A DNA stretch of 64,000 nucleotides from Antarctobacter heliothermus (GTDB lineage Bacteria > Pseudomonadota > Alphaproteobacteria > Rhodobacterales > Rhodobacteraceae), in assembly GCF_002237555.1 (NCBI RefSeq), contig NZ_CP022540.1:3167001-3231000 (forward strand). The letters run 5' to 3'. The translations under genes and the position numbers were made by a program. Positions 1 to 64,000 of this stretch are shown in pieces; the first letter of the stretch is position 1; each line of letters opens with the position of its first letter. The notes under the pieces are model-generated. The model saw nothing but the letters and a program-made list of their open reading frames with translations. It had not been told where the DNA came from and ran no database searches.

Positions 1-104
1 CTGCACCTGCATCTAGTAACGTCCGGCAGGGCAGGCTAAACCCGGGGGACTGCGGCCTGCGTGCCAGTGGGCGCTGCCAGCCGAAATACGGGAGAGGCAC
101 GGGC

Positions 105-2123
<2,019 letters not shown>

Positions 2124-2516
2124 GTGCGCGGGTTGGCGATCATATCCTTGCTGGCCGTGGCCAGCGGCCTGTCGGCCTGCACGCCCGAAGACCCGGAACC
2201 GCCGTTCATGCCGATCTATTCCGGTATCGAAACGCGGCTGCTGGACGGCGATCTGGTGCAGTTCGAGGTCGAGATGCGCGGCGCGCGAAACGCTGCGGAT
2301 GTCGAGGATTATGCCGAATGCGCGGCGGCGCAGTATGCGTTGATCCGAGGTTACGGATTTGCGCGTCATTTGCGCACGACTGCTTACGAAGAGGGTGGCC
2401 TATGGCGCGGAGATGCGGTTTACACCATCTCGGCGGCGCTGCCCCGCGGGCTCAAGACCATCGACGCCGAAGTGGCGACGCTGGCCTGTGCCGAGAACGG
2501 AATACCGATGGTGTGA
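2124..2516 (+). CDS. small lipoprotein within the nuo operon
   Basis: Unrecognised 130 aa protein. It begins at a GTG directly abutting the nuoG stop, so translation is probably coupled. The N-terminus is a short hydrophobic signal ending in LSAC, a lipobox predicting lipidation at about Cys19 and export to the periplasmic face. The rest is soluble, with two cysteines (in the YAECAAAQY and LACAENG segments). It ends 7 bp before nuoH. Its position suggests a lineage-specific accessory or assembly factor for complex I, but that is inference from location only. Confidence 0.75.
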
Positions 2517-2523
2517 GGACCTG

Positions 2524-3561
2524 ATGGAAAACTTCTTCGCCACGCCTTTGGGCATCTTTGTCATCATCTTTGCGCAATGCCTTGCGGTGCTGGGCTTTGT
2601 GATGATTTCGCTGCTCTTTCTTGTCTACGGCGACCGCAAGATCTGGGCCGCGGTCCAGATGCGGCGCGGGCCGAACGTGGTGGGCATCTATGGCCTGCTG
2701 CAGACCGTGGCCGACGCGCTGAAATATGTCGTTAAAGAGGTGGTCATCCCGGCGGGTGCCGACCGGACCGTCTTTATGCTGGCCCCATTGGCGAGTTTTG
2801 TGCTGGCGATGATCGCCTGGGCAGTGATCCCGTTCAGCGACGGGTGGGTGCTGGCAGATATCAATGTGGCCATCCTGTATGTCCTCGCGATCTCATCGCT
2901 TGAGGTTTACGGCGTGATCATGGGGGGCTGGGCGTCCAACTCCAAATATCCATTCCTTGGCTCGCTGCGCTCTGCGGCGCAGATGATTTCCTATGAGGTG
3001 GCGATCGGTCTGATCATCATCGGGGTGATTATCTCGACCGGATCGCTGAACTTTGGCGACATCGTTGCAGCACAGGACGGGCGGTTTGGGTTCTTCAGCT
3101 GGTATTGGCTGCCGCATTTCCCGATGGTCTTCCTGTTCTTCATCTCTTGCCTGGCAGAGACAAACCGCCCGCCGTTCGACCTGCCAGAGGCGGAATCGGA
3201 ACTCGTCGCTGGCTATCAGGTTGAATACTCGGCAACGCCCTTCCTGCTGTTCATGGCCGGTGAATACATCGCGATCTTCCTGATGTGCGCACTGACCTCG
3301 CTGCTGTTCTTTGGCGGCTGGCTGTCGCCGATCCCGGGTCTGCCGGACGGTGCGCTGTGGATGGTCGGCAAGATGGCGTTCTTCTTCTTCATCTTCGCGA
3401 TGGTGAAGGCGATCACACCGCGCTATCGCTATGACCAGTTGATGCGCCTTGGCTGGAAGGTCTTTCTGCCGTTCTCTCTGGTCTGGGTGGTCTTTGTGTC
3501 CTTCGCGGCCAAGTTCGGCTGGTTCTTTGACAGCTACGCGCGCTGGGTGACCGGGGGCTGA
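2524..3561 (+). CDS. nuoH: NADH-quinone oxidoreductase subunit H
   Basis: Membrane subunit of complex I (ND1 homologue) that forms much of the quinone-binding cavity at the junction with the peripheral arm. 345 aa with about eight membrane segments. Family signatures visible are the early [17 protein letters not shown] segment and the charged loop around [19 protein letters not shown]. The ATG at 2524 is preferred over longer in-frame extensions because it gives the normal N-terminus (MENFF...) and the family length, and it follows the lipoprotein stop by 7 bp. Confidence 0.97.
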
Positions 3562-3696
3562 TAATGTTGCCGGATCGGAAACATATCGTTTCGGACAGCC
3601 AAGGGGTGGTTGATGCCACCACGAGTGCGCCTGTGAGTGGTATCCTTGGGGCAGGGCCGCGCAATCCGCGCCGCTTTTGCCAACAGGGAGAACCCC

Positions 3697-4017
3697 ATGT
3701 CTGATCTGAAATCCGCCATCCTCGACGCGAAATACGTCGATATGATCGACCTTGGTGATTTTGTCGTGCGTGACACCGGCCTGCCGGATGTGGACAGCGA
3801 CGGCAACCTGATGCCGCAGGCGACAGAGATCGCCGCCGCCGTGTTCCGCTGGGCCGCTGACATGCAGGCCGCAGAGGCCGCGCGGGCCAAGACACCGGAG
3901 CCATCCAAAACGGCGGCGTTGAACGAATACGATGAACAGGGCGATCCGCTGATGGACGCGCCCACGGCCGAAAAGTTTGAGGCCGATCTGAACCAGATGA
4001 CAGGGGAGCAAGGATAG
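3697..4017 (+). CDS. hypothetical protein between nuoH and nuoI
   Basis: 106 aa soluble, acidic, alanine-rich protein with no signal peptide, membrane segment or cysteine. The start at 3697 is chosen because AGGGAGAA lies just upstream; a longer frame to 3637 lacks such a site. It ends one base before the nuoI start codon, so it is almost certainly translated with the operon. I do not recognise a family. A role in complex I biogenesis is suggested only by the conserved-looking insertion point between two core subunits. Confidence 0.7.
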
Positions 4018-4018
4018 C

Positions 4019-4513
4019 ATGGCGACCATCGACTACGGCCGGGCCGCGAAGTACTTTCTGCTCGCAGACTTCGTGAAGGGGTTCCAGCTGGGCCTGAAGT
4101 ATTTCTTTGCGCCCAAGGCAACCTTGAACTACCCGCATGAAAAGGGGCCGCTGTCGCCTCGGTTTCGGGGTGAACACGCGCTGCGCCGTTATCCCAACGG
4201 CGAGGAACGCTGTATCGCGTGCAAGCTGTGTGAGGCGATCTGCCCGGCGCAGGCCATCACCATCGACGCGGAACCGCGCGACGACGGCAGCCGCCGCACC
4301 ACGCGCTACGACATCGACATGACCAAATGCATCTACTGCGGATTCTGCCAGGAGGCCTGCCCGGTCGACGCCATCGTCGAGGGGCCGAACTTTGAGTTCG
4401 CCACCGAGACCCGCGAAGAACTGTACTACGACAAGACCAAGCTGCTGGAGAATGGCGACCGCTGGGAAGCCGAGATTGCCCGCAACCTTGAACTTGATGC
4501 GCCTTACCGCTGA
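4019..4513 (+). CDS. nuoI: NADH-quinone oxidoreductase subunit I
   Basis: Ferredoxin-like subunit (TYKY homologue) carrying the N6a and N6b [4Fe-4S] clusters that lead to the terminal cluster in subunit B. Two CxxCxxCxxxCP motifs are intact: Cys65/68/71/75 and Cys104/107/110/114. The length of 164 aa fits the short proteobacterial form. An N-terminal amphipathic stretch ([14 protein letters not shown]) would sit against the membrane arm. The ATG follows an AGCAAGGATAGC context, one base after the preceding ORF. Confidence 0.97.
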
Positions 4514-4535
4514 GCCCGAGAGACCGAGACCGCTT

Positions 4536-5045
4536 ATGCCCCGCTGCCTGAACTTTGCTGTTGCTCTCTGCGCGCTCGCCTTTGCGGCGGGCGGCGGCAT
4601 TGCAGCACAAGAGCCGGGGAGCGAGGCGTGGAACGCCAAGCGGGCGATGCTTTTTTCGCAGGTCTGCATGGCCGCGGCGCCGGATTTTGCCGACATCGAC
4701 GATCGCGCCAAGGCCGCCGGCATGGCGCGGCAAAACGGCGTTTGGGTGGCAGAGCCGGAAATCGTGATCAACCTGATCGAACACGATGGGTTTTGCGACT
4801 GCATCATGAGCGTTTCTGCCCCGGATCAGGGGGCGATGATTGACAAGGTTTTTGGTCAGTTGATGACGGATTTCGGCACAGAGTTCACCGGAGTGCCGGA
4901 CGGGTTTGCCAGTGTGGCACCGTTTCAGCGCGACGGGGTCGAAGTGGTTTCGATCCTTGAGCCGCGCAGCTATGAAGACGGAAAATGGCTGTCGGCCCGC
5001 ACAGCCGTCTTTGGCAACTGCCCCATCCGCGAGGCCGGCAAATGA
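4536..5045 (+). CDS. secreted hypothetical protein within the nuo operon
   Basis: 169 aa protein of unknown function. The ATG at 4536 gives a clear Sec signal peptide (residues about 1-22, hydrophobic core CALAFAAGGG, cleavage near IAA-QE). The mature part contains four scattered cysteines, including a CDC pair in GFCDCIMSVSA, compatible with a disulfide-stabilised periplasmic domain. Its stop overlaps the next start in an ATGA tetranucleotide. An exported, cysteine-containing protein inside the complex I operon is unexpected; function not assigned. Confidence 0.7.
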   Translation: MPRCLNFAVALCALAFAAGGGIAAQEPGSEAWNAKRAMLFSQVCMAAAPDFADIDDRAKAAGMARQNGVWVAEPEIVINLIEHDGFCDCIMSVSAPDQGAMIDKVFGQLMTDFGTEFTGVPDGFASVAPFQRDGVEVVSILEPRSYEDGKWLSARTAVFGNCPIREAGK

Positions 5046-5449
5046 CCGATCCCAAGACCCCATTCGAGCTGATGATGGAACAAGCGCAGGAGATGGCCAA
5101 GGCCTTCAACCCCGCGATGTCCGGCTTTGACCCCAAAGGGTTTGAAAAACTGTGGCCGACCATGTCCAAGGATGCCATGGAAATGTGGTTCGGCAAGGGC
5201 ATGTCCAAGACCGGTCTGGACGCCAAGACCCGGCTTTTGCTGACGATTTCCGGCCTGACGATGCAGGGCGCGCAGGCGGAAACGCCGTTCCGCCTGACCG
5301 TGCGCCACGCGCTGGAGGCTGGGGCCACCCCCGAAGAGATCGCTGAAACCATCGGCCATATGTCGATGTTCGCAGGTATTCCCGCGATGACCCGCGCCAT
5401 GGATCTGGCGCGTGAGGTCATCGCCGAAAATAAGGATGACGAGACATGA
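5042..5449 (+). CDS. carboxymuconolactone decarboxylase-like protein
   Basis: 135 aa alpha-helical protein. The central [14 protein letters not shown]...[26 protein letters not shown] pattern is typical of the CMD/AhpD superfamily. It has no cysteine at all, so it lacks the CxxC redox pair of AhpD-type peroxidase partners; any role would be decarboxylase-like or structural. The start is the ATG in the 4-bp overlap with the secreted protein (5042-5045), and its own end overlaps nuoJ by 4 bp, so three genes are translationally chained. An in-frame upstream ATG at 4985 is rejected because it would run deep into the previous gene. Confidence 0.75.
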
Positions 5450-6048
5450 TGGTCTTTGCCTTCTACCTCTTTGCACTTGGCGCCATCGCGGGCGGGTTGT
5501 TTACCGTCATCAGCCGCAACCCGGTGCATTCGGTGCTCTGGCTGATCCTCGCCTTTCTATCCTCGGCGGGGCTGTTTGTGCTGATGGGCGCGGAATTTGT
5601 CGCCATGCTGCTGATCATCGTCTACGTCGGCGCGGTCGCGGTTCTGTTCCTGTTTGTGGTCATGATGCTGGATGTCGATTTCGCCGAACTGAAGGCGGAA
5701 ATGGCCAAATACATGCCTTTAGCGCTGCTGATCGGTCTTGTGATCCTGATGCAACTGGCCATGGCCTTTGGTGTCTGGGAGGCCTCTGAAATGGCGGCCG
5801 GGCAACTGGCACAGCCGACGCCCGAGGGGATGCACAACACTCAGGCGCTGGGGATGATCCTGTACGACCAGTACTTCCTGTTGTTCCAATTGGCCGGTCT
5901 GATCCTGCTGGTCGCCATGATTGGCGCGATCGTGCTGACCCTGCGCCACCGCACCGACATCAAGCGTCAGGACATTCTGGCGCAGATGTACCGTGATCCC
6001 GCCAAGGCGATGGAACTCAAGGACGTCAAACCGGGGCAGGGCCTGTAA
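5446..6048 (+). CDS. nuoJ: NADH-quinone oxidoreductase subunit J
   Basis: Membrane-arm subunit (ND6 homologue) of complex I with five predicted membrane helices. It shows the conserved third helix pattern ([22 protein letters not shown]) that includes the pi-bulge region linking quinone chemistry to proton pumping. 200 aa, normal for the family. The start codon is doubled (ATGATG), and the first overlaps the preceding stop. Confidence 0.96.
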
Positions 6049-6245
6049 TGAGCCCGTTCTGGGATATGGTCCTGTCGCCCACTGGACTGATGCTGTACGC
6101 GGCGTTCTGGGCGTTCAAAATCCTCGCCGGGGCCTGGATGCTGCGCAAAGCCATGCTGTTGTTGCCGGTTCGGGCGCAAAGCTGGACTGAGGACAAGTTG
6201 GGGCGGATCAAGCTGCGGGGTCGCGGGCGGCGCCGTTTGGGATGA
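6048..6245 (+). CDS. small hypothetical membrane-associated protein, nuoJ-nuoK interval
   Basis: 65 aa ORF whose ATG overlaps the nuoJ stop (TAATG). It has one moderately hydrophobic stretch (TGLMLYAAFWAFKILAGAW) and a strongly basic C-terminal tail (RGRGRRRLG). GGGCAGGG upstream could serve as a ribosome site. No family recognised. The tight coupling to nuoJ supports it; the short length and arginine-rich end leave real doubt that it is a stable protein. Confidence 0.45.
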   Translation: MSPFWDMVLSPTGLMLYAAFWAFKILAGAWMLRKAMLLLPVRAQSWTEDKLGRIKLRGRGRRRLG

Positions 6246-6307
6246 CACTTTTCCGGGCCTGACCCGGGACCGCCTGTCCGGTACAGGGCAGGGCAACAGA
6301 CAAAAGG

Positions 6308-6326
6308 CCCCGGATCACCTCCGGGG
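6308..6326 (+). other. intercistronic hairpin before nuoK
   Basis: Perfect inverted repeat CCCCGGA-TCACC-TCCGGGG in the only sizeable untranslated gap of the nuo run. There is no T-run after it, so it looks like an mRNA-processing or stability element and not a terminator. Confidence 0.5.
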
Positions 6327-6394
6327 CGCGGGTCCGAAAGCCTTCGGACACACAAGTTAGGACTGAAACGGGCACAAAGCCCGGAGGGACGCAC

Positions 6395-6700
6395 ATGATC
6401 GGATTGGAACATTACCTGACGGTGGCGGCGGTGCTCTTCGTCATCGGCATCTTCGGGCTTTTCCTGAACCGCAAGAACGTGATCATCCTGCTCATGAGCA
6501 TCGAACTCATGCTGTTGGCGGTGAACATCAATCTCGTTGCGTTCTCGACGCATCTTGGCGATCTGGTCGGGCAGGTCTTCACACTTTTTGTGTTGACCGT
6601 CGCCGCCGCAGAGGCCGCGATTGGTCTGGCCATTCTGGTCTGTTTCTTCCGCAACCGCGGCACGATCGCCGTGGAAGACGTCAACGTGATGAAAGGCTGA
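6395..6700 (+). CDS. nuoK: NADH-quinone oxidoreductase subunit K
   Basis: Small membrane-arm subunit (ND4L homologue) with three membrane helices. Two intramembrane glutamates of the proton pathway are visible, in the [12 protein letters not shown] and [11 protein letters not shown] segments. 101 aa, exactly the usual size. The start follows GGAGGGACGCAC. It ends 4 bp before nuoL. Confidence 0.97.
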
Positions 6701-6704
6701 CCTG

Positions 6705-8834
6705 ATGGAGAGCATCATCCTCTTTGGCCCGCTGGTGGGCGCGCTCATCGCGGGCTTTGGTTGGAAACTGACGGGCATTCGTGGCGCGCAGTGGATTTCC
6801 ACCGGCCTGTTGTTTCTGGCCTGTGCCTTTTCGTGGATCGTGTTTTTCACACACGGCCCAGAGACGCAGCACATTCAGGTCATGCGCTGGATCGAAAGCG
6901 GCACGCTGTCGACCGACTGGTCGATCCGGTTGGATCGACTGACCTCGATCATGCTGATTGTCGTGACCACGGTTTCGGCGCTCGTCCACCTGTATTCGTT
7001 TGGCTACATGGCGCATGACAGCCAGTTCAAGGAAGGCGAGGAAAGCTATAAACCGCGCTTCTTTGCTTACCTGTCGTTCTTTACTTTTGCCATGTTGATG
7101 CTGGTGACCTCGGACAATCTCGTTCAGATGTTCTTTGGCTGGGAAGGCGTGGGCGTTGCCTCTTACCTGTTGATCGGCTTCTACTATCGCAAGCCGAGCG
7201 CTAACGCCGCCGCCATCAAGGCCTTTGTCGTCAACCGGGTGGGGGATTTCGGGTTTGCGCTGGGGATCTTTGCGATCTTCTTCCTGACCGATAGCGTGCG
7301 TTTTGACGATGTCTTTGCCGCTGCTCCGACACTGGCCGAAACGCAGATGACCTTCCTCTGGCGCAGCTGGAACGCCGCCGAGATTGTAGCGCTGCTGCTG
7401 TTTGTCGGTGCGATGGGTAAATCGGCGCAACTGTTCCTGCACACCTGGTTGCCGGACGCGATGGAAGGCCCGACACCCGTGTCGGCCCTGATCCACGCCG
7501 CGACCATGGTGACGGCGGGTGTCTTCCTTGTCTGCCGCATGTCGCCGATCATGGAATTCGCACCGAACGCTACCATGTTCATCACCTTCCTTGGCGCATC
7601 GACGGCCTTTGTCGCGGCGACCATCGGTTTGGTTCAAAACGACATCAAACGCGTGATCGCATATTCGACCATGTCCCAGCTTGGTTATATGTTCGTGGCT
7701 GCGGGCGTAGGGGTCTACTCGGTCGCCATGTTCCACCTGTTCACGCATGCCTTCTTTAAGGCGATGCTGTTCCTTGGGGCCGGTTCGGTCATCCACGGGA
7801 TGCATCACGAGCAGGACATGCGGAACTATGGCGGCCTGCGCAAAAAGCTACCCTATACCTTCTGGGCGATGATGATCGGCACGCTGGCGATCACGGGTGT
7901 CGGCATTCCGCTGACGCACATCGGGTTCGCAGGCTTCCTGTCCAAGGACGCGGTGATCGAAAGCGCCTTTGCGGGCACACAGGGCGGTTATGCCTTCTGG
8001 ATGCTGGTCGTGGCGGCACTGTTCACCAGTTTCTACAGCTGGCGCCTGATGTTCCTGACCTTCTTCGGCAAGCCGCGCGGTGACAAGCACACGCATGAGC
8101 ACGCGCATGAAAGCCCGACTGTCATGCTGGTGCCACTGGGCGTGCTGGCGCTGGGGGCGATCTTCTCCGGCATGATCTGGTACGGCAGCTTTTTCGGCGA
8201 CCATGACAAGGTGAACAGCTTCTTCGGTATCCCCGGCGCACATGCTGAGGCTGCGGAACATGGCGCACCAGCCGATGCGGGACACGGTGACGACCACGCT
8301 GAGGCCGACGCAGCACATGCGGACACTGCGGACGCAGGCGATCACGCAGCAGAGGCCGGGGATCACGCGGTTGCGGCACCGGGCGCAGGCGCGATCTACA
8401 TGGGCCCGGACAACCACGTTATGGACGACGCGCACCATGCGCCGACATGGGTCAAGATCTCTCCGTTCATCGCCATGCTGATCGGTTTCGTCACCGCCTA
8501 CTGGTTCTACATCGTGAACCCGAAATTGCCGGTCAAACTGGCCGAGAGCCAGCGGCCGCTTTACCTGTTCCTGCTGAACAAATGGTACTTTGACGAGATC
8601 TACGATTTTCTCTTTGTGCAACCGGCCAAGGCGCTGGGGCGCATCCTGTGGAAGGGCGGCGATGAGGCGATCATCAAGGGCGGCTTGAACGGCATCGCCT
8701 TGGGGATTGTGCCCTTCTTCACCCGCCTCGCGGGGCGGGCACAGTCCGGCTACATCTTTACCTATGCCTTTGCGATGGTGATCGGGATTGCGATCTTCAT
8801 CACCTGGATGACGCTCAGCGGAGGGGCACACTAA
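6705..8834 (+). CDS. nuoL: NADH-quinone oxidoreductase subunit L
   Basis: Distal antiporter-like proton-pumping subunit (ND5 homologue). 709 aa with about 16 membrane segments. The family core ([41 protein letters not shown]) is intact. Unusual is a long hydrophilic segment at about residues 505-580, almost entirely Ala, His, Asp, Glu and Gly, preceded by a shorter His-rich patch (HTHEHAHES, near residue 462). The stop overlaps the nuoM start by one base. Confidence 0.97.
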
Positions 8835-10402
8835 TGGGCAACCTGCTTTCCATCGTCACTTTCCTGCCTGCGCTGGCGGCCCTGATCATGGCGCTGTTCC
8901 TGCGGGGCAACGACGAGGCGGCGCAGCGCAATGCCAAATGGCTGGCGCTGATCGCGACAGGGGCGACCTTTGTCATTTCGCTGTTCATCCTGTTCCAGTT
9001 TGACGCGGACAACACCGGGTTCCAAATGGTCGAGGAACGGCCTTGGCTGCTGGGTCTGAACTACCGGATGGGCGTGGACGGGATCAGCGTCCTGTTCGTC
9101 ATGCTGACCACCTTCATGATGCCGCTGGTCATCGCGGCCAGCTGGGATGTCAGCCACCGGGTCAAGGAATACATGATCGCCTTCCTGCTGCTGGAAACGC
9201 TGATGCTGGGCGTCTTCATGGCGCTGGATCTGGTGCTGTTCTACCTCTTCTTCGAGGCGGGCCTGATCCCGATGTTCCTGATCATCGGCATCTGGGGCGG
9301 CAAGGACCGCATCTATGCCTCGTTCAAGTTCTTCCTCTACACCTTCCTCGGTTCGGTGCTGATGCTGGTCGCCATGGTGGGCATGTATGCGGATGCGGGC
9401 ACGACCTGCATCGGCCATTGCGATGTGTCGCTGCTGAAACACACCTTTGCCTCCGAGGACTTCAGCATCTGGGGCATTCCGATTGTGGGCGGGATGCAGA
9501 CCCTGCTGTTCATCGCCTTCTTCGCCAGCTTCGCGGTCAAGATGCCGATGTGGCCTGTCCACACATGGTTGCCAGAGGCGCACGTTCAGGCGCCCACGGC
9601 GGGCTCTGTGGTGCTGGCGGCGATCCTGTTGAAAATGGGCGGCTACGGCTTCTTGCGGTTCAGCCTTGCGATGTTCCCCGTTGGGTCCGACGTGATGGCG
9701 AACTTTGTGTTCACCCTGTCGGTGATCGCGATCATCTACACCAGCCTGGTGGCGCTGGTGCAGGAAGACATGAAAAAACTGATTGCCTATTCGTCGGTTG
9801 CGCACATGGGCTATGTCACCATGGGCATCTTTGCCGCCAACCAGCAGGGTGTGGATGGCGCGATTTTCCAGATGATCAGCCACGGCTTTATCTCGGGTGC
9901 GCTATTCCTCTGCGTGGGCGTGATCTATGATCGGATGCACACCCGTGAGATCGACGCCTATGGCGGTCTGGTGAACCGGATGCCGGCCTATGCGCTGATC
10001 TTCATGCTGTTCACCATGGCCAATGTCGGCCTGCCGGGCACCTCCGGGTTCATCGGCGAGTTCCTCGTGCTTATGGGGATTTTCCAGGTCAATACCTGGG
10101 TCGCGGCGGGGGCCACCACGGGGGTGATCCTGTCGGCCTGTTACGCGCTGTGGCTGTACCGCAGGGTCGTGATGGGCGATCTGATCAAGGAAAGCCTCAA
10201 GACCATCAAGGACATGACTACACGGGAAAAGGCGATCTTTGCCCCGCTGGTGGTTATGACGATCTGGATGGGCGTCTATCCGGCGCCGATCCTTGACCGC
10301 ACCGGGCCGTCGGTCGAGGCGCTGGTAACCAAAGTAGACATGGCGCTTGCCGCTGCCGGCCGCACTGATGCCGACACGCAAGTGGCTGTCGCGGAACACT
10401 AA
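8834..10402 (+). CDS. nuoM: NADH-quinone oxidoreductase subunit M
   Basis: Antiporter-like proton-pumping subunit (ND4 homologue), 522 aa, about 14 membrane segments. The [21 protein letters not shown] and [20 protein letters not shown] signatures carry the conserved helix-5 Glu and the broken-helix region. Translation is coupled to nuoL (TAATG). A 12-bp spacer with AAGGAGAG leads to nuoN. Confidence 0.97.
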
Positions 10403-10414
10403 GGAGAGCGGGAC

Positions 10415-11857
10415 ATGATCTCGGCTGATCTCAACATCATCCTGCCGGAAATCCTGCTGTCGGTCTTTGCGATGGCAGCCTTGGTAGGGGCGGTTTACAC
10501 CAGCAAAGACAAGCTGGCGCCGGTTTTGGTCTGGGCGACCTCGGCGCTGTTCTTGGCGCTGGCCTTCTGGATCGGGGCAACGGGTGAGGGCACGCAAGTC
10601 GCCTTTAACGGGATGTTCGTGAACGACGGTTTTGCGCGCTTTGCCAAGGTTGTGATCCTTGTCTCTGCGGCGGCGGTTTTGCTGATGAGCGAAGGCTACA
10701 TGATGCGGCGGGGGTTGCTGCGCTTTGAGTACCCGTTGTTGGTCACTCTGGCCGTGGTCGGCATGATGATGATGGTTTCGGCCGGCGATCTGATGGCGCT
10801 CTACATGGGGCTCGAACTGCAATCTCTGTCGCTGTATGTCGTGGCGTCGCTGCGCCGTGACAGTGCCAAATCGACCGAAGCGGGACTGAAGTATTTTGTG
10901 CTGGGCGCACTGTCGTCGGGTCTGCTGCTTTACGGCGCATCGCTGACCTACGGCTATGCCGGGACGACGCTGTTTTCAGGCATCATCCAGACCGCCACTG
11001 AAGGCGAAATGCCGATTGGTCTGCTGATCGGTCTGGTGATGTTGATTTCCGGTCTGGCGTTCAAGGTCTCGGCCGTGCCGTTCCACATGTGGACGCCGGA
11101 TGTTTACGAAGGGTCCCCCACGCCGGTCACTGCCTTTTTTGCCACCGCACCCAAAGTCGCCGCCATGGCGCTGTTTGCGCGGGTCATGTTTGACGCCTTT
11201 GGCAATGCGACGGCGGACTGGGGGCAGGTGATTGCGCTGTTGTCGGTGCTGTCGATGTTCTTGGGCTCGATCGCGGCCATCGGCCAGCGCGACATCAAAC
11301 GCCTGATGGCCTATTCGTCGATCGCCCACATGGGATATGCGTTGATGGGGCTGGCGGCGGGCACCGAATTGGGTGTGCAGGCGATGCTGATCTACATGGC
11401 GATCTACGTCACCATGAACGTTGGCACCTTTGCCTTTATCCTGTCGATGGAACGTGACGGTCAGCCGGTGACGGACATCGAGAGCCTTGGCATGTATTCA
11501 ACCAAGGAGCCGGGCAAGGCGTTGGCCATGCTGGTGCTGCTGTTCAGCTTGGCAGGTGTGCCGCCGCTGGTCGGGTTCTTTGGCAAGTTCTATGTCTTGC
11601 GCGCCGCCTATGAGGGCGGGCTGGCCTGGCTGGCTGTGGCAGGTGTGATCGCGTCCGTGATCGGGGCGTTCTACTACCTGCGGATCGTGTTCTACATGTA
11701 CTTTGGCGAAGACCGCGAAGACGCACTGGACGGTGGAAAGTCGCCGGTTCTGTGGGGCTTTTTGATGGTGTCGGCGGTGATCATGGTGGCGGGTGTCGTC
11801 AACCTGTTTGGCATCGAAGGCGCGGCACAGGCGGCGGCGGCAACGCTGGTCAATTGA
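10415..11857 (+). CDS. nuoN: NADH-quinone oxidoreductase subunit N
   Basis: Third antiporter-like subunit of complex I (ND2 homologue), 480 aa, about 14 membrane segments. Recognisable by [18 protein letters not shown] and [21 protein letters not shown]. It has a good ribosome site (AAGGAG) 8 bp upstream. Last complex I gene of the run. The NADH-module genes nuoA-F are not in the window and presumably lie to the left. Confidence 0.97.
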
Positions 11858-11866
11858 TTTGGGTGG

Positions 11867-11890
11867 CCGCGCGCCCTTGCGGGCGCGCGG
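11867..11890 (+). terminator. GC-rich hairpin after nuoN
   Basis: Ten-base perfect stem (CCGCGCGCCC / GGGCGCGCGG) with a TTGC loop, 9 bp after the nuoN stop. No T-run follows, so it may be only a partial terminator or RNA-stability element separating nuo from birA-coaX-rnj. A second, smaller G5/C5 stem follows at about 11895-11909. Confidence 0.45.
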
Positions 11891-11968
11891 TGATTGGGGG
11901 CTCTGCCCCCGTCTCCCTGCGGTCGATTCCCCCGGGATATTTTCAGACAGAAGAAACGGGGGCCTGCC

Positions 11969-12712
11969 ATGGACTGGCCGCAAGGGTATGGACGACGGGT
12001 ACTGGCTGAAGTGGACAGCACCAATGCCGAGGCGGTGCGGGTTGCGGGGACGCTGGCCGGGCCAGAGTGGATCCTTGGGTTGCAGCAGACGGCGGCGCGG
12101 GGGCGGCGCGGCCGGGCCTGGGTTAATCCTGCAGGGAATTTTGCCGCGACATTGGTGATGCGCCCGACCGAGACGCCAGATCGGGTGGCGCTGCGCAGTT
12201 TTGTGGCGGCGCTGGCGCTGTACGATGCCCTGGAGCGTGTGACCGGCACGGCGATTGGTCTGTCGCTAAAGTGGCCCAACGATGTCTTGCTGAACGGGGG
12301 CAAACTGGCGGGGATCCTGCTGGAAAGCATCGGTGGGCCGGGCGGGCATCTGGCCATCGGCATCGGGGTCAATTTGCTGGCAGCCCCTGAGATGTCTCAG
12401 GTGGAAGAGCGTGCGGTGACGCCGGTGGCGCTGTTGCCGGAGACCGGGGTCCGGGTCACGCCGGAGGCTTTTCTCAGTGCGCTGGCCTCGGCCTATGCCA
12501 CGCATGAAGCGCGCTTTGTCACTTATGGGTTTGAGCCGATCCGCAGTCTCTGGTTGCAGCGCGCGGCCCGTCTGGGCGAGACGATCACTGCCCGGACGGC
12601 GCGCGATACCGAGACCGGGGTCTTCGAGACGGTGGACGCCACGGGGCAACTTGTCCTAAAGACCCCCAAGGGCCGCGTGACCGTCGCGGCGGCGGACATC
12701 TTTTTCGGATAG
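11969..12712 (+). CDS. birA: biotin--[acetyl-CoA-carboxylase] ligase
   Basis: Activates biotin with ATP and attaches it to the carboxyl-carrier lysine of biotin-dependent carboxylases. 247 aa with catalytic motifs GRRGRAWV (adenylate-binding loop) and KWPNDVLLNGGKLAGILLE. The N-terminal DNA-binding domain of E. coli BirA is absent, so this is the monofunctional ligase and not a biotin repressor. The start at 11969 is preferred to an upstream frame that would translate the hairpin region. It sits 7 bp before coaX. Confidence 0.93.
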   Translation: MDWPQGYGRRVLAEVDSTNAEAVRVAGTLAGPEWILGLQQTAARGRRGRAWVNPAGNFAATLVMRPTETPDRVALRSFVAALALYDALERVTGTAIGLSLKWPNDVLLNGGKLAGILLESIGGPGGHLAIGIGVNLLAAPEMSQVEERAVTPVALLPETGVRVTPEAFLSALASAYATHEARFVTYGFEPIRSLWLQRAARLGETITARTARDTETGVFETVDATGQLVLKTPKGRVTVAAADIFFG

Positions 12713-12719
12713 GCAACGC

Positions 12720-13502
12720 ATGCTTTTGGCCATCGACTGTGGCAACACAAATACCGTCTTCTCAATCTGGGACGGCACGGAATTCGTCGCCACATGGCGC
12801 ACGGCTACGGAACATCAGCGTACCGCCGATCAGTATTATGTCTGGCTGTCCACTCTGATGGAATTCCAGAAGATCGACGCCGATATTACCGATGTGATTG
12901 TCTCATCGACGGTGCCGCGCGTTGTGTTCAACCTGCGTGTCCTGTCGGACCGCTATTTCGGCACGCGGCCCATGGTCGTGGGCAAACCCGACTGTGCGTT
13001 GCCGGTGGATGTGCGGGTGGACGAGGGCACCCAAGTCGGCCCTGACCGGCTGGTCAATACGGTGGCGGGGTATGACCTGTTCGGTGGCGATCTGATTGTT
13101 GTCGATTTCGGCACCGCCACTACGTTTGACGTTGTCGATGCGGATGGGGCCTATGTCGGCGGTGCGATCGCGCCGGGGGTGAACCTGAGCCTGGAGGCGC
13201 TGCATCAGGCCGCTGCTGCCCTGCCGAACGTTGATATCACCAAGCCGCAGCGCGTTGTGGGCACCAATACGGTGGCCTGCATGCAATCCGGCATCTTTTG
13301 GGGCTATGTCGGGCTGGTGCGTGAGATTTGTCTCCGCATCCAGGCGGAACGCGACCGTCCCATGAAGGTTATCGCTACAGGCGGGCTGGCGCCACTCTTC
13401 CAGCAGGCAGACCCGTTGTTCGATGCCTACGAGGAATTCCTGACCATGCACGGGCTGGTCCGCATCCATAATCACAACAAGAGACTAGAGGCCCGCGCAT
13501 GA
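12720..13502 (+). CDS. coaX: type III pantothenate kinase
   Basis: Phosphorylates pantothenate, the first step of coenzyme A synthesis. 260 aa ASKHA-fold enzyme. Visible are the N-terminal DxGNT phosphate loop (Asp6-Thr10), GPDRLVNTVAGY and DFGTATTFDVVD with its catalytic aspartate, and GGAIAPGV. Its stop overlaps the rnj start (ATGA at 13499), so the two are probably translationally coupled, a pairing common in alphaproteobacteria. Confidence 0.95.
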   Translation: MLLAIDCGNTNTVFSIWDGTEFVATWRTATEHQRTADQYYVWLSTLMEFQKIDADITDVIVSSTVPRVVFNLRVLSDRYFGTRPMVVGKPDCALPVDVRVDEGTQVGPDRLVNTVAGYDLFGGDLIVVDFGTATTFDVVDADGAYVGGAIAPGVNLSLEALHQAAAALPNVDITKPQRVVGTNTVACMQSGIFWGYVGLVREICLRIQAERDRPMKVIATGGLAPLFQQADPLFDAYEEFLTMHGLVRIHNHNKRLEARA

Positions 13503-15166
13503 GCGAAAACAGATTAATCTACCTTCCCCTTGGGGGTGCCGGCGAGATCGGCATGAACTGTTATGTCTATGGATATGGAAAGCCGGGTGCAGAGCGCCTG
13601 ATTGTCGTGGACATGGGTGTCACTTTTCCGGACATGGACACGACTCCGGGGGTCGACATCATCTTTGCAGATATCACCTGGCTGAAAGAGAACAGGAACC
13701 GGATCGAAGCGCTGTTCATCACCCACGCGCATGAGGATCATGTCGGCGCGGTGGGACATACCTTTGAGACGCTGGGCGTGCCGATCTATGCGCGTGCCTT
13801 CACCGCCAATATCGCGCGCGGCAAACTGGCGGAATACAATGTTGAGGGCAAGGCGGTCAGGACCGTTTCGAAATGGCCCGAGACGGTCAATGCCGGGCCG
13901 TTCACGGTTGGCTTTTTGCCGATTTCGCATTCGATTCCGGAATCAAGTGCGTTGGTGATCGACACACCCGCAGGACGGGTGATCCACACAGGTGATTTCA
14001 AGCTGGATACAACACCTTTGGTGGGCGAGGCGTGGGATCCGAAATTGTGGGAAGAGGTGTCAAAGCCGGGGGTCAAGGCGTTGATCTGCGACTCGACCAA
14101 CGTATTCTCCCCCCATGCGGGCCGGTCCGAGACGACCGTTGGCCCGGCGGTGGAAAAGCTGGTGTCTGAGGCCAAGAACATGGTTGTCGCCACGACCTTT
14201 GCGTCGAATGTGGCGCGGGTCAAGACACTGGCAGAGGCGGGCGACCGCGCCGGTCGGTCGATCTGTCTGCTGGGGCGCGCGATGCGCCGGATGATCGAGG
14301 CCTCGGTGGAAACCGGTGTCCTGACCGGCTTTCCCAAGGTGATCGGCCCCGAAGACGTCAGCCACCTGCCGCGTGAGAATGTCATGCTGTTGGTGACTGG
14401 CAGTCAAGGAGAGCGACGCGCCGCCAGTGCGCAACTGTCGCGCGGCAAATACAACGGGATCGAGTTGAAGGAGGGCGATCTGTTCCTCTTCTCCTCCAAG
14501 ACGATCCCGGGCAATGAACGCGAAGTCATCCGTATCATGAACCAGCTTAGTGAAAAGGGCGTCGATATTGTTGACGACTCTATGGGCGATTACCACGTTT
14601 CGGGCCATGCCAACCGGCCGGATCTGGAAACCGTGCAGAACATTGTGAACCCGCAGGTTGTGATCCCGATGCACGGCGAGCACCGCCATTTGCGTGAACA
14701 CGTCCGGCTGGCGGAAAAAAATCGCCGCGCCGGGGTGTTGGCGGTCAACGGCATGATGGTCGATCTCAGCGGGAATGAGCCGCGCGTGGTCGAATATGTC
14801 GAAACCGGGCGCACCTATCTGGATGGCTCTGTGCAGATCGGTGCGATGGACGGGATCGTGCGGGACCGCATCCGTATGGCGCTGAACGGTCATGTGGTGG
14901 TGACCGTGATCCTGGATGAGCAGGATGAACCGTTGGGAGAGCCGTGGTGCGACCTGATGGGGCTGCCAGAAAAGGGGCGTAGCAATGCGCCGCTGGTGGA
15001 CGTGCTCGAAGAGGATCTGTCGCAGTTTCTGGGGCGAGCCGGGGACAAGGTGCGGACCGATGACGACAAGCTGGAAGAAGGGTTGCGGCGCGTTGCGCGG
15101 CAGACTTCACTGAACGAGATCGGCAAAAAGCCCGAGGTGACAGTGGTGGTCAGCCGGTTGAGCTGA
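13499..15166 (+). CDS. rnj: ribonuclease J
   Basis: Metallo-beta-lactamase/beta-CASP exo- and endoribonuclease in mRNA decay and rRNA maturation. 555 aa. The zinc-binding HxHxDH motif is His76/His78/Asp80/His81 (ITHAHEDHVGAVGH). Downstream are the beta-CASP motifs around TGSQGE, SSKTIPGNE and VSGHANRPD. The start overlaps the coaX stop. It ends just before a strong bidirectional terminator shared with the opposing helicase gene. Confidence 0.95.
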   Translation: MSENRLIYLPLGGAGEIGMNCYVYGYGKPGAERLIVVDMGVTFPDMDTTPGVDIIFADITWLKENRNRIEALFITHAHEDHVGAVGHTFETLGVPIYARAFTANIARGKLAEYNVEGKAVRTVSKWPETVNAGPFTVGFLPISHSIPESSALVIDTPAGRVIHTGDFKLDTTPLVGEAWDPKLWEEVSKPGVKALICDSTNVFSPHAGRSETTVGPAVEKLVSEAKNMVVATTFASNVARVKTLAEAGDRAGRSICLLGRAMRRMIEASVETGVLTGFPKVIGPEDVSHLPRENVMLLVTGSQGERRAASAQLSRGKYNGIELKEGDLFLFSSKTIPGNEREVIRIMNQLSEKGVDIVDDSMGDYHVSGHANRPDLETVQNIVNPQVVIPMHGEHRHLREHVRLAEKNRRAGVLAVNGMMVDLSGNEPRVVEYVETGRTYLDGSVQIGAMDGIVRDRIRMALNGHVVVTVILDEQDEPLGEPWCDLMGLPEKGRSNAPLVDVLEEDLSQFLGRAGDKVRTDDDKLEEGLRRVARQTSLNEIGKKPEVTVVVSRLS

Positions 15167-15190
15167 TCATCCCGCCAGGACAAAAAATGC

Positions 15191-15223
15191 AAAAAGGCCG
15201 GTCCCCAGGGACCGGCCTTTTTT
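15191..15223. terminator. bidirectional rho-independent terminator
   Basis: A5 run, nine-base stem GGCCGGTCC / GGACCGGCC with a four-base loop, then T6. The symmetric A and T tracts make it work for both rnj (+) and the convergent helicase gene (-). Confidence 0.92.
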
Positions 15224-15242
15224 GTTCAGTGGTCCCGGAGGT

Positions 15243-16706
15243 TTAGCTGGCCCGACGCTCGTCAAAGCTCAGCGCAATGAACTCGGGCAGGTGATCGCCC
15301 AGACCGACGACATTGCTGTCGCGACCGCCGCGGCGATCAGAACCACGGTTAGAGTCGCGCGGCGCGCGGCTTTCATTGTTACGCTGTGCAGGTTTTTCGC
15401 TGCGCGGTGCGGGCTTTTCCGACCGACGGCTTGTCGACCTGCGGGGCTGCTCTTCGGCAGATTCACGGACCGGAGCCGGAGCAGCGACTGGCGCAGGAGC
15501 AGCGGTGAGTGCAGGAGCTGCGGTGGGTGCAGGGACCTGTGCGGCCTCTGGTTCCGGTGCCTTGGGGTTGCCAATGCGCGGGATTGCCTTTTGCAGCAGC
15601 CGTTCGACAGCGTCGAAGTATTTCTCATCTCGCGGCGTACAGATCGTGATCGCTTTGCCAGACCGTCCGGCGCGGCCTGTGCGGCCAATGCGGTGGATAT
15701 AGTCCTCGGCGTGGCTGGGCACGTCAAAGTTGAACACATGGCTCACCGACGGAATGTCCAGACCACGCGCGGCCACGTCAGAGGCCACAAGGAACCGCAA
15801 CGATCCGTCGCGGAACCCGTCCAGTGTCCGGGTGCGCTGTGATTGGTCCAGATCGCCATGGATCGGTGCGGCGTCATAGCCGTATTTCTTGAGCGACTTG
15901 GCGACGACGTCCACGTCAACTTTGCGGTTGCAAAAGATGATGGCGTTGGTGCAGGTCGCACCTTCGGCGTCGATCAGGTCGCGCAGCATGCGGCGTTTTT
16001 CGCTACCTTCGCGATCCTTGCGTGAGGGGCGGAATACCATGGCGGCCTGTTCGATGGTCTCGGACGCGCTGGCCTGACGGGCCACCTCGATCCGGGCGGG
16101 GGCCGACAGGAAGGTGTTTGTGATTCGCTCAATCTCGGGCGCCATGGTGGCGGAAAAGAACAGAGTCTGGCGGGTGAACGGTGTCAAGCTGAAGATGCGT
16201 TCGATATCGGGGATGAACCCCATGTCCAGCATCCGGTCTGCCTCATCCACCACCATGATTTCGATCCCGGTGAGCAACAGCTTGCCGCGCTCAAAGTGGT
16301 CCAGCAGGCGGCCGGGGGTGGCAATCAGCACATCCACACCCTTGTCGATTAGGGTGTCTTGCTCCTTGAACGACACGCCCCCGATCAACAGCGCCTTGGT
16401 CAGTTTGACGTGTTTGGAGTAGGTGTCGAAGTTTTCGGCCACCTGCGCCGCAAGTTCCCGCGTTGGACACAGCACCAAAGAGCGCGGCATCCGCGCGCGT
16501 GCGCGGCCCCGGGCCAGTTTGGTGATCATCGGCAGGGTAAAGCTGGCGGTCTTGCCGGTGCCCGTCTGGGCGATGCCAAGAACGTCCTTGCCTTCCAGAG
16601 CGGGCGGAATGGCACCTTCCTGAATCGGCGTGGGCGTTTCATAGCCAGCCTCTTCGACGGCTTTCAGGACTTTCGGGCTGAGGTTCAGATCAGAAAATTT
16701 GGTCAT
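15243..16706 (-). CDS. DEAD-box RNA helicase, RhlE type
   Basis: ATP-dependent RNA helicase, 487 aa. Motifs in order: Q motif (PTPIQ), AQTGTGKT, PTRELA, TPGR, VVDEADRMLD, SAT, ARGLDIP and HRIGRTGRAGRSG. The C-terminus is a low-complexity tail: an Ala/Pro stretch of about 35 residues, then an Arg/Ser-rich basic segment, as is usual for RhlE-like proteins that use the tail for RNA binding. The ATG at 16706 is chosen over an upstream one at 16838 because it gives the standard MTKFSDLNL N-terminus. Likely functions in ribosome assembly or cold adaptation. Confidence 0.95.
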   Translation of the reverse strand: MTKFSDLNLSPKVLKAVEEAGYETPTPIQEGAIPPALEGKDVLGIAQTGTGKTASFTLPMITKLARGRARARMPRSLVLCPTRELAAQVAENFDTYSKHVKLTKALLIGGVSFKEQDTLIDKGVDVLIATPGRLLDHFERGKLLLTGIEIMVVDEADRMLDMGFIPDIERIFSLTPFTRQTLFFSATMAPEIERITNTFLSAPARIEVARQASASETIEQAAMVFRPSRKDREGSEKRRMLRDLIDAEGATCTNAIIFCNRKVDVDVVAKSLKKYGYDAAPIHGDLDQSQRTRTLDGFRDGSLRFLVASDVAARGLDIPSVSHVFNFDVPSHAEDYIHRIGRTGRAGRSGKAITICTPRDEKYFDAVERLLQKAIPRIGNPKAPEPEAAQVPAPTAAPALTAAPAPVAAPAPVRESAEEQPRRSTSRRSEKPAPRSEKPAQRNNESRAPRDSNRGSDRRGGRDSNVVGLGDHLPEFIALSFDERRAS

Positions 16707-16811
16707 TGATGTCCGATTGTTTTGCGGACACTGTACCTGGCCCGCGCATCTGATGGGGAGCGGACCCGCGTGGTCCATAAGCAGTGCATTCATCCCCTTG
16801 GTGAGGCTTGC

Positions 16812-16838
16812 CTTATTAAAATCTTGGCAAAAGGTCAA
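16812..16838 (-). promoter_or_regulatory. candidate helicase promoter
   Basis: On the minus strand a TTGACC hexamer (16833-16838) is followed about 15 bp later by an AT-rich TTTAATAA stretch, roughly 105 bp upstream of the helicase start. It resembles a housekeeping promoter with short spacing; the match is modest. Confidence 0.3.
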
Positions 16839-16906
16839 TCGGGACGTGGCTGTAAGGCGGATAAGTCACAGATTGACTGGTTCGAGAACGTGGATTTAGA
16901 TTCTGT

Positions 16907-17857
16907 TTAAGCCTGATTGATCACAGGAAAGTGACAATCGCGGATTTTGTCCAGCCGCAGATGGTGGCGGCGCAGCAGTTCATGGGCGGCTAGCTTGTCA
17001 CACAGCGTGGAGTTGGCGACGCAGACTTCGTCGTAGAATTGACGCAGGGCGGGTTCGCCGCCTGCCGCTTCGATGCTTTGAAACAGATCGTGCAGTGTCA
17101 GGGCATTTTTACCGCGCGCCTGCGGTTTCAATTCAGCCCGGTAAGAGCCACGCGCCAAACGAAAGCGGTAAGCATCCAAAAAATGCTCCCAACTGGCGGC
17201 ATGGAAATGGCCCAGTTCGATGTCGGGCAGCGCCACCTGACCGGGATTTTGTACATCGTTCAGGATCACGTTGTGGATGCGGATTTGCAGACCTTTGGTA
17301 CCGGCGCGAAAGAACAGCTTGCCCGCCACATGGCTGAGAAAACCGCCTGACAGGTGCTGGCCCCAAGTGGGAAAACACACCTCTGCCGCCTGTTGGCGGG
17401 CGGTTTGGTCCAGATGGAACGCCTTGAAGGCGGTCTCTCCGGGGGCGGTGGCGTTGCCGGGGGCCAGCGCCTCTACGGGTCGGAAGCGGGCGCAGAGCGC
17501 GTCGGCGGGCAGGGTGGCAAGGTGTTCGGCCACCGGACGGTCAGACAGCAGGAATTCGTCCACGTCGATATGGGCCAGCCAGTCGACCTCAGGCTTGCGG
17601 TTGTTGGCGTGACGGGCGTTGGCGGACTGTCGGGCCTGATGTTTGTCCGGGCGGCCATTGCGCTTGGCCCAATACGCGGCGTCGGTCTGCGTGACGCGAA
17701 TTTTCGGATGGGCCTTGAGGGTGGCAAAGGTCTGTGGCGCGTCCTCATCAAGGTAGATGTAGATCCGGTGCGCCCCCTGTTCGAGGTGCCATGCGGCAAA
17801 AGTCAGGATCGCCTTTAGCGGTGCCTTGACTGTCGTAACGGTGCCCCAGCGCGTCAC
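16907..17857 (-). CDS. glycosyltransferase, Glyco_tranf_2_4-like
   Basis: 316 aa soluble protein that begins RWGTVTTVKAPLKAILTFAAWHLEQGAHRIY in pieces and carries a DxD-type metal/nucleotide-sugar motif in HIDVDEFLL (about residues 97-105). The pattern is that of the family of putative glycosyltransferases that open with a T-x-K-AP-x-x-x-I-x-x-F segment. The acceptor and sugar are unknown. It overlaps the end of the upstream gene by four bases and is clearly homologous to the C-terminal half of that gene, so the pair arose by duplication. Confidence 0.8.
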   Translation of the reverse strand: MTRWGTVTTVKAPLKAILTFAAWHLEQGAHRIYIYLDEDAPQTFATLKAHPKIRVTQTDAAYWAKRNGRPDKHQARQSANARHANNRKPEVDWLAHIDVDEFLLSDRPVAEHLATLPADALCARFRPVEALAPGNATAPGETAFKAFHLDQTARQQAAEVCFPTWGQHLSGGFLSHVAGKLFFRAGTKGLQIRIHNVILNDVQNPGQVALPDIELGHFHAASWEHFLDAYRFRLARGSYRAELKPQARGKNALTLHDLFQSIEAAGGEPALRQFYDEVCVANSTLCDKLAAHELLRRHHLRLDKIRDCHFPVINQA

Positions 17858-19581
17858 GGCAGGGTCCCGAACACGCGCCGCACGCAGGCGTCAAAGTCAA
17901 ACTCATGGCTCAGCAACATGCCATGCGCTGCCAGACGGGCACGCAGGTCCGGCGTATCGGAGCAAACCTCGTCAAAGAAGGCGCGCAGCCCGGCCTCTCC
18001 CTCTTCTTGTTCCAGGTAGGCCAGCAGTTCACCCTGTCCCATCTCGGGGCGTGCGTCGTTCGATCGGTAAGATCCCTTTTCGCGGCGAAACGTCAGGTGG
18101 CTGTGGAAATGGGCCCAATCGGGTGCGTGGAAATGGGCCAAAAACAGCCCGTCGGGCTTGGAGCGGTTGGTGGCGTCCTCGCCTTTGTATTTCAGCGTGT
18201 GGATGCCAAGGCGGGTGTCGGGAATCCCGGGGCGGGCAAAGACCTTGCCGCCCGTGTGACTGAGGAAACCGCCGAACAAATGCAGGCCGAAGGTGGGATA
18301 GATGTCCTGAAGCTGCGATTTCTTCACCCCGGCCTGTTTGTGGGTCAGCTTGAAATGCTGGGGCGGGCCGTCCTCGCGCGCCAGTGCCTCTGCCGGCGGA
18401 ACGCGGGCCAGCGCGATGTCGGGGGCGATGCTGGCAAGGATCTGCGACAGGGGCTGCGCCGGGATCAGGAACTCGTCGTGGTCGATATGGCCCAACCAGT
18501 CGAGTGTATCCGCGCAGGCGCGCAGGGTGCGTGTGGCGTTGTAGGCTTGCCGCAACTGGTGCGCTTCTGGCCGCGCGCGCCCGGAGGCCTGCCAATAGGC
18601 ATCGTCACATTGGGTGACATGGATGCGCGGATGGCGTGACAGAAAGGCCGCAGACTCTGGATCAGGGTGGTCGAGGTAGAGGTGCAAATCCTGCGCACCA
18701 AAGTCGAGGTGATGGGCGGCAAAGCGCGCGATCTGGGGCAGCGGTGCCTTGATGGTGCTGACAAGGCCCCAGCGCAAGGTCTCTGCCGTTTTGCGCGGGC
18801 GGGCAGGGACCGGGGCGGGGTTTTCCGCCATGGTCTGCGATTTGTCGCGGCGGGCCTTGCGGGCGGACATGATCGAAAGGCGGCGGAAGACCCCTGCCGG
18901 GTCATGGATCAGCAGATCCAGGAGGTGATGCGCCAGTGGTTGGATCACCGGATCGCCTTCGGCCTCTTGCCACAGACGCGCGATCAGGTTGACGTCCAAC
19001 CCGCCGCCGACCAGCGCATAGGCGTCCATCTGAAGCGGCAGTTTGGCACGGTGGCGATCGGTGACGGCAAAGGGGGTGTCGGGCGATTTGCCGCTGTAGA
19101 GGCGTTCGCTTTCGTAGAGTTTCATCATCCCAAAGAGGGTTGTGAGGGCAAGGCCGGTGCTGCGCTGCACCGGGGTGGTGCCGTGGTCGCCAAAGGTCGT
19201 GACCGCAGAGACCAGCCAGCGCGCGTCAAGTTGGTCCAGCAGGTGCGCGCCTTGGTCGGCCCACAAGCGCTGGAACAGCAGTGGCGCGTGATCGGGAAAG
19301 CTGCGCTTGCGCAAATGTGAGATGGTCAGCCCGTGCAGGACGGTCAGTTCCGACTGCCCCTGCAATTCCTTGCGAAGCTGATAGGTCTTGCGCTGCAGAT
19401 TGTCGGCAAAGGGCGGAGCGAAGGGACCCTTGTCCGGGTCGTCGACGATCTGGTTAGCGAGGGCTGTGAGATCGGCGCCGGCGGGCGGCAACCCGTGGTC
19501 GCGTGGCAGCGGGGCGCGGCGGGCCTCATACTGGGCGATGATGGCGTCGATGCCGCCGGGGTAAGTGGGTGTCCTGCTCAT
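17854..19581 (-). CDS. two-domain glycosyltransferase paralogue
   Basis: 575 aa. The C-terminal ~300 residues parallel the neighbouring 316 aa protein (RWGLVSTIKAPLPQIARFAAHH; GHIDHDEFLIPAQP as the DxD region; similar 'FGLHLFGGFLSHTGGKVF' segment). The N-terminal ~250 residues are an additional, mainly helical domain I cannot assign, followed by a Pro/Ala linker (NPAPVPARPR). The ATG at 19581 is used; the frame stays open further upstream but enters DNA divergent with tgt. Probably modifies a surface polysaccharide or glycan; the substrate is unknown. Confidence 0.8.
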   Translation of the reverse strand: MSRTPTYPGGIDAIIAQYEARRAPLPRDHGLPPAGADLTALANQIVDDPDKGPFAPPFADNLQRKTYQLRKELQGQSELTVLHGLTISHLRKRSFPDHAPLLFQRLWADQGAHLLDQLDARWLVSAVTTFGDHGTTPVQRSTGLALTTLFGMMKLYESERLYSGKSPDTPFAVTDRHRAKLPLQMDAYALVGGGLDVNLIARLWQEAEGDPVIQPLAHHLLDLLIHDPAGVFRRLSIMSARKARRDKSQTMAENPAPVPARPRKTAETLRWGLVSTIKAPLPQIARFAAHHLDFGAQDLHLYLDHPDPESAAFLSRHPRIHVTQCDDAYWQASGRARPEAHQLRQAYNATRTLRACADTLDWLGHIDHDEFLIPAQPLSQILASIAPDIALARVPPAEALAREDGPPQHFKLTHKQAGVKKSQLQDIYPTFGLHLFGGFLSHTGGKVFARPGIPDTRLGIHTLKYKGEDATNRSKPDGLFLAHFHAPDWAHFHSHLTFRREKGSYRSNDARPEMGQGELLAYLEQEEGEAGLRAFFDEVCSDTPDLRARLAAHGMLLSHEFDFDACVRRVFGTLP

Positions 19582-19752
19582 GTCGGCAGAGTGGCGGGGT
19601 CCGCGGCAATGGGCAAGCGGTGATCCGATTGAGCGCGCAAGCGCGCAACAGGGTGCCTTGGCTGTGGCCCCTGCGGTGCCTTGCCTCGGGTTGGGGCGTG
19701 GGGCACGTTTTGCGGCTTTGTTCCGGCGGGGGAAGGGTGTAGAGGGGCGCGC

Positions 19753-20880
19753 ATGGCACAGACATCTTTTGAATTGATCGCCCGTGACGGGCGCGCACGG
19801 CGAGGCGTTATCCGCACGCCGCGCGGTGAGATTCGCACACCGGCTTTCATGCCCGTCGGCACGGCGGCCACGGTGAAGGGCATGATGCCCGAAAGCGTGG
19901 CCGCGACCGGCGCGGATATCCTGCTGGGCAACACCTATCACCTGATGCTGCGCCCCGGTGCCGAACGGGTGGCGCGGCTGGGTGGGCTGCACACGTTCAT
20001 GAACTGGTCGGGGCCGATCCTGACGGATTCGGGCGGCTTTCAGGTGATGAGCCTGGCGGAGCTGCGCAAGTTGACTGAGGACGGCGTGACTTTCCGCAGC
20101 CATATCGACGGGTCCAAGCATATGTTGTCGCCGGAGCGGTCGATGGAGATCCAGAAGCTGTTGGGATCGGACATTGTGATGGCCTTTGACGAATGTCCGG
20201 CCTTGCCCGCGGATCGGGACCGAATTGCACAGTCCATGCGGTTGTCGATGCGATGGGCGGCGCGGTCGCGCGAGGCCTTTGGTGATCGGCCCGGCCATAT
20301 GCTGTTCGGGATCCAGCAAGGTGGGCTGGAAGAGGATCTACGCGGCGAGAGTGCCGAGGCATTGAAGGGTATCGGATTCGATGGCTACGCGGTTGGTGGG
20401 CTGGCCGTGGGCGAGGGGCAGGAGGCCATGTTTGGCTGTCTGGATTATGCGCCCGGCATGCTGCCCGAGGACCGCCCGCGTTACCTGATGGGCGTGGGCA
20501 AGCCTGACGACATCGTGGGCGCCGTCAAGCGTGGCATCGACATGATGGACTGTGTTCTGCCGTCGCGTTCTGGTCGGACCGGGCAGGCATGGACCCGGCG
20601 TGGGCAGGTCAACATCAAGAACGCGCGTCATGCGGATGATCCGCGCCCCTTGGACGAGAATTGTACCTGTCCGGCCTGCCGGGGTTATTCACGCGCCTAT
20701 CTGCACCATGTTTTCCGGGCGGGTGAGATGATCTCGGGGATGCTGCTGACCTGGCACAACCTGCATTATTATCAGGAGTTGATGGCGGGGATGCGAGAGG
20801 CGATTTCTGACGGGCGGTTTGAGGCCTTTGAGACAGAGTTTCATGCGATGCGGGCTGAAGGCGATATTGAGCCTTTGTGA
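19753..20880 (+). CDS. tgt: queuine tRNA-ribosyltransferase
   Basis: Exchanges guanine-34 for preQ1 in tRNAs with GUN anticodons, the base-insertion step of queuosine synthesis. 375 aa. [11 protein letters not shown] contains the active-site Asp, and [12 protein letters not shown] holds the nucleophilic Asp. The zinc site is [16 protein letters not shown] (Cys-x-Cys-x2-Cys plus His). The start at 19753 gives the normal [14 protein letters not shown]-terminus. Divergent from the glycosyltransferase pair. Confidence 0.97.
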
Positions 20881-20882
20881 GC

Positions 20883-20898
20883 TGTCCACGCGTGGACA
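20883..20898. promoter_or_regulatory. 16-bp perfect palindrome after tgt
   Basis: TGTCCACGCGTGGACA, spacerless and fully symmetric, begins two bases after the tgt stop. Without a loop it is a poor RNA hairpin and looks more like a protein-binding site. The rest of the gap to sqdC (20899-21032) shows nothing recognisable. Confidence 0.4.
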
Positions 20899-21032
20899 CA
20901 TTCATGGGTGTTGAAAATCAATGGGTTACAGAGACGGTTTTACCTTTGGTTCACTTTCTCCGCCGAGACGATACCGCGAGAAAGAGGATCAAGCCTTGTC
21001 CGCACGCACGCCAAAAACCGGTCGTGCAGTTC

Positions 21033-21851
21033 TTATTGCTCCAGCATCTTCGGCAAGTCGGCGCGCAACAGGCCCATGCCGCCCGGTTGCCAGCCGAGGG
21101 CGGGCAAGCGGGTGCAGATCAGGGCGTCGACCTGCCGATCACTGCGGGGCGGTGGCCTGTGCGGGCATCCGGTGAGGGTTTGCACCTCTGTTAGCAAATC
21201 ATGACGGTCGAGCAGAATGTCGGAGATGTGGAACGCGCCGGTCTGATCGCTGTTGAGCAGCAGGCGGCAGGCTTGGGCGAGGTCTGCGCCGTGAACTTCG
21301 GTGCCGCGACGTGGGGGGATGGGTTTGCCTGACAGGTAGTCGGCGAAGAGGTCTTGCCATTTGTGGGTGGGGCCGGGGCCATAGACGCCGGTGGCGCGCA
21401 GGCTTTGGCCGATCAGGGGCAGGGCGGCGAGATGCGCCTCTGTCTGTGCCTTGACCTGTCCATAGAGGGACGCGGCATTGGGCTGGGTGTCTTCGGTCAG
21501 GGGATCGCCGCTGGGCTGGCCGTCAAACACCGCGCGGGATGAGATAAACTGAACCCTGTGCACCCCGGCCTTGGCGGCGGCGTCGAACAGGCGGCGGGTT
21601 CCGTCGAGGTTTGCGTTGAGAAAGCCGTCGGGGTCGTCGCCCTCACCGCCGCGATAACGGCCCGGAACGTGGGAAAAGGCGGCGTGAATCAGCGTTGTGA
21701 CGCCAGTCAAATCAGGGGCCGGGCCCGTGAGATCCCAAGGACGGTGGGCGTGGCCCGTTACCGGGCGGCGGCCCAGCGTGATCACCGGGCCGGGCAACCC
21801 GTCCAGCAGAAAGCGCCCCAGCAGGCCAGTTGCGCCTGTGAGGGCGATCAT
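21033..21851 (-). CDS. sqdC: probable sulfolipid biosynthesis reductase SqdC
   Basis: 272 aa NAD(P)-binding extended short-chain dehydrogenase. It has the N-terminal GATGLLG nucleotide loop and a YGQVKAQTE (YxxxK) catalytic pair. The name rests on gene order: in Rhodobacter sphaeroides the sulfoquinovosyl diacylglycerol genes run sqdB-sqdD-sqdC, and sqdC encodes a reductase-like protein whose loss causes a sulfoquinovosyl-dihydroxyacetone compound to accumulate (established literature). Here the same three protein types occur in that order. The start codon would overlap the stop of a frame-corrected sqdD by ATGA. Confidence 0.65.
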   Translation of the reverse strand: MIALTGATGLLGRFLLDGLPGPVITLGRRPVTGHAHRPWDLTGPAPDLTGVTTLIHAAFSHVPGRYRGGEGDDPDGFLNANLDGTRRLFDAAAKAGVHRVQFISSRAVFDGQPSGDPLTEDTQPNAASLYGQVKAQTEAHLAALPLIGQSLRATGVYGPGPTHKWQDLFADYLSGKPIPPRRGTEVHGADLAQACRLLLNSDQTGAFHISDILLDRHDLLTEVQTLTGCPHRPPPRSDRQVDALICTRLPALGWQPGGMGLLRADLPKMLEQ

Positions 21852-21950
21852 CGGGTGCGAGGCAATGCAGCGAGGTCGGGTGTCTCACCCGCCGCATAGG
21901 CCAGCCAAAGGTCGATCAGAGGGCGCAGGCGATCTGCTTTGGCGTGGTGT
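21848..21950 (-). pseudogene. sqdD: displaced C-terminal reading frame of sqdD
   Basis: Directly after the point where sqdD appears to end prematurely, another minus frame reads HAKADRLRPLIDLWLAYAAG and then about 12 more residues to a TGA at 21848-21850. That TGA forms a 4-bp ATGA overlap with the sqdC start. One extra base after the KPWKD codons (about 21945-21956) would join it to SqdD. This is either a sequencing error or a real frameshift. Confidence 0.7.
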
Positions 21951-22644
21951 CTTTCCACGGTTTTTCGTACTGGAAGTGCAGGACGTTTATGGTGTCCCAA
22001 TCCCAGAGGCCGGGCAGATTGAACCACAGGTATTGCAGCGTGTTGTAGCGGATCGGCAGCCCGTTCCAGTCGGGAAAGAAGTCCTGCAAAAAGGTCTGGT
22101 CAGTGCGCCGCCAGAAGGCGCCGGGCGTATCAAGCCGCGCCATCATCGCGTCAAAGGTGGCCCGCGCGGGGCGCGCGGTAAAGACGCCGGAGTTCATCCG
22201 GTGAAAATCCGCAAGGCTTTCATAGACGTTAGGGGCGGCGCAAAATTCGGGGTAGTCGAACAGCTTGTCGATGTTGCGCAGGACCAGCGTGTCAGCGTCC
22301 AGAAAGATCACGCGCTCATAAGGCAGTTGCCACAGGCGCAGCTTGCAGAAGTTGTCGAGCGGCGTGTGAAAGGCGGGTTTGGTGCCTTTGGTGAACGGTG
22401 CCTTGCCGTGCAGCGCCTGTTTCGCGTGGGCAGTGTTGAAAGCGTCAGAGGTGGGCAACAGGTCCACCTTTGTCAGCTGTGCGCCAAGTGTCCGTAGCGG
22501 CGCAAGCGCCGTTTCCGGCACGCCGCCGGTATGCAGCACAACCCGGTCGGCCTGCGTTCCCGTTACATTCAGAGAATGCAGCAAAGCCTTGGCACCCAAC
22601 GCGAAATCCGCGTTGGTTACCAAGGTCACATAAGCCCGGCTCAC
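21916..22644 (-). CDS. sqdD: sulfolipid glycosyltransferase SqdD, probable C-terminal frameshift
   Basis: Glycogenin-like (GT8) glycosyltransferase, expected to move sulfoquinovose from UDP-sulfoquinovose to its acceptor. 242 aa as read. FLDADTLVLRNID holds the DxD motif; MNSGVF and WNGLPIRYNTLQY are typical of the family. The start is the GTG at 22644, forming a GTGA overlap with the sqdB stop; no ATG fits without running into sqdB. The reading frame ends abruptly after FQYEKPWKDTTPKQIACAL, and a better C-terminus lies in another frame, so the annotated end is probably an artefact or mutation. Confidence 0.8.
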   Translation of the reverse strand: MSRAYVTLVTNADFALGAKALLHSLNVTGTQADRVVLHTGGVPETALAPLRTLGAQLTKVDLLPTSDAFNTAHAKQALHGKAPFTKGTKPAFHTPLDNFCKLRLWQLPYERVIFLDADTLVLRNIDKLFDYPEFCAAPNVYESLADFHRMNSGVFTARPARATFDAMMARLDTPGAFWRRTDQTFLQDFFPDWNGLPIRYNTLQYLWFNLPGLWDWDTINVLHFQYEKPWKDTTPKQIACAL

Positions 22645-23858
22645 GATACTGACCGCAGCGCCTTGCCCTCTGGGTCGTGGTCGACGCGGGTGCCGATGTC
22701 CTTGGTCCATGCGGACACGGCGGCGACGCGGCTGCGGTCGATGCGGTGGCTGTATTTCTTGGCCACATCGACAACCTCGGCCAGCAGGCCCTCTGCCAGC
22801 GTGATCGGGTTCAGACCCAGCGCGAGGAACTGGTCGTTCTTGACGATCAGATCATTCTCGGCGGCTTCTTTGCGGGGGTTGGGCAGGTATTTCACCGGGG
22901 TGCCGGTCAGGTCCGATACCTTTTCCGCCAGATCGCGGACGCGGTGCGTTTCTGTCATCTGGTTGAAAATGCGCACCCGTTCACCGGCCTCTGGCGCGTC
23001 GGCCAGCGCCAGTTCGATGCAGCGCACCGAGTCCTGAATGTGGATGAATGCCCGCGTCTGCCCGCCGGTGCCATGTACCGTCAGCGGATATCCGATGGCC
23101 CCCTGAATGAGAAAGCGGTTCAGAACGGTGCCGTAGTCGCCGTCATAGTCGAACCGGTTGATCAACTGTTCATGCCGGCGGGTCTGGTCGGTGTGGGTGC
23201 CCCAGACGATGCCCTGATGCAGATCGGTGATCCGCACGCCGTCGTTCTGGGCGTAGAACTGGAACAGGATCTGATCCAGTGATTTGGTCATGTGATAGAC
23301 TGAGCCGGGCCGCGTCGGGTACAGGATTTCTTGCGCTTTTGGGCCGTTGGGCGTGTCGATGGTGACGTCCAGATAGCCCTCGGGGATCGGCGCGCCGACA
23401 GAGGAATAGCCGTAAACGCCCATGGTGCCCAGATGCACCAGATGCGCGTCGCAGCCGGATTCCACCATCGCGGCCAGCAGGTTATGCGTGGCGCTGACAT
23501 TGTTGTTGACGGTGTAGACCTTGTGCCGGTCGGTCTTCATCGAATAGGGCGCGGCGCGCTGTTCGGCGAAATGGATGATCGCATCGGGGCGCACGTCCGA
23601 TAGCCACTGTTTGAGCCGCTCGAATTCCTTGGCAAGGTCCAGCAGGTGGAAATGGATGGTCTCACCGCTGGTCTGCTTCCAGATGCGACAGCGCTCCTGA
23701 ATCGAATCCATTGGGGTCAGCGATTGCACCCCCAGTTCGGTGTCGATCCAGCGGCGCGACAGGTTGTCGAGGATGTGGACCTCATGGCCCTGCGCAGAGA
23801 GGTGAAGGCAGGTGGGCCAGCCGACGAAACCGTCGCCGCCAAGGATTGCGATGCGCAT
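22641..23858 (-). CDS. sqdB: UDP-sulfoquinovose synthase
   Basis: Converts UDP-glucose and sulfite to UDP-sulfoquinovose, the head-group donor for sulfoquinovosyl diacylglycerol in membranes. 405 aa extended SDR. GGDGFVGWPTCLHLSAQGHEV is the NAD loop region; ELGVQSLTPMDSIQER and FAEQRAAPYSM are SqdB hallmarks. The catalytic Thr lies in LGTMGVYG, and Tyr/Lys in YHMTKSLDQ. LHQGIVWGT and TRAFIHIQDSVRC complete the pattern. The start follows a GAGGAGC site. First gene of the sqdBDC operon. Confidence 0.93.
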   Translation of the reverse strand: MRIAILGGDGFVGWPTCLHLSAQGHEVHILDNLSRRWIDTELGVQSLTPMDSIQERCRIWKQTSGETIHFHLLDLAKEFERLKQWLSDVRPDAIIHFAEQRAAPYSMKTDRHKVYTVNNNVSATHNLLAAMVESGCDAHLVHLGTMGVYGYSSVGAPIPEGYLDVTIDTPNGPKAQEILYPTRPGSVYHMTKSLDQILFQFYAQNDGVRITDLHQGIVWGTHTDQTRRHEQLINRFDYDGDYGTVLNRFLIQGAIGYPLTVHGTGGQTRAFIHIQDSVRCIELALADAPEAGERVRIFNQMTETHRVRDLAEKVSDLTGTPVKYLPNPRKEAAENDLIVKNDQFLALGLNPITLAEGLLAEVVDVAKKYSHRIDRSRVAAVSAWTKDIGTRVDHDPEGKALRSVS

Positions 23859-24213
23859 GGGCGTGCTCCTCTGGGTTGTGTTCGGGTGTGGTCACCCCGT
23901 TCTGATGACGGGGCTAGGCTGCCCCGACCGCGAAGTAAAATGAAGGTTTTGCAAAGATTGATGCAATGGTTTTCGCCGATTTCGGCGAAAAACTGCCTGT
24001 GTGCAATGGGGTCAGGGTGGAATTGATACATTGAAAGATCGTGTTTCGGCTTTTGCGAAAGCGTTCCGCCATTCAATGCGCGTGCGCGCACAGTGCATGT
24101 CCATTCATGCGGGGCGTCCGGGTCTTGGAGATGGGCGAGGCACCAATACCTTAACAGGGTCATTCAGTCCGAAATCACTCAGGCTTGGAAAAAGTCGATC
24201 AAGGAGCCACCCT
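23859..24213. other. intergenic region sqdB / alkene reductase
   Basis: A 355-bp divergent gap holding the promoters of sqdB (-) and the reductase (+). It contains a short stem CCCCGT...ACGGGG at 23895-23913 in the sqdB leader and the longer palindrome listed separately. No gene is visible. The AAGGAG ribosome site of the reductase is at 24201-24206. Confidence 0.6.
23970..23991. promoter_or_regulatory. inverted repeat TTTTCGCCGA-TT-TCGGCGAAAA
   Basis: Ten-base perfect arms around a TT centre, roughly midway between the divergent sqdB and reductase genes. The symmetry and position suit an operator for a dimeric regulator. A terminator is unlikely because neither gene ends here. Confidence 0.45.
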
Positions 24214-25308
24214 ATGTCCACCAGTCTTTTCGATCCGATCACCATTGGCGCTATCGCATTGCGCAACCGCGTGGTGATGGCACCCCTGACCCGCAACCGT
24301 GCGCTGGAAGGCGATGCGCCGATGGATATTCATGTCGAGTATTATCGTCAGCGCGCGGGTGCCGGCCTGATCATCACCGAGGCGTCTCAGATCTCGCCCG
24401 AGGGCAAGGGCTATGCCTGGACGCCGGGTATCTATAGCGACGCGCAGGTGGCCGGTTGGAAAAAGGTGACCGACGCCGTCCATGCCGAGGGCGGCAAGAT
24501 CGTCCTCCAGCTGTGGCACGTTGGCCGGATCAGCCATACCTCGTTGCAAGAGGGCGGCAAGGCTCCTGTTGCGCCCTCTGCCATCCGGGCCGAAGGGGTG
24601 CCGACCTTTGACGGTACACAGATGGTCGATGTGTCCGAGCCGCGCGCGCTGGATCTGGATGAGCTGCCGCGCATCGTCGAGGATTTCCGCAAGGCAACGC
24701 TGAACGCCAAGGCGGCGGGCTTTGACGGGGTCGAGGTGCATGGCGCCAATGGCTATCTGCTGGACCAGTTCCTCAAGGACGGCACCAACCTCCGCGATGA
24801 CGCCTATGGCGGATCGTTTGAGAACCGCGCCCGACTGCTGGGCGAGGTTCTGGATGCGGTTTCCGCTGCTTGGGATGCGGGCCATGTGGGGCTGCGCCTG
24901 TCGCCGTTCTCTGGGGCCAACGGGGCCGTGGACAGCGATCCCAAGGCGCTGGCAGAGTTTCTGGTCGATTTCGTGTCGGGCCGGGGGCTGGCCTATCTGC
25001 ACATGATCGAGGGTCAGACCGGCGGTCCGCGAGACATGCCCGACGGTGTCGATCTGGATGGGTTGAAGGCGCGGTTTGACGGCGCGTGGATGGCCAACAA
25101 CGGCTACGACCGCGACATGGCCATGACCCGCGTGGCGAACGGGCAGGCCGATCTGGTGGCTTTCGGTCGTCCCTATATCGCCAACCCCGATCTGGAACGC
25201 CGTTTGGAACTGGGCGCAGAGCTGAACGATCTGGACCCGGGCACGCTGTATGGTGGTGGGGCCAAAGGCTATACCGACTACCCGGCGCTGAGCGACAAGG
25301 CCGCCTGA
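24214..25308 (+). CDS. alkene reductase, old yellow enzyme family
   Basis: FMN-dependent NAD(P)H:enone reductase (NemA/OYE type) that reduces activated C=C bonds and nitro or nitrate-ester xenobiotics. 364 aa TIM barrel. Visible motifs are the N-terminal LFDPITIGAIALRNRVVMAP, QLWHVGRISH, and VHGANGYLLDQFLKDGTN with the substrate-binding His/Asn pair, followed by FENRARLLGEV. The start at 24214 has a good AAGGAG 8 bp upstream; an earlier in-frame ATG at 24001 lacks one. Commonly induced by electrophiles; the palindrome upstream could be the control site. Confidence 0.93.
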   Translation: MSTSLFDPITIGAIALRNRVVMAPLTRNRALEGDAPMDIHVEYYRQRAGAGLIITEASQISPEGKGYAWTPGIYSDAQVAGWKKVTDAVHAEGGKIVLQLWHVGRISHTSLQEGGKAPVAPSAIRAEGVPTFDGTQMVDVSEPRALDLDELPRIVEDFRKATLNAKAAGFDGVEVHGANGYLLDQFLKDGTNLRDDAYGGSFENRARLLGEVLDAVSAAWDAGHVGLRLSPFSGANGAVDSDPKALAEFLVDFVSGRGLAYLHMIEGQTGGPRDMPDGVDLDGLKARFDGAWMANNGYDRDMAMTRVANGQADLVAFGRPYIANPDLERRLELGAELNDLDPGTLYGGGAKGYTDYPALSDKAA

Positions 25309-25327
25309 CGCCTTTCGCCATGAAAAA

Positions 25328-25353
25328 GGCGCGTCCCGTCAGCGGGGCGCGCC
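25328..25353 (+). terminator. stem-loop after the alkene reductase gene
   Basis: GGCGCGTCCC-GTCAGC-GGGGCGCGCC, a ten-base stem with one G-U pair, 19 bp after the stop. No T-run, so termination would be weak. Confidence 0.45.
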
Positions 25354-25472
25354 CAGTCTCAGATCCGACAATCTTTTGGGCCGATCGGATTTGCCGGAAA
25401 ACCCCGCTTGCACGCCCGCGCGCCACGCGTCATGTTTGCCGGATAGAAGGGGCCAAGCCCGAACAGGCGACG

Positions 25473-25500
25473 CTTGAAATTGGACAGAAAAGGCCCACTT
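25473..25500 (+). promoter_or_regulatory. sigma-32 (RpoH)-type promoter of lon
   Basis: CTTGAA (25473-25478), 15-bp spacer, CCCACTT (25494-25500), 80 bp upstream of the lon start. This is close to the heat-shock sigma factor consensus, and lon is a classic heat-shock gene. Confidence 0.6.
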
Positions 25501-25580
25501 TTTGTTCTCCATGACCGGAGACGACCCAGATGTTGCCGCGAAGCGGGGCAGGGACGTCTTGCCAAGAACAGGACACGAGC

Positions 25581-27989
25581 ATGAAACAACCTCTCAATTC
25601 CTCCTATCCGGTGTTGCCGCTCAGGGACATCGTGGTGTTCCCGCATATGATCGTGCCGCTTTTTGTAGGGCGCGAAAAATCTGTGCGCGCCTTGGAAGAG
25701 GTGATGAACGACGACAAGCAGATCCTGCTGGCGTCGCAGATCGATCCCAGCATCGATGATCCCGGCACCGACGGTATCTTTAAGGCCGGCGTGCTGGCGA
25801 ATGTGCTGCAACTGCTGAAACTGCCCGATGGCACCGTCAAGGTGCTGGTCGAGGGCCAGACGCGTGTGCGCATCGAAGAATACATCGAAAACGACAACTA
25901 CTTTGAGGCCAAGGCCGAGTACCTGACAGAGATGCCCGGCGATACCGCCGCCATCGAAGCGCTGGTCCATACGGTCGCCGAAGAGTTTGAGCGTTATTCG
26001 AAGATCAAAAAGAACATCCCCGATGAGGCGCTGTCCGCCGTTGGTGAGGCGACTGAGCCTGCGCAACTGGCTGACCTTGTCGCCGGTCATCTGGGCGTGG
26101 AAGTCCACCAAAAGCAGGAATTGCTGGAAACGCTGTCCATCAGTGAGCGGCTGGAAAAGGTCTATGGCCTGATGCAGGGCGAACTGTCGGTCCTGCAGGT
26201 CGAGAAAAAGATCAAGACCCGCGTCAAGACCCAGATGGAGAAGACCCAGCGCGAATATTATCTGAATGAGCAAATGAAGGCCATTCAGAAGGAGCTGGGT
26301 GACGGCGAAGAGGGCGAAGGCGAAATCGCCGAGCTGGAAGAAAAGATTTCTGCCACCAAGCTGTCCAAGGAAGCCCGCGAAAAGGCCGATGCCGAGCTGA
26401 AAAAGCTCAAGAACATGTCGCCCATGTCCGCTGAGGCGACCGTGGTACGCAACTACCTAGACTGGATGCTCAGCATTCCGTGGGGCGTGAAAAGCCGTGT
26501 GAAAAAAGACCTGAACCGGGCGCAGGAGATCCTTGATGAGGATCACTACAGCCTTGAAAAGGTCAAAGAGCGGATGGTCGAGTATCTCGCCGTTCAGGCG
26601 CGGTCGAAAAAGCTCAAAGGTCCGATCCTTTGCCTTGTCGGCCCTCCGGGTGTCGGTAAGACCTCGCTTGGGAAATCCGTTGCCAAGGCCACGGGACGCG
26701 AGTTTATCCGTATCTCGCTGGGCGGCGTGCGTGACGAATCCGAGATCCGCGGCCACCGTCGGACCTACATCGGCTCTATGCCCGGCAAGATCATTCAGGC
26801 GCTGAAAAAGGCCAAAACCACCAACCCGCTTATCCTGCTCGACGAGATCGACAAGATGGGTCAGGATTTCCGTGGTGATCCGGCGTCGGCCATGCTGGAG
26901 GTGTTGGACCCCGAACAGAACGGCACGTTTGTCGACCACTATCTTGAGGTGGAATACGATCTGTCGAACGTGATGTTCGTGACCACGGCCAACAGCTATA
27001 ACATGCCGGGGCCGCTGCTTGACCGGATGGAGATCATTTCGCTTTCGGGCTACACCGAGGACGAAAAGATCGAAATCGCCAAGCGGCACTTGCTGGACAA
27101 GGTGATCAAGAACCACGGCCTGCGGAAGGGTGAAGTCACCATTCAGGACGACGCGTTGACCGACATCGTGCGCTACTACACGCGCGAGGCGGGCGTGCGG
27201 AATCTGGAACGTGAGATTGCCAAACTGGCGCGTAAAGCGGTGACCAAGATCGTCAAGAAAGAGACCGATCAGGTCACGATTTCAGCCGAGAACCTCTCTG
27301 ATTTCCTTGGCGTGAAGAAGTTCCGCTATGGTCTGGCCGAGGATGAGCATCAGGTTGGTGTCGTCACCGGGTTGGCGTGGACGTCGGTTGGTGGCGATCT
27401 GTTGCAGATCGAGGCGCTGAAGCTGCCGGGCAAGGGCCGGATGAAAACCACCGGCAAGCTGGGCGATGTGATGAAGGAATCCATCGATGCGGCGGCCTCT
27501 TATGTGCGCTCGATCTCGCCGCAAATCGGGGTGAAGCCGCCGAAGTTCGATAAGCTGGACATCCACGTCCACGTTCCGGACGGTGCAACACCCAAGGACG
27601 GGCCGTCGGCCGGTCTGGCCATGGTGACGTCGATCGTGTCGGTGCTGACGGGCATTCCGGTGCGCAAGGATATCGCCATGACGGGCGAAGTGTCCCTGCG
27701 TGGCAACGCGATGCCCATCGGTGGCTTGAAGGAAAAGTTGCTGGCGGCGCTGCGTGGCGGGATCAAGACCGTTCTCATCCCTGAGGAGAACGAAAAAGAT
27801 CTGGTCGAACTGCCAGACAACGTGAAACAGGGGCTGGAGATCATCCCGGTCAAACACGTCTCCGAGGTGCTGGACATCGCACTGATTTCCAAACCCGAAG
27901 CAGTGGATTGGGATGAGGCCGCGGAAGAGGCCGCTGCTGCCGCCAAGGCGCAGGCAGAAGCGACGGTGGCGAGCGCACGGGCGCACTGA
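25581..27989 (+). CDS. lon: ATP-dependent protease Lon
   Basis: Homo-oligomeric AAA+ serine protease that degrades misfolded and regulatory proteins in the cytoplasm. 802 aa. The N-terminal substrate domain is LPLRDIVVFPHMIVPLFVGR onward. Walker A is GPPGVGKT (about 354-361), with the sensor and Walker B region LLDEIDKMG. The C-terminal protease domain carries Ser676 (KDGPSAG) and Lys719 (GGLKEKLLAA). The start at 25581 gives a typical Lon N-terminus; the in-frame ATG at 25530 is less well placed. A heat-shock-like promoter lies upstream and a strong terminator downstream. Confidence 0.97.
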   Translation: MKQPLNSSYPVLPLRDIVVFPHMIVPLFVGREKSVRALEEVMNDDKQILLASQIDPSIDDPGTDGIFKAGVLANVLQLLKLPDGTVKVLVEGQTRVRIEEYIENDNYFEAKAEYLTEMPGDTAAIEALVHTVAEEFERYSKIKKNIPDEALSAVGEATEPAQLADLVAGHLGVEVHQKQELLETLSISERLEKVYGLMQGELSVLQVEKKIKTRVKTQMEKTQREYYLNEQMKAIQKELGDGEEGEGEIAELEEKISATKLSKEAREKADAELKKLKNMSPMSAEATVVRNYLDWMLSIPWGVKSRVKKDLNRAQEILDEDHYSLEKVKERMVEYLAVQARSKKLKGPILCLVGPPGVGKTSLGKSVAKATGREFIRISLGGVRDESEIRGHRRTYIGSMPGKIIQALKKAKTTNPLILLDEIDKMGQDFRGDPASAMLEVLDPEQNGTFVDHYLEVEYDLSNVMFVTTANSYNMPGPLLDRMEIISLSGYTEDEKIEIAKRHLLDKVIKNHGLRKGEVTIQDDALTDIVRYYTREAGVRNLEREIAKLARKAVTKIVKKETDQVTISAENLSDFLGVKKFRYGLAEDEHQVGVVTGLAWTSVGGDLLQIEALKLPGKGRMKTTGKLGDVMKESIDAAASYVRSISPQIGVKPPKFDKLDIHVHVPDGATPKDGPSAGLAMVTSIVSVLTGIPVRKDIAMTGEVSLRGNAMPIGGLKEKLLAALRGGIKTVLIPEENEKDLVELPDNVKQGLEIIPVKHVSEVLDIALISKPEAVDWDEAAEEAAAAAKAQAEATVASARAH

Positions 27990-28020
27990 TTGGCCACTGT
28001 CCGTCCCTGACATGAAACGC

Positions 28021-28054
28021 AAAACGCGCGGTGGTTGCCCTCCGCGCGTTTTTT
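28021..28054 (+). terminator. rho-independent terminator of lon
   Basis: AACGCGCGG / CCGCGCGTT stem with a ten-base loop and a T6 tract, 32 bp after the lon stop. Confidence 0.9.
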
Positions 28055-28097
28055 GTCGTTCGGGGCGTGCCCGGCTTTATGGGTCGTCGTGGGGAAA

Positions 28098-28205
28098 CTA
28101 GTGACTGCCGCCTCCGCCGGAATTGGCGGCGGTTGCAAGGATGACAATCAGCACGAGCGGGATAAGGAGACCGGCCCCCGAAGACGGGGCGGTCAGGCTC
28201 TTCAC
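28098..28205 (-). CDS. possible 35 aa single-span membrane protein
   Basis: A GTG-initiated minus frame encodes a protein whose middle, SSGAGLLIPLVLIVILATAA, is a convincing membrane segment, followed by a Gly-rich end (NSGGGGSH). The same Ser-Ser-x-x-Gly-Leu-Leu-Ile signature occurs in the 64 aa protein next door, which is the main reason to take it seriously. There is no clear signal peptide or ribosome site in front, so it may be the surviving 3' half of a duplicated gene. The flanks from 27990 to 28416 hold only two terminators. Confidence 0.35.
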   Translation of the reverse strand: MKSLTAPSSGAGLLIPLVLIVILATAANSGGGGSH

Positions 28206-28332
28206 AAGGCCCCGTGGGACGCAACAGCCACCTATGCCAGCAGGTTGGCGTCACGGCAGGTTTTCAAAGCGCGCATTGTTGAAGCGATTCTTGCGAACAG
28301 TCGGCGTCGGTGCCCTTTGGGTCAAAACGCAG

Positions 28333-28370
28333 AAAAGGGCCCCGCAGTCGTGCCACGAGGCCTTTTTTTT
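28333..28370. terminator. terminator-like hairpin with T8 tract
   Basis: AAAAGGGCC...GGCCTTTT stem with one mismatch, then eight T on the plus strand. On the minus strand it would end the 64 aa gene with a shorter T tract. Confidence 0.6.
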
Positions 28371-28416
28371 ATTAGTCTCGTCCCCGTGGTCCCCGGAACG
28401 CTTTTCGCGACTTGCC

Positions 28417-28611
28417 TTACTGGCTGACGGCGACGCCAAAGACCACGACCGTCATCAGGGCGATCAGCAATCCGCCGCTGCTGCTGGTCTGTTGTGTCTC
28501 AGCGACAATGACCGGTGGTGCGACATTAGGTTCGTCATAGCCCCCCGCGAATGCGGTTGTGGAGGTCGTGGCAGCGACCAGAAGACTTGCGGCAGCAATC
28601 GTCTTTTTCAT
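28417..28611 (-). CDS. small exported membrane protein
   Basis: 64 aa. MKKTIAAASLLVAATTSTTAFA is a textbook Sec signal peptide. The short mature part is polar, then SSSGGLLIALMTVVVFGVAVSQ forms a C-terminal membrane segment. The ATG at 28611 is favoured over one four codons upstream because GGAGA lies 6 bp before it. Such signal-plus-tail-anchor miniproteins are common in Rhodobacterales, but the function is not known to me. A hairpin lies downstream. The 214 bp between its start and the tRNA gene contain no other feature. Confidence 0.7.
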   Translation of the reverse strand: MKKTIAAASLLVAATTSTTAFAGGYDEPNVAPPVIVAETQQTSSSGGLLIALMTVVVFGVAVSQ

Positions 28612-28825
28612 GTTTTTCTCCAAGCCCAGGTAAAACGTGTGGAAAAGCGTGCATTGGAGATTCGTTGCAAGTCAAGCAACTGCTTGGCGCGATGTGAGAT
28701 TCGGATTCGGACTGTGCCGATGCTGCCGCGCCGACGCGGAGGCGGGCAGGGGCGATAATTGGGGGCATTTTTGCGCCGCCGCCCTCTTGCGCCGCGCGCA
28801 CTGTGGCGGTAATAGGACCGCCACC

Positions 28826-28900
28826 GGGTGATTAGCTCAGTGGTAGAGCGCTTCGTTCACATCGAAGATGTCAGGGGTTCAAATCCCTTATCACCCACCA
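28826..28900 (+). tRNA. tRNA-Val (anticodon CAC)
   Basis: 75-nt cloverleaf: acceptor GGGTGAT/ATCACCC, D arm GCTCAGTGGTAGAGC, anticodon arm CTTCG-TTCACAT-CGAAG with CAC at 34-36, T loop TTCAAAT and an encoded 3' CCA. It reads GUG valine codons. Confidence 0.95.
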
Positions 28901-29012
28901 TTTCTCCTCCGCTTGAACACAGCGCGCTATGACCAACGCGCGTTGAGACACGGTAGAGCCGACCGGCGGCAATTGGTTGCTGCCTGTTCGACACGGGGCA
29001 TGGCGCGCGACC

Positions 29013-29765
29013 CTAGCGGACGGAATTGATGGAACTGTCCAGCAGGTGACGCGTGTAGGGATCTTTGGCCTTACGCTTGCGCATGTCATCGACGGCCAAG
29101 ACCTCGACAAAGCGGCCCTCTTTCATCACGCCGATCCGTTCGCACAGATGTCCCACCACACCCAGATCGTGCGAGACCATCACATAGGTCAATTTGTGCT
29201 CTTCGCGCAGATCGGTCAGCAGGTTCAGGATCTCCGCCTGAACGGACACATCCAGCGCGGAGGTCGGCTCATCCAGCAGTAGGATCGACGGATCACAGGC
29301 CAGAGAACGCGCAATGGCGACGCGCTGGCGTTGTCCCCCGGACAATTGATGCGGATAACGAAAGCGAAAGCCCGCCCCAAGACCGACGTCGTCCAGCAAG
29401 CGACCGATGCGTTTGTCGACGTCCTGAACGCCGTGCAGACCCATCGCCTCTGACAGAACGCGATCAACCGTCTGGCGTGGATGGAGCGAGGCATAGGGAT
29501 CCTGAAAGACCATCTGAACCTTGCGGTAGAAGGCCTTGCTACGGCGCGTACCAAGGGCCTCTCCGGCGACTTTCATCTCTCCGGACCATGTTGGAACCAG
29601 TCCGGCGATGGCCCGCAGGATCGTCGATTTGCCAGAGCCGCTTTCCCCTACAAGGCCAAAGCTTTCGCCGTCGGCCACCTGAAAACTGACGTCTTTGACG
29701 GCCAGCGCGCGTTCGGCACCAGAGCCGAACCAGACGTCTAGATTGCGGATGTCGATGGCGCTCAT
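29013..29765 (-). CDS. dipeptide/oligopeptide ABC importer ATPase (DppF-like)
   Basis: 250 aa cytoplasmic ATPase of a peptide-type importer. Walker A GESGSGKST, signature LSGGQRQRVAIAR, Walker B ILLLDEPTSALD and H-loop VSHDLGVV are all intact. It is the second of two different ATPases, as in dpp/opp systems, and the last gene of its operon. Its start overlaps the stop of the first ATPase gene by four bases. The C-terminal peptide-transporter extension is present but short (DPYTRHLLDSS). Confidence 0.92.
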   Translation of the reverse strand: MSAIDIRNLDVWFGSGAERALAVKDVSFQVADGESFGLVGESGSGKSTILRAIAGLVPTWSGEMKVAGEALGTRRSKAFYRKVQMVFQDPYASLHPRQTVDRVLSEAMGLHGVQDVDKRIGRLLDDVGLGAGFRFRYPHQLSGGQRQRVAIARSLACDPSILLLDEPTSALDVSVQAEILNLLTDLREEHKLTYVMVSHDLGVVGHLCERIGVMKEGRFVEVLAVDDMRKRKAKDPYTRHLLDSSINSVR

Positions 29766-30628
29766 TGGCGGGCACTCACGGATGGGGCCTCACGCCAGGC
29801 CGGGTCGCGTTGCAGGACCTCCAGCCGGTCGCGGGGGTGTTCCAGATCGGGGACTGAATTGAGCAGGCCCAGCGTGTAGGGGTGTTTCGCTTGGCCCAAC
29901 TCGCTGGCCTTGCAGGTTTCGACGATGCGGCCTGCGTACATGATGGCGATGCGGTCACAGAACTTGGCGACAAGGTTCAGGTCATGACTGATAAACATCA
30001 ACCCCATGCCCCGGTCCCGCACCAGTTTGTCCATGATGTCCAGCACCTGAAGCTGCACCGACACATCCAGCGCTGAGGTCGGTTCATCTGCGATGAGGAT
30101 TTCAGGGTTTGGCAGCAGCATCATGGCGATCATGATGCGCTGGCCCATGCCGCCGGAGACCTCATGCGGGTACAGGTCAAAGACCCGCTCAGGATCGCGG
30201 ATTGCAACCTCATCCAGCACTTCGATCGCGCGTTTGCGTGCGGCGCTGCGTGACACGGCTTCATGGGCGCGCAGCGACTCAACCAGTTGTTGGCCAATAC
30301 TCATCACCGGGTTGAGCGAGAACTTGGGATCCTGCATCACCATCGACACCCGCCCGCCGCGCAGTTTGCGCATTCGCCGTTCCGGCAGCGACAGGATGTC
30401 CTCACCATGGATCTCTAGCTTGTCCGCCTCGATCATGCCGGGCGGGCGGATCAGGCGCAGCGCGGCGCGACCCGTCATCGACTTGCCCGAGCCGCTTTCG
30501 CCGACAATGCCAAGACGTTCGCGGCCAAGGGTGAAGGAAATGCCGCGTACCGCGTCAAACACGCCTGAGCGGGTCTGGAATCTGACCCATAGGTTCTCGA
30601 CGTCCAGAAGGGGGGACTCGTCTGTCAT
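29762..30628 (-). CDS. dipeptide/oligopeptide ABC importer ATPase (DppD-like)
   Basis: 288 aa. Walker A GESGSGKSMT, the signature in the form VSGGMGQRIMIAM, Walker B EILIADEPTSALDV, and a C-terminal oligopeptide-transporter extension (KHPYTLGLLNSVPDL). Compared with its partner the signature motif is slightly divergent (GMGQR), which is normal for DppD-type subunits. Four-base overlaps join it to both neighbours. Confidence 0.92.
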   Translation of the reverse strand: MTDESPLLDVENLWVRFQTRSGVFDAVRGISFTLGRERLGIVGESGSGKSMTGRAALRLIRPPGMIEADKLEIHGEDILSLPERRMRKLRGGRVSMVMQDPKFSLNPVMSIGQQLVESLRAHEAVSRSAARKRAIEVLDEVAIRDPERVFDLYPHEVSGGMGQRIMIAMMLLPNPEILIADEPTSALDVSVQLQVLDIMDKLVRDRGMGLMFISHDLNLVAKFCDRIAIMYAGRIVETCKASELGQAKHPYTLGLLNSVPDLEHPRDRLEVLQRDPAWREAPSVSARQ

Positions 30629-31548
30629 GCGTCGCCTTCCTTGGGGTCCAGTACGTCGCGCAGCCCGTCACCCAGCAGGTTGAAGGCAAGGCTGATGGCA
30701 AAGATCGCGATGCCGGGGATCGTTGCGACCCACCAGTAATCCAGGATGTACTTGCGTCCCTCAGAGATCATCGCGCCCCATTCCGGGCTGGGCGGTTGCG
30801 CGCCAAGGCCCAGAAAGCCAAGTCCCGCCGCTGTCAGGATGATGCCCGCCATATCCAGCGTCACCCGGATCACCAGCGATGAGATACACAGTGGCCAGAT
30901 ATGGCGCGTGACGATGCGCAGCGGCCCGGCACCTTGCAGGCGGATTGCGTGGATGTAGTCGGAATTGCGGATGGTCAGCGTCTCTGCCCGCGCGATACGG
31001 GCATAGGGCGGCCATGCGGTCAATGAGATGGCCAGCACCGCATTCTCGATCCCGGCCCCCAGCGCGGCGACAAAGGCCAGCGCCAGAATGAGCCGCGGAA
31101 AGGCAAGAAAGATGTCCGTGACCCGCATCAACAACACGTCGATCCATCCCCCGGCATAACCGGAGACGGTGCCGACGATCAGCCCGACAAGCGGGGCCAC
31201 CATGACGACCAGCAGCACGATATAGATCGAGATGCGCGCGCCGTATAGCAGCCGAGAGTAGATATCCCGCCCCAGACTGTCGGTGCCAAGAAGATGCCCG
31301 TTGTCACCCGGTGCCAACAGCCGTTGGCCCAGATCCTGCGCAAAGGGATCATGGCTGGCCAGCAGCGGCGCAAAGATGGCTGCCAAGATCAGGAACGCCA
31401 GAACGGCAAGACCGAACATCGCCAGCGTGTTTGACCGGAACGTCAGCCAGCCCTTGTACCAAGAGGCAAACCGGGCCTGTCGGCGCGAACTGGGTTCTTC
31501 TGACAGCAGCCAGCTGCGCAGTCCTTGTGTGCTGGATGTGCTGGTCAT
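30625..31548 (-). CDS. peptide ABC importer permease (DppC-like)
   Basis: 307 aa inner-membrane permease with six predicted membrane helices and the N-terminal OppC/DppC soluble segment. The EAA-type ATPase contact loop reads IHAIRLQGAGPLRIVTRHIWP. LLGTDSLGRDIYSRLLYGARIS and GLGFLGLGAQPPSPEWGAMI are diagnostic of the DppC family. Starts and stops overlap both neighbours by four bases. Confidence 0.93.
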   Translation of the reverse strand: MTSTSSTQGLRSWLLSEEPSSRRQARFASWYKGWLTFRSNTLAMFGLAVLAFLILAAIFAPLLASHDPFAQDLGQRLLAPGDNGHLLGTDSLGRDIYSRLLYGARISIYIVLLVVMVAPLVGLIVGTVSGYAGGWIDVLLMRVTDIFLAFPRLILALAFVAALGAGIENAVLAISLTAWPPYARIARAETLTIRNSDYIHAIRLQGAGPLRIVTRHIWPLCISSLVIRVTLDMAGIILTAAGLGFLGLGAQPPSPEWGAMISEGRKYILDYWWVATIPGIAIFAISLAFNLLGDGLRDVLDPKEGDA

Positions 31549-32603
31549 TTGGACCTCGGATCAAAGAAGCGGTAGAGCAGGTCGGAAAAAATGTTGATCC
31601 CGACAAAGATGGTGCCGATCACGATGGTGCCGCCCAAGACAGAATTCATGTCATTGGCCAACAGCGAGGTCGTGATGTAGCTGCCCAGTCCCGGCCACGC
31701 AAAGATGATCTCTGTCAGCACGGAGCCTTCCAGCAGGTTGGCGTATGCCAGTGCGATCACGGTGATCAGCTGGATGCGGATGTTGCGAAAGGCATGGCCC
31801 CAGACGACCTGCCATTCACTCAGCCCTTTGACCCGCGCTGTGGTGACATATTCCGTGCCCAGCTGTTCCAGCATGAAGGAGCGCGTCATCCGACTGATGT
31901 AGGCAAGGCTATAGTAGCCCAACAAGGCGGCGGGCAGGATGATGTGCGAAAATGCGTCCTTGAACACTGTCCATTCGCCACGCAGCGCACTGTCGATCAG
32001 CAACATGCCGGTGATCGGCTCCACGATCCCCTGATAGAAGATCCCCAGACGTCCGGGCCCGGCAACCCAGCCAAGGATGCCGTAAAACACCAGCAACCCC
32101 ACAAGGCCCAGCCAGAAGATGGGCATGGAGTAGCCAATCAGCCCGACAAAGCGCGCCAGTTGGTCAATCCAGCTGCCGCGCCGGACGGCCGCCACCACAC
32201 CCAGCGGCACACCCAGAACGATGCCGATGATGGTGCCCAGCGTGGCAAGTTCCAGCGTCGCGGGGAACACGCGGGCGATGTCGGTGGTGACCTCTTGGCC
32301 GGTGCGGATCGATTTGCCGAAGTCGCCGTGCAGAACGTCGTTCACATAGATCCCGAATTGCACCAGCAACGGCTGATCCAGTCCAAGGTCGATATAGGTT
32401 TGATTGTATTGTTCTTGTGTCGCCCGTTCGCCGATCACGGCCAGAACCGGGTCGATCGGCATCACCCGGCCGATCATGAACGTCACGAAAAGAAGACCGA
32501 GGATCGTCGCCGCCACGGTCGCAACCGTGGCAAGCGTCTTTCTCAGCCACGGAGGGAAGGACGGCATCTGCCGTCCTTCGCTACGAGCTTGGGTATCGGG
32601 CAT
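31545..32603 (-). CDS. peptide ABC importer permease (DppB-like)
   Basis: 352 aa permease with six membrane helices. The EAA loop is YVTTARVKGLSEWQVVWGHAF, and the C-terminus ends in the usual DLLYRFFDPR. The ATG at 32603 directly abuts the stop of the binding-protein gene; a second Met 12 codons later would give a more usual N-terminus and cannot be excluded. Forms the transmembrane channel with the DppC-like subunit. Confidence 0.92.
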   Translation of the reverse strand: MPDTQARSEGRQMPSFPPWLRKTLATVATVAATILGLLFVTFMIGRVMPIDPVLAVIGERATQEQYNQTYIDLGLDQPLLVQFGIYVNDVLHGDFGKSIRTGQEVTTDIARVFPATLELATLGTIIGIVLGVPLGVVAAVRRGSWIDQLARFVGLIGYSMPIFWLGLVGLLVFYGILGWVAGPGRLGIFYQGIVEPITGMLLIDSALRGEWTVFKDAFSHIILPAALLGYYSLAYISRMTRSFMLEQLGTEYVTTARVKGLSEWQVVWGHAFRNIRIQLITVIALAYANLLEGSVLTEIIFAWPGLGSYITTSLLANDMNSVLGGTIVIGTIFVGINIFSDLLYRFFDPRSK

Positions 32604-34199
32604 TTACTTTGTAATGACCCAGTAGGAGACCGCCGTCGTCGCGCCGCCGGCGACAAAGTTCTCGACGCTGGCACCCATGCCGTTCTGTTCGATCTGTTGG
32701 AACATCACGCCAAAGGGGCTGACCTTTTGATGCTCGGCCTGCAGGGCCAGATACATCTCGCGCCGTTTGTCGGTGTCGTTCTCGACCACGGCGGCAAGGG
32801 TCTGCTCGCTCATCTCCGGAATACCCCAGGCATTGCGCCATGCCAGAAGGCCAGTGGCCCCCGCCGCGTCAGAGTTGTCGGGGTTGACGGCAAAGGTGCC
32901 CGCGTTGGTGTTGGGATCCGGGTAGTCCGGGCCCCATGCGCCAAGATAGATGTCATGCTCACGCGCACGGTAGCGGTCCAACGTCTGCGCGCCGGTGCCG
33001 ACGACCAGTTCGACTTCGCATCCGATCATGCCCCATGTGTTTTGCAAAGATTGAGCAATATCAAGGCGTTCCTGCGCGTCGCGCACAGAGATCTTGATCG
33101 GACCACATTCCGGGAATGCGGACTCAGCCAGCGCGGCCTTGGCGGTTTCGATGTCGTATGAGAACGGTTTGTCCTCTAGCGCGCCAAGGAAGGTCAGCGG
33201 CAAGAAGGCCTGATGCACGGTGTACTGTCCCTTGAGGAACGACCCGGACATGCCCTCATAATCGGTGGCAAATTTCAGCGCCTCAAGCACCTTGGGATCG
33301 GACAGCATCTCGTTCTTTTGGTTGGCCGAGAAATACATCAGGCGGCCGCGCAGTTCGTCCACGATCTTGACGCCATCGACCTTTTCCAGACCGGCCACAT
33401 CCTCGGGCGACAGGTTGCGCGCAACGTCAATGTCGCCGCGTTCCAGCTGCAGGCGCTGTGTCGCGCTTTCCTGAATGTGCTGGACGATCACCCGTTCCAT
33501 GGCGGGCTTTTCGCCGCCGTAGTTCGGGTTCAGGTCCATCAGGACGCTTTCATTCGGTTTCCAGTCGACGACCTTGTAGGGGCCGGAACCGGCGGTGTTG
33601 GTGCGCAGCCACGCGTTGCCCATGTCGCCGTCGACCTCATTGGCCATGGCGGTTTTCATGTCGACAATCCCGCCGATGGTTGCGGTCAGGCAGTTCAGGA
33701 CAAAGGAGACGGCGTAGGGTTTGTCCAGCGTCAGGACCAGTGTCTTGTCATCGGTTGCAACGATGGTCTGTTCGACGTTTTCGGCGGTAAAGCCGAACTG
33801 CGTCAGAATAAACGACGGCGTCTTGTTCAGCAGCACGGCGCGGCGCAGCGAGAATTCCGCATCCTTGGCTGTCACCGGATTGCCCGATGCAAACACATGG
33901 CCGTCCGCCATGGTAAAGGTGATGGTCTTGCCATCCTCGGAAATATCCCAGCTTTCGGCCAGATCGGGCTGATAACCGGCATCCAGATCCAGCGGATCGA
34001 AGTTCACCAGCTTGTTGTAGACATTGCGGCTGACGTCGGCGCCCGCAAATTCAAAGCTTTCGGCCGGATCGAATGTCTTGATGTCGTCGATCCGGTTGGC
34101 AATCACCAACATGTTCGGCGGCGTTTCAGCCATGACAGGCGCGGCGACGCCTGCCGACAGCATTGCGGTGACCACCGCTGCGACAAAAGATTGTTTCAT
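32604..34199 (-). CDS. peptide ABC importer substrate-binding protein (SBP_bac_5)
   Basis: 531 aa periplasmic solute receptor. Signal peptide MKQSFVAAVVTAMLSAGVAA with cleavage near VMA-ET. The following FDPAESFEFAGADVSRNVYNKL is the family signature. The start at 34199 is chosen for its AGGGAG site; a longer frame adds 12 residues before the signal. It lies between the dipeptidase and the permeases in one transcription unit, so imported peptides are the likely substrate. Confidence 0.92.
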   Translation of the reverse strand: MKQSFVAAVVTAMLSAGVAAPVMAETPPNMLVIANRIDDIKTFDPAESFEFAGADVSRNVYNKLVNFDPLDLDAGYQPDLAESWDISEDGKTITFTMADGHVFASGNPVTAKDAEFSLRRAVLLNKTPSFILTQFGFTAENVEQTIVATDDKTLVLTLDKPYAVSFVLNCLTATIGGIVDMKTAMANEVDGDMGNAWLRTNTAGSGPYKVVDWKPNESVLMDLNPNYGGEKPAMERVIVQHIQESATQRLQLERGDIDVARNLSPEDVAGLEKVDGVKIVDELRGRLMYFSANQKNEMLSDPKVLEALKFATDYEGMSGSFLKGQYTVHQAFLPLTFLGALEDKPFSYDIETAKAALAESAFPECGPIKISVRDAQERLDIAQSLQNTWGMIGCEVELVVGTGAQTLDRYRAREHDIYLGAWGPDYPDPNTNAGTFAVNPDNSDAAGATGLLAWRNAWGIPEMSEQTLAAVVENDTDKRREMYLALQAEHQKVSPFGVMFQQIEQNGMGASVENFVAGGATTAVSYWVITK

Positions 34200-34222
34200 G
34201 TTGTAACTCCCTGTTTTTATTA

Positions 34223-35272
34223 TCAAGCGCCCCAAGTTTTCCTTAGGACGCGCAACCAGTTCCCATGTGTGATCTTGGCCATCAGGCCGTCATCCACACC
34301 ATGAGATCGCAGTGCCTCGACAAGAGCGGGCAGGCCTGAGCAGTCTCCGATCGGTGCGGGTACCAGTGCCCCGTCAAAATCCGATCCAAGGCCAACGCGG
34401 TCTTCACCCAGTCTTTGGACCAGATGGTCAAAATGTTGGAGCATTATGTCAAGCTCAAACTCTGCATCCATTCGTCCGTCCGGCCGTAGAAAGGCACTTG
34501 CGAAGTTTATGCCCACCATTCCATCACTGTCGCGGATCATGTCCAGCTGACGGTCGGTCAGGTTGCGCGAATGCGGACAAACGGCCCATGCGTTAGAGTG
34601 CGTCGCCACCAGCGGCGCATCGGTGATGCGCGCGACGTCATCGACGCCTTTTTCGTTCAGATGGGACAAATCCACCAATATCTTCAGCTGGTTACATTCG
34701 CGGATCAGCGCCTTGCCCGCCTCTGTCAGACCCGGCCCGGTGTCTGGGTCGGACGGATAGCGAAACGGCACACCGTGCCCCCAGACGGTGTCCCGGCTCC
34801 AGACCGGGCCGAGTGATCGCAACCCGCGCGCGTGCCAAGTATGCAGGCGCTCAAACTCTCGGTCCACCGCCTCGGCGCCCTCAATATGCATGACGGCGGC
34901 CATTTCCGGTGCGGGCAGGGCGGTCTCTACCTCGGCGGCTGTCCGGCAAAGGCGGACAGCGCCCGCCGTCTCAAGATCCTCAAGCGCCGCGAACCCGCGA
35001 TCGGTCCAGTCCAGCGCTTCAACTTCTGACACGATTTCAGGCAGTGGAATGTCATAGGCCGGTTTGATCATTTCTTCGTGCCGGACGGCTTTGTTGCCGG
35101 GGCTGGGCACAAAAATCGCGAACATGCCGCCGCCAAAGCCGCCGCTTTGTGCGCGCGGCTTGTCAATGTGGCCATCGTGCAGGCCCTCGGTCACTTGTTC
35201 TGCGGTCACATCGCCCCGCAGCAGGCGCAGAACCAGATCGTTGTGTCCGTCAAAGACCGGAAATTTGGTCAT
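34223..35272 (-). CDS. membrane dipeptidase, peptidase family M19
   Basis: 349 aa zinc-dependent dipeptidase that cleaves dipeptides, including those with D-amino acids at the C-terminus. Metal ligands are recognisable: HxD in FDGHNDL (His10/Asp12), Glu in MHIEGAEA, His in VDLSHLNE and His in VATHSNA. No signal peptide, so it should act in the cytoplasm on peptides delivered by the adjacent importer. It ends 23 bp before the binding-protein start and begins in a four-base overlap with the acetyltransferase gene. Confidence 0.93.
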   Translation of the reverse strand: MTKFPVFDGHNDLVLRLLRGDVTAEQVTEGLHDGHIDKPRAQSGGFGGGMFAIFVPSPGNKAVRHEEMIKPAYDIPLPEIVSEVEALDWTDRGFAALEDLETAGAVRLCRTAAEVETALPAPEMAAVMHIEGAEAVDREFERLHTWHARGLRSLGPVWSRDTVWGHGVPFRYPSDPDTGPGLTEAGKALIRECNQLKILVDLSHLNEKGVDDVARITDAPLVATHSNAWAVCPHSRNLTDRQLDMIRDSDGMVGINFASAFLRPDGRMDAEFELDIMLQHFDHLVQRLGEDRVGLGSDFDGALVPAPIGDCSGLPALVEALRSHGVDDGLMAKITHGNWLRVLRKTWGA

Positions 35273-35736
35273 GTCGTCTCCAGTGATAGTTTGAAACCGA
35301 AATGCGTCGGCTCAAATCCGGCGCGTTCGTAGAATCGATGGGCGTCGGTTCTTCGACGGTCAGAGGTGAGCTGCACCAAAGAGCATCCGCGCCGCCGCGC
35401 CTCCTCCATCGCCCAGTCGACCAGATCCCGGCCCAGACCCTTGCCGCGCAGCGCCCGGGCCACGCGCATCGCCTCTATCTGCGCGCGCCATGCACCGTGA
35501 CGGGACAGGCCGGGGATAAACGACAACAGCAAAGTTGCGGCGATCACGCCGTCTTTTTCACCGACAACAAGCAAGTGATTGGGGTCGGCATCAATAGCGT
35601 CAAACGCGCTTTGATACGCTGGATCGGGCTTGGCCTTTTCCCTCGTTTGTCCAATGTCATCATCGGCATAAAGGGCGATCAGAGCGGGCAGGTCGGTCTG
35701 TCGGGCCAATCGGATGGAGAGCGTGTTGCGTGTCAT
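35269..35736 (-). CDS. GNAT family N-acetyltransferase
   Basis: 155 aa. Acetyl-CoA loop RALRGKGLGRDLVDWAMEEA and C-terminal RFYERAGFEP are typical of GNAT enzymes. First gene of the peptide-uptake operon (ATGA overlap with the dipeptidase). It may acetylate a dipeptide or an amino acid released from one, but the acceptor cannot be told from sequence. Confidence 0.85.
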   Translation of the reverse strand: MTRNTLSIRLARQTDLPALIALYADDDIGQTREKAKPDPAYQSAFDAIDADPNHLLVVGEKDGVIAATLLLSFIPGLSRHGAWRAQIEAMRVARALRGKGLGRDLVDWAMEEARRRGCSLVQLTSDRRRTDAHRFYERAGFEPTHFGFKLSLETT

Positions 35737-35786
35737 GCGCTAACCCTTGGCGAATTCGCAGCAAGAAGCAACATATGCTCCTCGCT

Positions 35787-35939
35787 TTAAATCGGGTCCA
35801 CGCCGTGCGGGCTACATTCCTGAAGTGCCTCAGGCAATACGATGAGGGTTTGACCAATCACGGTGTCCGGCCGGCGATCAAGGAATACTGTCGCCGGGTC
35901 CGGCCACAGTTCCGGGTTGAAAAATTGCGCCCATTGCGA
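35787..35939 (-). pseudogene. possible 3' remnant of a gene between tonB and the GNAT gene
   Basis: A minus frame without a plausible start codon reads like real protein: QWAQFFNPELWPDP, then ATVFLDRRPDTVIGQTL, then IVLPEALQEC to a TAA. It is 50 residues, preceded by an in-frame TGA. I do not recognise it. The opposite strand is also open here, so this could be chance. Confidence 0.3.
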
Positions 35940-35971
35940 TCACATCACAGTTTGTCGGGGCGGTCCTTGCC

Positions 35972-37129
35972 TTAACGCCCCTGGATCCTGACCGAAAAGC
36001 TGCGTCTGGCGCCTTGGGGTGGTTTGGGGAAGGGGCCTGCACCGCGCACAAGGCGAACGGCAGCGCTGTCCAGCGCGGAAGAGCCAGAGCTTTGCGCCAG
36101 CGAGACCGAGGCCAGCCCGCCACCAGAACTGATGGAAAAGGTGACAACGGCCGTCCCGCGCGCGGATATGTTTGGTTTGCCCGCGCGCGACAGCCTGCGC
36201 ATGACGAGACCGGGATAGTTGCTGGCCGCTGCGTTACCTGCCTCTTTTGTCCGGCCTCCACTGCCGCTTTGGCGGGCGGTGGCGGCGGCTTTGCCGGTGG
36301 TTGAACCGGCGCGGGCATTGTGGGGCGCACCGCCTTGCGGTTGCTTGGTGGGGGTCTTGGCTTGTTTGACCGGTTTGGGTTTCGGGGCCGGTTTATGGGC
36401 TTTCTCAAACTCAGTGCTGCGTTGTTTGGGCCGCAGTGACCGCGTCACCGCCGCACTCTCGGGGGCCTTGGACGACAGCTTTTCGGGGAGAACCTCGGCG
36501 TGCGGTGTTGCGCTTTCCGGGCGAACCGCCGTCGCGCTTTCTGGCTTGGTCGGAACCGGCGCGCTTTTGGGCGCGGCGGCGGTGACAGTTGCGGGCGCGA
36601 CGGGGCTAGCCGCCTTTGGGGCCATAGGTTTGACCGTCTTGGGCGTTGTTTGGTCGGCCCGTTCTGGCGGGAGAGGTTTTGCGATCTCTGCCGCGTTTCG
36701 TGCCAATGTCCCGTCGGCCATGTCCGGGGCGAGCGCCACGGGCGACACCTGCTCTGCCGCCTCGGGCGGCGGGGTGGTTGTGACGGTTTCCGGCCGGTCT
36801 GGGGTGACAGGATTCGCAAGCGCAGCGGTCAGACGGTCTGTCGGACGGTCGGGGCGCGCCTCGTCCGGGACGTCGGCAGCCGTGCGATCGGTCTGTTCCG
36901 GCTCTGCCGCCTTGGTGACGTCATCCGGTTGGATGGTATCGGAGGGATCTGGTGTCAGGGTTCCGGCGGCCATGTCCTGAAAGGCATTTCCCAACCGGAC
37001 TTCCACCGCTCCGTCGGCCCCTTCGGTTTTGACCGTTTCGGGCACGGACAGCGCCAGCGCCAAAGCCCCATGCACAGCAATTGCGGTCGACAAGGCAACG
37101 GCTTTGGCTGCCTGCGAAGATCGGATCAT
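35972..37129 (-). CDS. tonB: energy transducer TonB
   Basis: 385 aa inner-membrane-anchored periplasmic protein that transmits proton-motive force to outer-membrane receptors. An N-terminal membrane anchor (AVALSTAIAVHGALALALS), a long Pro/Ala/Lys/Thr-rich spanning region of about 250 residues, and a C-terminal TonB domain (YPGLVMRRLSRAGK...GTAVVTFSISSGG...SALDSAAVRLVRGAGPFPKPP). Four-base overlap with the upstream exbD. Last gene of the exb-ton group; the haem receptor is the obvious client. Confidence 0.92.
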   Translation of the reverse strand: MIRSSQAAKAVALSTAIAVHGALALALSVPETVKTEGADGAVEVRLGNAFQDMAAGTLTPDPSDTIQPDDVTKAAEPEQTDRTAADVPDEARPDRPTDRLTAALANPVTPDRPETVTTTPPPEAAEQVSPVALAPDMADGTLARNAAEIAKPLPPERADQTTPKTVKPMAPKAASPVAPATVTAAAPKSAPVPTKPESATAVRPESATPHAEVLPEKLSSKAPESAAVTRSLRPKQRSTEFEKAHKPAPKPKPVKQAKTPTKQPQGGAPHNARAGSTTGKAAATARQSGSGGRTKEAGNAAASNYPGLVMRRLSRAGKPNISARGTAVVTFSISSGGGLASVSLAQSSGSSALDSAAVRLVRGAGPFPKPPQGARRSFSVRIQGR

Positions 37130-37512
37130 TCCAACCCCCTTTCGGTAACGATAACGACGCGGTCTGCCCCAGCGCTCCGTAGGGCGCGCCCCAGTTCCAC
37201 AAGCGTGCCAGCGGGCAGATCCCGGTCAGGCACAATCCGCGCCCGGTCCCGTGCATCGCTTGGCAATGCTGCCAGAAATTCAGCCGCAGATTCCACGGTT
37301 GCGCCTTTATGTGTCATGCGACCATCCGCATGAACCACCAAGGCATTCGCCGGGGGCGTGCCAGTGATCGACGCGGTGCGCACCAGTGTCAGGGATTTGT
37401 CCAAAGGCGCGGCAAGTGTGCCCGCAACCAAAAAGAAGATCAGCATCAAAAAGACGATATTGATCAGGGCGATGGCTGGTTCGCCTTTCTGGCGGGCGGG
37501 TTTGCGTATCAT
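37126..37512 (-). CDS. exbD: ExbD-family protein lacking the membrane Asp
   Basis: 128 aa with one N-terminal membrane helix and a periplasmic domain, as in ExbD/TolR. The helix reads ALINIVFLMLIFFLVAG: where ExbD proteins carry the proton-translocating Asp (LID), this one has Asn18. Length and fold otherwise look normal. It overlaps both the other exbD and tonB by four bases. It may act as a regulatory or structural partner in a mixed ExbD complex. Confidence 0.88.
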   Translation of the reverse strand: MIRKPARQKGEPAIALINIVFLMLIFFLVAGTLAAPLDKSLTLVRTASITGTPPANALVVHADGRMTHKGATVESAAEFLAALPSDARDRARIVPDRDLPAGTLVELGRALRSAGADRVVIVTERGLE

Positions 37513-37889
37513 GTTGCCTCCAACACCGTTACCTGAAGATCGGCAATTTCCCTTAGCACCGACAGCAAATCCGTAAGACGTTGCGCCGTGACATCGCCGC
37601 CCAAAGACACTAGCACCCCAAGCGGACCATCGCCGCCGCGATGCGCGGCAAGGCTATCAGGCAAATCCTCCAATGCTGCGTCTGAGCCGTTCACGCGCAA
37701 CGCCTGCATCCCCAACGTCACAAAGACAGGCCGATCTGTGCCAGCACTTGTTCCGGCACCCGCAGCTGCCAGATCCACTTCGGCAAATCGGGTAAACGTG
37801 GAGGACAGCATAAAGAACAGCAGCAGCAGAAAGATGACGTCGATCAACGATGTCATCGACAGTTTGCGACGTGGTTTTCGCCTACGCAT
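37509..37889 (-). CDS. exbD: biopolymer transport protein ExbD
   Basis: 126 aa. Basic N-terminus (MRRRKPRRK), one membrane helix with the essential Asp17 (MTSLIDVIFLLLLFFML) and a periplasmic domain. The start at 37889 overlaps the exbB stop by eight bases and is preferred to a longer frame that would add 31 arginine-rich residues before the usual N-terminus. This is the canonical proton-conducting ExbD of the cluster. Confidence 0.92.
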   Translation of the reverse strand: MRRRKPRRKLSMTSLIDVIFLLLLFFMLSSTFTRFAEVDLAAAGAGTSAGTDRPVFVTLGMQALRVNGSDAALEDLPDSLAAHRGGDGPLGVLVSLGGDVTAQRLTDLLSVLREIADLQVTVLEAT

Positions 37890-38532
37890 GGGCGGGTTCT
37901 GCGGCAAACGTCTGCGCCGGTGTCGCCCCGGTGGGCGCAAGCACCGTGCGCAGTGCTTTATGTGCCAAAACGCGGTCTGCATCCATGCGCGATTCCAGCC
38001 AGCTGAGCACGACAGAGGTGGGCATGGCGACGGCCAGCCCGACCGCCGTGGTCATCAACGCGACCCAGATCCCGCCCGCAAGGATGGAGGGATCCACCTG
38101 CGCGCCTGCCTCTTGTAGTGCTTGAAATGCCGAAATCATGCCAAGAACGGTTCCGAACAACCCAAGCAACGGGGCCAGCTGCGCGACGGAATCGAGCAAT
38201 CGAAACCCGCGTTCAAGCTGTGCAAAACGCGTTTCTGCCTCGGCTTCCAGCCGGTCTGCGTCGGTCTGGCCCTCAACCGCCATGGTGATCACCGGCACCA
38301 GATAGCTGCGCGAACGGTCGAGATAGTTGCGGGCACCCGCCCTGTCGCCCGCGTCCCATGCAGCGATGGCCTGCCGCAAGGCCTTGTGCCTGCCGACACC
38401 CGCGGCGGCGAACTGCCACAGTTTATACAGGACCACAGTTGCAACCAGAACGGACAAGGCCACCAGCAGCAAGACAACCGGGCCGCCAAGCTCGGCGATG
38501 CGCAGAACAGCGTCTTGAAGCGTGGCAATCAT
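37882..38532 (-). CDS. exbB: MotA/TolQ/ExbB proton channel family protein
   Basis: 216 aa with three membrane helices. The conserved threonine-containing helices are present (LLGLFGTVLGMISAFQAL and GIWVALMTTAVGLAVAMP). Forms the pentameric scaffold around ExbD helices and energises TonB. The start overlaps the stop of the secreted 144 aa protein by four bases, so that protein belongs to the same unit. Confidence 0.93.
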   Translation of the reverse strand: MIATLQDAVLRIAELGGPVVLLLVALSVLVATVVLYKLWQFAAAGVGRHKALRQAIAAWDAGDRAGARNYLDRSRSYLVPVITMAVEGQTDADRLEAEAETRFAQLERGFRLLDSVAQLAPLLGLFGTVLGMISAFQALQEAGAQVDPSILAGGIWVALMTTAVGLAVAMPTSVVLSWLESRMDADRVLAHKALRTVLAPTGATPAQTFAAEPAHA

Positions 38533-38963
38533 CCCAGCACCTCAACGTCGGTGCGGCTGCGCAACTCCAATCCATCGGTGCAGGCCGCTGCGGGAATTCC
38601 GTCCCCGGTGCAGGTCTCGGCCCCATTGACCAGCAGACGGCCTAGTCCGGCACATGCGAGACCCGTCAGTGTAAACTGCCGGACCCGTGGTCGGGCGGAG
38701 GGCAGGGCACCGAAATCAAACAACGTCAGGCGATCGACGCGGCCTTCGGTGTCGAACAAAACCGCTTCATAGACGGCTTGTTCGATGTCCGTGGGGTGGC
38801 CGTTCTGCACAAGAAAACTGATCCGGCAGGCCCCTTCGATCGGTTCCAGCGCGTTGAGTTCAATTGAAATATGCGCGCCCTGCGCATCCTGAGCAAAACT
38901 GGGCCCGGCCACCGTCGCGGCGGCCAGACACAGGGCACAAGCAAGTTTCGTGTAAGCGGACAT
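38529..38963 (-). CDS. secreted hypothetical protein upstream of exbB
   Basis: 144 aa with a signal peptide (MSAYTKLACALCLAAATVAG, cleavage near SFA-QD). The mature part has four cysteines, probably two disulfides, and a beta-rich pattern. GAGGCTGGGGAA precedes the ATG. I do not recognise the family beyond its position at the head of an exbB-exbD-exbD-tonB unit; a periplasmic accessory role in TonB-dependent uptake is inferred. The 157 bp upstream hold no evident gene and may contain a second promoter. Confidence 0.75.
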   Translation of the reverse strand: MSAYTKLACALCLAAATVAGPSFAQDAQGAHISIELNALEPIEGACRISFLVQNGHPTDIEQAVYEAVLFDTEGRVDRLTLFDFGALPSARPRVRQFTLTGLACAGLGRLLVNGAETCTGDGIPAAACTDGLELRSRTDVEVLG

Positions 38964-39120
38964 TTCCCCAGCCTCTCATAACCTGAACGGTGATCTGGCT
39001 GAGGTCGAAACCCTTGCTGGATGCGTCGTGAATACCACCCGGAAGGACGGCTATCAATACCTGATGAATTCACTAAGTTTTGCAGAGTGCCCTTCGCAAA
39101 CACATCATGGAACTGCCCGC

Positions 39121-39435
39121 CTAGGCGTCGATTTTCTGGATCGACTTAAAGCCTTCGAACTTTGGCGCGCCCTCATGCAGCTTACGGGTTTGCCCTGCGC
39201 GAGCGTGGGACGCGCGAAAGGCGTCACTGGTTGTCCAGGCCCGGAAATGCTGTTCGCTTTCCCAAACGGTGTGCGACGCGTACAGAACCCGCCCTTCGTC
39301 CTCTGGGCCTTTGAGCATGTGGAACGCAACAAAGCCTTCCATGTCCGAAAGGCGGCTTTCGCGGGACAGCCACAGTTCTTCGAACTCGGCGGCATTTTCC
39401 AACGGCACAGTGAAACGGTTCATCGCCAGATACAT
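39121..39435 (-). CDS. IsdG-like haem-degrading monooxygenase (ABM superfamily)
   Basis: 104 aa dimeric alpha/beta-barrel protein of the antibiotic-biosynthesis-monooxygenase superfamily. Asn6, Trp67 and His77 fall at the positions of the Asn/Trp/His triad that defines IsdG-type haem oxygenases. With a haem importer directly upstream, opening of the haem ring to release iron is the best guess. The gene begins 11 bp after the ChaN-like gene ends. The triad and context support the call; no assay or homology score is available. Confidence 0.75.
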   Translation of the reverse strand: MYLAMNRFTVPLENAAEFEELWLSRESRLSDMEGFVAFHMLKGPEDEGRVLYASHTVWESEQHFRAWTTSDAFRASHARAGQTRKLHEGAPKFEGFKSIQKIDA

Positions 39436-39446
39436 AAGAAGGTTCC

Positions 39447-40196
39447 TTATTTGGATGTCAGGGAGGCACAGGGATCTTCGCGATCCACTGGCGGGACGAT
39501 TTGGACGTCGTCAAAAGGGGTGTCGCTGGCGGCCTCGACAAAGCCAGTCGCATGGGTTGTCACGTCAGGCGCGGCCAGCGCGATCAGCGCGGGCACAGCC
39601 CAATCGGTGCGCGCGTGGCCATTGCCTGCAATCACGGCAACAGGTGGCCCATAGGTGTTGAGCGCCTCCAGCGCCGCGCGGGCAAACACCGCGTCGCGAT
39701 AGCGTTGCACGTCGACCATTCCGGCCATCATCTCTAACGGCATGGCTTGGCAATGGGCCTCAAATTGCAGGGCCTGACGCGCAGCTTGCTGTTCGTCGGG
39801 CAAGGGCTGATCCAACCCAAATCGGGGTGCATCCGGTCCGAAAAGCGCAGCTGCTCCATCCCCATAAACGGCGCGGACGGCGTCGCGCGGGGCGGCGGCG
39901 CCAATGATCCGCGCGTCGCCGAGCGCATCAAAGATGGGGGCATAGATCGGAAAATCGCGCCACCCGCTGGCCTCCCATGCAGAGGCGATCTGTGTCCGGT
40001 CTGCATCTGCTTTCGCGGCCTCTTCGGCGGTCAGCATTTCAAAGACAACGGCTGTGGGGCGCAGGGCCGTCAGGGCGGCAGCCTGACCCAGATGGGCGTG
40101 TGGATTGTCATGGACCTCACCCAGAATGACGATATCTGCGGTGGGCTGGGCCAAGGCTGGTGTGGCAAGGCATATAAGCAGTGCGGCAAGACGCAT
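39447..40196 (-). CDS. ChaN-like haem-binding protein
   Basis: 249 aa. Short signal peptide (MRLAALLICLATPALA), then the ChaN-type domain: VILGEVHDNPHAHLGQAAAL at the start of the fold, GWRDFPIYAPIF in the middle, VAVIAGNGHARTDWAVP near the end. ChaN-family proteins bind haem at the outer membrane or in the periplasm and are iron-regulated. No lipobox cysteine follows the signal, so this one is probably soluble. It lies 11 bp downstream of hmuV. Confidence 0.82.
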   Translation of the reverse strand: MRLAALLICLATPALAQPTADIVILGEVHDNPHAHLGQAAALTALRPTAVVFEMLTAEEAAKADADRTQIASAWEASGWRDFPIYAPIFDALGDARIIGAAAPRDAVRAVYGDGAAALFGPDAPRFGLDQPLPDEQQAARQALQFEAHCQAMPLEMMAGMVDVQRYRDAVFARAALEALNTYGPPVAVIAGNGHARTDWAVPALIALAAPDVTTHATGFVEAASDTPFDDVQIVPPVDREDPCASLTSK

Positions 40197-40207
40197 TTGC
40201 GTTCCTT

Positions 40208-40993
40208 TCAGACAGTTGCTGCATGCGGCAAGATATAGGGGACACCGGCAGGCGGCGGGTCTGACACCCGCAGGTCACAGCCATAAGCGCGCGACAACGT
40301 CTCGTTCGTCAACACCTCAGCCGGGGGGCCAAAGGCCAACCGGTGTCCTTCGGCCAGTACCGCCACGCGGTCTGCATAGAGTGCGGTCAGGTTCAGATCA
40401 TGCATCACGGCGATCACACCGCCCCCGGCACGGGCAAAGGTTCGGGCGATTTCCATGACTTGCAACTGGTGAGCAATGTCGAGACTGGACACCGGCTCAT
40501 CCAGCAACAGCCAGCGCGGCTCTCCTTTTTCGATCGGCGACCAGACCTGCGCCAGAACGCGGGCCAGCATGACGCGCTGCGCCTCGCCTCCTGACAGTTC
40601 CTGAAAAGTGCGGTCCGCGTAGTGCGCCAGCCCGACCCGTGCCAAAGCCTGCATCGGCACCTCGGGACGGTCGCCAGCGGTGCCCGATTGCAGCCCAAGG
40701 CGCACGACCTCGATGACCGTAAACGTAAAGGCCAGCCGTGAGGCCTGTGGCAGCACGGCGCGTTGCGCCGCCAGTTCCCAGGGCTTCAGCGTCTCAATGT
40801 TGGTTCCATTCAGATGGACCGCGCCACGATAGGGCAGGGAGGCGGTGATGGCCCCAAGCAGGGTCGATTTGCCAGATCCGTTTGGACCGACGATGGCGGT
40901 CAACTCTCCGGCCTGAGCGGTCAGGTCAACGCCGCATAGCGCCTCGCGTTGACCGTAAGAGACGCGGATGCCTTCTGCGCTCAGGGTCTTCAT
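40208..40993 (-). CDS. hmuV: haem ABC transporter ATP-binding protein
   Basis: 261 aa ATPase of the haem importer. Walker A GPNGSGKSTLLG, signature LSGGEAQRVMLAR, Walker B WLLLDEPVSSLD and H-loop VMHDLNLTA are all intact. The YGQREAL segment and IEKGEPRWLLLDEP insertion are typical of HmuV. The start overlaps the hmuU stop by four bases. Confidence 0.95.
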   Translation of the reverse strand: MKTLSAEGIRVSYGQREALCGVDLTAQAGELTAIVGPNGSGKSTLLGAITASLPYRGAVHLNGTNIETLKPWELAAQRAVLPQASRLAFTFTVIEVVRLGLQSGTAGDRPEVPMQALARVGLAHYADRTFQELSGGEAQRVMLARVLAQVWSPIEKGEPRWLLLDEPVSSLDIAHQLQVMEIARTFARAGGGVIAVMHDLNLTALYADRVAVLAEGHRLAFGPPAEVLTNETLSRAYGCDLRVSDPPPAGVPYILPHAATV

Positions 40994-42054
40994 TCAACCA
41001 GCCCCCGACGTTTGAGCAAGATCCAGAGAAAGATCGGAGCGCCCAGCACGGCAGTGACGATGCCGATGGGTAGTTCGGCAGGTGCAATCACCACGCGGGC
41101 GATCACATCCGCAAGGATCAACAGCGTCGCCCCCAGCAGGGCCGAATTCAGCAACAGCGTCCGATGATCCGGCCCAGAGGCCAGTCGCAACAGATGCGGT
41201 ACGACAATGCCGATAAAGCCGATCCCGCCAGAGACCGCGACCGCCGCTCCGGTGGCGCCAGCAACAGACAGGATGGCGATGGATTTCATCCGCTGCACGT
41301 CGATGCCGATATGTGCTGCCGTCGCCTCACCCAAGGCCAAGCCGTTCAATCCGCGCCCCAACATCAGCGCTGTCCCAATCGCGAGCGCGATCATGGGGCC
41401 AGCCGCAAGGACCTTACCCCAGCTTGCCCCGGCCAGAGATCCCAAGCCCCAAAAGGTCAGATCGCGCAACTGCCGGTCATCGGCGATATAGACGAGGATT
41501 CCGGACAGCGCCCCGGCCAGTGCCCCCAGCGCGATCCCCGCCAGCAGCATGGTTGCGACAGAGGTCCGCCCGTGCCGCGTCGACACGCGGTATAGCAGAA
41601 TGGTCGATCCCCAACCGCCTAGAAAGGCCGCAAAGGGCGTCAGTTGATTGCCGGTCATGTCGATCACCCAAGCAGGCAAAAGCGTGCCCAGGACAATGGC
41701 AAGGATCGCGCCCAAACCCGCCCCGGCGCCTACGCCTACAATACCCGGATCAGCCAACGGGTTGCGGAACAACCCCTGCATCGCCGCGCCCGACACCGCC
41801 AGCGCAGCACCCACAAACACACCCATCGCAAGGCGGGGCAGGCGGATGTCGAACAGAACAACACGCTCCATCTGGCTGAGCGCTTGCCCTTGGACCAGTT
41901 TGGCAATCAGCGAAGTCAGCGTCACATCCGTTGCGCCGACCTGCAGGCTGGCGCCGCAGGCCAGCAAAAGGGCCCCCACGAGGGCCCAATGCAATTGGCG
42001 GGCGCGTGTTTGCCGGTCGGATGGCGCGACGTTTACATCGGTCATCGCCGCCAT
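40990..42054 (-). CDS. hmuU: haem ABC transporter permease
   Basis: 354 aa FecCD-family permease with about ten membrane helices. Family markers are RLPRLAMGVFVGAALAVSGAAMQGLFRNPLADPG in sections, GIALGALAGAL, and the ATPase-contact loop GEATAAHIGIDV. A second Met three codons in could also start the protein. It begins 3 bp after the hmuT stop. Moves haem through the inner membrane. Confidence 0.95.
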   Translation of the reverse strand: MAAMTDVNVAPSDRQTRARQLHWALVGALLLACGASLQVGATDVTLTSLIAKLVQGQALSQMERVVLFDIRLPRLAMGVFVGAALAVSGAAMQGLFRNPLADPGIVGVGAGAGLGAILAIVLGTLLPAWVIDMTGNQLTPFAAFLGGWGSTILLYRVSTRHGRTSVATMLLAGIALGALAGALSGILVYIADDRQLRDLTFWGLGSLAGASWGKVLAAGPMIALAIGTALMLGRGLNGLALGEATAAHIGIDVQRMKSIAILSVAGATGAAVAVSGGIGFIGIVVPHLLRLASGPDHRTLLLNSALLGATLLILADVIARVVIAPAELPIGIVTAVLGAPIFLWILLKRRGLVE

Positions 42055-42057
42055 GGG

Positions 42058-42954
42058 TCAGGCTCCATCGCCGTACAGAGCGGCGTTCAGGCTGCGGATG
42101 ACCTCGGCTGTGCGCGGCCCGAACCCCAACATCAACAACCCGTCCATTCGGATCGACGAGCGGGTCTGTGCTGCTGGTGTCAGCTTGATTGCGGGCATGG
42201 CAAACAATTCGTCATCGCTTGCCCCGTGGTCGCCGCCCCGGTCCATCGTCAGGATCACATCCGGCGCCGCAAGGCCAACCGCCTCATCGGTGATTTGCTT
42301 GTAGCCTTCGAACTCTGTCACCGCGTTCACGCCGCCCGCCATGCGGATCAGCGCATCCGCTGCCGTTCCACTGCCAGAGGCATTGATGCGGCCGCCTTGT
42401 GTCGACAGGACAAACAACACACGTTTCTTTTCACTGTCAGGACGGTCAGTATCGGCCAGTGCCGTCGCCATCGCAGTTTCAATCTCGGCGGCAAGGCCAT
42501 CAGCACGCTCTGGTACGCCAAGAGCGTCGCCAACGATTTCAATCTTCTGCAAGATACCTTCGGTGGTGAATGCGTCAGGCACTTCGACAAAGTTCACATT
42601 TGCAGCGCGGATCACGTCAAGCGCCTCGGGCGGGCCGGCACCTTCTTCCGACAGGATCAGGCTGGGTCCGACTGACAAAACCCCCTCAGGCGACAAGGCG
42701 CGCATATAGCCCACATCGGGCAAGTTGGTGACGTCGGGCGGATAGGTCGATGTGGTGTCGCGTGCCTTCAAACGGTGCTGTTGGCCAAGAGCCACCACGA
42801 TTTCCGTCACGGACCCACCGATGGACAGGACATCCGCATGAGGATTTTGAATGTCGGCGCTTTGCTGGGCGCTGACGGTCAGGGCGACAAACGCCCCGAA
42901 CATAGCTGTCATCAGCCCCATGGTGGCCGGTTTGGGTGTACGTCGGGATGTCAT
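42058..42954 (-). CDS. hmuT: haem-binding periplasmic protein
   Basis: 298 aa cluster-III binding protein. The N-terminal signal/anchor is LMTAMFGAFVALTVSAQQ. The domain starts VLSIGGSVTEIVVALGQQHRL, with LPDVGYMRALSPEGVLSV containing the tyrosine expected to ligate haem iron. Conserved LSTQGGRINASGSGTAADA follows. Four-base overlap with hmuS. Confidence 0.93.
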   Translation of the reverse strand: MTSRRTPKPATMGLMTAMFGAFVALTVSAQQSADIQNPHADVLSIGGSVTEIVVALGQQHRLKARDTTSTYPPDVTNLPDVGYMRALSPEGVLSVGPSLILSEEGAGPPEALDVIRAANVNFVEVPDAFTTEGILQKIEIVGDALGVPERADGLAAEIETAMATALADTDRPDSEKKRVLFVLSTQGGRINASGSGTAADALIRMAGGVNAVTEFEGYKQITDEAVGLAAPDVILTMDRGGDHGASDDELFAMPAIKLTPAAQTRSSIRMDGLLMLGFGPRTAEVIRSLNAALYGDGA

Positions 42955-44003
42955 GCCGGCACCTGCTCAAGCTCGGGCAGGGCGTCGACAATGGCACGCC
43001 ACGCGGGGCGGGAATCCCGGCCCTCTTTGCCCACGCCAAAGACCTGAAAGATGATCGCGCCATCTGCGTCAAAGGCTTCGACCGACACAGCCGGACCGCG
43101 CTGAGTGGGTTTTTCCACGGCCCAGACCTCGGCCACTTTGTCCAGACGCAGGTGCAGGTTGAACCGGGGGTCCATGACGTTCTGCCAAGGCCCCATGGCG
43201 CGCAAGTTCTTGATCGGCCCGGTGTGGATCTGGATACAGCCACGGTTGCCGACAAAGATCATCACCTCAATTCCCGACGCCTGTACCGCCTGCAGCATCG
43301 CATCAGCGGCATCGGTTGTCAGTTGGCGGACAAAGGGCGCCCCGGCGATCCGATAGGCCCCAAGACGGTTCATCTTCAGCTTGGAACAAAGCCGCAGGAA
43401 TTGATGGGTGTCGGTCAGGCGGGACCATTCTTCGCGCAGTGTATCGACCTTGTCCAAACGGGATTTTGCGCCTTCGACAGGCTTGCGCGGTTCGACGTCC
43501 TGGCCTTCGGACTGGTCGTCGACCGCAAGCTCTGCGACGATTTCGGCCCAGTCATCGTGATTGGATCCATCGCGCAGATGGATCTTGTGCATCGCATCCC
43601 CCGCCGCGTCGAAAATCTGCAAGGACCGGCGCGGACCTTTGTCCGTTTGAGTCTCTACTGCAAAGGCATGAACCCACTGGGACGGAAAGATGCGCAGATC
43701 GATGTCATCGGTCAGTGTCATCGCCGCATGTTCGCCGGGGTGGTAGTTGCCGTAGCTGCCAACCTTTTCATGTACACAGCCCGCGACACGGGTCAGGGCC
43801 ATGACCTCGCCCAGCCGTTCGGCGGCGGGGATGATCTGATCGGGATGCGCTGCGATGCGCGTGACCCCATGTCCGACGCGGGCCGCAACAAGCTGCGCCT
43901 CGGCGATGCCAAGCTGTTCCGCAGCGTCGCGGGCGCGCGTCTTGGGGTTGGCGGTCTCAAACGCGCGAATTTCTGCAGGCGTAGGAATGGGGTGCTCGGT
44001 CAT
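42951..44003 (-). CDS. hmuS: haemin-degrading factor HmuS/HemS
   Basis: 350 aa cytoplasmic protein made of two repeated HemS/ChuS-type domains. VMALTRVAGCVHEKVGSYGN contains the conserved haem-ligand His, and MIFVGNRGCIQIHTGPIKN marks the second half. It receives haem from HmuUV and may deliver or degrade it. The start is the ATG facing hmuR, 204 bp away, so both promoters share the region with the palindrome at 44098. Confidence 0.93.
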   Translation of the reverse strand: MTEHPIPTPAEIRAFETANPKTRARDAAEQLGIAEAQLVAARVGHGVTRIAAHPDQIIPAAERLGEVMALTRVAGCVHEKVGSYGNYHPGEHAAMTLTDDIDLRIFPSQWVHAFAVETQTDKGPRRSLQIFDAAGDAMHKIHLRDGSNHDDWAEIVAELAVDDQSEGQDVEPRKPVEGAKSRLDKVDTLREEWSRLTDTHQFLRLCSKLKMNRLGAYRIAGAPFVRQLTTDAADAMLQAVQASGIEVMIFVGNRGCIQIHTGPIKNLRAMGPWQNVMDPRFNLHLRLDKVAEVWAVEKPTQRGPAVSVEAFDADGAIIFQVFGVGKEGRDSRPAWRAIVDALPELEQVPA

Positions 44004-44097
44004 GGGGCATCCTCGGAAGTAAGGGGTGATGGATCCGATGGCTGCGCCCGAAAATCCCGGTGCGTGGCTGATTTGAATTACTTGACTGTTTTAGTCT

Positions 44098-44118
44098 GGT
44101 TGCAGTAACACTGCAACC
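44098..44118. promoter_or_regulatory. operator-like inverted repeat between hmuS and hmuR
   Basis: GGTTGCAGT-AAC-ACTGCAACC: perfect nine-base arms. It lies just downstream of a TTGACT hexamer (44082-44087) on the plus strand, where it would overlap the -10 region of hmuR. A binding site for an iron- or haem-responsive regulator is likely; it does not match the Irr ICE motif as I know it. Confidence 0.6.
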
Positions 44119-44207
44119 CGTAGCGAATAGGTTTCCCTCCCTTTCGCCAATAACTGCCGCGCCAGCCTTCGCAAGCTACGGCTCAAGACGCATGAAGGAT
44201 GGTGCAA

Positions 44208-46232
44208 ATGTTAACTCCCACGTTGCGCGGTACAACCGCGCTCGTATGTCTGTCGTTGGCCGCTCCGGCCGCTGCACAGGATGATCCCGGCTTTCTCGGC
44301 ACATTGATTTTGACCGCAGGTAAACGCGACCTGACCTTTGGCACCGCACTTCCCCGTACGGTGATCGACGAAGAAGAAATTCAGGATCGGCAGGCCAGCA
44401 CGGTCGCACAACTGTTCGATTCCGTTCCCGGCGTTACGCTGGTCAACGGCACGACACCACAAGGCTCGGGTATCAATATCCGAGGCTTTGGGGCCAATAC
44501 CACCTATGGGTCGGATCAAAAGATCGCCGTTCTTGTGGACGGAGCTGCCGTCGGTTCCGAAGAATTGTACCGCATCGGCACGCAATTGTTTACCGATCCG
44601 ATGCTGTATCGCAGCGCAGAGGTCCTGCGCGGCACTATTGGCAGCTTTGCCTATGGGTCGGGCATTGTTGGCGGGGTGGTCAAACTGGAAACCAAGGACG
44701 CCGCGGATTTTACCGATGGCATGCCCGGATTTGGTGGCGCGCAAACCTTCGAGTACAGCTCAAACGGCGACGGCATGGTCAGTTCCACCACTCTGGCGTG
44801 GATGCCGACAGAGCGGGCAGAGTTTCTGCTGAACTACACGATTCGCGATCAGGACGACCTGACAGCGGGCGACGGCAGCACCATCGGCAACAGCGCCTTC
44901 CGGACGCCGTCGGGTTTGGCCAAAGCGCGGTTTACCTTTGGCGAGGATGATTCCCATTCGCTGATGTTCAGCTATTCGCGCACCTTGGCCGACGATACAG
45001 ATGTGCCCTATGACCAATTCGACACCTCCGGGGGCATGTTTGGAAATGTGGACCGGGTGACCGATACCGCACAATCCGTCATCGAGTATCGGTACAACCC
45101 GGTCAGCGATTTGGTCGATCTACGGGCAAACCTGTCTTATGCGGACCAAAAGATTGACTACAGCTATGTCGCGGGCTCGTCGCCGCTGGAGGGCACTCCG
45201 ACCTTTCCGTTCCTTGTCGGCACTGTGAATGCTGACCAGCGCTATCAGACGACCAAATTCACCCTGTCAAACCGGGCCTTGTTTGAGACCGGCGTGATCG
45301 AGCATGACCTGTTGGCAGGTGCCGAGTGGATCAAGCGTGATCGCAAGGACAATGACGCTGCCGGGGCACCCGGCGGGACAGATCGTCGGTTCGCCATCTT
45401 TGCGGTCAACGAGATGAGCATCGGCGCCTTCACCGTGACGCCTGCGCTGCGGTATGAAACGTCCGAAGTCACCAGCGACGGTGTTTACGGCTCCTTCACG
45501 AATGATGCTTTGATGGGTGGGCTGGCTTTGGCCTATGACTTTGGCAACGGCGTGTCGGTCTTTGGCTCTGCCGCCTATACCGAAGGGCTGCCCATCATCG
45601 ACGATCTGGGCGCCAGTGCCACGGCGCTGTACCGAATGGACACAACGGAAAAGTCCCACACCTTTGAATTGGGTGCGGAATACAGCGGTACGGATCTGTT
45701 TGCTCAGGGCGATAGCCTGACGGTACGCGGCAACCTGTACAAGACCCAGCTGTGGGACATCACCAGCTTTACCGTTTCAGGGTCTACCTCTTTGAACCTT
45801 GATCGTGTTGAAACCAAAGGCTTTGAGCTTGAGGCATCCTATGGCATGGAAAGCGGCATTTATGTCGATCTCGCCGGTCATTTGGGCGAAGGGCGCGAAT
45901 ACAACCCTGATGGCAGAAGCTCCGTCTGGCGCAACGCGGGTGCCAGCCGTTTGCAGGTGGCCTTGGGCAAAAAGTGGGACGACAAGCTCGATCTGAGCTG
46001 GGAGGTCGTACACACAACGGACAAACGCGATTCTCTGGGGGCGGATCTGCCCGACGATACGGTGACCAACCTGCGCGCGACATGGCGGCCTGATCAAGGG
46101 TGGCTGAACGGCAGTGAGGTGCGCTTTGGCATCGAAAACGCGCTGGACGTAAACTATGTCAGCCATCTGGCGTCTCCGACCCGTCAGGCGCCGGGCCGAA
46201 CGTTCAAAGTGTCGCTGTCCAAGTCGTTCTAA
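44208..46232 (+). CDS. hmuR: TonB-dependent haem receptor
   Basis: 674 aa outer-membrane beta-barrel. Signal peptide MLTPTLRGTTALVCLSLAAP with cleavage near AAA-QD. A TonB-box-like LILTAGKRD precedes the plug (VAQLFDSVPGVTL, GINIRGFG, VEVLRG-like AEVLRGTIGSFAYGSG). The terminal strand ends in Phe (KVSLSKSF). The ATG at 44208 is preferred to 44199 because AAGGA sits 8 bp upstream of it. The canonical FRAP/NPNL haem-receptor motif is not obvious; the corresponding stretch reads AAYTEGLPIIDDLG. Divergent from hmuSTUV. Confidence 0.9.
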   Translation: MLTPTLRGTTALVCLSLAAPAAAQDDPGFLGTLILTAGKRDLTFGTALPRTVIDEEEIQDRQASTVAQLFDSVPGVTLVNGTTPQGSGINIRGFGANTTYGSDQKIAVLVDGAAVGSEELYRIGTQLFTDPMLYRSAEVLRGTIGSFAYGSGIVGGVVKLETKDAADFTDGMPGFGGAQTFEYSSNGDGMVSSTTLAWMPTERAEFLLNYTIRDQDDLTAGDGSTIGNSAFRTPSGLAKARFTFGEDDSHSLMFSYSRTLADDTDVPYDQFDTSGGMFGNVDRVTDTAQSVIEYRYNPVSDLVDLRANLSYADQKIDYSYVAGSSPLEGTPTFPFLVGTVNADQRYQTTKFTLSNRALFETGVIEHDLLAGAEWIKRDRKDNDAAGAPGGTDRRFAIFAVNEMSIGAFTVTPALRYETSEVTSDGVYGSFTNDALMGGLALAYDFGNGVSVFGSAAYTEGLPIIDDLGASATALYRMDTTEKSHTFELGAEYSGTDLFAQGDSLTVRGNLYKTQLWDITSFTVSGSTSLNLDRVETKGFELEASYGMESGIYVDLAGHLGEGREYNPDGRSSVWRNAGASRLQVALGKKWDDKLDLSWEVVHTTDKRDSLGADLPDDTVTNLRATWRPDQGWLNGSEVRFGIENALDVNYVSHLASPTRQAPGRTFKVSLSKSF

Positions 46233-46239
46233 GCAATCT

Positions 46240-46268
46240 CCCGGCACGGTCACGCGGATCGTGCCGGG
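46240..46268 (+). terminator. hairpin after hmuR
   Basis: CCCGGCACG / CGTGCCGGG with an 11-base loop, 8 bp beyond the stop. There is no T tract; it may terminate convergent transcripts from both sides inefficiently. Confidence 0.5.
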
Positions 46269-46567
46269 GGTAAAATGAACGAGGGACGGGCGGGGGGCAG
46301 ATCGGTGCGATGAGGTCTCATTCGGAAACCAACGTGATCAGGTTGATTGAGGCTCTGCCGTACTGAACCGATGTCATGGGCATCCATGTGATGGCCGCAG
46401 ATCCATAGACCACCACATTCGTCGGACGAAATGCCTCGGGCGACCTAGCGGTTGCGGCCCTTCCGATTGTCCCGATGTGATGGTCAGGAGAAAATGTTCC
46501 GTGGTGAGCAACTGAACGTGACCGATAAGGTAGCGTTTGGAAAGAAGCATGTTTTTACAGTTGGTTC
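46269..46567. other. gap between hmuR and the NicO gene
   Basis: About 300 bp without a supported gene. On the minus strand two overlapping frames stay open: one from an ATG near 46550 of about 58 codons, and another ending at 46318-46320 whose tail reads FRPTNVVVYGSAAITWMPM then TSVQYGRASINLITLVSE. The second looks protein-like but has no start, so a decayed gene is possible. Confidence 0.4.
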
Positions 46568-47464
46568 CTAGCCAGCCAGTTCAAGCATTGTCAGGCTGCC
46601 CCAGACGATCAGCCCCCCGGCAAGGATCTGCAGCACTGGCAGCACTTGGCTGACGACCAAGAGCTTGGCCACCGGGACAAGGCTCATCCTGCGGGCGGTG
46701 ACGGTCGACACCGCAACAAGACTGGTGAATACGGCCGTGCCCAGGCCCATCACAATCACAGCTGCAGCACCGGCGGTGCGGATATCCATCTGCCACGCAA
46801 TCACCAGCAGAAAAATCGCGCCAGTACAGGGGCGGATCGCGATACTGGCCACAAGCACGAATGCGTCTCTGAGCGAAGATAGCTTTGCGACGTCGCTGGG
46901 TGCTGGTCCATGTGCATGGCATCCGCAATGGTCGTGGTCGTGATCGTGATCGGCCTTTTGAAGGCCCAAAGCCTCCCTCTCTCTCCATAGACTCCGCCCC
47001 CCGCGCCAAACAAGAATGACGCCTATAGAGGCAATGGCAATGTAACTTGCCGGGGCCAAAACATCTTCTGCGAGCGTTGTCATGCGACGGGCGGATATCT
47101 CGACAAGGGCGAAACCGCCATAAACCAGAAGGATTGCCCAAAATGCCTGCAGGAGGCTGGAAACCAATGAGATGACAAGAAGCCGCGCCGTCGACACCGA
47201 CGAGCCAAGCCCAACGCCCCCGATAAGTGCCTTGCCATGGCCCGGGCCGACCGCATGGACGAACCCATAGCTGGCTGCGGCGAACAACAGGGTAAACAAG
47301 GCGCCGGGATCACCAGTGCGCAGGGCGCGAACCGCCCCGGCCATCTGGTTCTGGAAACCGCGTTGATGTCCTGCCGCCCAGCGCGCCACAGCGTCGAAAT
47401 CCACCGCCATGGAGATCGCGACCAAAGCGGCTAAAATCAGGCAAAACAACACGATTAATCGCAT
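46568..47464 (-). CDS. NicO/RcnA-type metal transporter
   Basis: 298 aa with six or seven membrane helices. The family metal motif is HAVGPGHGK (His70, His76), and a cytosolic or periplasmic His-rich loop (DHDHDHDHCGCHAHG, about residue 174) probably binds metal. NicO proteins move nickel or cobalt, some as exporters. In this zinc-starvation cluster the DUF1007 partner suggests a two-protein system. Overlaps the DUF1007 gene by ten bases. Last gene of the zinc cluster. Confidence 0.85.
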   Translation of the reverse strand: MRLIVLFCLILAALVAISMAVDFDAVARWAAGHQRGFQNQMAGAVRALRTGDPGALFTLLFAAASYGFVHAVGPGHGKALIGGVGLGSSVSTARLLVISLVSSLLQAFWAILLVYGGFALVEISARRMTTLAEDVLAPASYIAIASIGVILVWRGGRSLWREREALGLQKADHDHDHDHCGCHAHGPAPSDVAKLSSLRDAFVLVASIAIRPCTGAIFLLVIAWQMDIRTAGAAAVIVMGLGTAVFTSLVAVSTVTARRMSLVPVAKLLVVSQVLPVLQILAGGLIVWGSLTMLELAG

Positions 47465-48114
47465 TTCACCACAATCCGATCTGCGAAAAATCCTCCGACA
47501 TTCTCTATATCTGAAGTTTCTTCACGGCTTAGCTTGGCCAAAACATCCAACAGAGCCTTATCCTGTGCGGTAGGGTCAAAGGGGATGATCTCTGCCGCGC
47601 ATCCGGTGGCCAATCCGCGGATTTCGGGTGTGTTGGTCACGGTGAAATCGAAAAAGTAGGTCCTCTCAAAAAAGGCCGCTTCGACCGCGTGTTCTGTCAT
47701 TTTGATCGGATCCTGTAAAATCCGATCGAATGTCAGTTGCAGGCGGCCGTCGACCAATTCAGCGTCCAGATTTTGCGGCCAGTCCAATGCAACCGCCTCA
47801 CCGCGCGAGGTCAGATGCGCCGAGCCGTCAAAGTCCGCTGGCCAATCACTCAACCGTCGTACCAGTTCTTGTCTGTCCGTCTCATCCAGCGCGCCTTGGG
47901 CGTTCAGGTCCATCCCATGGGATGCCAGCATGTAGAGCGTTTCGAATTCGTCGTAGAGCCATGTCACCTCAATCGCTTCAAGCTCGTGACCCGGCCCAAC
48001 TACGAAATTGACCCCGCCATCAATAAAGACATGGGGGTGCGCAAATGCGGCGCTTGCCGACATAGCAAAAGCCAACGCACAAGGCGTGGCACGGTGTACG
48101 AGCTGCCGCGTCAT
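47455..48114 (-). CDS. DUF1007 family periplasmic protein
   Basis: 219 aa. Signal peptide (MTRQLVHRATPCALAFAMSA, cleavage near AFA-HP) followed immediately by HPHVFIDGGVNFV, the hallmark start of DUF1007, where the N-terminal His of the mature protein could bind metal. A hydrophilic domain with WLYDEFETLYML follows. DUF1007 and NicO genes are habitually adjacent or fused, implying a joint role in metal transfer across the periplasm. Four-base overlap with the next small gene. Confidence 0.88.
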   Translation of the reverse strand: MTRQLVHRATPCALAFAMSASAAFAHPHVFIDGGVNFVVGPGHELEAIEVTWLYDEFETLYMLASHGMDLNAQGALDETDRQELVRRLSDWPADFDGSAHLTSRGEAVALDWPQNLDAELVDGRLQLTFDRILQDPIKMTEHAVEAAFFERTYFFDFTVTNTPEIRGLATGCAAEIIPFDPTAQDKALLDVLAKLSREETSDIENVGGFFADRIVVKCD

Positions 48115-48344
48115 GGGGCAGGCCGTCGCGGTGCGCCGGGATGGTTCTGCCCCCAGACCTTGACTGCGTCCCGCTTTAACAGGCTTTCTTGCAGGCGATC
48201 GAGTTCGTGCAACGCGCGATCCTTATCCGATGTTTTCGCGATGGCCTTGTCATAGGCACGCAAAACGGATCGCGGTGCCCAAGGAAGAGAGGCCGAGGCA
48301 AGCCACATGCGCAATTCTTGCGGTAGACGATCATAGTCTCGCAT
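48111..48344 (-). CDS. small conserved-type protein in the zinc cluster
   Basis: 77 aa, basic, soluble, helical (DYDRLPQELRMWLASASLPW). The ATG at 48344 has AGGAGAA just upstream; a longer frame to 48488 would overlap the DUF1826 gene and is rejected. No metal ligands are clustered and no function is recognised. It overlaps DUF1007 by four bases, so it is part of the operon. Confidence 0.65.
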   Translation of the reverse strand: MRDYDRLPQELRMWLASASLPWAPRSVLRAYDKAIAKTSDKDRALHELDRLQESLLKRDAVKVWGQNHPGAPRRPAP

Positions 48345-48405
48345 GGCGCAGGTTCTCCTTCGCCGACATTTGAGGCTGGTCCGGCCCCGGTTCCCTTTTG
48401 CCATG

Positions 48406-48849
48406 CTAGTGCTCGGGTTCCGCAACAGGATCGAGTACCTGCACATGGCGCGCCTTAACGGCGTCGATGTGAAACTTTCGGCATACATTTGTAGTCACTA
48501 CGTCGAACCGCAGGCGCAAATAGGATACCCGCATAAGCCCGGCGAACGATGCCGCCAGTGATGTGGCATCGTCTATCAGCCAATCGCATTCCTCGCAATC
48601 CGGGGCGCCCGCTGTGGCAAAGATCCCGAAAAGGGGTTTGCGGACGGCCGTCGGGCGCACGACCATACGCTCTGTCGGCAATCCTTCGGCAGCCCGAGTA
48701 TCAATCCAATCCCGGGACGCGGGCTGTGGACGTGGATGCCAGATCGCAGCAGTGCAGTCAGGATGATGACTGGCAGACAGTGCCTCCGGTCTGTCAACGA
48801 CGCGCACTCCCGAAGGCCCGCCACTTAGGGGGATGAACACTTGGGTCAT
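48406..48849 (-). CDS. DUF1826 protein with an apparent internal deletion
   Basis: 147 aa, against roughly 200 for DUF1826 proteins as I know them. The N-terminal two-thirds look normal ([35 protein letters not shown] with the conserved Cys and His). The sequence then jumps from VKAR straight to [12 protein letters not shown], the usual C-terminal end. About 50 residues that normally lie between, including the GT-rich and HRSPP-type segments, are missing in frame. The function of the family is unknown; it is often beside COG0523 GTPases. Overlaps the first cobW-like gene by four bases. Confidence 0.65.
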
Positions 48850-50066
48850 GCGGCCTCCGGGCCAGACTCCGGGCGTCGCCAGACCGGAAAGGGATCTGGA
48901 AGATCGGGTAGGGTTTCCGGGCCGGGCGCAATTTCCTTTGGCAACAGACATGCATCCAGCTTTGCCTTCAACTGCGGCCAGTCGATCCCGGCGCCGATAA
49001 AAACAAGTTCCTGCCGTCGATCGCCCCATGGCTCGACCCAATGCTCCGCGAAATACGCGCGCCCGCTTGCATGGTCGGGCCAGCGCTCTTTGGGAACGGT
49101 TGCCCACCAGGTTCCAAGAGGTTGCACCGAGGACAGAGCACCCGCCAGAGAAAACTCCGCCACCCAATCGGGCCGCGTGGCGATCCAGAAATGGCCCTTG
49201 GCGCGGATCACACCCGGCATGTCGCCGTTCAGAACGGCCATGATCCTTTCAGGTTCAAAGGGTTGGCGGGCACGGTAAACGTAGCTTGCGACCCCGTATT
49301 CCTCAGTCTCTGGAACGTGGTCGGCGAAACCGTACAATTCTTTGGCCCACATAGGGTGCTCATGCGCCCTTTCGAAATCAAAAAGGCCAGTGTCCAAGAT
49401 TGTGTCGCTGGGCACATCCGAATGATTGGTTTCGACGATGCGGGCATCGGCGTTCAGGCTGCGGATAATTTTGCGTGCGGCATCAACCTGATGCGGCGCA
49501 GCGTCCGCAACCTTGTTCAGGATTACCACGTCGGCAAATTCGATCTGGTCTGTCAGCAGGTGCACCAAAGTGCGCTCGTCTTCCTCACCCAAGGTCTCAC
49601 CCCGGTCGCTCAGGAAATCATGGCTAGAAAAGTCGCGCAGAAGGTTTACCGCATCAACGACAGTCACCATCGTGTCTAGCCTCGCCACATCCGAGAGGCT
49701 GTTGCCGTCGGCGTCGCGAAAATCAAACGTGGCGGCGACGGGAAGCGGCTCTGAAATGCCGGTGGATTCGATTAGCAAATAGTCAAAGCGCCCTTCACCC
49801 GCCAAGCGGCGCACCTCTGCCAATAGATCGTCACGCAATGTGCAGCAGATGCAGCCGTTCGACATCTCGACCAGTGTTTCGTCCGTACGGCTTAATTTGG
49901 TATCCGCACGGACAAGGTCGGCGTCAATGTTGACCTCGGACATATCGTTGACGATGACAGCGACCCGGCGCCCTTCGCGGTTGTTCAATACACGGTTCAA
50001 GAGTGTCGTCTTTCCGGCGCCAAGAAAGCCAGAGAGTACGGTTACAGGTAGGCGTGTGTCGGTCAT
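48846..50066 (-). CDS. COG0523 GTPase, zinc metallochaperone type
   Basis: 406 aa CobW/YciC-family G3E GTPase. Walker [13 protein letters not shown], metal-binding CxCC in [11 protein letters not shown], and ESTGISEP (Walker B region) are present. The base-specificity motif reads LNKVAD, with Ala where Asp is usual. The C-terminal CobW domain carries H-x-F-W-type elements ([12 protein letters not shown]). Zur-controlled members help insert zinc into proteins when zinc is scarce. Overlaps both neighbours by four bases. Confidence 0.9.
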
Positions 50067-51154
50067 GGATTGAGAGCCTCATTGCGGATGTCGTCGTTTT
50101 CTAAGCCGGGTAAGCGTGCGCGCAGCATGTCGAGGCTGCGTTGAAGTTCGGGACGGGACAGATCGCGGGCAATGACCACGATGCGAGAGCGCCGATCCAT
50201 TCCCTGCCAATCGTGGAGCGGCACCGGAGCGTCAAAGATGTGTTGAACGCCGTGAAAGACGAAAGGCGTATTCAGCCCCTCTAGGAACACGATTCCCTTC
50301 ACGCGCAGGATGTCCGGTCCACGCAGGGCGATCAGGGTGTCGAGCCAAAGATCAAAGACCGCATCCGGAATTGGATCTTCAAGGATGATGGAGGCGGTGC
50401 CGATGCGCGTGTCGTGCGGGGTCATACGTCCGGACGCTGGTTCTGCGCGCAGCAGACCCGAAAGATTTTCAAGTGGGTCGGACGCGGTCGACGGGGGGCT
50501 GGTCCATTCCAGAACCGTGTTTGGTGTGGTCCCCGCCCGCAATCCGCTTAGACCCCAAATGCTGCCAGCAACGCCTTTGCCCTGAACCGCATGCAGGATG
50601 CGCGCGCCGGGATTGATCGCCCTCAATCGCTCCTCGAAGGGAACCCATTGCTCTGGCGGCAAGAGATCTGTCTTGCCCAATATGATCAGGTCGGCCATGG
50701 CAACCTGCGAAACAGCCTCAAACTGCGCCGTCAATGTCGTGGGCCCATTGGCAGCGTCCACTACGGTGACAATGCCGTCCATCCGTGTGGTGCGTGAAAG
50801 ATAAGGGTCAGTCGTCAGGGTCTGCAGTATCGGAGCCGGATCGGCGAGTCCGGTTGTTTCGATCACCACTCGATCAAAGTCCAGTTCGCCCCGGTCGCGC
50901 CGCGCGGACAGGCTTATGATGGTGCGGGCCAGATCTCCTCTGATCGTGCAACACAGGCAACCAGACCGCATCAAGACGATCTCTTCGCTGGTGCTTTCGA
51001 TCAGGTCATGGTCAAGTCCGGCTTCGCCGAACTCATTTACGATTACGGCGATACGCCCGGCAGAAGGGTCCGAAAGCACAGCGTTCAACAGTGTCGTCTT
51101 TCCGGCGCCAAGAAAGCCGGTCAAGACAGTAATCGGCAATCGCTGGTCCGTCAT
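50063..51154 (-). CDS. COG0523 GTPase, second paralogue
   Basis: 363 aa. [16 protein letters not shown], metal site CLCC in [24 protein letters not shown], and ILGKTDL (Gly in place of the usual Asn of NKxD). The C-terminal CobW domain is [21 protein letters not shown]. The start at 51154 is preferred to one 17 codons upstream because it aligns with the other paralogue and overlaps the stop of a 31-codon ORF by ATGA. The two GTPases are distinct subtypes, so they may serve different client proteins or metals. Confidence 0.88.
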
Positions 51155-51246
51155 GCCTGCCCCCCGAAGGGAGCAGGAACCGCTGCGGATTGGAGGCCTT
51201 GGCATTGTTTGCCGGGCATCCCGGAGGCGTCATATGGGATGGTCAT
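51151..51246 (-). CDS. possible 31 aa peptide between znuA and the COG0523 gene
   Basis: Frame starting MTIPYDASGMPGKQCQGLQS and ending PAPFGGQA, with its TGA overlapping the next ATG in the same ATGA arrangement used throughout this operon. An AAGGGG stretch lies about 12 bp before its ATG. One cysteine, no signal. It could be a translational leader for the GTPase gene or a microprotein; chance is also possible. Confidence 0.4.
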   Translation of the reverse strand: MTIPYDASGMPGKQCQGLQSAAVPAPFGGQA

Positions 51247-51319
51247 CGCTGTGTGCCCCTTGATGCTGAGGAGAGATCGAAAAACTGGCCTTTGTGTCAG
51301 GTGTGACGGCTGCGCCCGG

Positions 51320-52303
51320 TCACATGCAGTCAGTAAGAGTGGACGCGATGTTCCGGATGAGTTGCGGAAAAAGCGCGGCACCCGGTTCTAGATTGGCGCC
51401 CAACGGATCAATCACTCCGGTCTGTACTTCGGTGCCTTCGGTTACGGCAGCGACAAGTCCCGGGTTGAATTGTGGTTCCGCCAGTACGCAATCCACGCCC
51501 TCGTATTGGACGCGTTTCTTGATTTGCGAGAGCCTTGCAGGGCTGGGATCTTCTGCATCCCCAAGAGAGATCGCCCCCGAAGCCGGAAAGCCAAAATCCG
51601 TTTCGAAGTATTGAAAGGCATCGTGGAAGACGATGAAACTGCCACCTCGCACTGGGGCCAGTGTCGCGCTGATCTCGGCAGTCAGGGTTGCTAGCTCATT
51701 TCGACCAGCCGCGGCATTGGCAAGATATGCCTCGGCGTGTTCCGGATCTTTCGAAGCCAGCTCTGCCGCGATCAGGTCAAGCCAAGTTGCCGCATTTGCC
51801 GGAGATAGCCAAGCATGCGGGTCATGTTGGCTGTGAACGTGTGCGTGTTCGTCATGCGATTTGTGGTGGTCGTCATCATGATCTTCGACATGTTCATGAT
51901 GGTGATCTTCATGATCGTCGTCCGCTCCATGCGCGTGCTTCTCGAACAACGCATTTTCGCGGAACTCTAGCAGAGTTGTCTTGTCCGCCTCCAGTAGCGT
52001 CAGAACCGCGGCGTCTTCGGCCAATGTTTCCACCGCTCCTTCCATCCAAGGCGCGAGGTCCGCGCCCATCCAGACGACAATATCTGCATCCTGCAATGCT
52101 TGGGCTTCGGAGGGACGCATGCTGTATCCGTGCGGCGATGCGCCTGAAGGCAGGATCAGGTCCGGGTGGCCGACTCCTTCCATGACGCGGGCGACAAGGG
52201 AGTGGACCGGCGCGATGTCGACGGCCACGTTTGGCACATCGGCGATCGCGGTTCCGCCTATCAGTGCGGCGAAGGCGGCAAGTGAAATCGACTTGGTGGT
52301 CAT
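51320..52303 (-). CDS. znuA: zinc ABC transporter substrate-binding protein
   Basis: 327 aa cluster-A-I binding protein. Signal peptide MTTKSISLAAFAALIGGTAIA. Zinc ligands are expected in GASPHGYSM, DPHAWLSP and FHDAFQYF. A long His/Asp/Glu-rich loop (about residues 120-165) is the flexible metal-scavenging segment typical of ZnuA. It is headed by a near-perfect Zur palindrome 13 bp upstream of the start. No znuB or znuC is adjacent on either strand. First gene of the zinc cluster that continues to 46568. Confidence 0.94.
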   Translation of the reverse strand: MTTKSISLAAFAALIGGTAIADVPNVAVDIAPVHSLVARVMEGVGHPDLILPSGASPHGYSMRPSEAQALQDADIVVWMGADLAPWMEGAVETLAEDAAVLTLLEADKTTLLEFRENALFEKHAHGADDDHEDHHHEHVEDHDDDHHKSHDEHAHVHSQHDPHAWLSPANAATWLDLIAAELASKDPEHAEAYLANAAAGRNELATLTAEISATLAPVRGGSFIVFHDAFQYFETDFGFPASGAISLGDAEDPSPARLSQIKKRVQYEGVDCVLAEPQFNPGLVAAVTEGTEVQTGVIDPLGANLEPGAALFPQLIRNIASTLTDCM

Positions 52304-52315
52304 CGGATATGTCCA

Positions 52316-52333
52316 GTTATGTTATAACATAAC
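52316..52333. promoter_or_regulatory. Zur operator (zinc uptake regulator box)
   Basis: GTTATGTTATAACATAAC, an 18-bp perfect palindrome with the TGTTATAACA core known from alphaproteobacterial Zur boxes. It lies 13 bp upstream of the znuA start, where bound Zur would block transcription. Confidence 0.85.
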
Positions 52334-52792
52334 TTACACCATACTAAATGGAGTCAAGGATGACAAGAGGCCGACCAATTGCGTATCTGAGACCGTTTGG
52401 ACGCATGACATTGTCAGAGAGGCCTTGCCTCGTCGTTTTTTAGTTGTTGATCCCAAGTCAGTGCAGCCGCCCAGCGTGGCAAAAATCAAACGGTTCCAAT
52501 GCGTGGAATATTATGGATCAGGGTGTCGAGGCCGTTGATTTTTGCGATCAAGTTTACGGTCAGGACGACCGCAGGCGTGTTTTGGGCGATTTCGCCGCTG
52601 TTTTCCTTCGGGCTGAGTTGGTCGCAGACATCGCGGCGAGAGGGACGTTGTGGAGGGATGGAACCACACTCAAGACGGTTTGACGAATGAAACGCAAAAG
52701 GGACCATGGGTGGCAGGTGAAGAGGCGGCTGGTCGGCTCGTCTGGCGCCAGTGCCTGCGGCTGTTGAACCAGCGCGCGGGCCTTTAGTACTC
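52334..52792. other. intergenic debris between the Zur box and the IS3 remnant
   Basis: About 460 bp with no supported gene. Facing away from znuA, a 27-codon ORF at 52360-52443 (MTRGRPIAYLRPFGRM...) has AAGG before its ATG and would be the divergent partner of the Zur box; it stops early and resembles nothing I know. The remainder has no good frame on either strand. Confidence 0.45.
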
Positions 52793-53552
52793 TGAGCTAC
52801 CCCTCGAAAACCGGACACTGATGTAAGCTGCTATTTGTTGTCTGATGGTCTTCACCAAGAATGAGATCAAAGATGTCGAAACGGAAGCAACATCACCCAG
52901 CCTTCAAGGCTAAGGGCGCGTTGGAAGCTTTGAAGGGCGAGGAGATGGTTGGCGACCTTGCGAGTCGGCTTGCGGTGCACCCGACAATGGCCCATCAGTG
53001 GAAGCGAGCATTGTTGGAGGGGGCGTCCGGCGTCTTCGAACGTGGTGGCCGGAAAGCCCCCTTCCTGAATCTGTTCGCCACCATGGACTGGCACACGCGC
53101 AAGGTGCTGGCTTGGCGGATCTCAACCACATTGGAAGCCGAGTTCTGCGTCGATGCGCTGAAAACGCCATCCACAAGTTAGGCCCGCCAGAGATCATAAT
53201 ACGGTCCAAAGCTGCCAGTTCACGTCATTTGCACGGACCGACCGCTTTCGCCTATCGGATTTCGATGGACTGCAGGGGGCGGTTCCTCGACAACATTTTT
53301 ATCGAGCGGCTGTGGCGCACGCTGAGATACGAATGCGTCTACCTGCACGCATGGGAAACCGGATCAGAGGCCAAAGCTGGTGTCAGAAAATGGATGACCT
53401 TCTACAATCACAAACGCCCGCACTCTGCCCTTGGTGGCAAACCACCCGCCGTGGTCTGCTGGCAGACAAGTGAAACAACTTACCCCAATCAGCAAGTGCA
53501 GAGAGATGCTTGAATTACGCTGAATCCTTTCCAAGCATTGGGGCGTAGCTCA
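52793..53552 (+). mobile_element. degenerate IS3-family insertion sequence
   Basis: Bounded by TGAGCTAC at 52793-52800 and its inverse GTAGCTCA at 53545-53552, giving the TG...CA ends of IS3 elements with imperfect continuation inward. At 760 bp it is far shorter than the usual ~1.3 kb: the middle (end of OrfA and start of OrfB) is missing. No target-site duplication is visible, so it is old. Confidence 0.7.
52873..53513 (+). pseudogene. IS3-family transposase remnant (OrfA fused to OrfB, frameshifted)
   Basis: Starts MSKRKQHHPAFKAKGALEAL, a typical OrfA helix-turn-helix, through GASGVFERGGRKAP. It jumps directly into the OrfB catalytic core (LFATMDWHTRKVLAWRIS). The frame then shifts after FCVDALK into AIHKLGPPEI. 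The second catalytic Asp region is scrambled (IIRSKAAS in place of NTDQGSQF). The final Glu region (FIERLWRTLRYECVYLHAW) and VRKWMTFYNHKRPHSALGG are intact. Cannot encode active transposase. Confidence 0.85.
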
Positions 53553-53699
53553 CCGGCAACCGGGTGCGTTTCACGCTTGGTAAGCGCTGACCGCGTGACC
53601 AGACATGTAACTTTGAACAGCGATCTTTGAAATGTCTTGGACTTGAGCGCCCTGTTTAAAGAACATCTTTCCAGATTGAAAACGTCGTCGGGAGGCCAA

Positions 53700-53714
53700 T
53701 CGATTTAAAATCGA
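53700..53714. promoter_or_regulatory. palindrome TCGATTTAAAATCGA
   Basis: Seven-base perfect arms around one A, 33 bp before the binding-protein start, immediately upstream of the ribosome site region. Position and symmetry suit an operator controlling the ABC operon. Confidence 0.4.
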
Positions 53715-53747
53715 CCACTAACAACACTGACGATCAAATGGGAGGAA

Positions 53748-54761
53748 ATGCGAATGCTGAATATTAGAGGATACGTCATGGGGGGCGTGTCAGCGGTGCT
53801 ATCGACTGCGTTCTTGGTAGGGGGAGCGGCAAACGCCGAAGAAATCGAGATTTCAAACTATGGGGTCAGCACAAGTAGCATGCCCTATGCCGTTGCGCTG
53901 GGGGCGGGCTTCTTTGAAGAGGAAGGTTTGGATATCACGGGGATCCGCACCTCGCCTGGTGGTGCCGCGACAATCCGCAACCTTTTGGCCGGCGATCTTC
54001 CCTTTGGCGAAGCGGGCCTGACGGCCACGCTTGCCGCTATTCGCGGTGGCGCCGGAATTAAAGTGATCGGGACCACGGGCAACACAGTTGCGGAGATCGG
54101 CTGGGCCGTCATGCCAGACTCGCCGATCCAGTCGATTGAGGACCTGAAAGGTGCCACGGTCAGCTACACCAACCCGAATTCAACGACCCAGGCACTTGCC
54201 CTGATGTTGATCCAAGCTGCTGGTCTTGAACAGGATGATGTCGAGTTGCTGTCCACTGGCGGTGTGGGGCCCGGACTAGCGGCGTTGGAACATGGGCAGG
54301 TCGATGTCGCACCGATCACCGAACCCAATTATTCGCGAGAGCCAGACAAGTACCGGATTTTGGCATGGGCGCCGGACGTGCTGCCGCCTCTGGTGAGTGT
54401 TCTGGCGTTGACGACCGATGAGGTGATTGCTGAGCGACCGGAGTTTCTGAAATCTGTCATGCGTGCCCGTCAGAAAGCCGTGCAGCTGATGAACGACAAC
54501 CCGGCCGAAGCGGCCAAGCATGTTGCGGAACCCTTTAAGATCACGCCTGAAACGGCCGAAGCACTGATCCGTCGTTTGCAGACCCCGACCGGTCCCGATC
54601 AGGTTCGGCACTGGAGCGAGGGCGCGATCTATCTCACCAGCATGACGAACCTTGCTGATGCGCAGATCCTTCTTGGTGTCGATTACAGCGACATCGATTG
54701 GGATGCGATAATCGACGACAGCTTCATGCCCGAAGATCAGAAGGGCCTGTACGACCAATGA
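53748..54761 (+). CDS. NitT/TauT-type ABC substrate-binding protein
   Basis: 337 aa periplasmic receptor of the NMT1/THI5-like group. Signal peptide with hydrophobic VMGGVSAVLSTAFLVGGAANA, cleavage near ANA-EE. Family features are SSMPYAVALGAGFFEEEGLD and NLLAGDLPFGEAGLTATLAAI. GGGAGG precedes the ATG. Substrates of this group include nitrate, sulfonates and pyrimidine precursors; none can be chosen here. First gene of a tight four-gene operon. Confidence 0.9.
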   Translation: MRMLNIRGYVMGGVSAVLSTAFLVGGAANAEEIEISNYGVSTSSMPYAVALGAGFFEEEGLDITGIRTSPGGAATIRNLLAGDLPFGEAGLTATLAAIRGGAGIKVIGTTGNTVAEIGWAVMPDSPIQSIEDLKGATVSYTNPNSTTQALALMLIQAAGLEQDDVELLSTGGVGPGLAALEHGQVDVAPITEPNYSREPDKYRILAWAPDVLPPLVSVLALTTDEVIAERPEFLKSVMRARQKAVQLMNDNPAEAAKHVAEPFKITPETAEALIRRLQTPTGPDQVRHWSEGAIYLTSMTNLADAQILLGVDYSDIDWDAIIDDSFMPEDQKGLYDQ

Positions 54762-55636
54762 GCAGACTTGAAGCACCAGGCACTATTCGCAGCCATGAAC
54801 AAGAGCTGAAAAAGGCAGGAGACCCGACTGCGATGGGCACACATTGTGAACTGCGTGGCGCTACCAGAGTCTATCCCGGCAGTGCGGGTCGTCCCGCACT
54901 GCACGCTCTGGGGCCGATCGATCTGGAATTGGAGGCGGGCCGGTTCTATGCGGTTGTCGGTCCATCGGGTTGCGGTAAATCCACATTGCTGGAACTGCTC
55001 GCGGGGTTGGCGTCGCCAAGCGAAGGCGAGGTCTTCATCAACGGCCAGCCAATCGAGGGCAACGTTGCGGACGGTGTCGGCGTGGTGTTTCAGGATGACG
55101 CCAGCTTTCCATGGCTCACTGTCTGGGACAACATTGCCTTTGGCCTGCGCCAAAAGGGCGTCTCCGAGAACATAATCTCGGAAAAGGTCAAAGGCGCGAC
55201 CAAGTTGATGGGGTTGACCGGCTTTGAAAGCGCCTATCCGGCGCAATTGTCGGGCGGTATGCGTCAGAGGGTTTGCATTGCGCGGACCCTCATGATGGAG
55301 CCGAAACTCATCCTGCTGGACGAGCCGTTTGGCGCTCTGGACCAGCAGACCCGGCTTTTGATGGGGGATGAACTTCTGAACCTGTGGCGTGAGACCGGGG
55401 CCACGGTCCTGTTGATCACCCATGCGCTTGATGAGGCGGCCATGCTGGCCGATGTTGTCTGCGTCATGTCGGCTCGGCCTGGTGTTTTGCTGGACGTCGT
55501 CGAGACGGGCTGGCCGCGGGACCGCGACAGTCGCATCGTGTCCAAGCCGGAATTCGGCGCGATAACCAGTCGACTCTGGTCCTTGCTGCGTGAGGAATCT
55601 CTGAACGCCTTGGACACGAAACAACGAGGGAGTTGA
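54758..55636 (+). CDS. NitT/TauT-type ABC ATPase
   Basis: 292 aa. Walker A GPSGCGKSTLLE, Q-loop FQDDASFPWLTVWDNI, signature LSGGMRQRVCIAR, Walker B LILLDEPFGALD and H-loop ITHALDEA. The start at 54758 overlaps the binding-protein stop (ATGA). It carries an unusual N-terminal extension of about 30 residues before the ATPase core (THCELRGATRVYPG); an internal Met at about residue 26 could be an alternative start. Confidence 0.9.
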   Translation: MSRLEAPGTIRSHEQELKKAGDPTAMGTHCELRGATRVYPGSAGRPALHALGPIDLELEAGRFYAVVGPSGCGKSTLLELLAGLASPSEGEVFINGQPIEGNVADGVGVVFQDDASFPWLTVWDNIAFGLRQKGVSENIISEKVKGATKLMGLTGFESAYPAQLSGGMRQRVCIARTLMMEPKLILLDEPFGALDQQTRLLMGDELLNLWRETGATVLLITHALDEAAMLADVVCVMSARPGVLLDVVETGWPRDRDSRIVSKPEFGAITSRLWSLLREESLNALDTKQRGS

Positions 55637-55637
55637 G

Positions 55638-56390
55638 ATGAAGCGCGCTACAACCATCCGGATCCTCGTACTGCTCGGCGCGGTTCTCTTTGTTGAACTC
55701 CTCTGTCGTATCGGCGTGATAGTCCGCTTCACAATGATCCCGCCATCCGAAATGGTGGTCGGACTGTTCAACCTGCTCGTCTCGGGCAAAATGAACGACG
55801 ATATGACAACGACGTTGTCGTCGGTGGCGATTTCGCTTGTTGCCTCGGTTATTGTCGGCACAGCGGCGGGTGCAATCATACATGCGCTGCCCCGCGTTCG
55901 CCGAACAATCGATCCGTTGCTTGCGACCTATTACTCGGTGCCGGTCTTTGTGTTCTATCCGATGTTCATCGTGCTTTTTGGGCTTAACGATGTTCCGAAG
56001 ATCGTCATTGGCTTTCTCTATGCGGTGGTGGCCGTCATCATCAACACACTTAATGGGCTGGATCGGATTCCACCCGTTTTGGTCAAGACCGGCTTGGTCT
56101 ACGGCATGAGCCGCGTGAGTATCGTGATGCGGATTCTGCTGCCTTTCGCGGCACCGTATCTGTTCACAGGTGTGAAACTTGCGATCGCGTATTCCTTCAT
56201 CGGCATCATAGGGGCGGAGTTTATCCTATCTGCCAACGGTCTCGGGCATAGTATCTCATATGCGTATCATAACTTTGATAATGTCGCGATGTACTCGTTG
56301 ATCCTGTTCATCCTGATCGTTGTTCTAACTATCAACATGTCTCTCCATGCTTGGGAAAAGATGTTGATGAAACGCCGAGGTTTCCAATGA
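55638..56390 (+). CDS. NitT/TauT-type ABC permease 1
   Basis: 250 aa inner-membrane permease with six helices. The EAA-type loop reads VYGMSRVSIVMRILLPFAAPYLFTG in part, and GAEFILSANGLGHSISYAY is typical of the SsuC/TauC group. The start lies one base after the ATPase stop, with GAGGGAG upstream. The second permease overlaps its end by four bases; two different permeases imply a heterodimeric channel. Confidence 0.9.
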   Translation: MKRATTIRILVLLGAVLFVELLCRIGVIVRFTMIPPSEMVVGLFNLLVSGKMNDDMTTTLSSVAISLVASVIVGTAAGAIIHALPRVRRTIDPLLATYYSVPVFVFYPMFIVLFGLNDVPKIVIGFLYAVVAVIINTLNGLDRIPPVLVKTGLVYGMSRVSIVMRILLPFAAPYLFTGVKLAIAYSFIGIIGAEFILSANGLGHSISYAYHNFDNVAMYSLILFILIVVLTINMSLHAWEKMLMKRRGFQ

Positions 56391-57172
56391 GTACGAATAC
56401 CGTGGTTCCACTGCGCGAACGTTTCGTCGATATCGCCGTCCTGATAGTGGTTTTTGTTGGAGTCTGGGAAGTTGCGCATCAATGGGCCGGTGACGTGGCC
56501 CTGACGTCTCCTTGGGATACCATCAAATATTCGATCCAAACGCTGTTTTCGGCATCGTTCTGGCCCCATGTGTGGGCGACCATGTCGTCGTTCGCCATCG
56601 CTATGGTGGTCGCAGCATTCAGCGGAATCCTGATTGGTGCAGTTTTGGGGTACAATCGGCTGGCGGGAGAGGTCGCCGAGCCGATCCTAGTGGGCGTCTA
56701 TTCGATCCCCAAGGTCACGCTGTATCCGATCATCCTGCTGTTCTTTGGCATCGGTAGTGCCGCATCGGTGGCATTTGGGGCTTTGCACGGCATCGTTCCG
56801 ATATCATTGTTCACCATGAATGCAGTCCGCAACATCAAGCCGGTCTATCTGAAGACGGCCAAGGTACTGCGGTTGACGCCGCGCCAACTTTTGCTGTCCA
56901 TTTTGCTGCCGGCGTCGCTGCCCGAGGTGTTCACGGGTCTCAGGGTCGGCTTCTCGCTGACGCTGGTCGGAACATTGCTTGCCGAGATGTTCGGATCGCG
57001 TCAGGGTCTTGGACACATGCTGATGAATGCTATCGGGATGCATGATATGGATGTCATTATGTCCATTACGCTGTTGCTTGCTCTGTTTGCAGTCATCGTC
57101 AATTCGGGCTTGTTGTGGATAGATCGCAGGCTGCATCGAACGACAGTTAAGACCCCGATGGGCGGCGCATAG
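56387..57172 (+). CDS. NitT/TauT-type ABC permease 2
   Basis: 261 aa, six membrane helices; AKVLRLTPRQLLLSILLPASLPEVFTG is the ATPase-contact region, and GTLLAEMFGSRQGLGHMLMNA the downstream signature. The start at 56387 overlaps the first permease stop; an in-frame ATG at 56351 lies inside the previous gene. Last gene of the transporter operon, followed by a long hairpin. Confidence 0.9.
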   Translation: MSTNTVVPLRERFVDIAVLIVVFVGVWEVAHQWAGDVALTSPWDTIKYSIQTLFSASFWPHVWATMSSFAIAMVVAAFSGILIGAVLGYNRLAGEVAEPILVGVYSIPKVTLYPIILLFFGIGSAASVAFGALHGIVPISLFTMNAVRNIKPVYLKTAKVLRLTPRQLLLSILLPASLPEVFTGLRVGFSLTLVGTLLAEMFGSRQGLGHMLMNAIGMHDMDVIMSITLLLALFAVIVNSGLLWIDRRLHRTTVKTPMGGA

Positions 57173-57188
57173 CTCGGCGCAGACTAAA

Positions 57189-57229
57189 GGTGGTGGCGCA
57201 TGAGAAACCAGAATTCATGCGCCACCACC
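57189..57229 (+). terminator. long perfect hairpin after the ABC operon
   Basis: 15-bp uninterrupted stem (GGTGGTGGCGCATGA / TCATGCGCCACCACC) with an 11-base loop, 16 bp after the stop. There is no T tract; it may be a transcript-stabilising 3' end. The remaining 225 bp to the dehydrogenase contain no gene. Confidence 0.6.
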
Positions 57230-57454
57230 GTCAGCGGGCATTTCATCGCAGTCGCAACCGGCGCGGTGATTGGCACGGGCACACGTCTTGGGACCTTTTT
57301 CCATAGGCTGCGCTGCCAGCTCATTTCAGAACATTGTGGTTCGGACTCGCCGATTTGGCCCTAAAGACTTTCTGGTCTTTCTGAGGTCTGCGAGGCACCG
57401 CAGTTCACAATTCGAAACACAGGCAGAGCCGAAAAGTACTTAGGAGTACACTAA

Positions 57455-58528
57455 ATGTCGAAGCTACGAATAGCCGTGATCGGCGCGGGCGTAATGGGGC
57501 GGGAGCATATATCGGCACTACAATCCTGCAACCGGGCCGAGTTGGTAGCAATCGCCGACCCCGTGGGTGGCAGTGATGTCTACGATTCAGGAGTCCCACG
57601 GTTCACAGATTATCAGCAGATGCTGAAGGCCGTTAAACCGGATGGTGCCATCGTTGCAACGCCACCGCACACACATGTCGAAATCGGGATCAAATGTATC
57701 GAGCTTGAAGTTCCAAGCTTGATTGAAAAACCGGTTTCCAGTGACCTTGCCTCGGCGCTTCGGCTGGAACAGGCCGCCGCCGACAGTGACGTGCCGGTAT
57801 TGATTGGCCATAGTCGCCGCCACAATTCGATCAACACGGCCGCGAAGAGAGCTATCGAAGACGGGCAGCTGGGAGATATCTTGGCAGTCACCTCCATGCA
57901 TCTGCGACATAAACCCGATCAGTACTTCGCCGACAAATGGAAAACCCAAAAGGGTGGCGGCGGAGTAATGTTAATCAATGTCGTCCATGACTTCGATTGC
58001 CTGCGCATGCTGTGTGGTGAGATAGACGAAGTTCATGCCATCACCTCAAACAAGGGCAGAGGGTTCGAAGCTGAAGATACCTGTGTCGTAATGCTGAAGT
58101 TCGCAAGCGGAGCGCTTGGAACGATGACAGTATCAGACGCCACGCAGGCGCCCTGGAGTTGGGAATTTACGTCCGGCGAAGATCCGAGGTTTGCGAAGCA
58201 CGATGAAAACTCGATGCTGATTTGTGGAACCAAAGGCTCTCTTTCGCTGCCGTCGATGTATCTATGGAAAAACTCGAACGGCTTTAAGCGAGATGACCCA
58301 CTTTCGCGTACTCGATTGCGGTGGGAGCCGAACACCCCCCTGCATGCCGAGCAGGAACATTTCCTGGACGTTGTCGAGAGAAAGTCCAAGCCAATCGTGT
58401 CAGTCGAAGACGGCAACCGGACGTTGGCCGCAACCTTGGCCGTCTGGGAATCGGAAAAGATTGGTGGATGGGTGTCTACCGACGAGATGATCCAGCGTGC
58501 CAAATTGGAAAAAACGGAGACGAATTAA
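57455..58528 (+). CDS. Gfo/Idh/MocA family oxidoreductase
   Basis: 357 aa NAD(P)-dependent dehydrogenase of sugars, inositols or related polyols. The Rossmann loop is VIGAGVMGREH, the EKP motif is LIEKPVSSDLASA, and LRHKPDQYFADKWKTQKGGGGVMLINVVHDFD carries, in pieces, the catalytic His/Asp region. TAGGAG precedes the ATG. Its stop overlaps the isomerase start (TAATG). Base composition is visibly more A+T-rich than the flanking housekeeping genes, a sign of acquisition. Confidence 0.9.
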   Translation: MSKLRIAVIGAGVMGREHISALQSCNRAELVAIADPVGGSDVYDSGVPRFTDYQQMLKAVKPDGAIVATPPHTHVEIGIKCIELEVPSLIEKPVSSDLASALRLEQAAADSDVPVLIGHSRRHNSINTAAKRAIEDGQLGDILAVTSMHLRHKPDQYFADKWKTQKGGGGVMLINVVHDFDCLRMLCGEIDEVHAITSNKGRGFEAEDTCVVMLKFASGALGTMTVSDATQAPWSWEFTSGEDPRFAKHDENSMLICGTKGSLSLPSMYLWKNSNGFKRDDPLSRTRLRWEPNTPLHAEQEHFLDVVERKSKPIVSVEDGNRTLAATLAVWESEKIGGWVSTDEMIQRAKLEKTETN

Positions 58529-59343
58529 TGAGAGATTACACCCTAGGATTCCTTTCATTGGGCGCGATCCCAGCAGTGAACGTCTTGGAAGTGGCGGCGA
58601 AGGCTGGATTTTCGGCGGCTGGTATTCGCCTGACCGGACGCAGCAAAAACGACGCCGAGCCAACGATTGCAGGAAATCCAACGGCAATCAAGGAGTTGCA
58701 GGATACCTCCAAACAGCTCGGAGTCCGAATATCCAATGTCACGACCTACCACATCAGGCCTGAATCCCGTATCGAGGATTATTTACCTGTCTTGGAGGCG
58801 ACCGCCGAACTTGGGTGTGACAAGATCGTAGCGGCCTCATATGATGTTGCCGATGATGTTCTTGTGGATTTCTTTTCCGAGTACGCTGATAGGGCGAACC
58901 AATTCGGTATTCGTATAGCAATTGAATTTCAACCGTACAGTGGGATCAAAACTCTCGGGCAGGCTGACCGCATTGTAAAGTTGGCAGGTCGCCAAAATGT
59001 GGGTTTCCTCATTGATGCGTTTCATTTGGCCCGGTCGGGTGGGGTGCCGAAAGACTTGTCGAGTATAGATCCGGATCGTATCTATTTCGCTCAGATCTGT
59101 GACGCATCAATTAATACGCCCGAAGGTATGGATTTGATAACCGAAGCCAGGTCTGGACGTTTGTATCTGGGCGATGGCGCGCTTCCCGTGGAAGGTTTGC
59201 TGAAACACCTTCCGGACAATGTCGAACTGGAGTTCGAAATTCCTGTGGTCAGCGACAAGGATCTTTCACCTGAAAAAAAGGCACAGATAATATTTGACAG
59301 AACGTCAGGATATCTTGCTGGCCTAGGTCATGTTGACAAATGA
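58528..59343 (+). CDS. sugar phosphate isomerase/epimerase family protein, C-terminus altered by an IS
   Basis: 271 aa xylose-isomerase-like TIM barrel. GFLSLGAIPAVNVLEVAAKAGF at the start, then IAIEFQPYSGIKTLGQAD with a metal-ligand Glu, GFLIDAFHLARSGG with Asp/His, and LEFEIPVV near the end. Translationally coupled to the dehydrogenase; together they look like a catabolic step for a cyclitol or keto-sugar, probably fed by an importer. The last residues (from about the GHVDK codons) and the stop codon lie inside the IS5-family element, so the native C-terminus has been replaced. Confidence 0.85.
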   Translation: MRDYTLGFLSLGAIPAVNVLEVAAKAGFSAAGIRLTGRSKNDAEPTIAGNPTAIKELQDTSKQLGVRISNVTTYHIRPESRIEDYLPVLEATAELGCDKIVAASYDVADDVLVDFFSEYADRANQFGIRIAIEFQPYSGIKTLGQADRIVKLAGRQNVGFLIDAFHLARSGGVPKDLSSIDPDRIYFAQICDASINTPEGMDLITEARSGRLYLGDGALPVEGLLKHLPDNVELEFEIPVVSDKDLSPEKKAQIIFDRTSGYLAGLGHVDK

Positions 59344-60175
59344 CGCACCCAAAGCCGGATTGACGTTATGTCTATAAAGCCGAGGAACCTCTCGGCGGTT
59401 TTGTCGCAACGGGTTGCGACACGGCGGGCGTTCTTCATCTTATTGAAGCACCGTTCAACCATGTTGCGAAGTTGGTAGAGCGAGTGATCCACTCCGACCC
59501 GCATTCTGCGCGATTTCCGCATGGGGATCTGAGGCAGGATATTGCGCTTTTCCATAGTTTTGCGAATGCGATCAGCGTCATAGCCGCGATCCACCAGAAG
59601 AGCCGCCGGCTCAGGCAGGTTGTCCGCCATGACCATGTCAAAGCCAAGATAATCGGATGTTTGACCCGGTGTTATTTCAGACCTCATTGGCAGTCCTGCC
59701 GCGTTGACGCGGAGGTGGATTTTGGTCGTGAACCCACCTCTTGAGCGGCCAAAACCCTGTCGCGGAGTCGCCCTTTAGCGCCCGCTGCCTGATGGTGAGC
59801 GCGGATTACGGTGCTGTCGACCATTTGGAGGGCGTCCGGCACCGCTCCACAATGGTTCAGGCCCTCGAGAATGTCCTCTCACAGGCCTGAAAGTGTCCAA
59901 CGTCGGAATTGCCTGTAGACGCTCGGCCATTTGCCGAATTCTTCCGGCAGGTCCCGCCACGGCGATCCGGTCCGGGCGATCCAGAAAATCCCATCCAGAA
60001 CAATGCGATGATTGGTTGGCTTACGTCCGTTCGGGGCACGTGCAGCAAGGATGAAATGCTCAAAGAACGCCCACTCGTCGTCCGTCATCAGGTCTCGTGC
60101 CACGCTGGTCTCCATAGCAGATACCAGCTTGAATCACGTCAACGCCACACTGTGAATCCCTTTTGGCAACACGGC
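59327..60175 (-). mobile_element. IS5-family insertion sequence
   Basis: 849 bp with imperfect terminal repeats: GTCATGTTGACAAA at the left and GCCGTGTTGCCAAAA (read inward) at the right. It is flanked by direct repeats of CTAG at 59323-59326 and 60176-60179, the target preference of IS5/IS427-group elements. It encodes an orfA/orfB type transposase on the minus strand that is now inactive. Confidence 0.85.
59328..60115 (-). pseudogene. IS5-family transposase, interrupted
   Basis: The N-terminal part starts METSVARDLMTDDEWAFFEH and runs to WTLSGL, where TGA (59879-59881) stands where a Trp codon (TGG) is expected. The same frame continues with VPDALQMVDSTVIRAHHQAAG, containing the first catalytic Asp. 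The reading frame must then shift near GCTAAAGGG to reach GFGRSRGGFTTKIHLRV and the C-terminal part MRSEITPGQTSDYLGFDMV, which ends ITSIRLWVRHLST. The shift may be the programmed one of this group; the TGA is a disabling mutation. Confidence 0.85.
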
Positions 60176-60252
60176 CTAGCTTGCAATTATGAAGGCAAAT
60201 GCCGAGGCAACGAACGAAAGCCAGCCGATCTGGTCAAAGGTTTGAGAGCTCG

Positions 60253-61305
60253 TCACTGGCCGCCGGCCCCCGCTGCCATTTTGGAAAATCCCCCAATAAG
60301 GTTTGCAACGTTTTGTCCCAACGCGTCCATTGCATATCCGCCTTCCATAATAAAATGGGTCGGCAAGCCGAGTAAGGCGATGCGTGAACCGACATCGATG
60401 TAATCTGCGGTTTGCAGAACAAAACCGCCAACCGGATCGTCCTTGTAGGTATCCACCCCCAATGACACGACAAGCACATCCGGCGCATAGGCTTTTATGC
60501 GTTCGTGGGCCAGTTGCAAGGCTTTGGACCAGTCGTCATAGCCGGTGCCACGCGGCATGGGCAGGTTGACGTTATAGCCCTTGCCCGGACCGGCGCCCAC
60601 CTCGGTGTCATAGCCCATGAGGAATGGGTATTCGTCCTGCGGGCGGCAATGCAGCGAGAGGAACAGCACATCGTCGCGTTCATAGAATATCCGCTGGGTG
60701 CCGTTGCCGTGATGATAGTCGATATCCAGAAGCGCCACACGTTTTGCGCCCGCATTCAGGTGCGCCTGAGCCGCGATGGCGGCGTTGTTGAGGTAGCAAT
60801 AGCCGCCCGCAAGGTCTTGCGAGGCGTGGTGCCCGGCCGGACGGCAGACTGAAAACACCGAGCTTTCACCCGCCTGCATGAGGTCCACCCCTGTCAGGGC
60901 GATGTCCTTGGCCGCATTGATCGCAGGCCACGTGCCCTTCACGAAGGGGGCACAAACATCGAAGGTATAGCAACTTAGCATCGAATGAACCGACCCGTTG
61001 GGCACCTGATCCATACCGCGCATGCCAAAGGTATAGGCGGTCGCAAAGCCGCCCGGTCCGAACTCTTCTTCCCACAAAGGATAGCAGCGTTGCAGAAAGC
61101 TGACGAAGGCAGGATCGTGGATCTGGTGGACCACATCCAGCCCGTGCGCCGCGGGGGGCACCACATCGTCGAACCCGGCGGCGGCAAGCCCGCCCATGAT
61201 CGCATCCATGCGTTCGGGGCATTCGGACATCGGGATCATTTCGTCATAGCGCATCTCCATGGCACCGGCATGGCCCCGGTGATCTTCGGAATAGATTAGC
61301 TTCAT
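60253..61305 (-). CDS. histone deacetylase-superfamily amidohydrolase
   Basis: 350 aa zinc-dependent deacetylase of the acetylpolyamine-amidohydrolase/HDAC superfamily. RPAGHHASQDLAGGYCYLNN has the tandem active-site His pair, DIDYHHGNGTQ the zinc-binding Asp/His, and SLGVDTYKDDPVGG the second zinc Asp region; the catalytic Tyr would be supplied by the GGY segment near the C-terminus (MEGGYAMD). The ATG at 61305 overlaps the permease stop by four bases, so it is co-translated with an ABC importer. Likely acts on an imported N-acetylated amine. Confidence 0.9.
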   Translation of the reverse strand: MKLIYSEDHRGHAGAMEMRYDEMIPMSECPERMDAIMGGLAAAGFDDVVPPAAHGLDVVHQIHDPAFVSFLQRCYPLWEEEFGPGGFATAYTFGMRGMDQVPNGSVHSMLSCYTFDVCAPFVKGTWPAINAAKDIALTGVDLMQAGESSVFSVCRPAGHHASQDLAGGYCYLNNAAIAAQAHLNAGAKRVALLDIDYHHGNGTQRIFYERDDVLFLSLHCRPQDEYPFLMGYDTEVGAGPGKGYNVNLPMPRGTGYDDWSKALQLAHERIKAYAPDVLVVSLGVDTYKDDPVGGFVLQTADYIDVGSRIALLGLPTHFIMEGGYAMDALGQNVANLIGGFSKMAAGAGGQ

Positions 61306-63407
61306 GATGTTCCCTTTGCGATCTTTGTTGCATGATTGCGCTGCCACGCAAGGCAGAACCTGTCGGCGGTGATGGCGATGATTGCCATGCCGATGCCTGC
61401 CACAAATCCCTGTCCGAAATTGCCGGCGCTCAGGCCGATATAAACCTCTTGCCCAAGGTCGCTGGTACCGACCAAAGCGGCGATGACCAGCATGGCGATC
61501 CCATACATAATCGTCTGGTTCAGGCCGAGCATGATATTGGGAAGAGCCAGCGGCAACCGGACCTGAAACAGCAATTGCCGTGGCGTCGCGCCAAGGCTTG
61601 TTGCTGCCTCAACCGCTTCGGCTGACACATGCCGTAACCCGTGTTCGGTATAGCGGAAGGCGGGCACGTAGGCATAGGAGATGATCGCCAGCAGGGCCGA
61701 AAAATCGCCGATTTTGAACAGCATGACCGTCGGTATCAACAGCACGAAGGGTGGCATGGTCTGCAACGTGTCGTTGATGGGACGCATGAACCGAGAGAAC
61801 CAGTCCTTTTGGGACGCAACGATGCCAAGCGTCGTGCCGATCAGGAAGGATGCGAGCACAGCCATTGTCGCAAGGTGGATCGAGAGCATGGCCTTGTCCC
61901 ATGATCCGGTCACCAGCAGGAAGGCCAAAGCCAGAGCGGTGCTGACCGCCAGTCTTGTCCCGCCCATGCGCCAGCCAAAAAATACCAGAATCGCGACCAC
62001 CGCAAGCCAAGGCATGTCGGTAATCCCGACATAGAGCACGATACCTACCAGCACGATCCACACCGCCACCGATGTGCGCCCAGTGCGCAGGGCCAAGGCG
62101 GTTCCGGCCACTATGAGCATTGTATAGACCGCCGTGTGCCACGGTTGCAGTGCAAAGCCCCAAGTGAAGGGGCTGACCGCTTTGTCGAGGCCAATTTTAA
62201 GCGGCAGCATCGCAAAAAAGATCACGCTGTTCTTGATTGTCTCCAGCGCTGGTTTGAAGGTCAGGATAAAGCTTTGGATCGCAGTGTTCAGCGGGCTGGC
62301 CAAATTCACGTGCCAGCCAGCGGGCCAGTTCTCCAAAACAGGCAGGACGGGACGCAGTACAATCACGGCGATTGTCGCAGCCGCCAGTGCTATCCAGAAA
62401 CCGTGGCGCGCGGCGTAGCCGCGGTGCTCCATGCCGCGGCCCTCGGTTTCTGCAAGTCCGGCTGTAAGGCGGTCAAGAACCATTGCTAGCAACGCGATAA
62501 CGATCCCCGCAACAAGGCTGGCACCAAACTCAGCCTTGCGCATGGTGGACAGCACCTCCCAGCCGATATCGGCTGTGCCGCCAATGATCGACGCGATGAT
62601 GACCATCGACAGTGATGCCATTGTGGTTTGATTGACACCGATCAGGATCTGGCGAAGCGCTGCCGGAACACGTACTCGCCAGAACAGTTGGCCACGGGTT
62701 GCGCCGGACATTTGGCCAGATTCTATGATTTCCGAAGGCACTTCGCGCAGGCCCAGAATGGTGTTGCGGACCATCGGCGGAAACGCAAACAATACCGAGG
62801 CGACCAAGCCAACAACCGGCCCAAATCCGAACAAGAGCAGAATAGGAAGAAGGTAAGCAAAGGCCGGAACCGTTTGCGCGACATCCAGCAGCGGCATCAA
62901 CCCCCGTTCAGCTCGTGGCGAGACGAAGCCCCAGACCCCCAAACCAAATCCGACAAGCACCGCAAGCGGTACGGAAATAAAGACCAAAGCCAGTGAATTC
63001 ATCGCAGGCGCCCAAAGCCCCACCATTAGAACATAGACAAAGCTAAGCGCGGTAAATGCCGCCAACCCCGGCCCGCGCACCTTGTAGGCGATACCGGCGA
63101 TCACGAGGACTGTCGCGCTCCATGGCAGCCATTGCAGCAGGTCCCGGATCCAGGTCATCGGGTAAGTAAAGAGCAACGTAATCGCACGAAAGAACGGCCG
63201 GAAGTTGTCCACGAACCAGTCCATGACAGCGTTGAACCATGCCGCGACCGGCAGTTGCAGCGCGCTGGGATAATCTTGCAGCCAATCGACAGCACCTTGC
63301 GCCAGCACGCACAGCAAGGCAAAGAGGATAACCAGTGGCCACCCCAGCCAGCGCCGCGCCATCGGCAACGCAGAAAGCGGCGCCGAGTGTGCATCAACTT
63401 GCGTCAT
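61302..63407 (-). CDS. betaine/proline-type ABC permease, two permease units fused
   Basis: 701 aa. Two homologous ProW-like permease domains in one chain. The first covers about residues 140-330, with contact loop [20 protein letters not shown] and [19 protein letters not shown]. The second covers about 470-690, with [18 protein letters not shown] and [18 protein letters not shown]. They are joined by several extra helices. The start at 63407 overlaps the ATPase stop by 14 bases; a start nine codons upstream is less likely. Fusion makes the channel an obligate pseudo-heterodimer. Confidence 0.9.
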
Positions 63408-64000
63408 GGTCAGCCTCGCTACCCAATGCGGCAAGTGCCGTGATCAGTGACGCCGGAGTGATCTTGCCCAGAACGGCGCCTGACCCGTCACGGGCGGCCA
63501 GCCCATCGGGGTTCTTGGCCAGTTGTGCAATCAGATCCTCGGCCATCCCGTCGGCGGATACGGCTGGCAAGGCCGAGAGATCGCCCTGGGCTGGAACGGC
63601 GCAGGCGGCGGCCTGTAGCAACCTGATCCGCGGCACCTCGGAAGTGAACCGCGCGACGTAGTCGTCAGCGGGGTTCAATATCAATTCCGTGGGCGTGCCG
63701 ATTTGCACAACTTTGCCATCTCTCATGATTGCCATGCGGTCGGCAATACGCAGCGCTTCCAGGAAATCATGGGTGATAAAGACGATAGATTTGCGCAAGA
63801 CCCGCTGGATACGCAGGAACTCATCTTGCATTTGCCTGCGGATCAAAGGATCAAGCGCTGAAAACGGCTCGTCTAGGAACCAGACATCCGGCTCCACCAC
63901 AAGCGAGCGGGCAATACCGACACGCTGTTGCTGACCGCCCGACAACTGCCCGGGAAAGGCGCCTTCACGCCCTTCGAGCCCGACCAGTTCAATGACGCGC
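63394..64000 (-). CDS. betaine/proline-type ABC ATPase, partial
   Basis: The C-terminal 201 residues are inside the window; the gene continues past the right edge. It begins at [18 protein letters not shown], then signature [15 protein letters not shown], Walker [14 protein letters not shown] and H-loop [10 protein letters not shown]. After the ATPase core comes about 60 residues resembling a single degenerate CBS module ([20 protein letters not shown]), as in ProV/OpuAA where such modules sense ionic strength. First visible gene of the importer-deacetylase operon; the substrate-binding protein is not in view. Confidence 0.88.

Follow-up and report, generated by a model that had tools for sequence, protein, structure and literature searches.

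Tandem ExbD genes with a conserved Asp/Asn pair suggest an asymmetric axle in a family of Ton motors

The locus studied here raises the question of what kind of Ton motor is built when one operon encodes two ExbD proteins and the second carries Asn in place of the membrane aspartate. Known motors consist of five ExbB subunits around two ExbD subunits whose two Asp residues lie mostly in unequal surroundings, and existing models are all said, in the accessible parts of these sources, to share the assumption of a 36-degree step per proton, the Asp residues taking turns (PMC12215075, PMC12905483). A conserved Asp/Asn pair challenges models of this kind. The locus lies in a 64,000-nucleotide stretch of the Antarctobacter heliothermus genome, called the window below. 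The original prediction had described tandem ExbD genes with Asp17 in the first protein and Asn18 in the second, and both open reading frames were indeed present with the motifs as quoted (MTSLIDVIFLLLLFF in ExbD1 and ALINIVFLMLIFF in ExbD2). The features of the locus are as follows.

35972..37129, minus strand: tonB, 385 aa, PF13103 and PF03544 above cut-off, TIGR01352, C-terminal TonB domain
37126..37512, minus strand: exbD2, 128 aa, PF02472 with 42.1 bits, Asn18 codon AAT at 37459-37461
37509..37889, minus strand: exbD1, 126 aa, PF02472 with 47.5 bits, Asp17 codon GAC at 37839-37841
37882..38532, minus strand: exbB, 216 aa, PF01618 with 97.5 bits, channel threonines T128 and T162
38529..38963, minus strand: small secreted protein, 144 residues, four near-invariant Cys, without Pfam or NCBIfam match
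39121-39435, minus strand: hmuQ-like gene, HmuQ with 141.6 bits (cut-off 130)
39447-40196, minus strand: ChaN-like gene, ChaN with 117.9 bits
40208-40993, minus strand: haem ABC ATPase, 318 bits (cut-off 261)
40990-42054, minus strand: permease, assigned from position and sequence only
42058-42954, minus strand: binding protein, Peripla_BP_2 with 91.2 bits
42951-44003, minus strand: hmuS, HemS with 297.4 bits
44199..46232, plus strand, divergent: TonB-dependent outer-membrane receptor, PF00593 and PF07715 above cut-off

The genes exbB, exbD1, exbD2 and tonB share the minus strand and overlap end to end, by 8 nt (exbB/exbD1), 4 nt (exbD1/exbD2) and 4 nt (exbD2/tonB). The gene for the small secreted protein and the haem uptake genes (39121..44003, minus strand) lie upstream of exbB. 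A later start of exbD1 at Met12 is possible, and the equivalent Met is the annotated start in Phaeobacter. The PF02472 match spanned positions 3-119 of ExbD1 and positions 10-127 of the 128 in ExbD2 (cut-off 25.4 bits). A weak match (E 0.0027) to the Serratia ExbD structure 7ajq placed Asp17 at Asp25, and the ExbD2 sequence gave only chance matches to solved structures. Asn18 fell into one column with Asp17 in a joint alignment, so that the predicted equivalence of the two positions held. The membrane-helix Asp, the proton carrier, is present in ExbD1, and ExbD2 has Asn18 instead. Judged by this residue, ExbD2 is an ExbD homologue but not a proton-carrying ExbD. Against the equivalog models for the ExbD of TonB systems, ExbD1 scored below the cut-offs (31.9 against 152.95 bits for TIGR02803 and 23 against 216 bits for NF008429), and ExbD2 matched neither model.

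We read the site in the best 80 of 141 relatives, found by scanning genomes with six peptide words that all lay outside the D/N residue. The D/N pair, whose conservation in relatives had been proposed as a check, was found in the order Asp then Asn at 80 of 80 loci; at one of them (L056) the Asp of the first gene was read by eye, in a motif with Val where the others have Phe. The Asn codon was AAC at 65 loci and AAT at 15, and the use of both indicates that synonymous changes have occurred at the site while no amino-acid replacement has lasted. Chance or an assembly or sequencing error behind the Asn is ruled out by its presence throughout these loci with both codons. Asn was likewise found in all of the best 120 of 1183 ExbD2 homologues, the window's own protein among them. 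Alkalilimnicola is a gammaproteobacterium, and a search from this distant relative returned Asn in 118, Ser in 2 and Asp in none of the best 120 (of 772). The two homologues with Ser (P0160 and P0165) fit a site that may be kept non-acidic. Homologues with Asp at position 18, or an Asn variant confined to this strain, had been named as observations that would speak against the original prediction; no orthologue read in the 80 loci or in the two best-120 lists had Asp, and the Asn extends beyond this strain.

The mean identity across 81 operons was 0.51 for ExbD1 and 0.56 for ExbD2, and in the helices it was 0.92 and 0.90, respectively. ExbD2 is, by this sequence measure, constrained as much as ExbD1 and not decaying. 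The possibility that ExbD2 is a decayed copy was rejected with the helix identity of 0.90 versus 0.92 in ExbD1.

The frequency of such pairs was surveyed with PF02472, without selection on the D/N residue, in 61 Rhodobacteraceae-type genomes. This family survey gave 40 tandem pairs and 70 singles among the matches listed, and the 40 clustered pairs comprised 33 Asp/Asn and 7 Asp/Asp. Eleven singles, picked from genomes with more than one single, were opened; seven belonged to further pairs, all D/N, and the remaining four carried Asp. Together with the window genome's TolR, which has Asp, 12 of the 70 singles were read. The total for the family survey, among the matches listed, was thus 40 D/N pairs of 47 read, the other 7 being D/D. 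A class survey with PF02472 covered 66 Alphaproteobacteria, mostly one per family, with the pairs selected by eye from the listing; it gave 14 D/N and 6 D/D among 20 pairs, and all four singles read had Asp. The window genome's two D/N pairs are counted in both surveys. No N/D or N/N pair occurred among those read in either survey (47 and 20).

Searching for the Asn motif with a DNA pattern led to 18 loci beyond the window's genome where an N-type ExbD occurs, always directly behind a D-type one; three of them (L095, L121 and L132) are also counted in the surveys. This pattern is noisy in AT-rich genomes, and most of the 60 pattern loci were without ExbD. Among 11 further pattern hits, three had an ExbD pair, all D/N (L199, L201 and L208), and L199 and L201 come from other classes of the phylum. 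A pattern search requiring Phe four residues after the site gave 23 D/D loci, six of which were the survey's own. Tandems of the same gene order are also found as D/D (7 of the 47 family-survey pairs, 6 of the 20 class-survey pairs, and 17 further pattern-selected loci, all Rhodobacteraceae), which indicates that the two-gene architecture also works with two Asp residues. The Rhodobacteraceae D/D subfamily (L153, L156, L159, L168, L172, L179 and L230-L253, with L241 lacking ExbD and L252 being the same place as L156) has mostly IDV(M/L)LIL in the first gene, with Val at -4, and IDVVFFL in the second. L167 (= L235) is intermediate, in that its first gene is of the D/N type and its second carries Asp. 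Rhodobacteraceae-type operons were also seen in records titled Enemella evansiae (L014, probably mislabelled) and Marinobacter (L006).

A quick tree was built from 115 ExbD proteins over 127 columns with the D/N column removed, and 51 of its 112 inner branches were open. In it, 39 of 40 D/N first genes fell together in one half; the other half took up every one of the 40 second genes and the single ExbD and TolR proteins, and also the one remaining D/N first gene, L214. Constraining the first genes to one clade gave a higher likelihood than the free search, as did constraining the second genes and the Rhodobacteraceae D/D second genes to one clade, these clades having been named after the tree was seen. 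The first and second genes appear to be largely separate lineages, and the tree split and the clade constraints make the first/second split appear to predate the subfamilies. The second genes of the Rhodobacteraceae D/D pairs were nested within the Asn group, a placement that suggests that Asp may have been regained in them. Uniting all Asn rows in one clade was neither required nor rejected (p-AU 0.206), so that the change may also have run the other way. Four residues after the site, Phe was found in 7 of 7 Rhodobacteraceae Asp second genes and Leu in 138 of 138 Asn second genes, a contrast to which the Phe-requiring pattern loci add no support.

We then compared the helices in a set of 145 pairs (138 D/N and 7 D/D), in which haem, survey and Asn-pattern loci are mixed and near relatives are counted separately. 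Three pairs with repeated second genes had been removed from 148, and duplicate loci of the window genome (L081-L085, L088, L089 and L128) were excluded. The filter for this set admits D or N only, and the set was not taken as evidence on the identity of the site. The nine single ExbD/TolR proteins that were read each combined, in one helix, the Asp, Thr/Ser at -4 and an acidic residue between positions -9 and -6. In the D/N pairs these features were divided. Of the 138 first genes, 3 had the acidic residue and 137 had Thr/Ser at -4, whereas of the 138 second genes 136 had the acidic residue and 6 had Thr/Ser. In D/D pairs, the acidic residue was found in 3 of 13 first genes and 13 of 13 second genes, and Thr/Ser at -4 in 7 of 13 and 6 of 13, respectively. 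Since the acidic residue is split alike in the D/D pairs, its split marks gene position and not loss of Asp, and what sets the Asn gene apart is only its loss of Thr/Ser and Asp. The complementary division of the helix in D/N pairs could resemble that of an obligate heterodimer. Furthermore, the divergence of the first and second genes was correlated (r 0.80, with a shuffled maximum of 0.27), and operon inheritance alone could also yield this co-divergence. In 47 of 79 loci, the in-frame ATG closest to the exbD1 stop formed part of an ATGA overlap; such tight exbD1/exbD2 overlaps suggest a near-equal dose of the two proteins.

Our preferred reading, to which we assign a probability of about 0.6, is an obligate ExbD1-ExbD2 heterodimer that would serve as the axle in the ExbB pentamer with a single proton site. 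ExbD1 and ExbD2 would form the two halves of the axle within one pentamer, and the protonatable Asp would be on ExbD1 only, giving one proton site per motor. The other transmembrane helix would come from ExbD2, whose Asn would permanently mimic a protonated Asp, and so would the other periplasmic domain, by which the orientation of bound TonB would be set; one TonB peptide is bound across the ExbD dimer in a known system, according to the available part of PMC10907165. Alternation of two Asp residues in 36-degree steps would be impossible in a D/N motor, and the simplest cycle would use one proton per ExbB subunit, with 72-degree steps and five protons per turn. The asymmetric ExbD dimer of the original prediction survives, with its silent helix as a possibility, as the best reading of what was observed, namely the conserved Asp-then-Asn gene order, strict at every N-type gene read, the largely separate lineages and the divided helix features, and from these we infer the heterodimer, its stoichiometry, the 72-degree step and the fixed TonB orientation. 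That D/N operons represent an old and widespread motor class, with an obligate heterodimeric axle, a single protonation site and five protons per turn in many Alphaproteobacteria and some Ectothiorhodospiraceae, is a wider proposal that we hold tentatively, at somewhat below even odds.

Single-gene ExbD motors are homodimers, and ExbD1 might likewise form the conducting homodimer, with ExbD2 in a separate non-conducting complex or as an exchangeable subunit that throttles proton leak. This arrangement seems unlikely to us, considering that no exchange of first and second roles was seen in any survey pair read, that, of the features joined in a single ExbD/TolR helix, Thr/Ser and Asp are kept by the first gene and the acidic residue by the second, and that the gene overlaps would favour near-equal amounts of both proteins. 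Somewhat less likely still, the second helix could conduct via Glu11, so that the motor would keep two sites. Glu11 lies seven residues ahead of Asn18 and was nearly invariant in 70 aligned ExbD2 proteins, and the strong bias of the acidic residue towards second genes of D/N pairs would suit such a role. However, the nine single Asp-bearing proteins and all D/D second genes have an acidic residue there as well, and a residue that accompanies Asp elsewhere looks unlike a replacement for it.

We give very little credence to the explanation that the Asn has no mechanistic meaning, either through conversion to Asp after translation or through decay of ExbD2. A single transition would turn AAT into GAT, but the Asn was kept at every one of the 80 loci with both codons, two relatives have Ser, and the helix of ExbD2 is nearly as conserved as that of ExbD1. 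In addition, the Asn is followed by Ile or Val, and Asn before these residues is a poor deamidation site. The preferred one-site heterodimer has against it the D/D tandems of the same gene order and the mutants ExbD D25N, which is inactive (PMC11658791), and PomB D24N, which blocks motility (PMC6677748), as given in the portions of these reports at hand, though in the mutants both copies would be altered.

If the heterodimer reading is true, alternation between two aspartates would be unnecessary for a working motor of the ExbD family. A natural D/N motor would be a ready-made test of the alternating-Asp assumption, with D/D sister motors of the family as controls, and in structural work the D/N pair would mark which protomer is which, as homodimers cannot.

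Comparison with the ExbB-ExbD-TonB motor of E. coli and Serratia showed the same pore-threonine ExbB, ExbD family, TonB and operon linkage, and the correspondence of Asp17 to Asp25. However, that motor is described, in the material accessible, with two copies of one Asp-bearing ExbD, in contrast to the two ExbD genes here, one of which has Asp. The AglRQS motor of Myxococcus serves gliding rather than import, and its two MotB-like proteins presumably both carry Asp. It is similar in combining two MotB-like proteins with one channel protein, and whether the two heterodimerise is given as unknown in the part of the source that was available (PMC9389320). Sphingobium SYK-6 has an exbB-exbD-exbD tandem with tonB, as here; unlike here, Asp25 is conserved in its ExbD1, ExbD2 and TolR, and tonB comes first, as far as the consulted sections of the paper go (PMC8599685). 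For the TPH-vWA force transducers, heterologous pairs are predicted within a TolQ-like pentamer, whereas Asp is on each monomer and vWA replaces the ExbD domains, again from a partial source (PMC12204202). Full-text literature searches, which had most subscription papers outside their coverage and gave partial texts, turned up no description of a naturally occurring ExbD pair with Asp and Asn. The D/N pairing is real, conserved and apparently undescribed.

The original prediction had also considered a haem-dedicated Ton system, and this was borne out only in part. Besides the haem genes in the window, relatives of HmuQ, HmuS or ChaN were found in the flanks (within 5 kb) of 50 of 80 loci, and any of six haem-region genes in the flanks of 64 of 80, a looser set that may include other ABC importers. 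A plasmid copy in Phaeobacter inhibens (pP66_c of strain P66) has the same five genes adjoining haem genes. However, the plasmid copy in Marinovum has no annotated haem gene nearby, and the window's genome contains a second exbB-exbD(Asp)-exbD(Asn) operon elsewhere (L086 6599-8939; C1 about 4450598-4452938). The latter sits between mraZ-like and apparent cell-division genes, assigned by eye, and tatD. It ends in a Pro-rich membrane protein of 301 residues with no Pfam match, in which no TonB C-terminal domain was recognised. "Haem-dedicated" is accordingly probably too narrow a description.

In ExbB, Thr was present at both the T128 and T162 positions in all operons aligned (138 of 138 D/N and 7 of 7 D/D). 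By eye, in an alignment to TolQ chains, these residues are equivalent to the E. coli pore threonines Thr148 and Thr181, and the equivalent of Glu176 is V157 in the window and not Glu. This position was V in 94 and E in 35 of the 138 D/N operons, and E in 1 of 7 D/D operons. Several ExbB columns differed between D/N and D/D operons, but the D/D side, with only 7 rows, mostly from one subfamily, is too small for a conclusion. A TonB relative was found at 80 of 80 loci. The window TonB has a short strand, EVRLGNAFQDM, after its membrane helix; this strand may be D-box-like, as it resembles in its place the D-box bound by ExbD dimers (PMC10907165). Just past the membrane helix, the TonB N-termini of these operons had GxxFx(D/E) in 20 of 20 sequences printed; by eye, 7 of the 20 also had a preceding EVRLG like that of the window TonB.

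The gene for the small secreted protein overlaps exbB by 4 nt and was found at 79 of 80 loci, and it also occurred beside D/D tandems. A profile of this protein matched 127 of about 246 loci, a set that also counts repeated copies, short stretches and ExbD-free pattern loci. The protein is a candidate fifth component of these Ton systems and has likely gone unnoticed as a part of them. Wherever a name was visible among its 120 listed relatives, it was that of a hypothetical, uncharacterized or Tat-signal protein.
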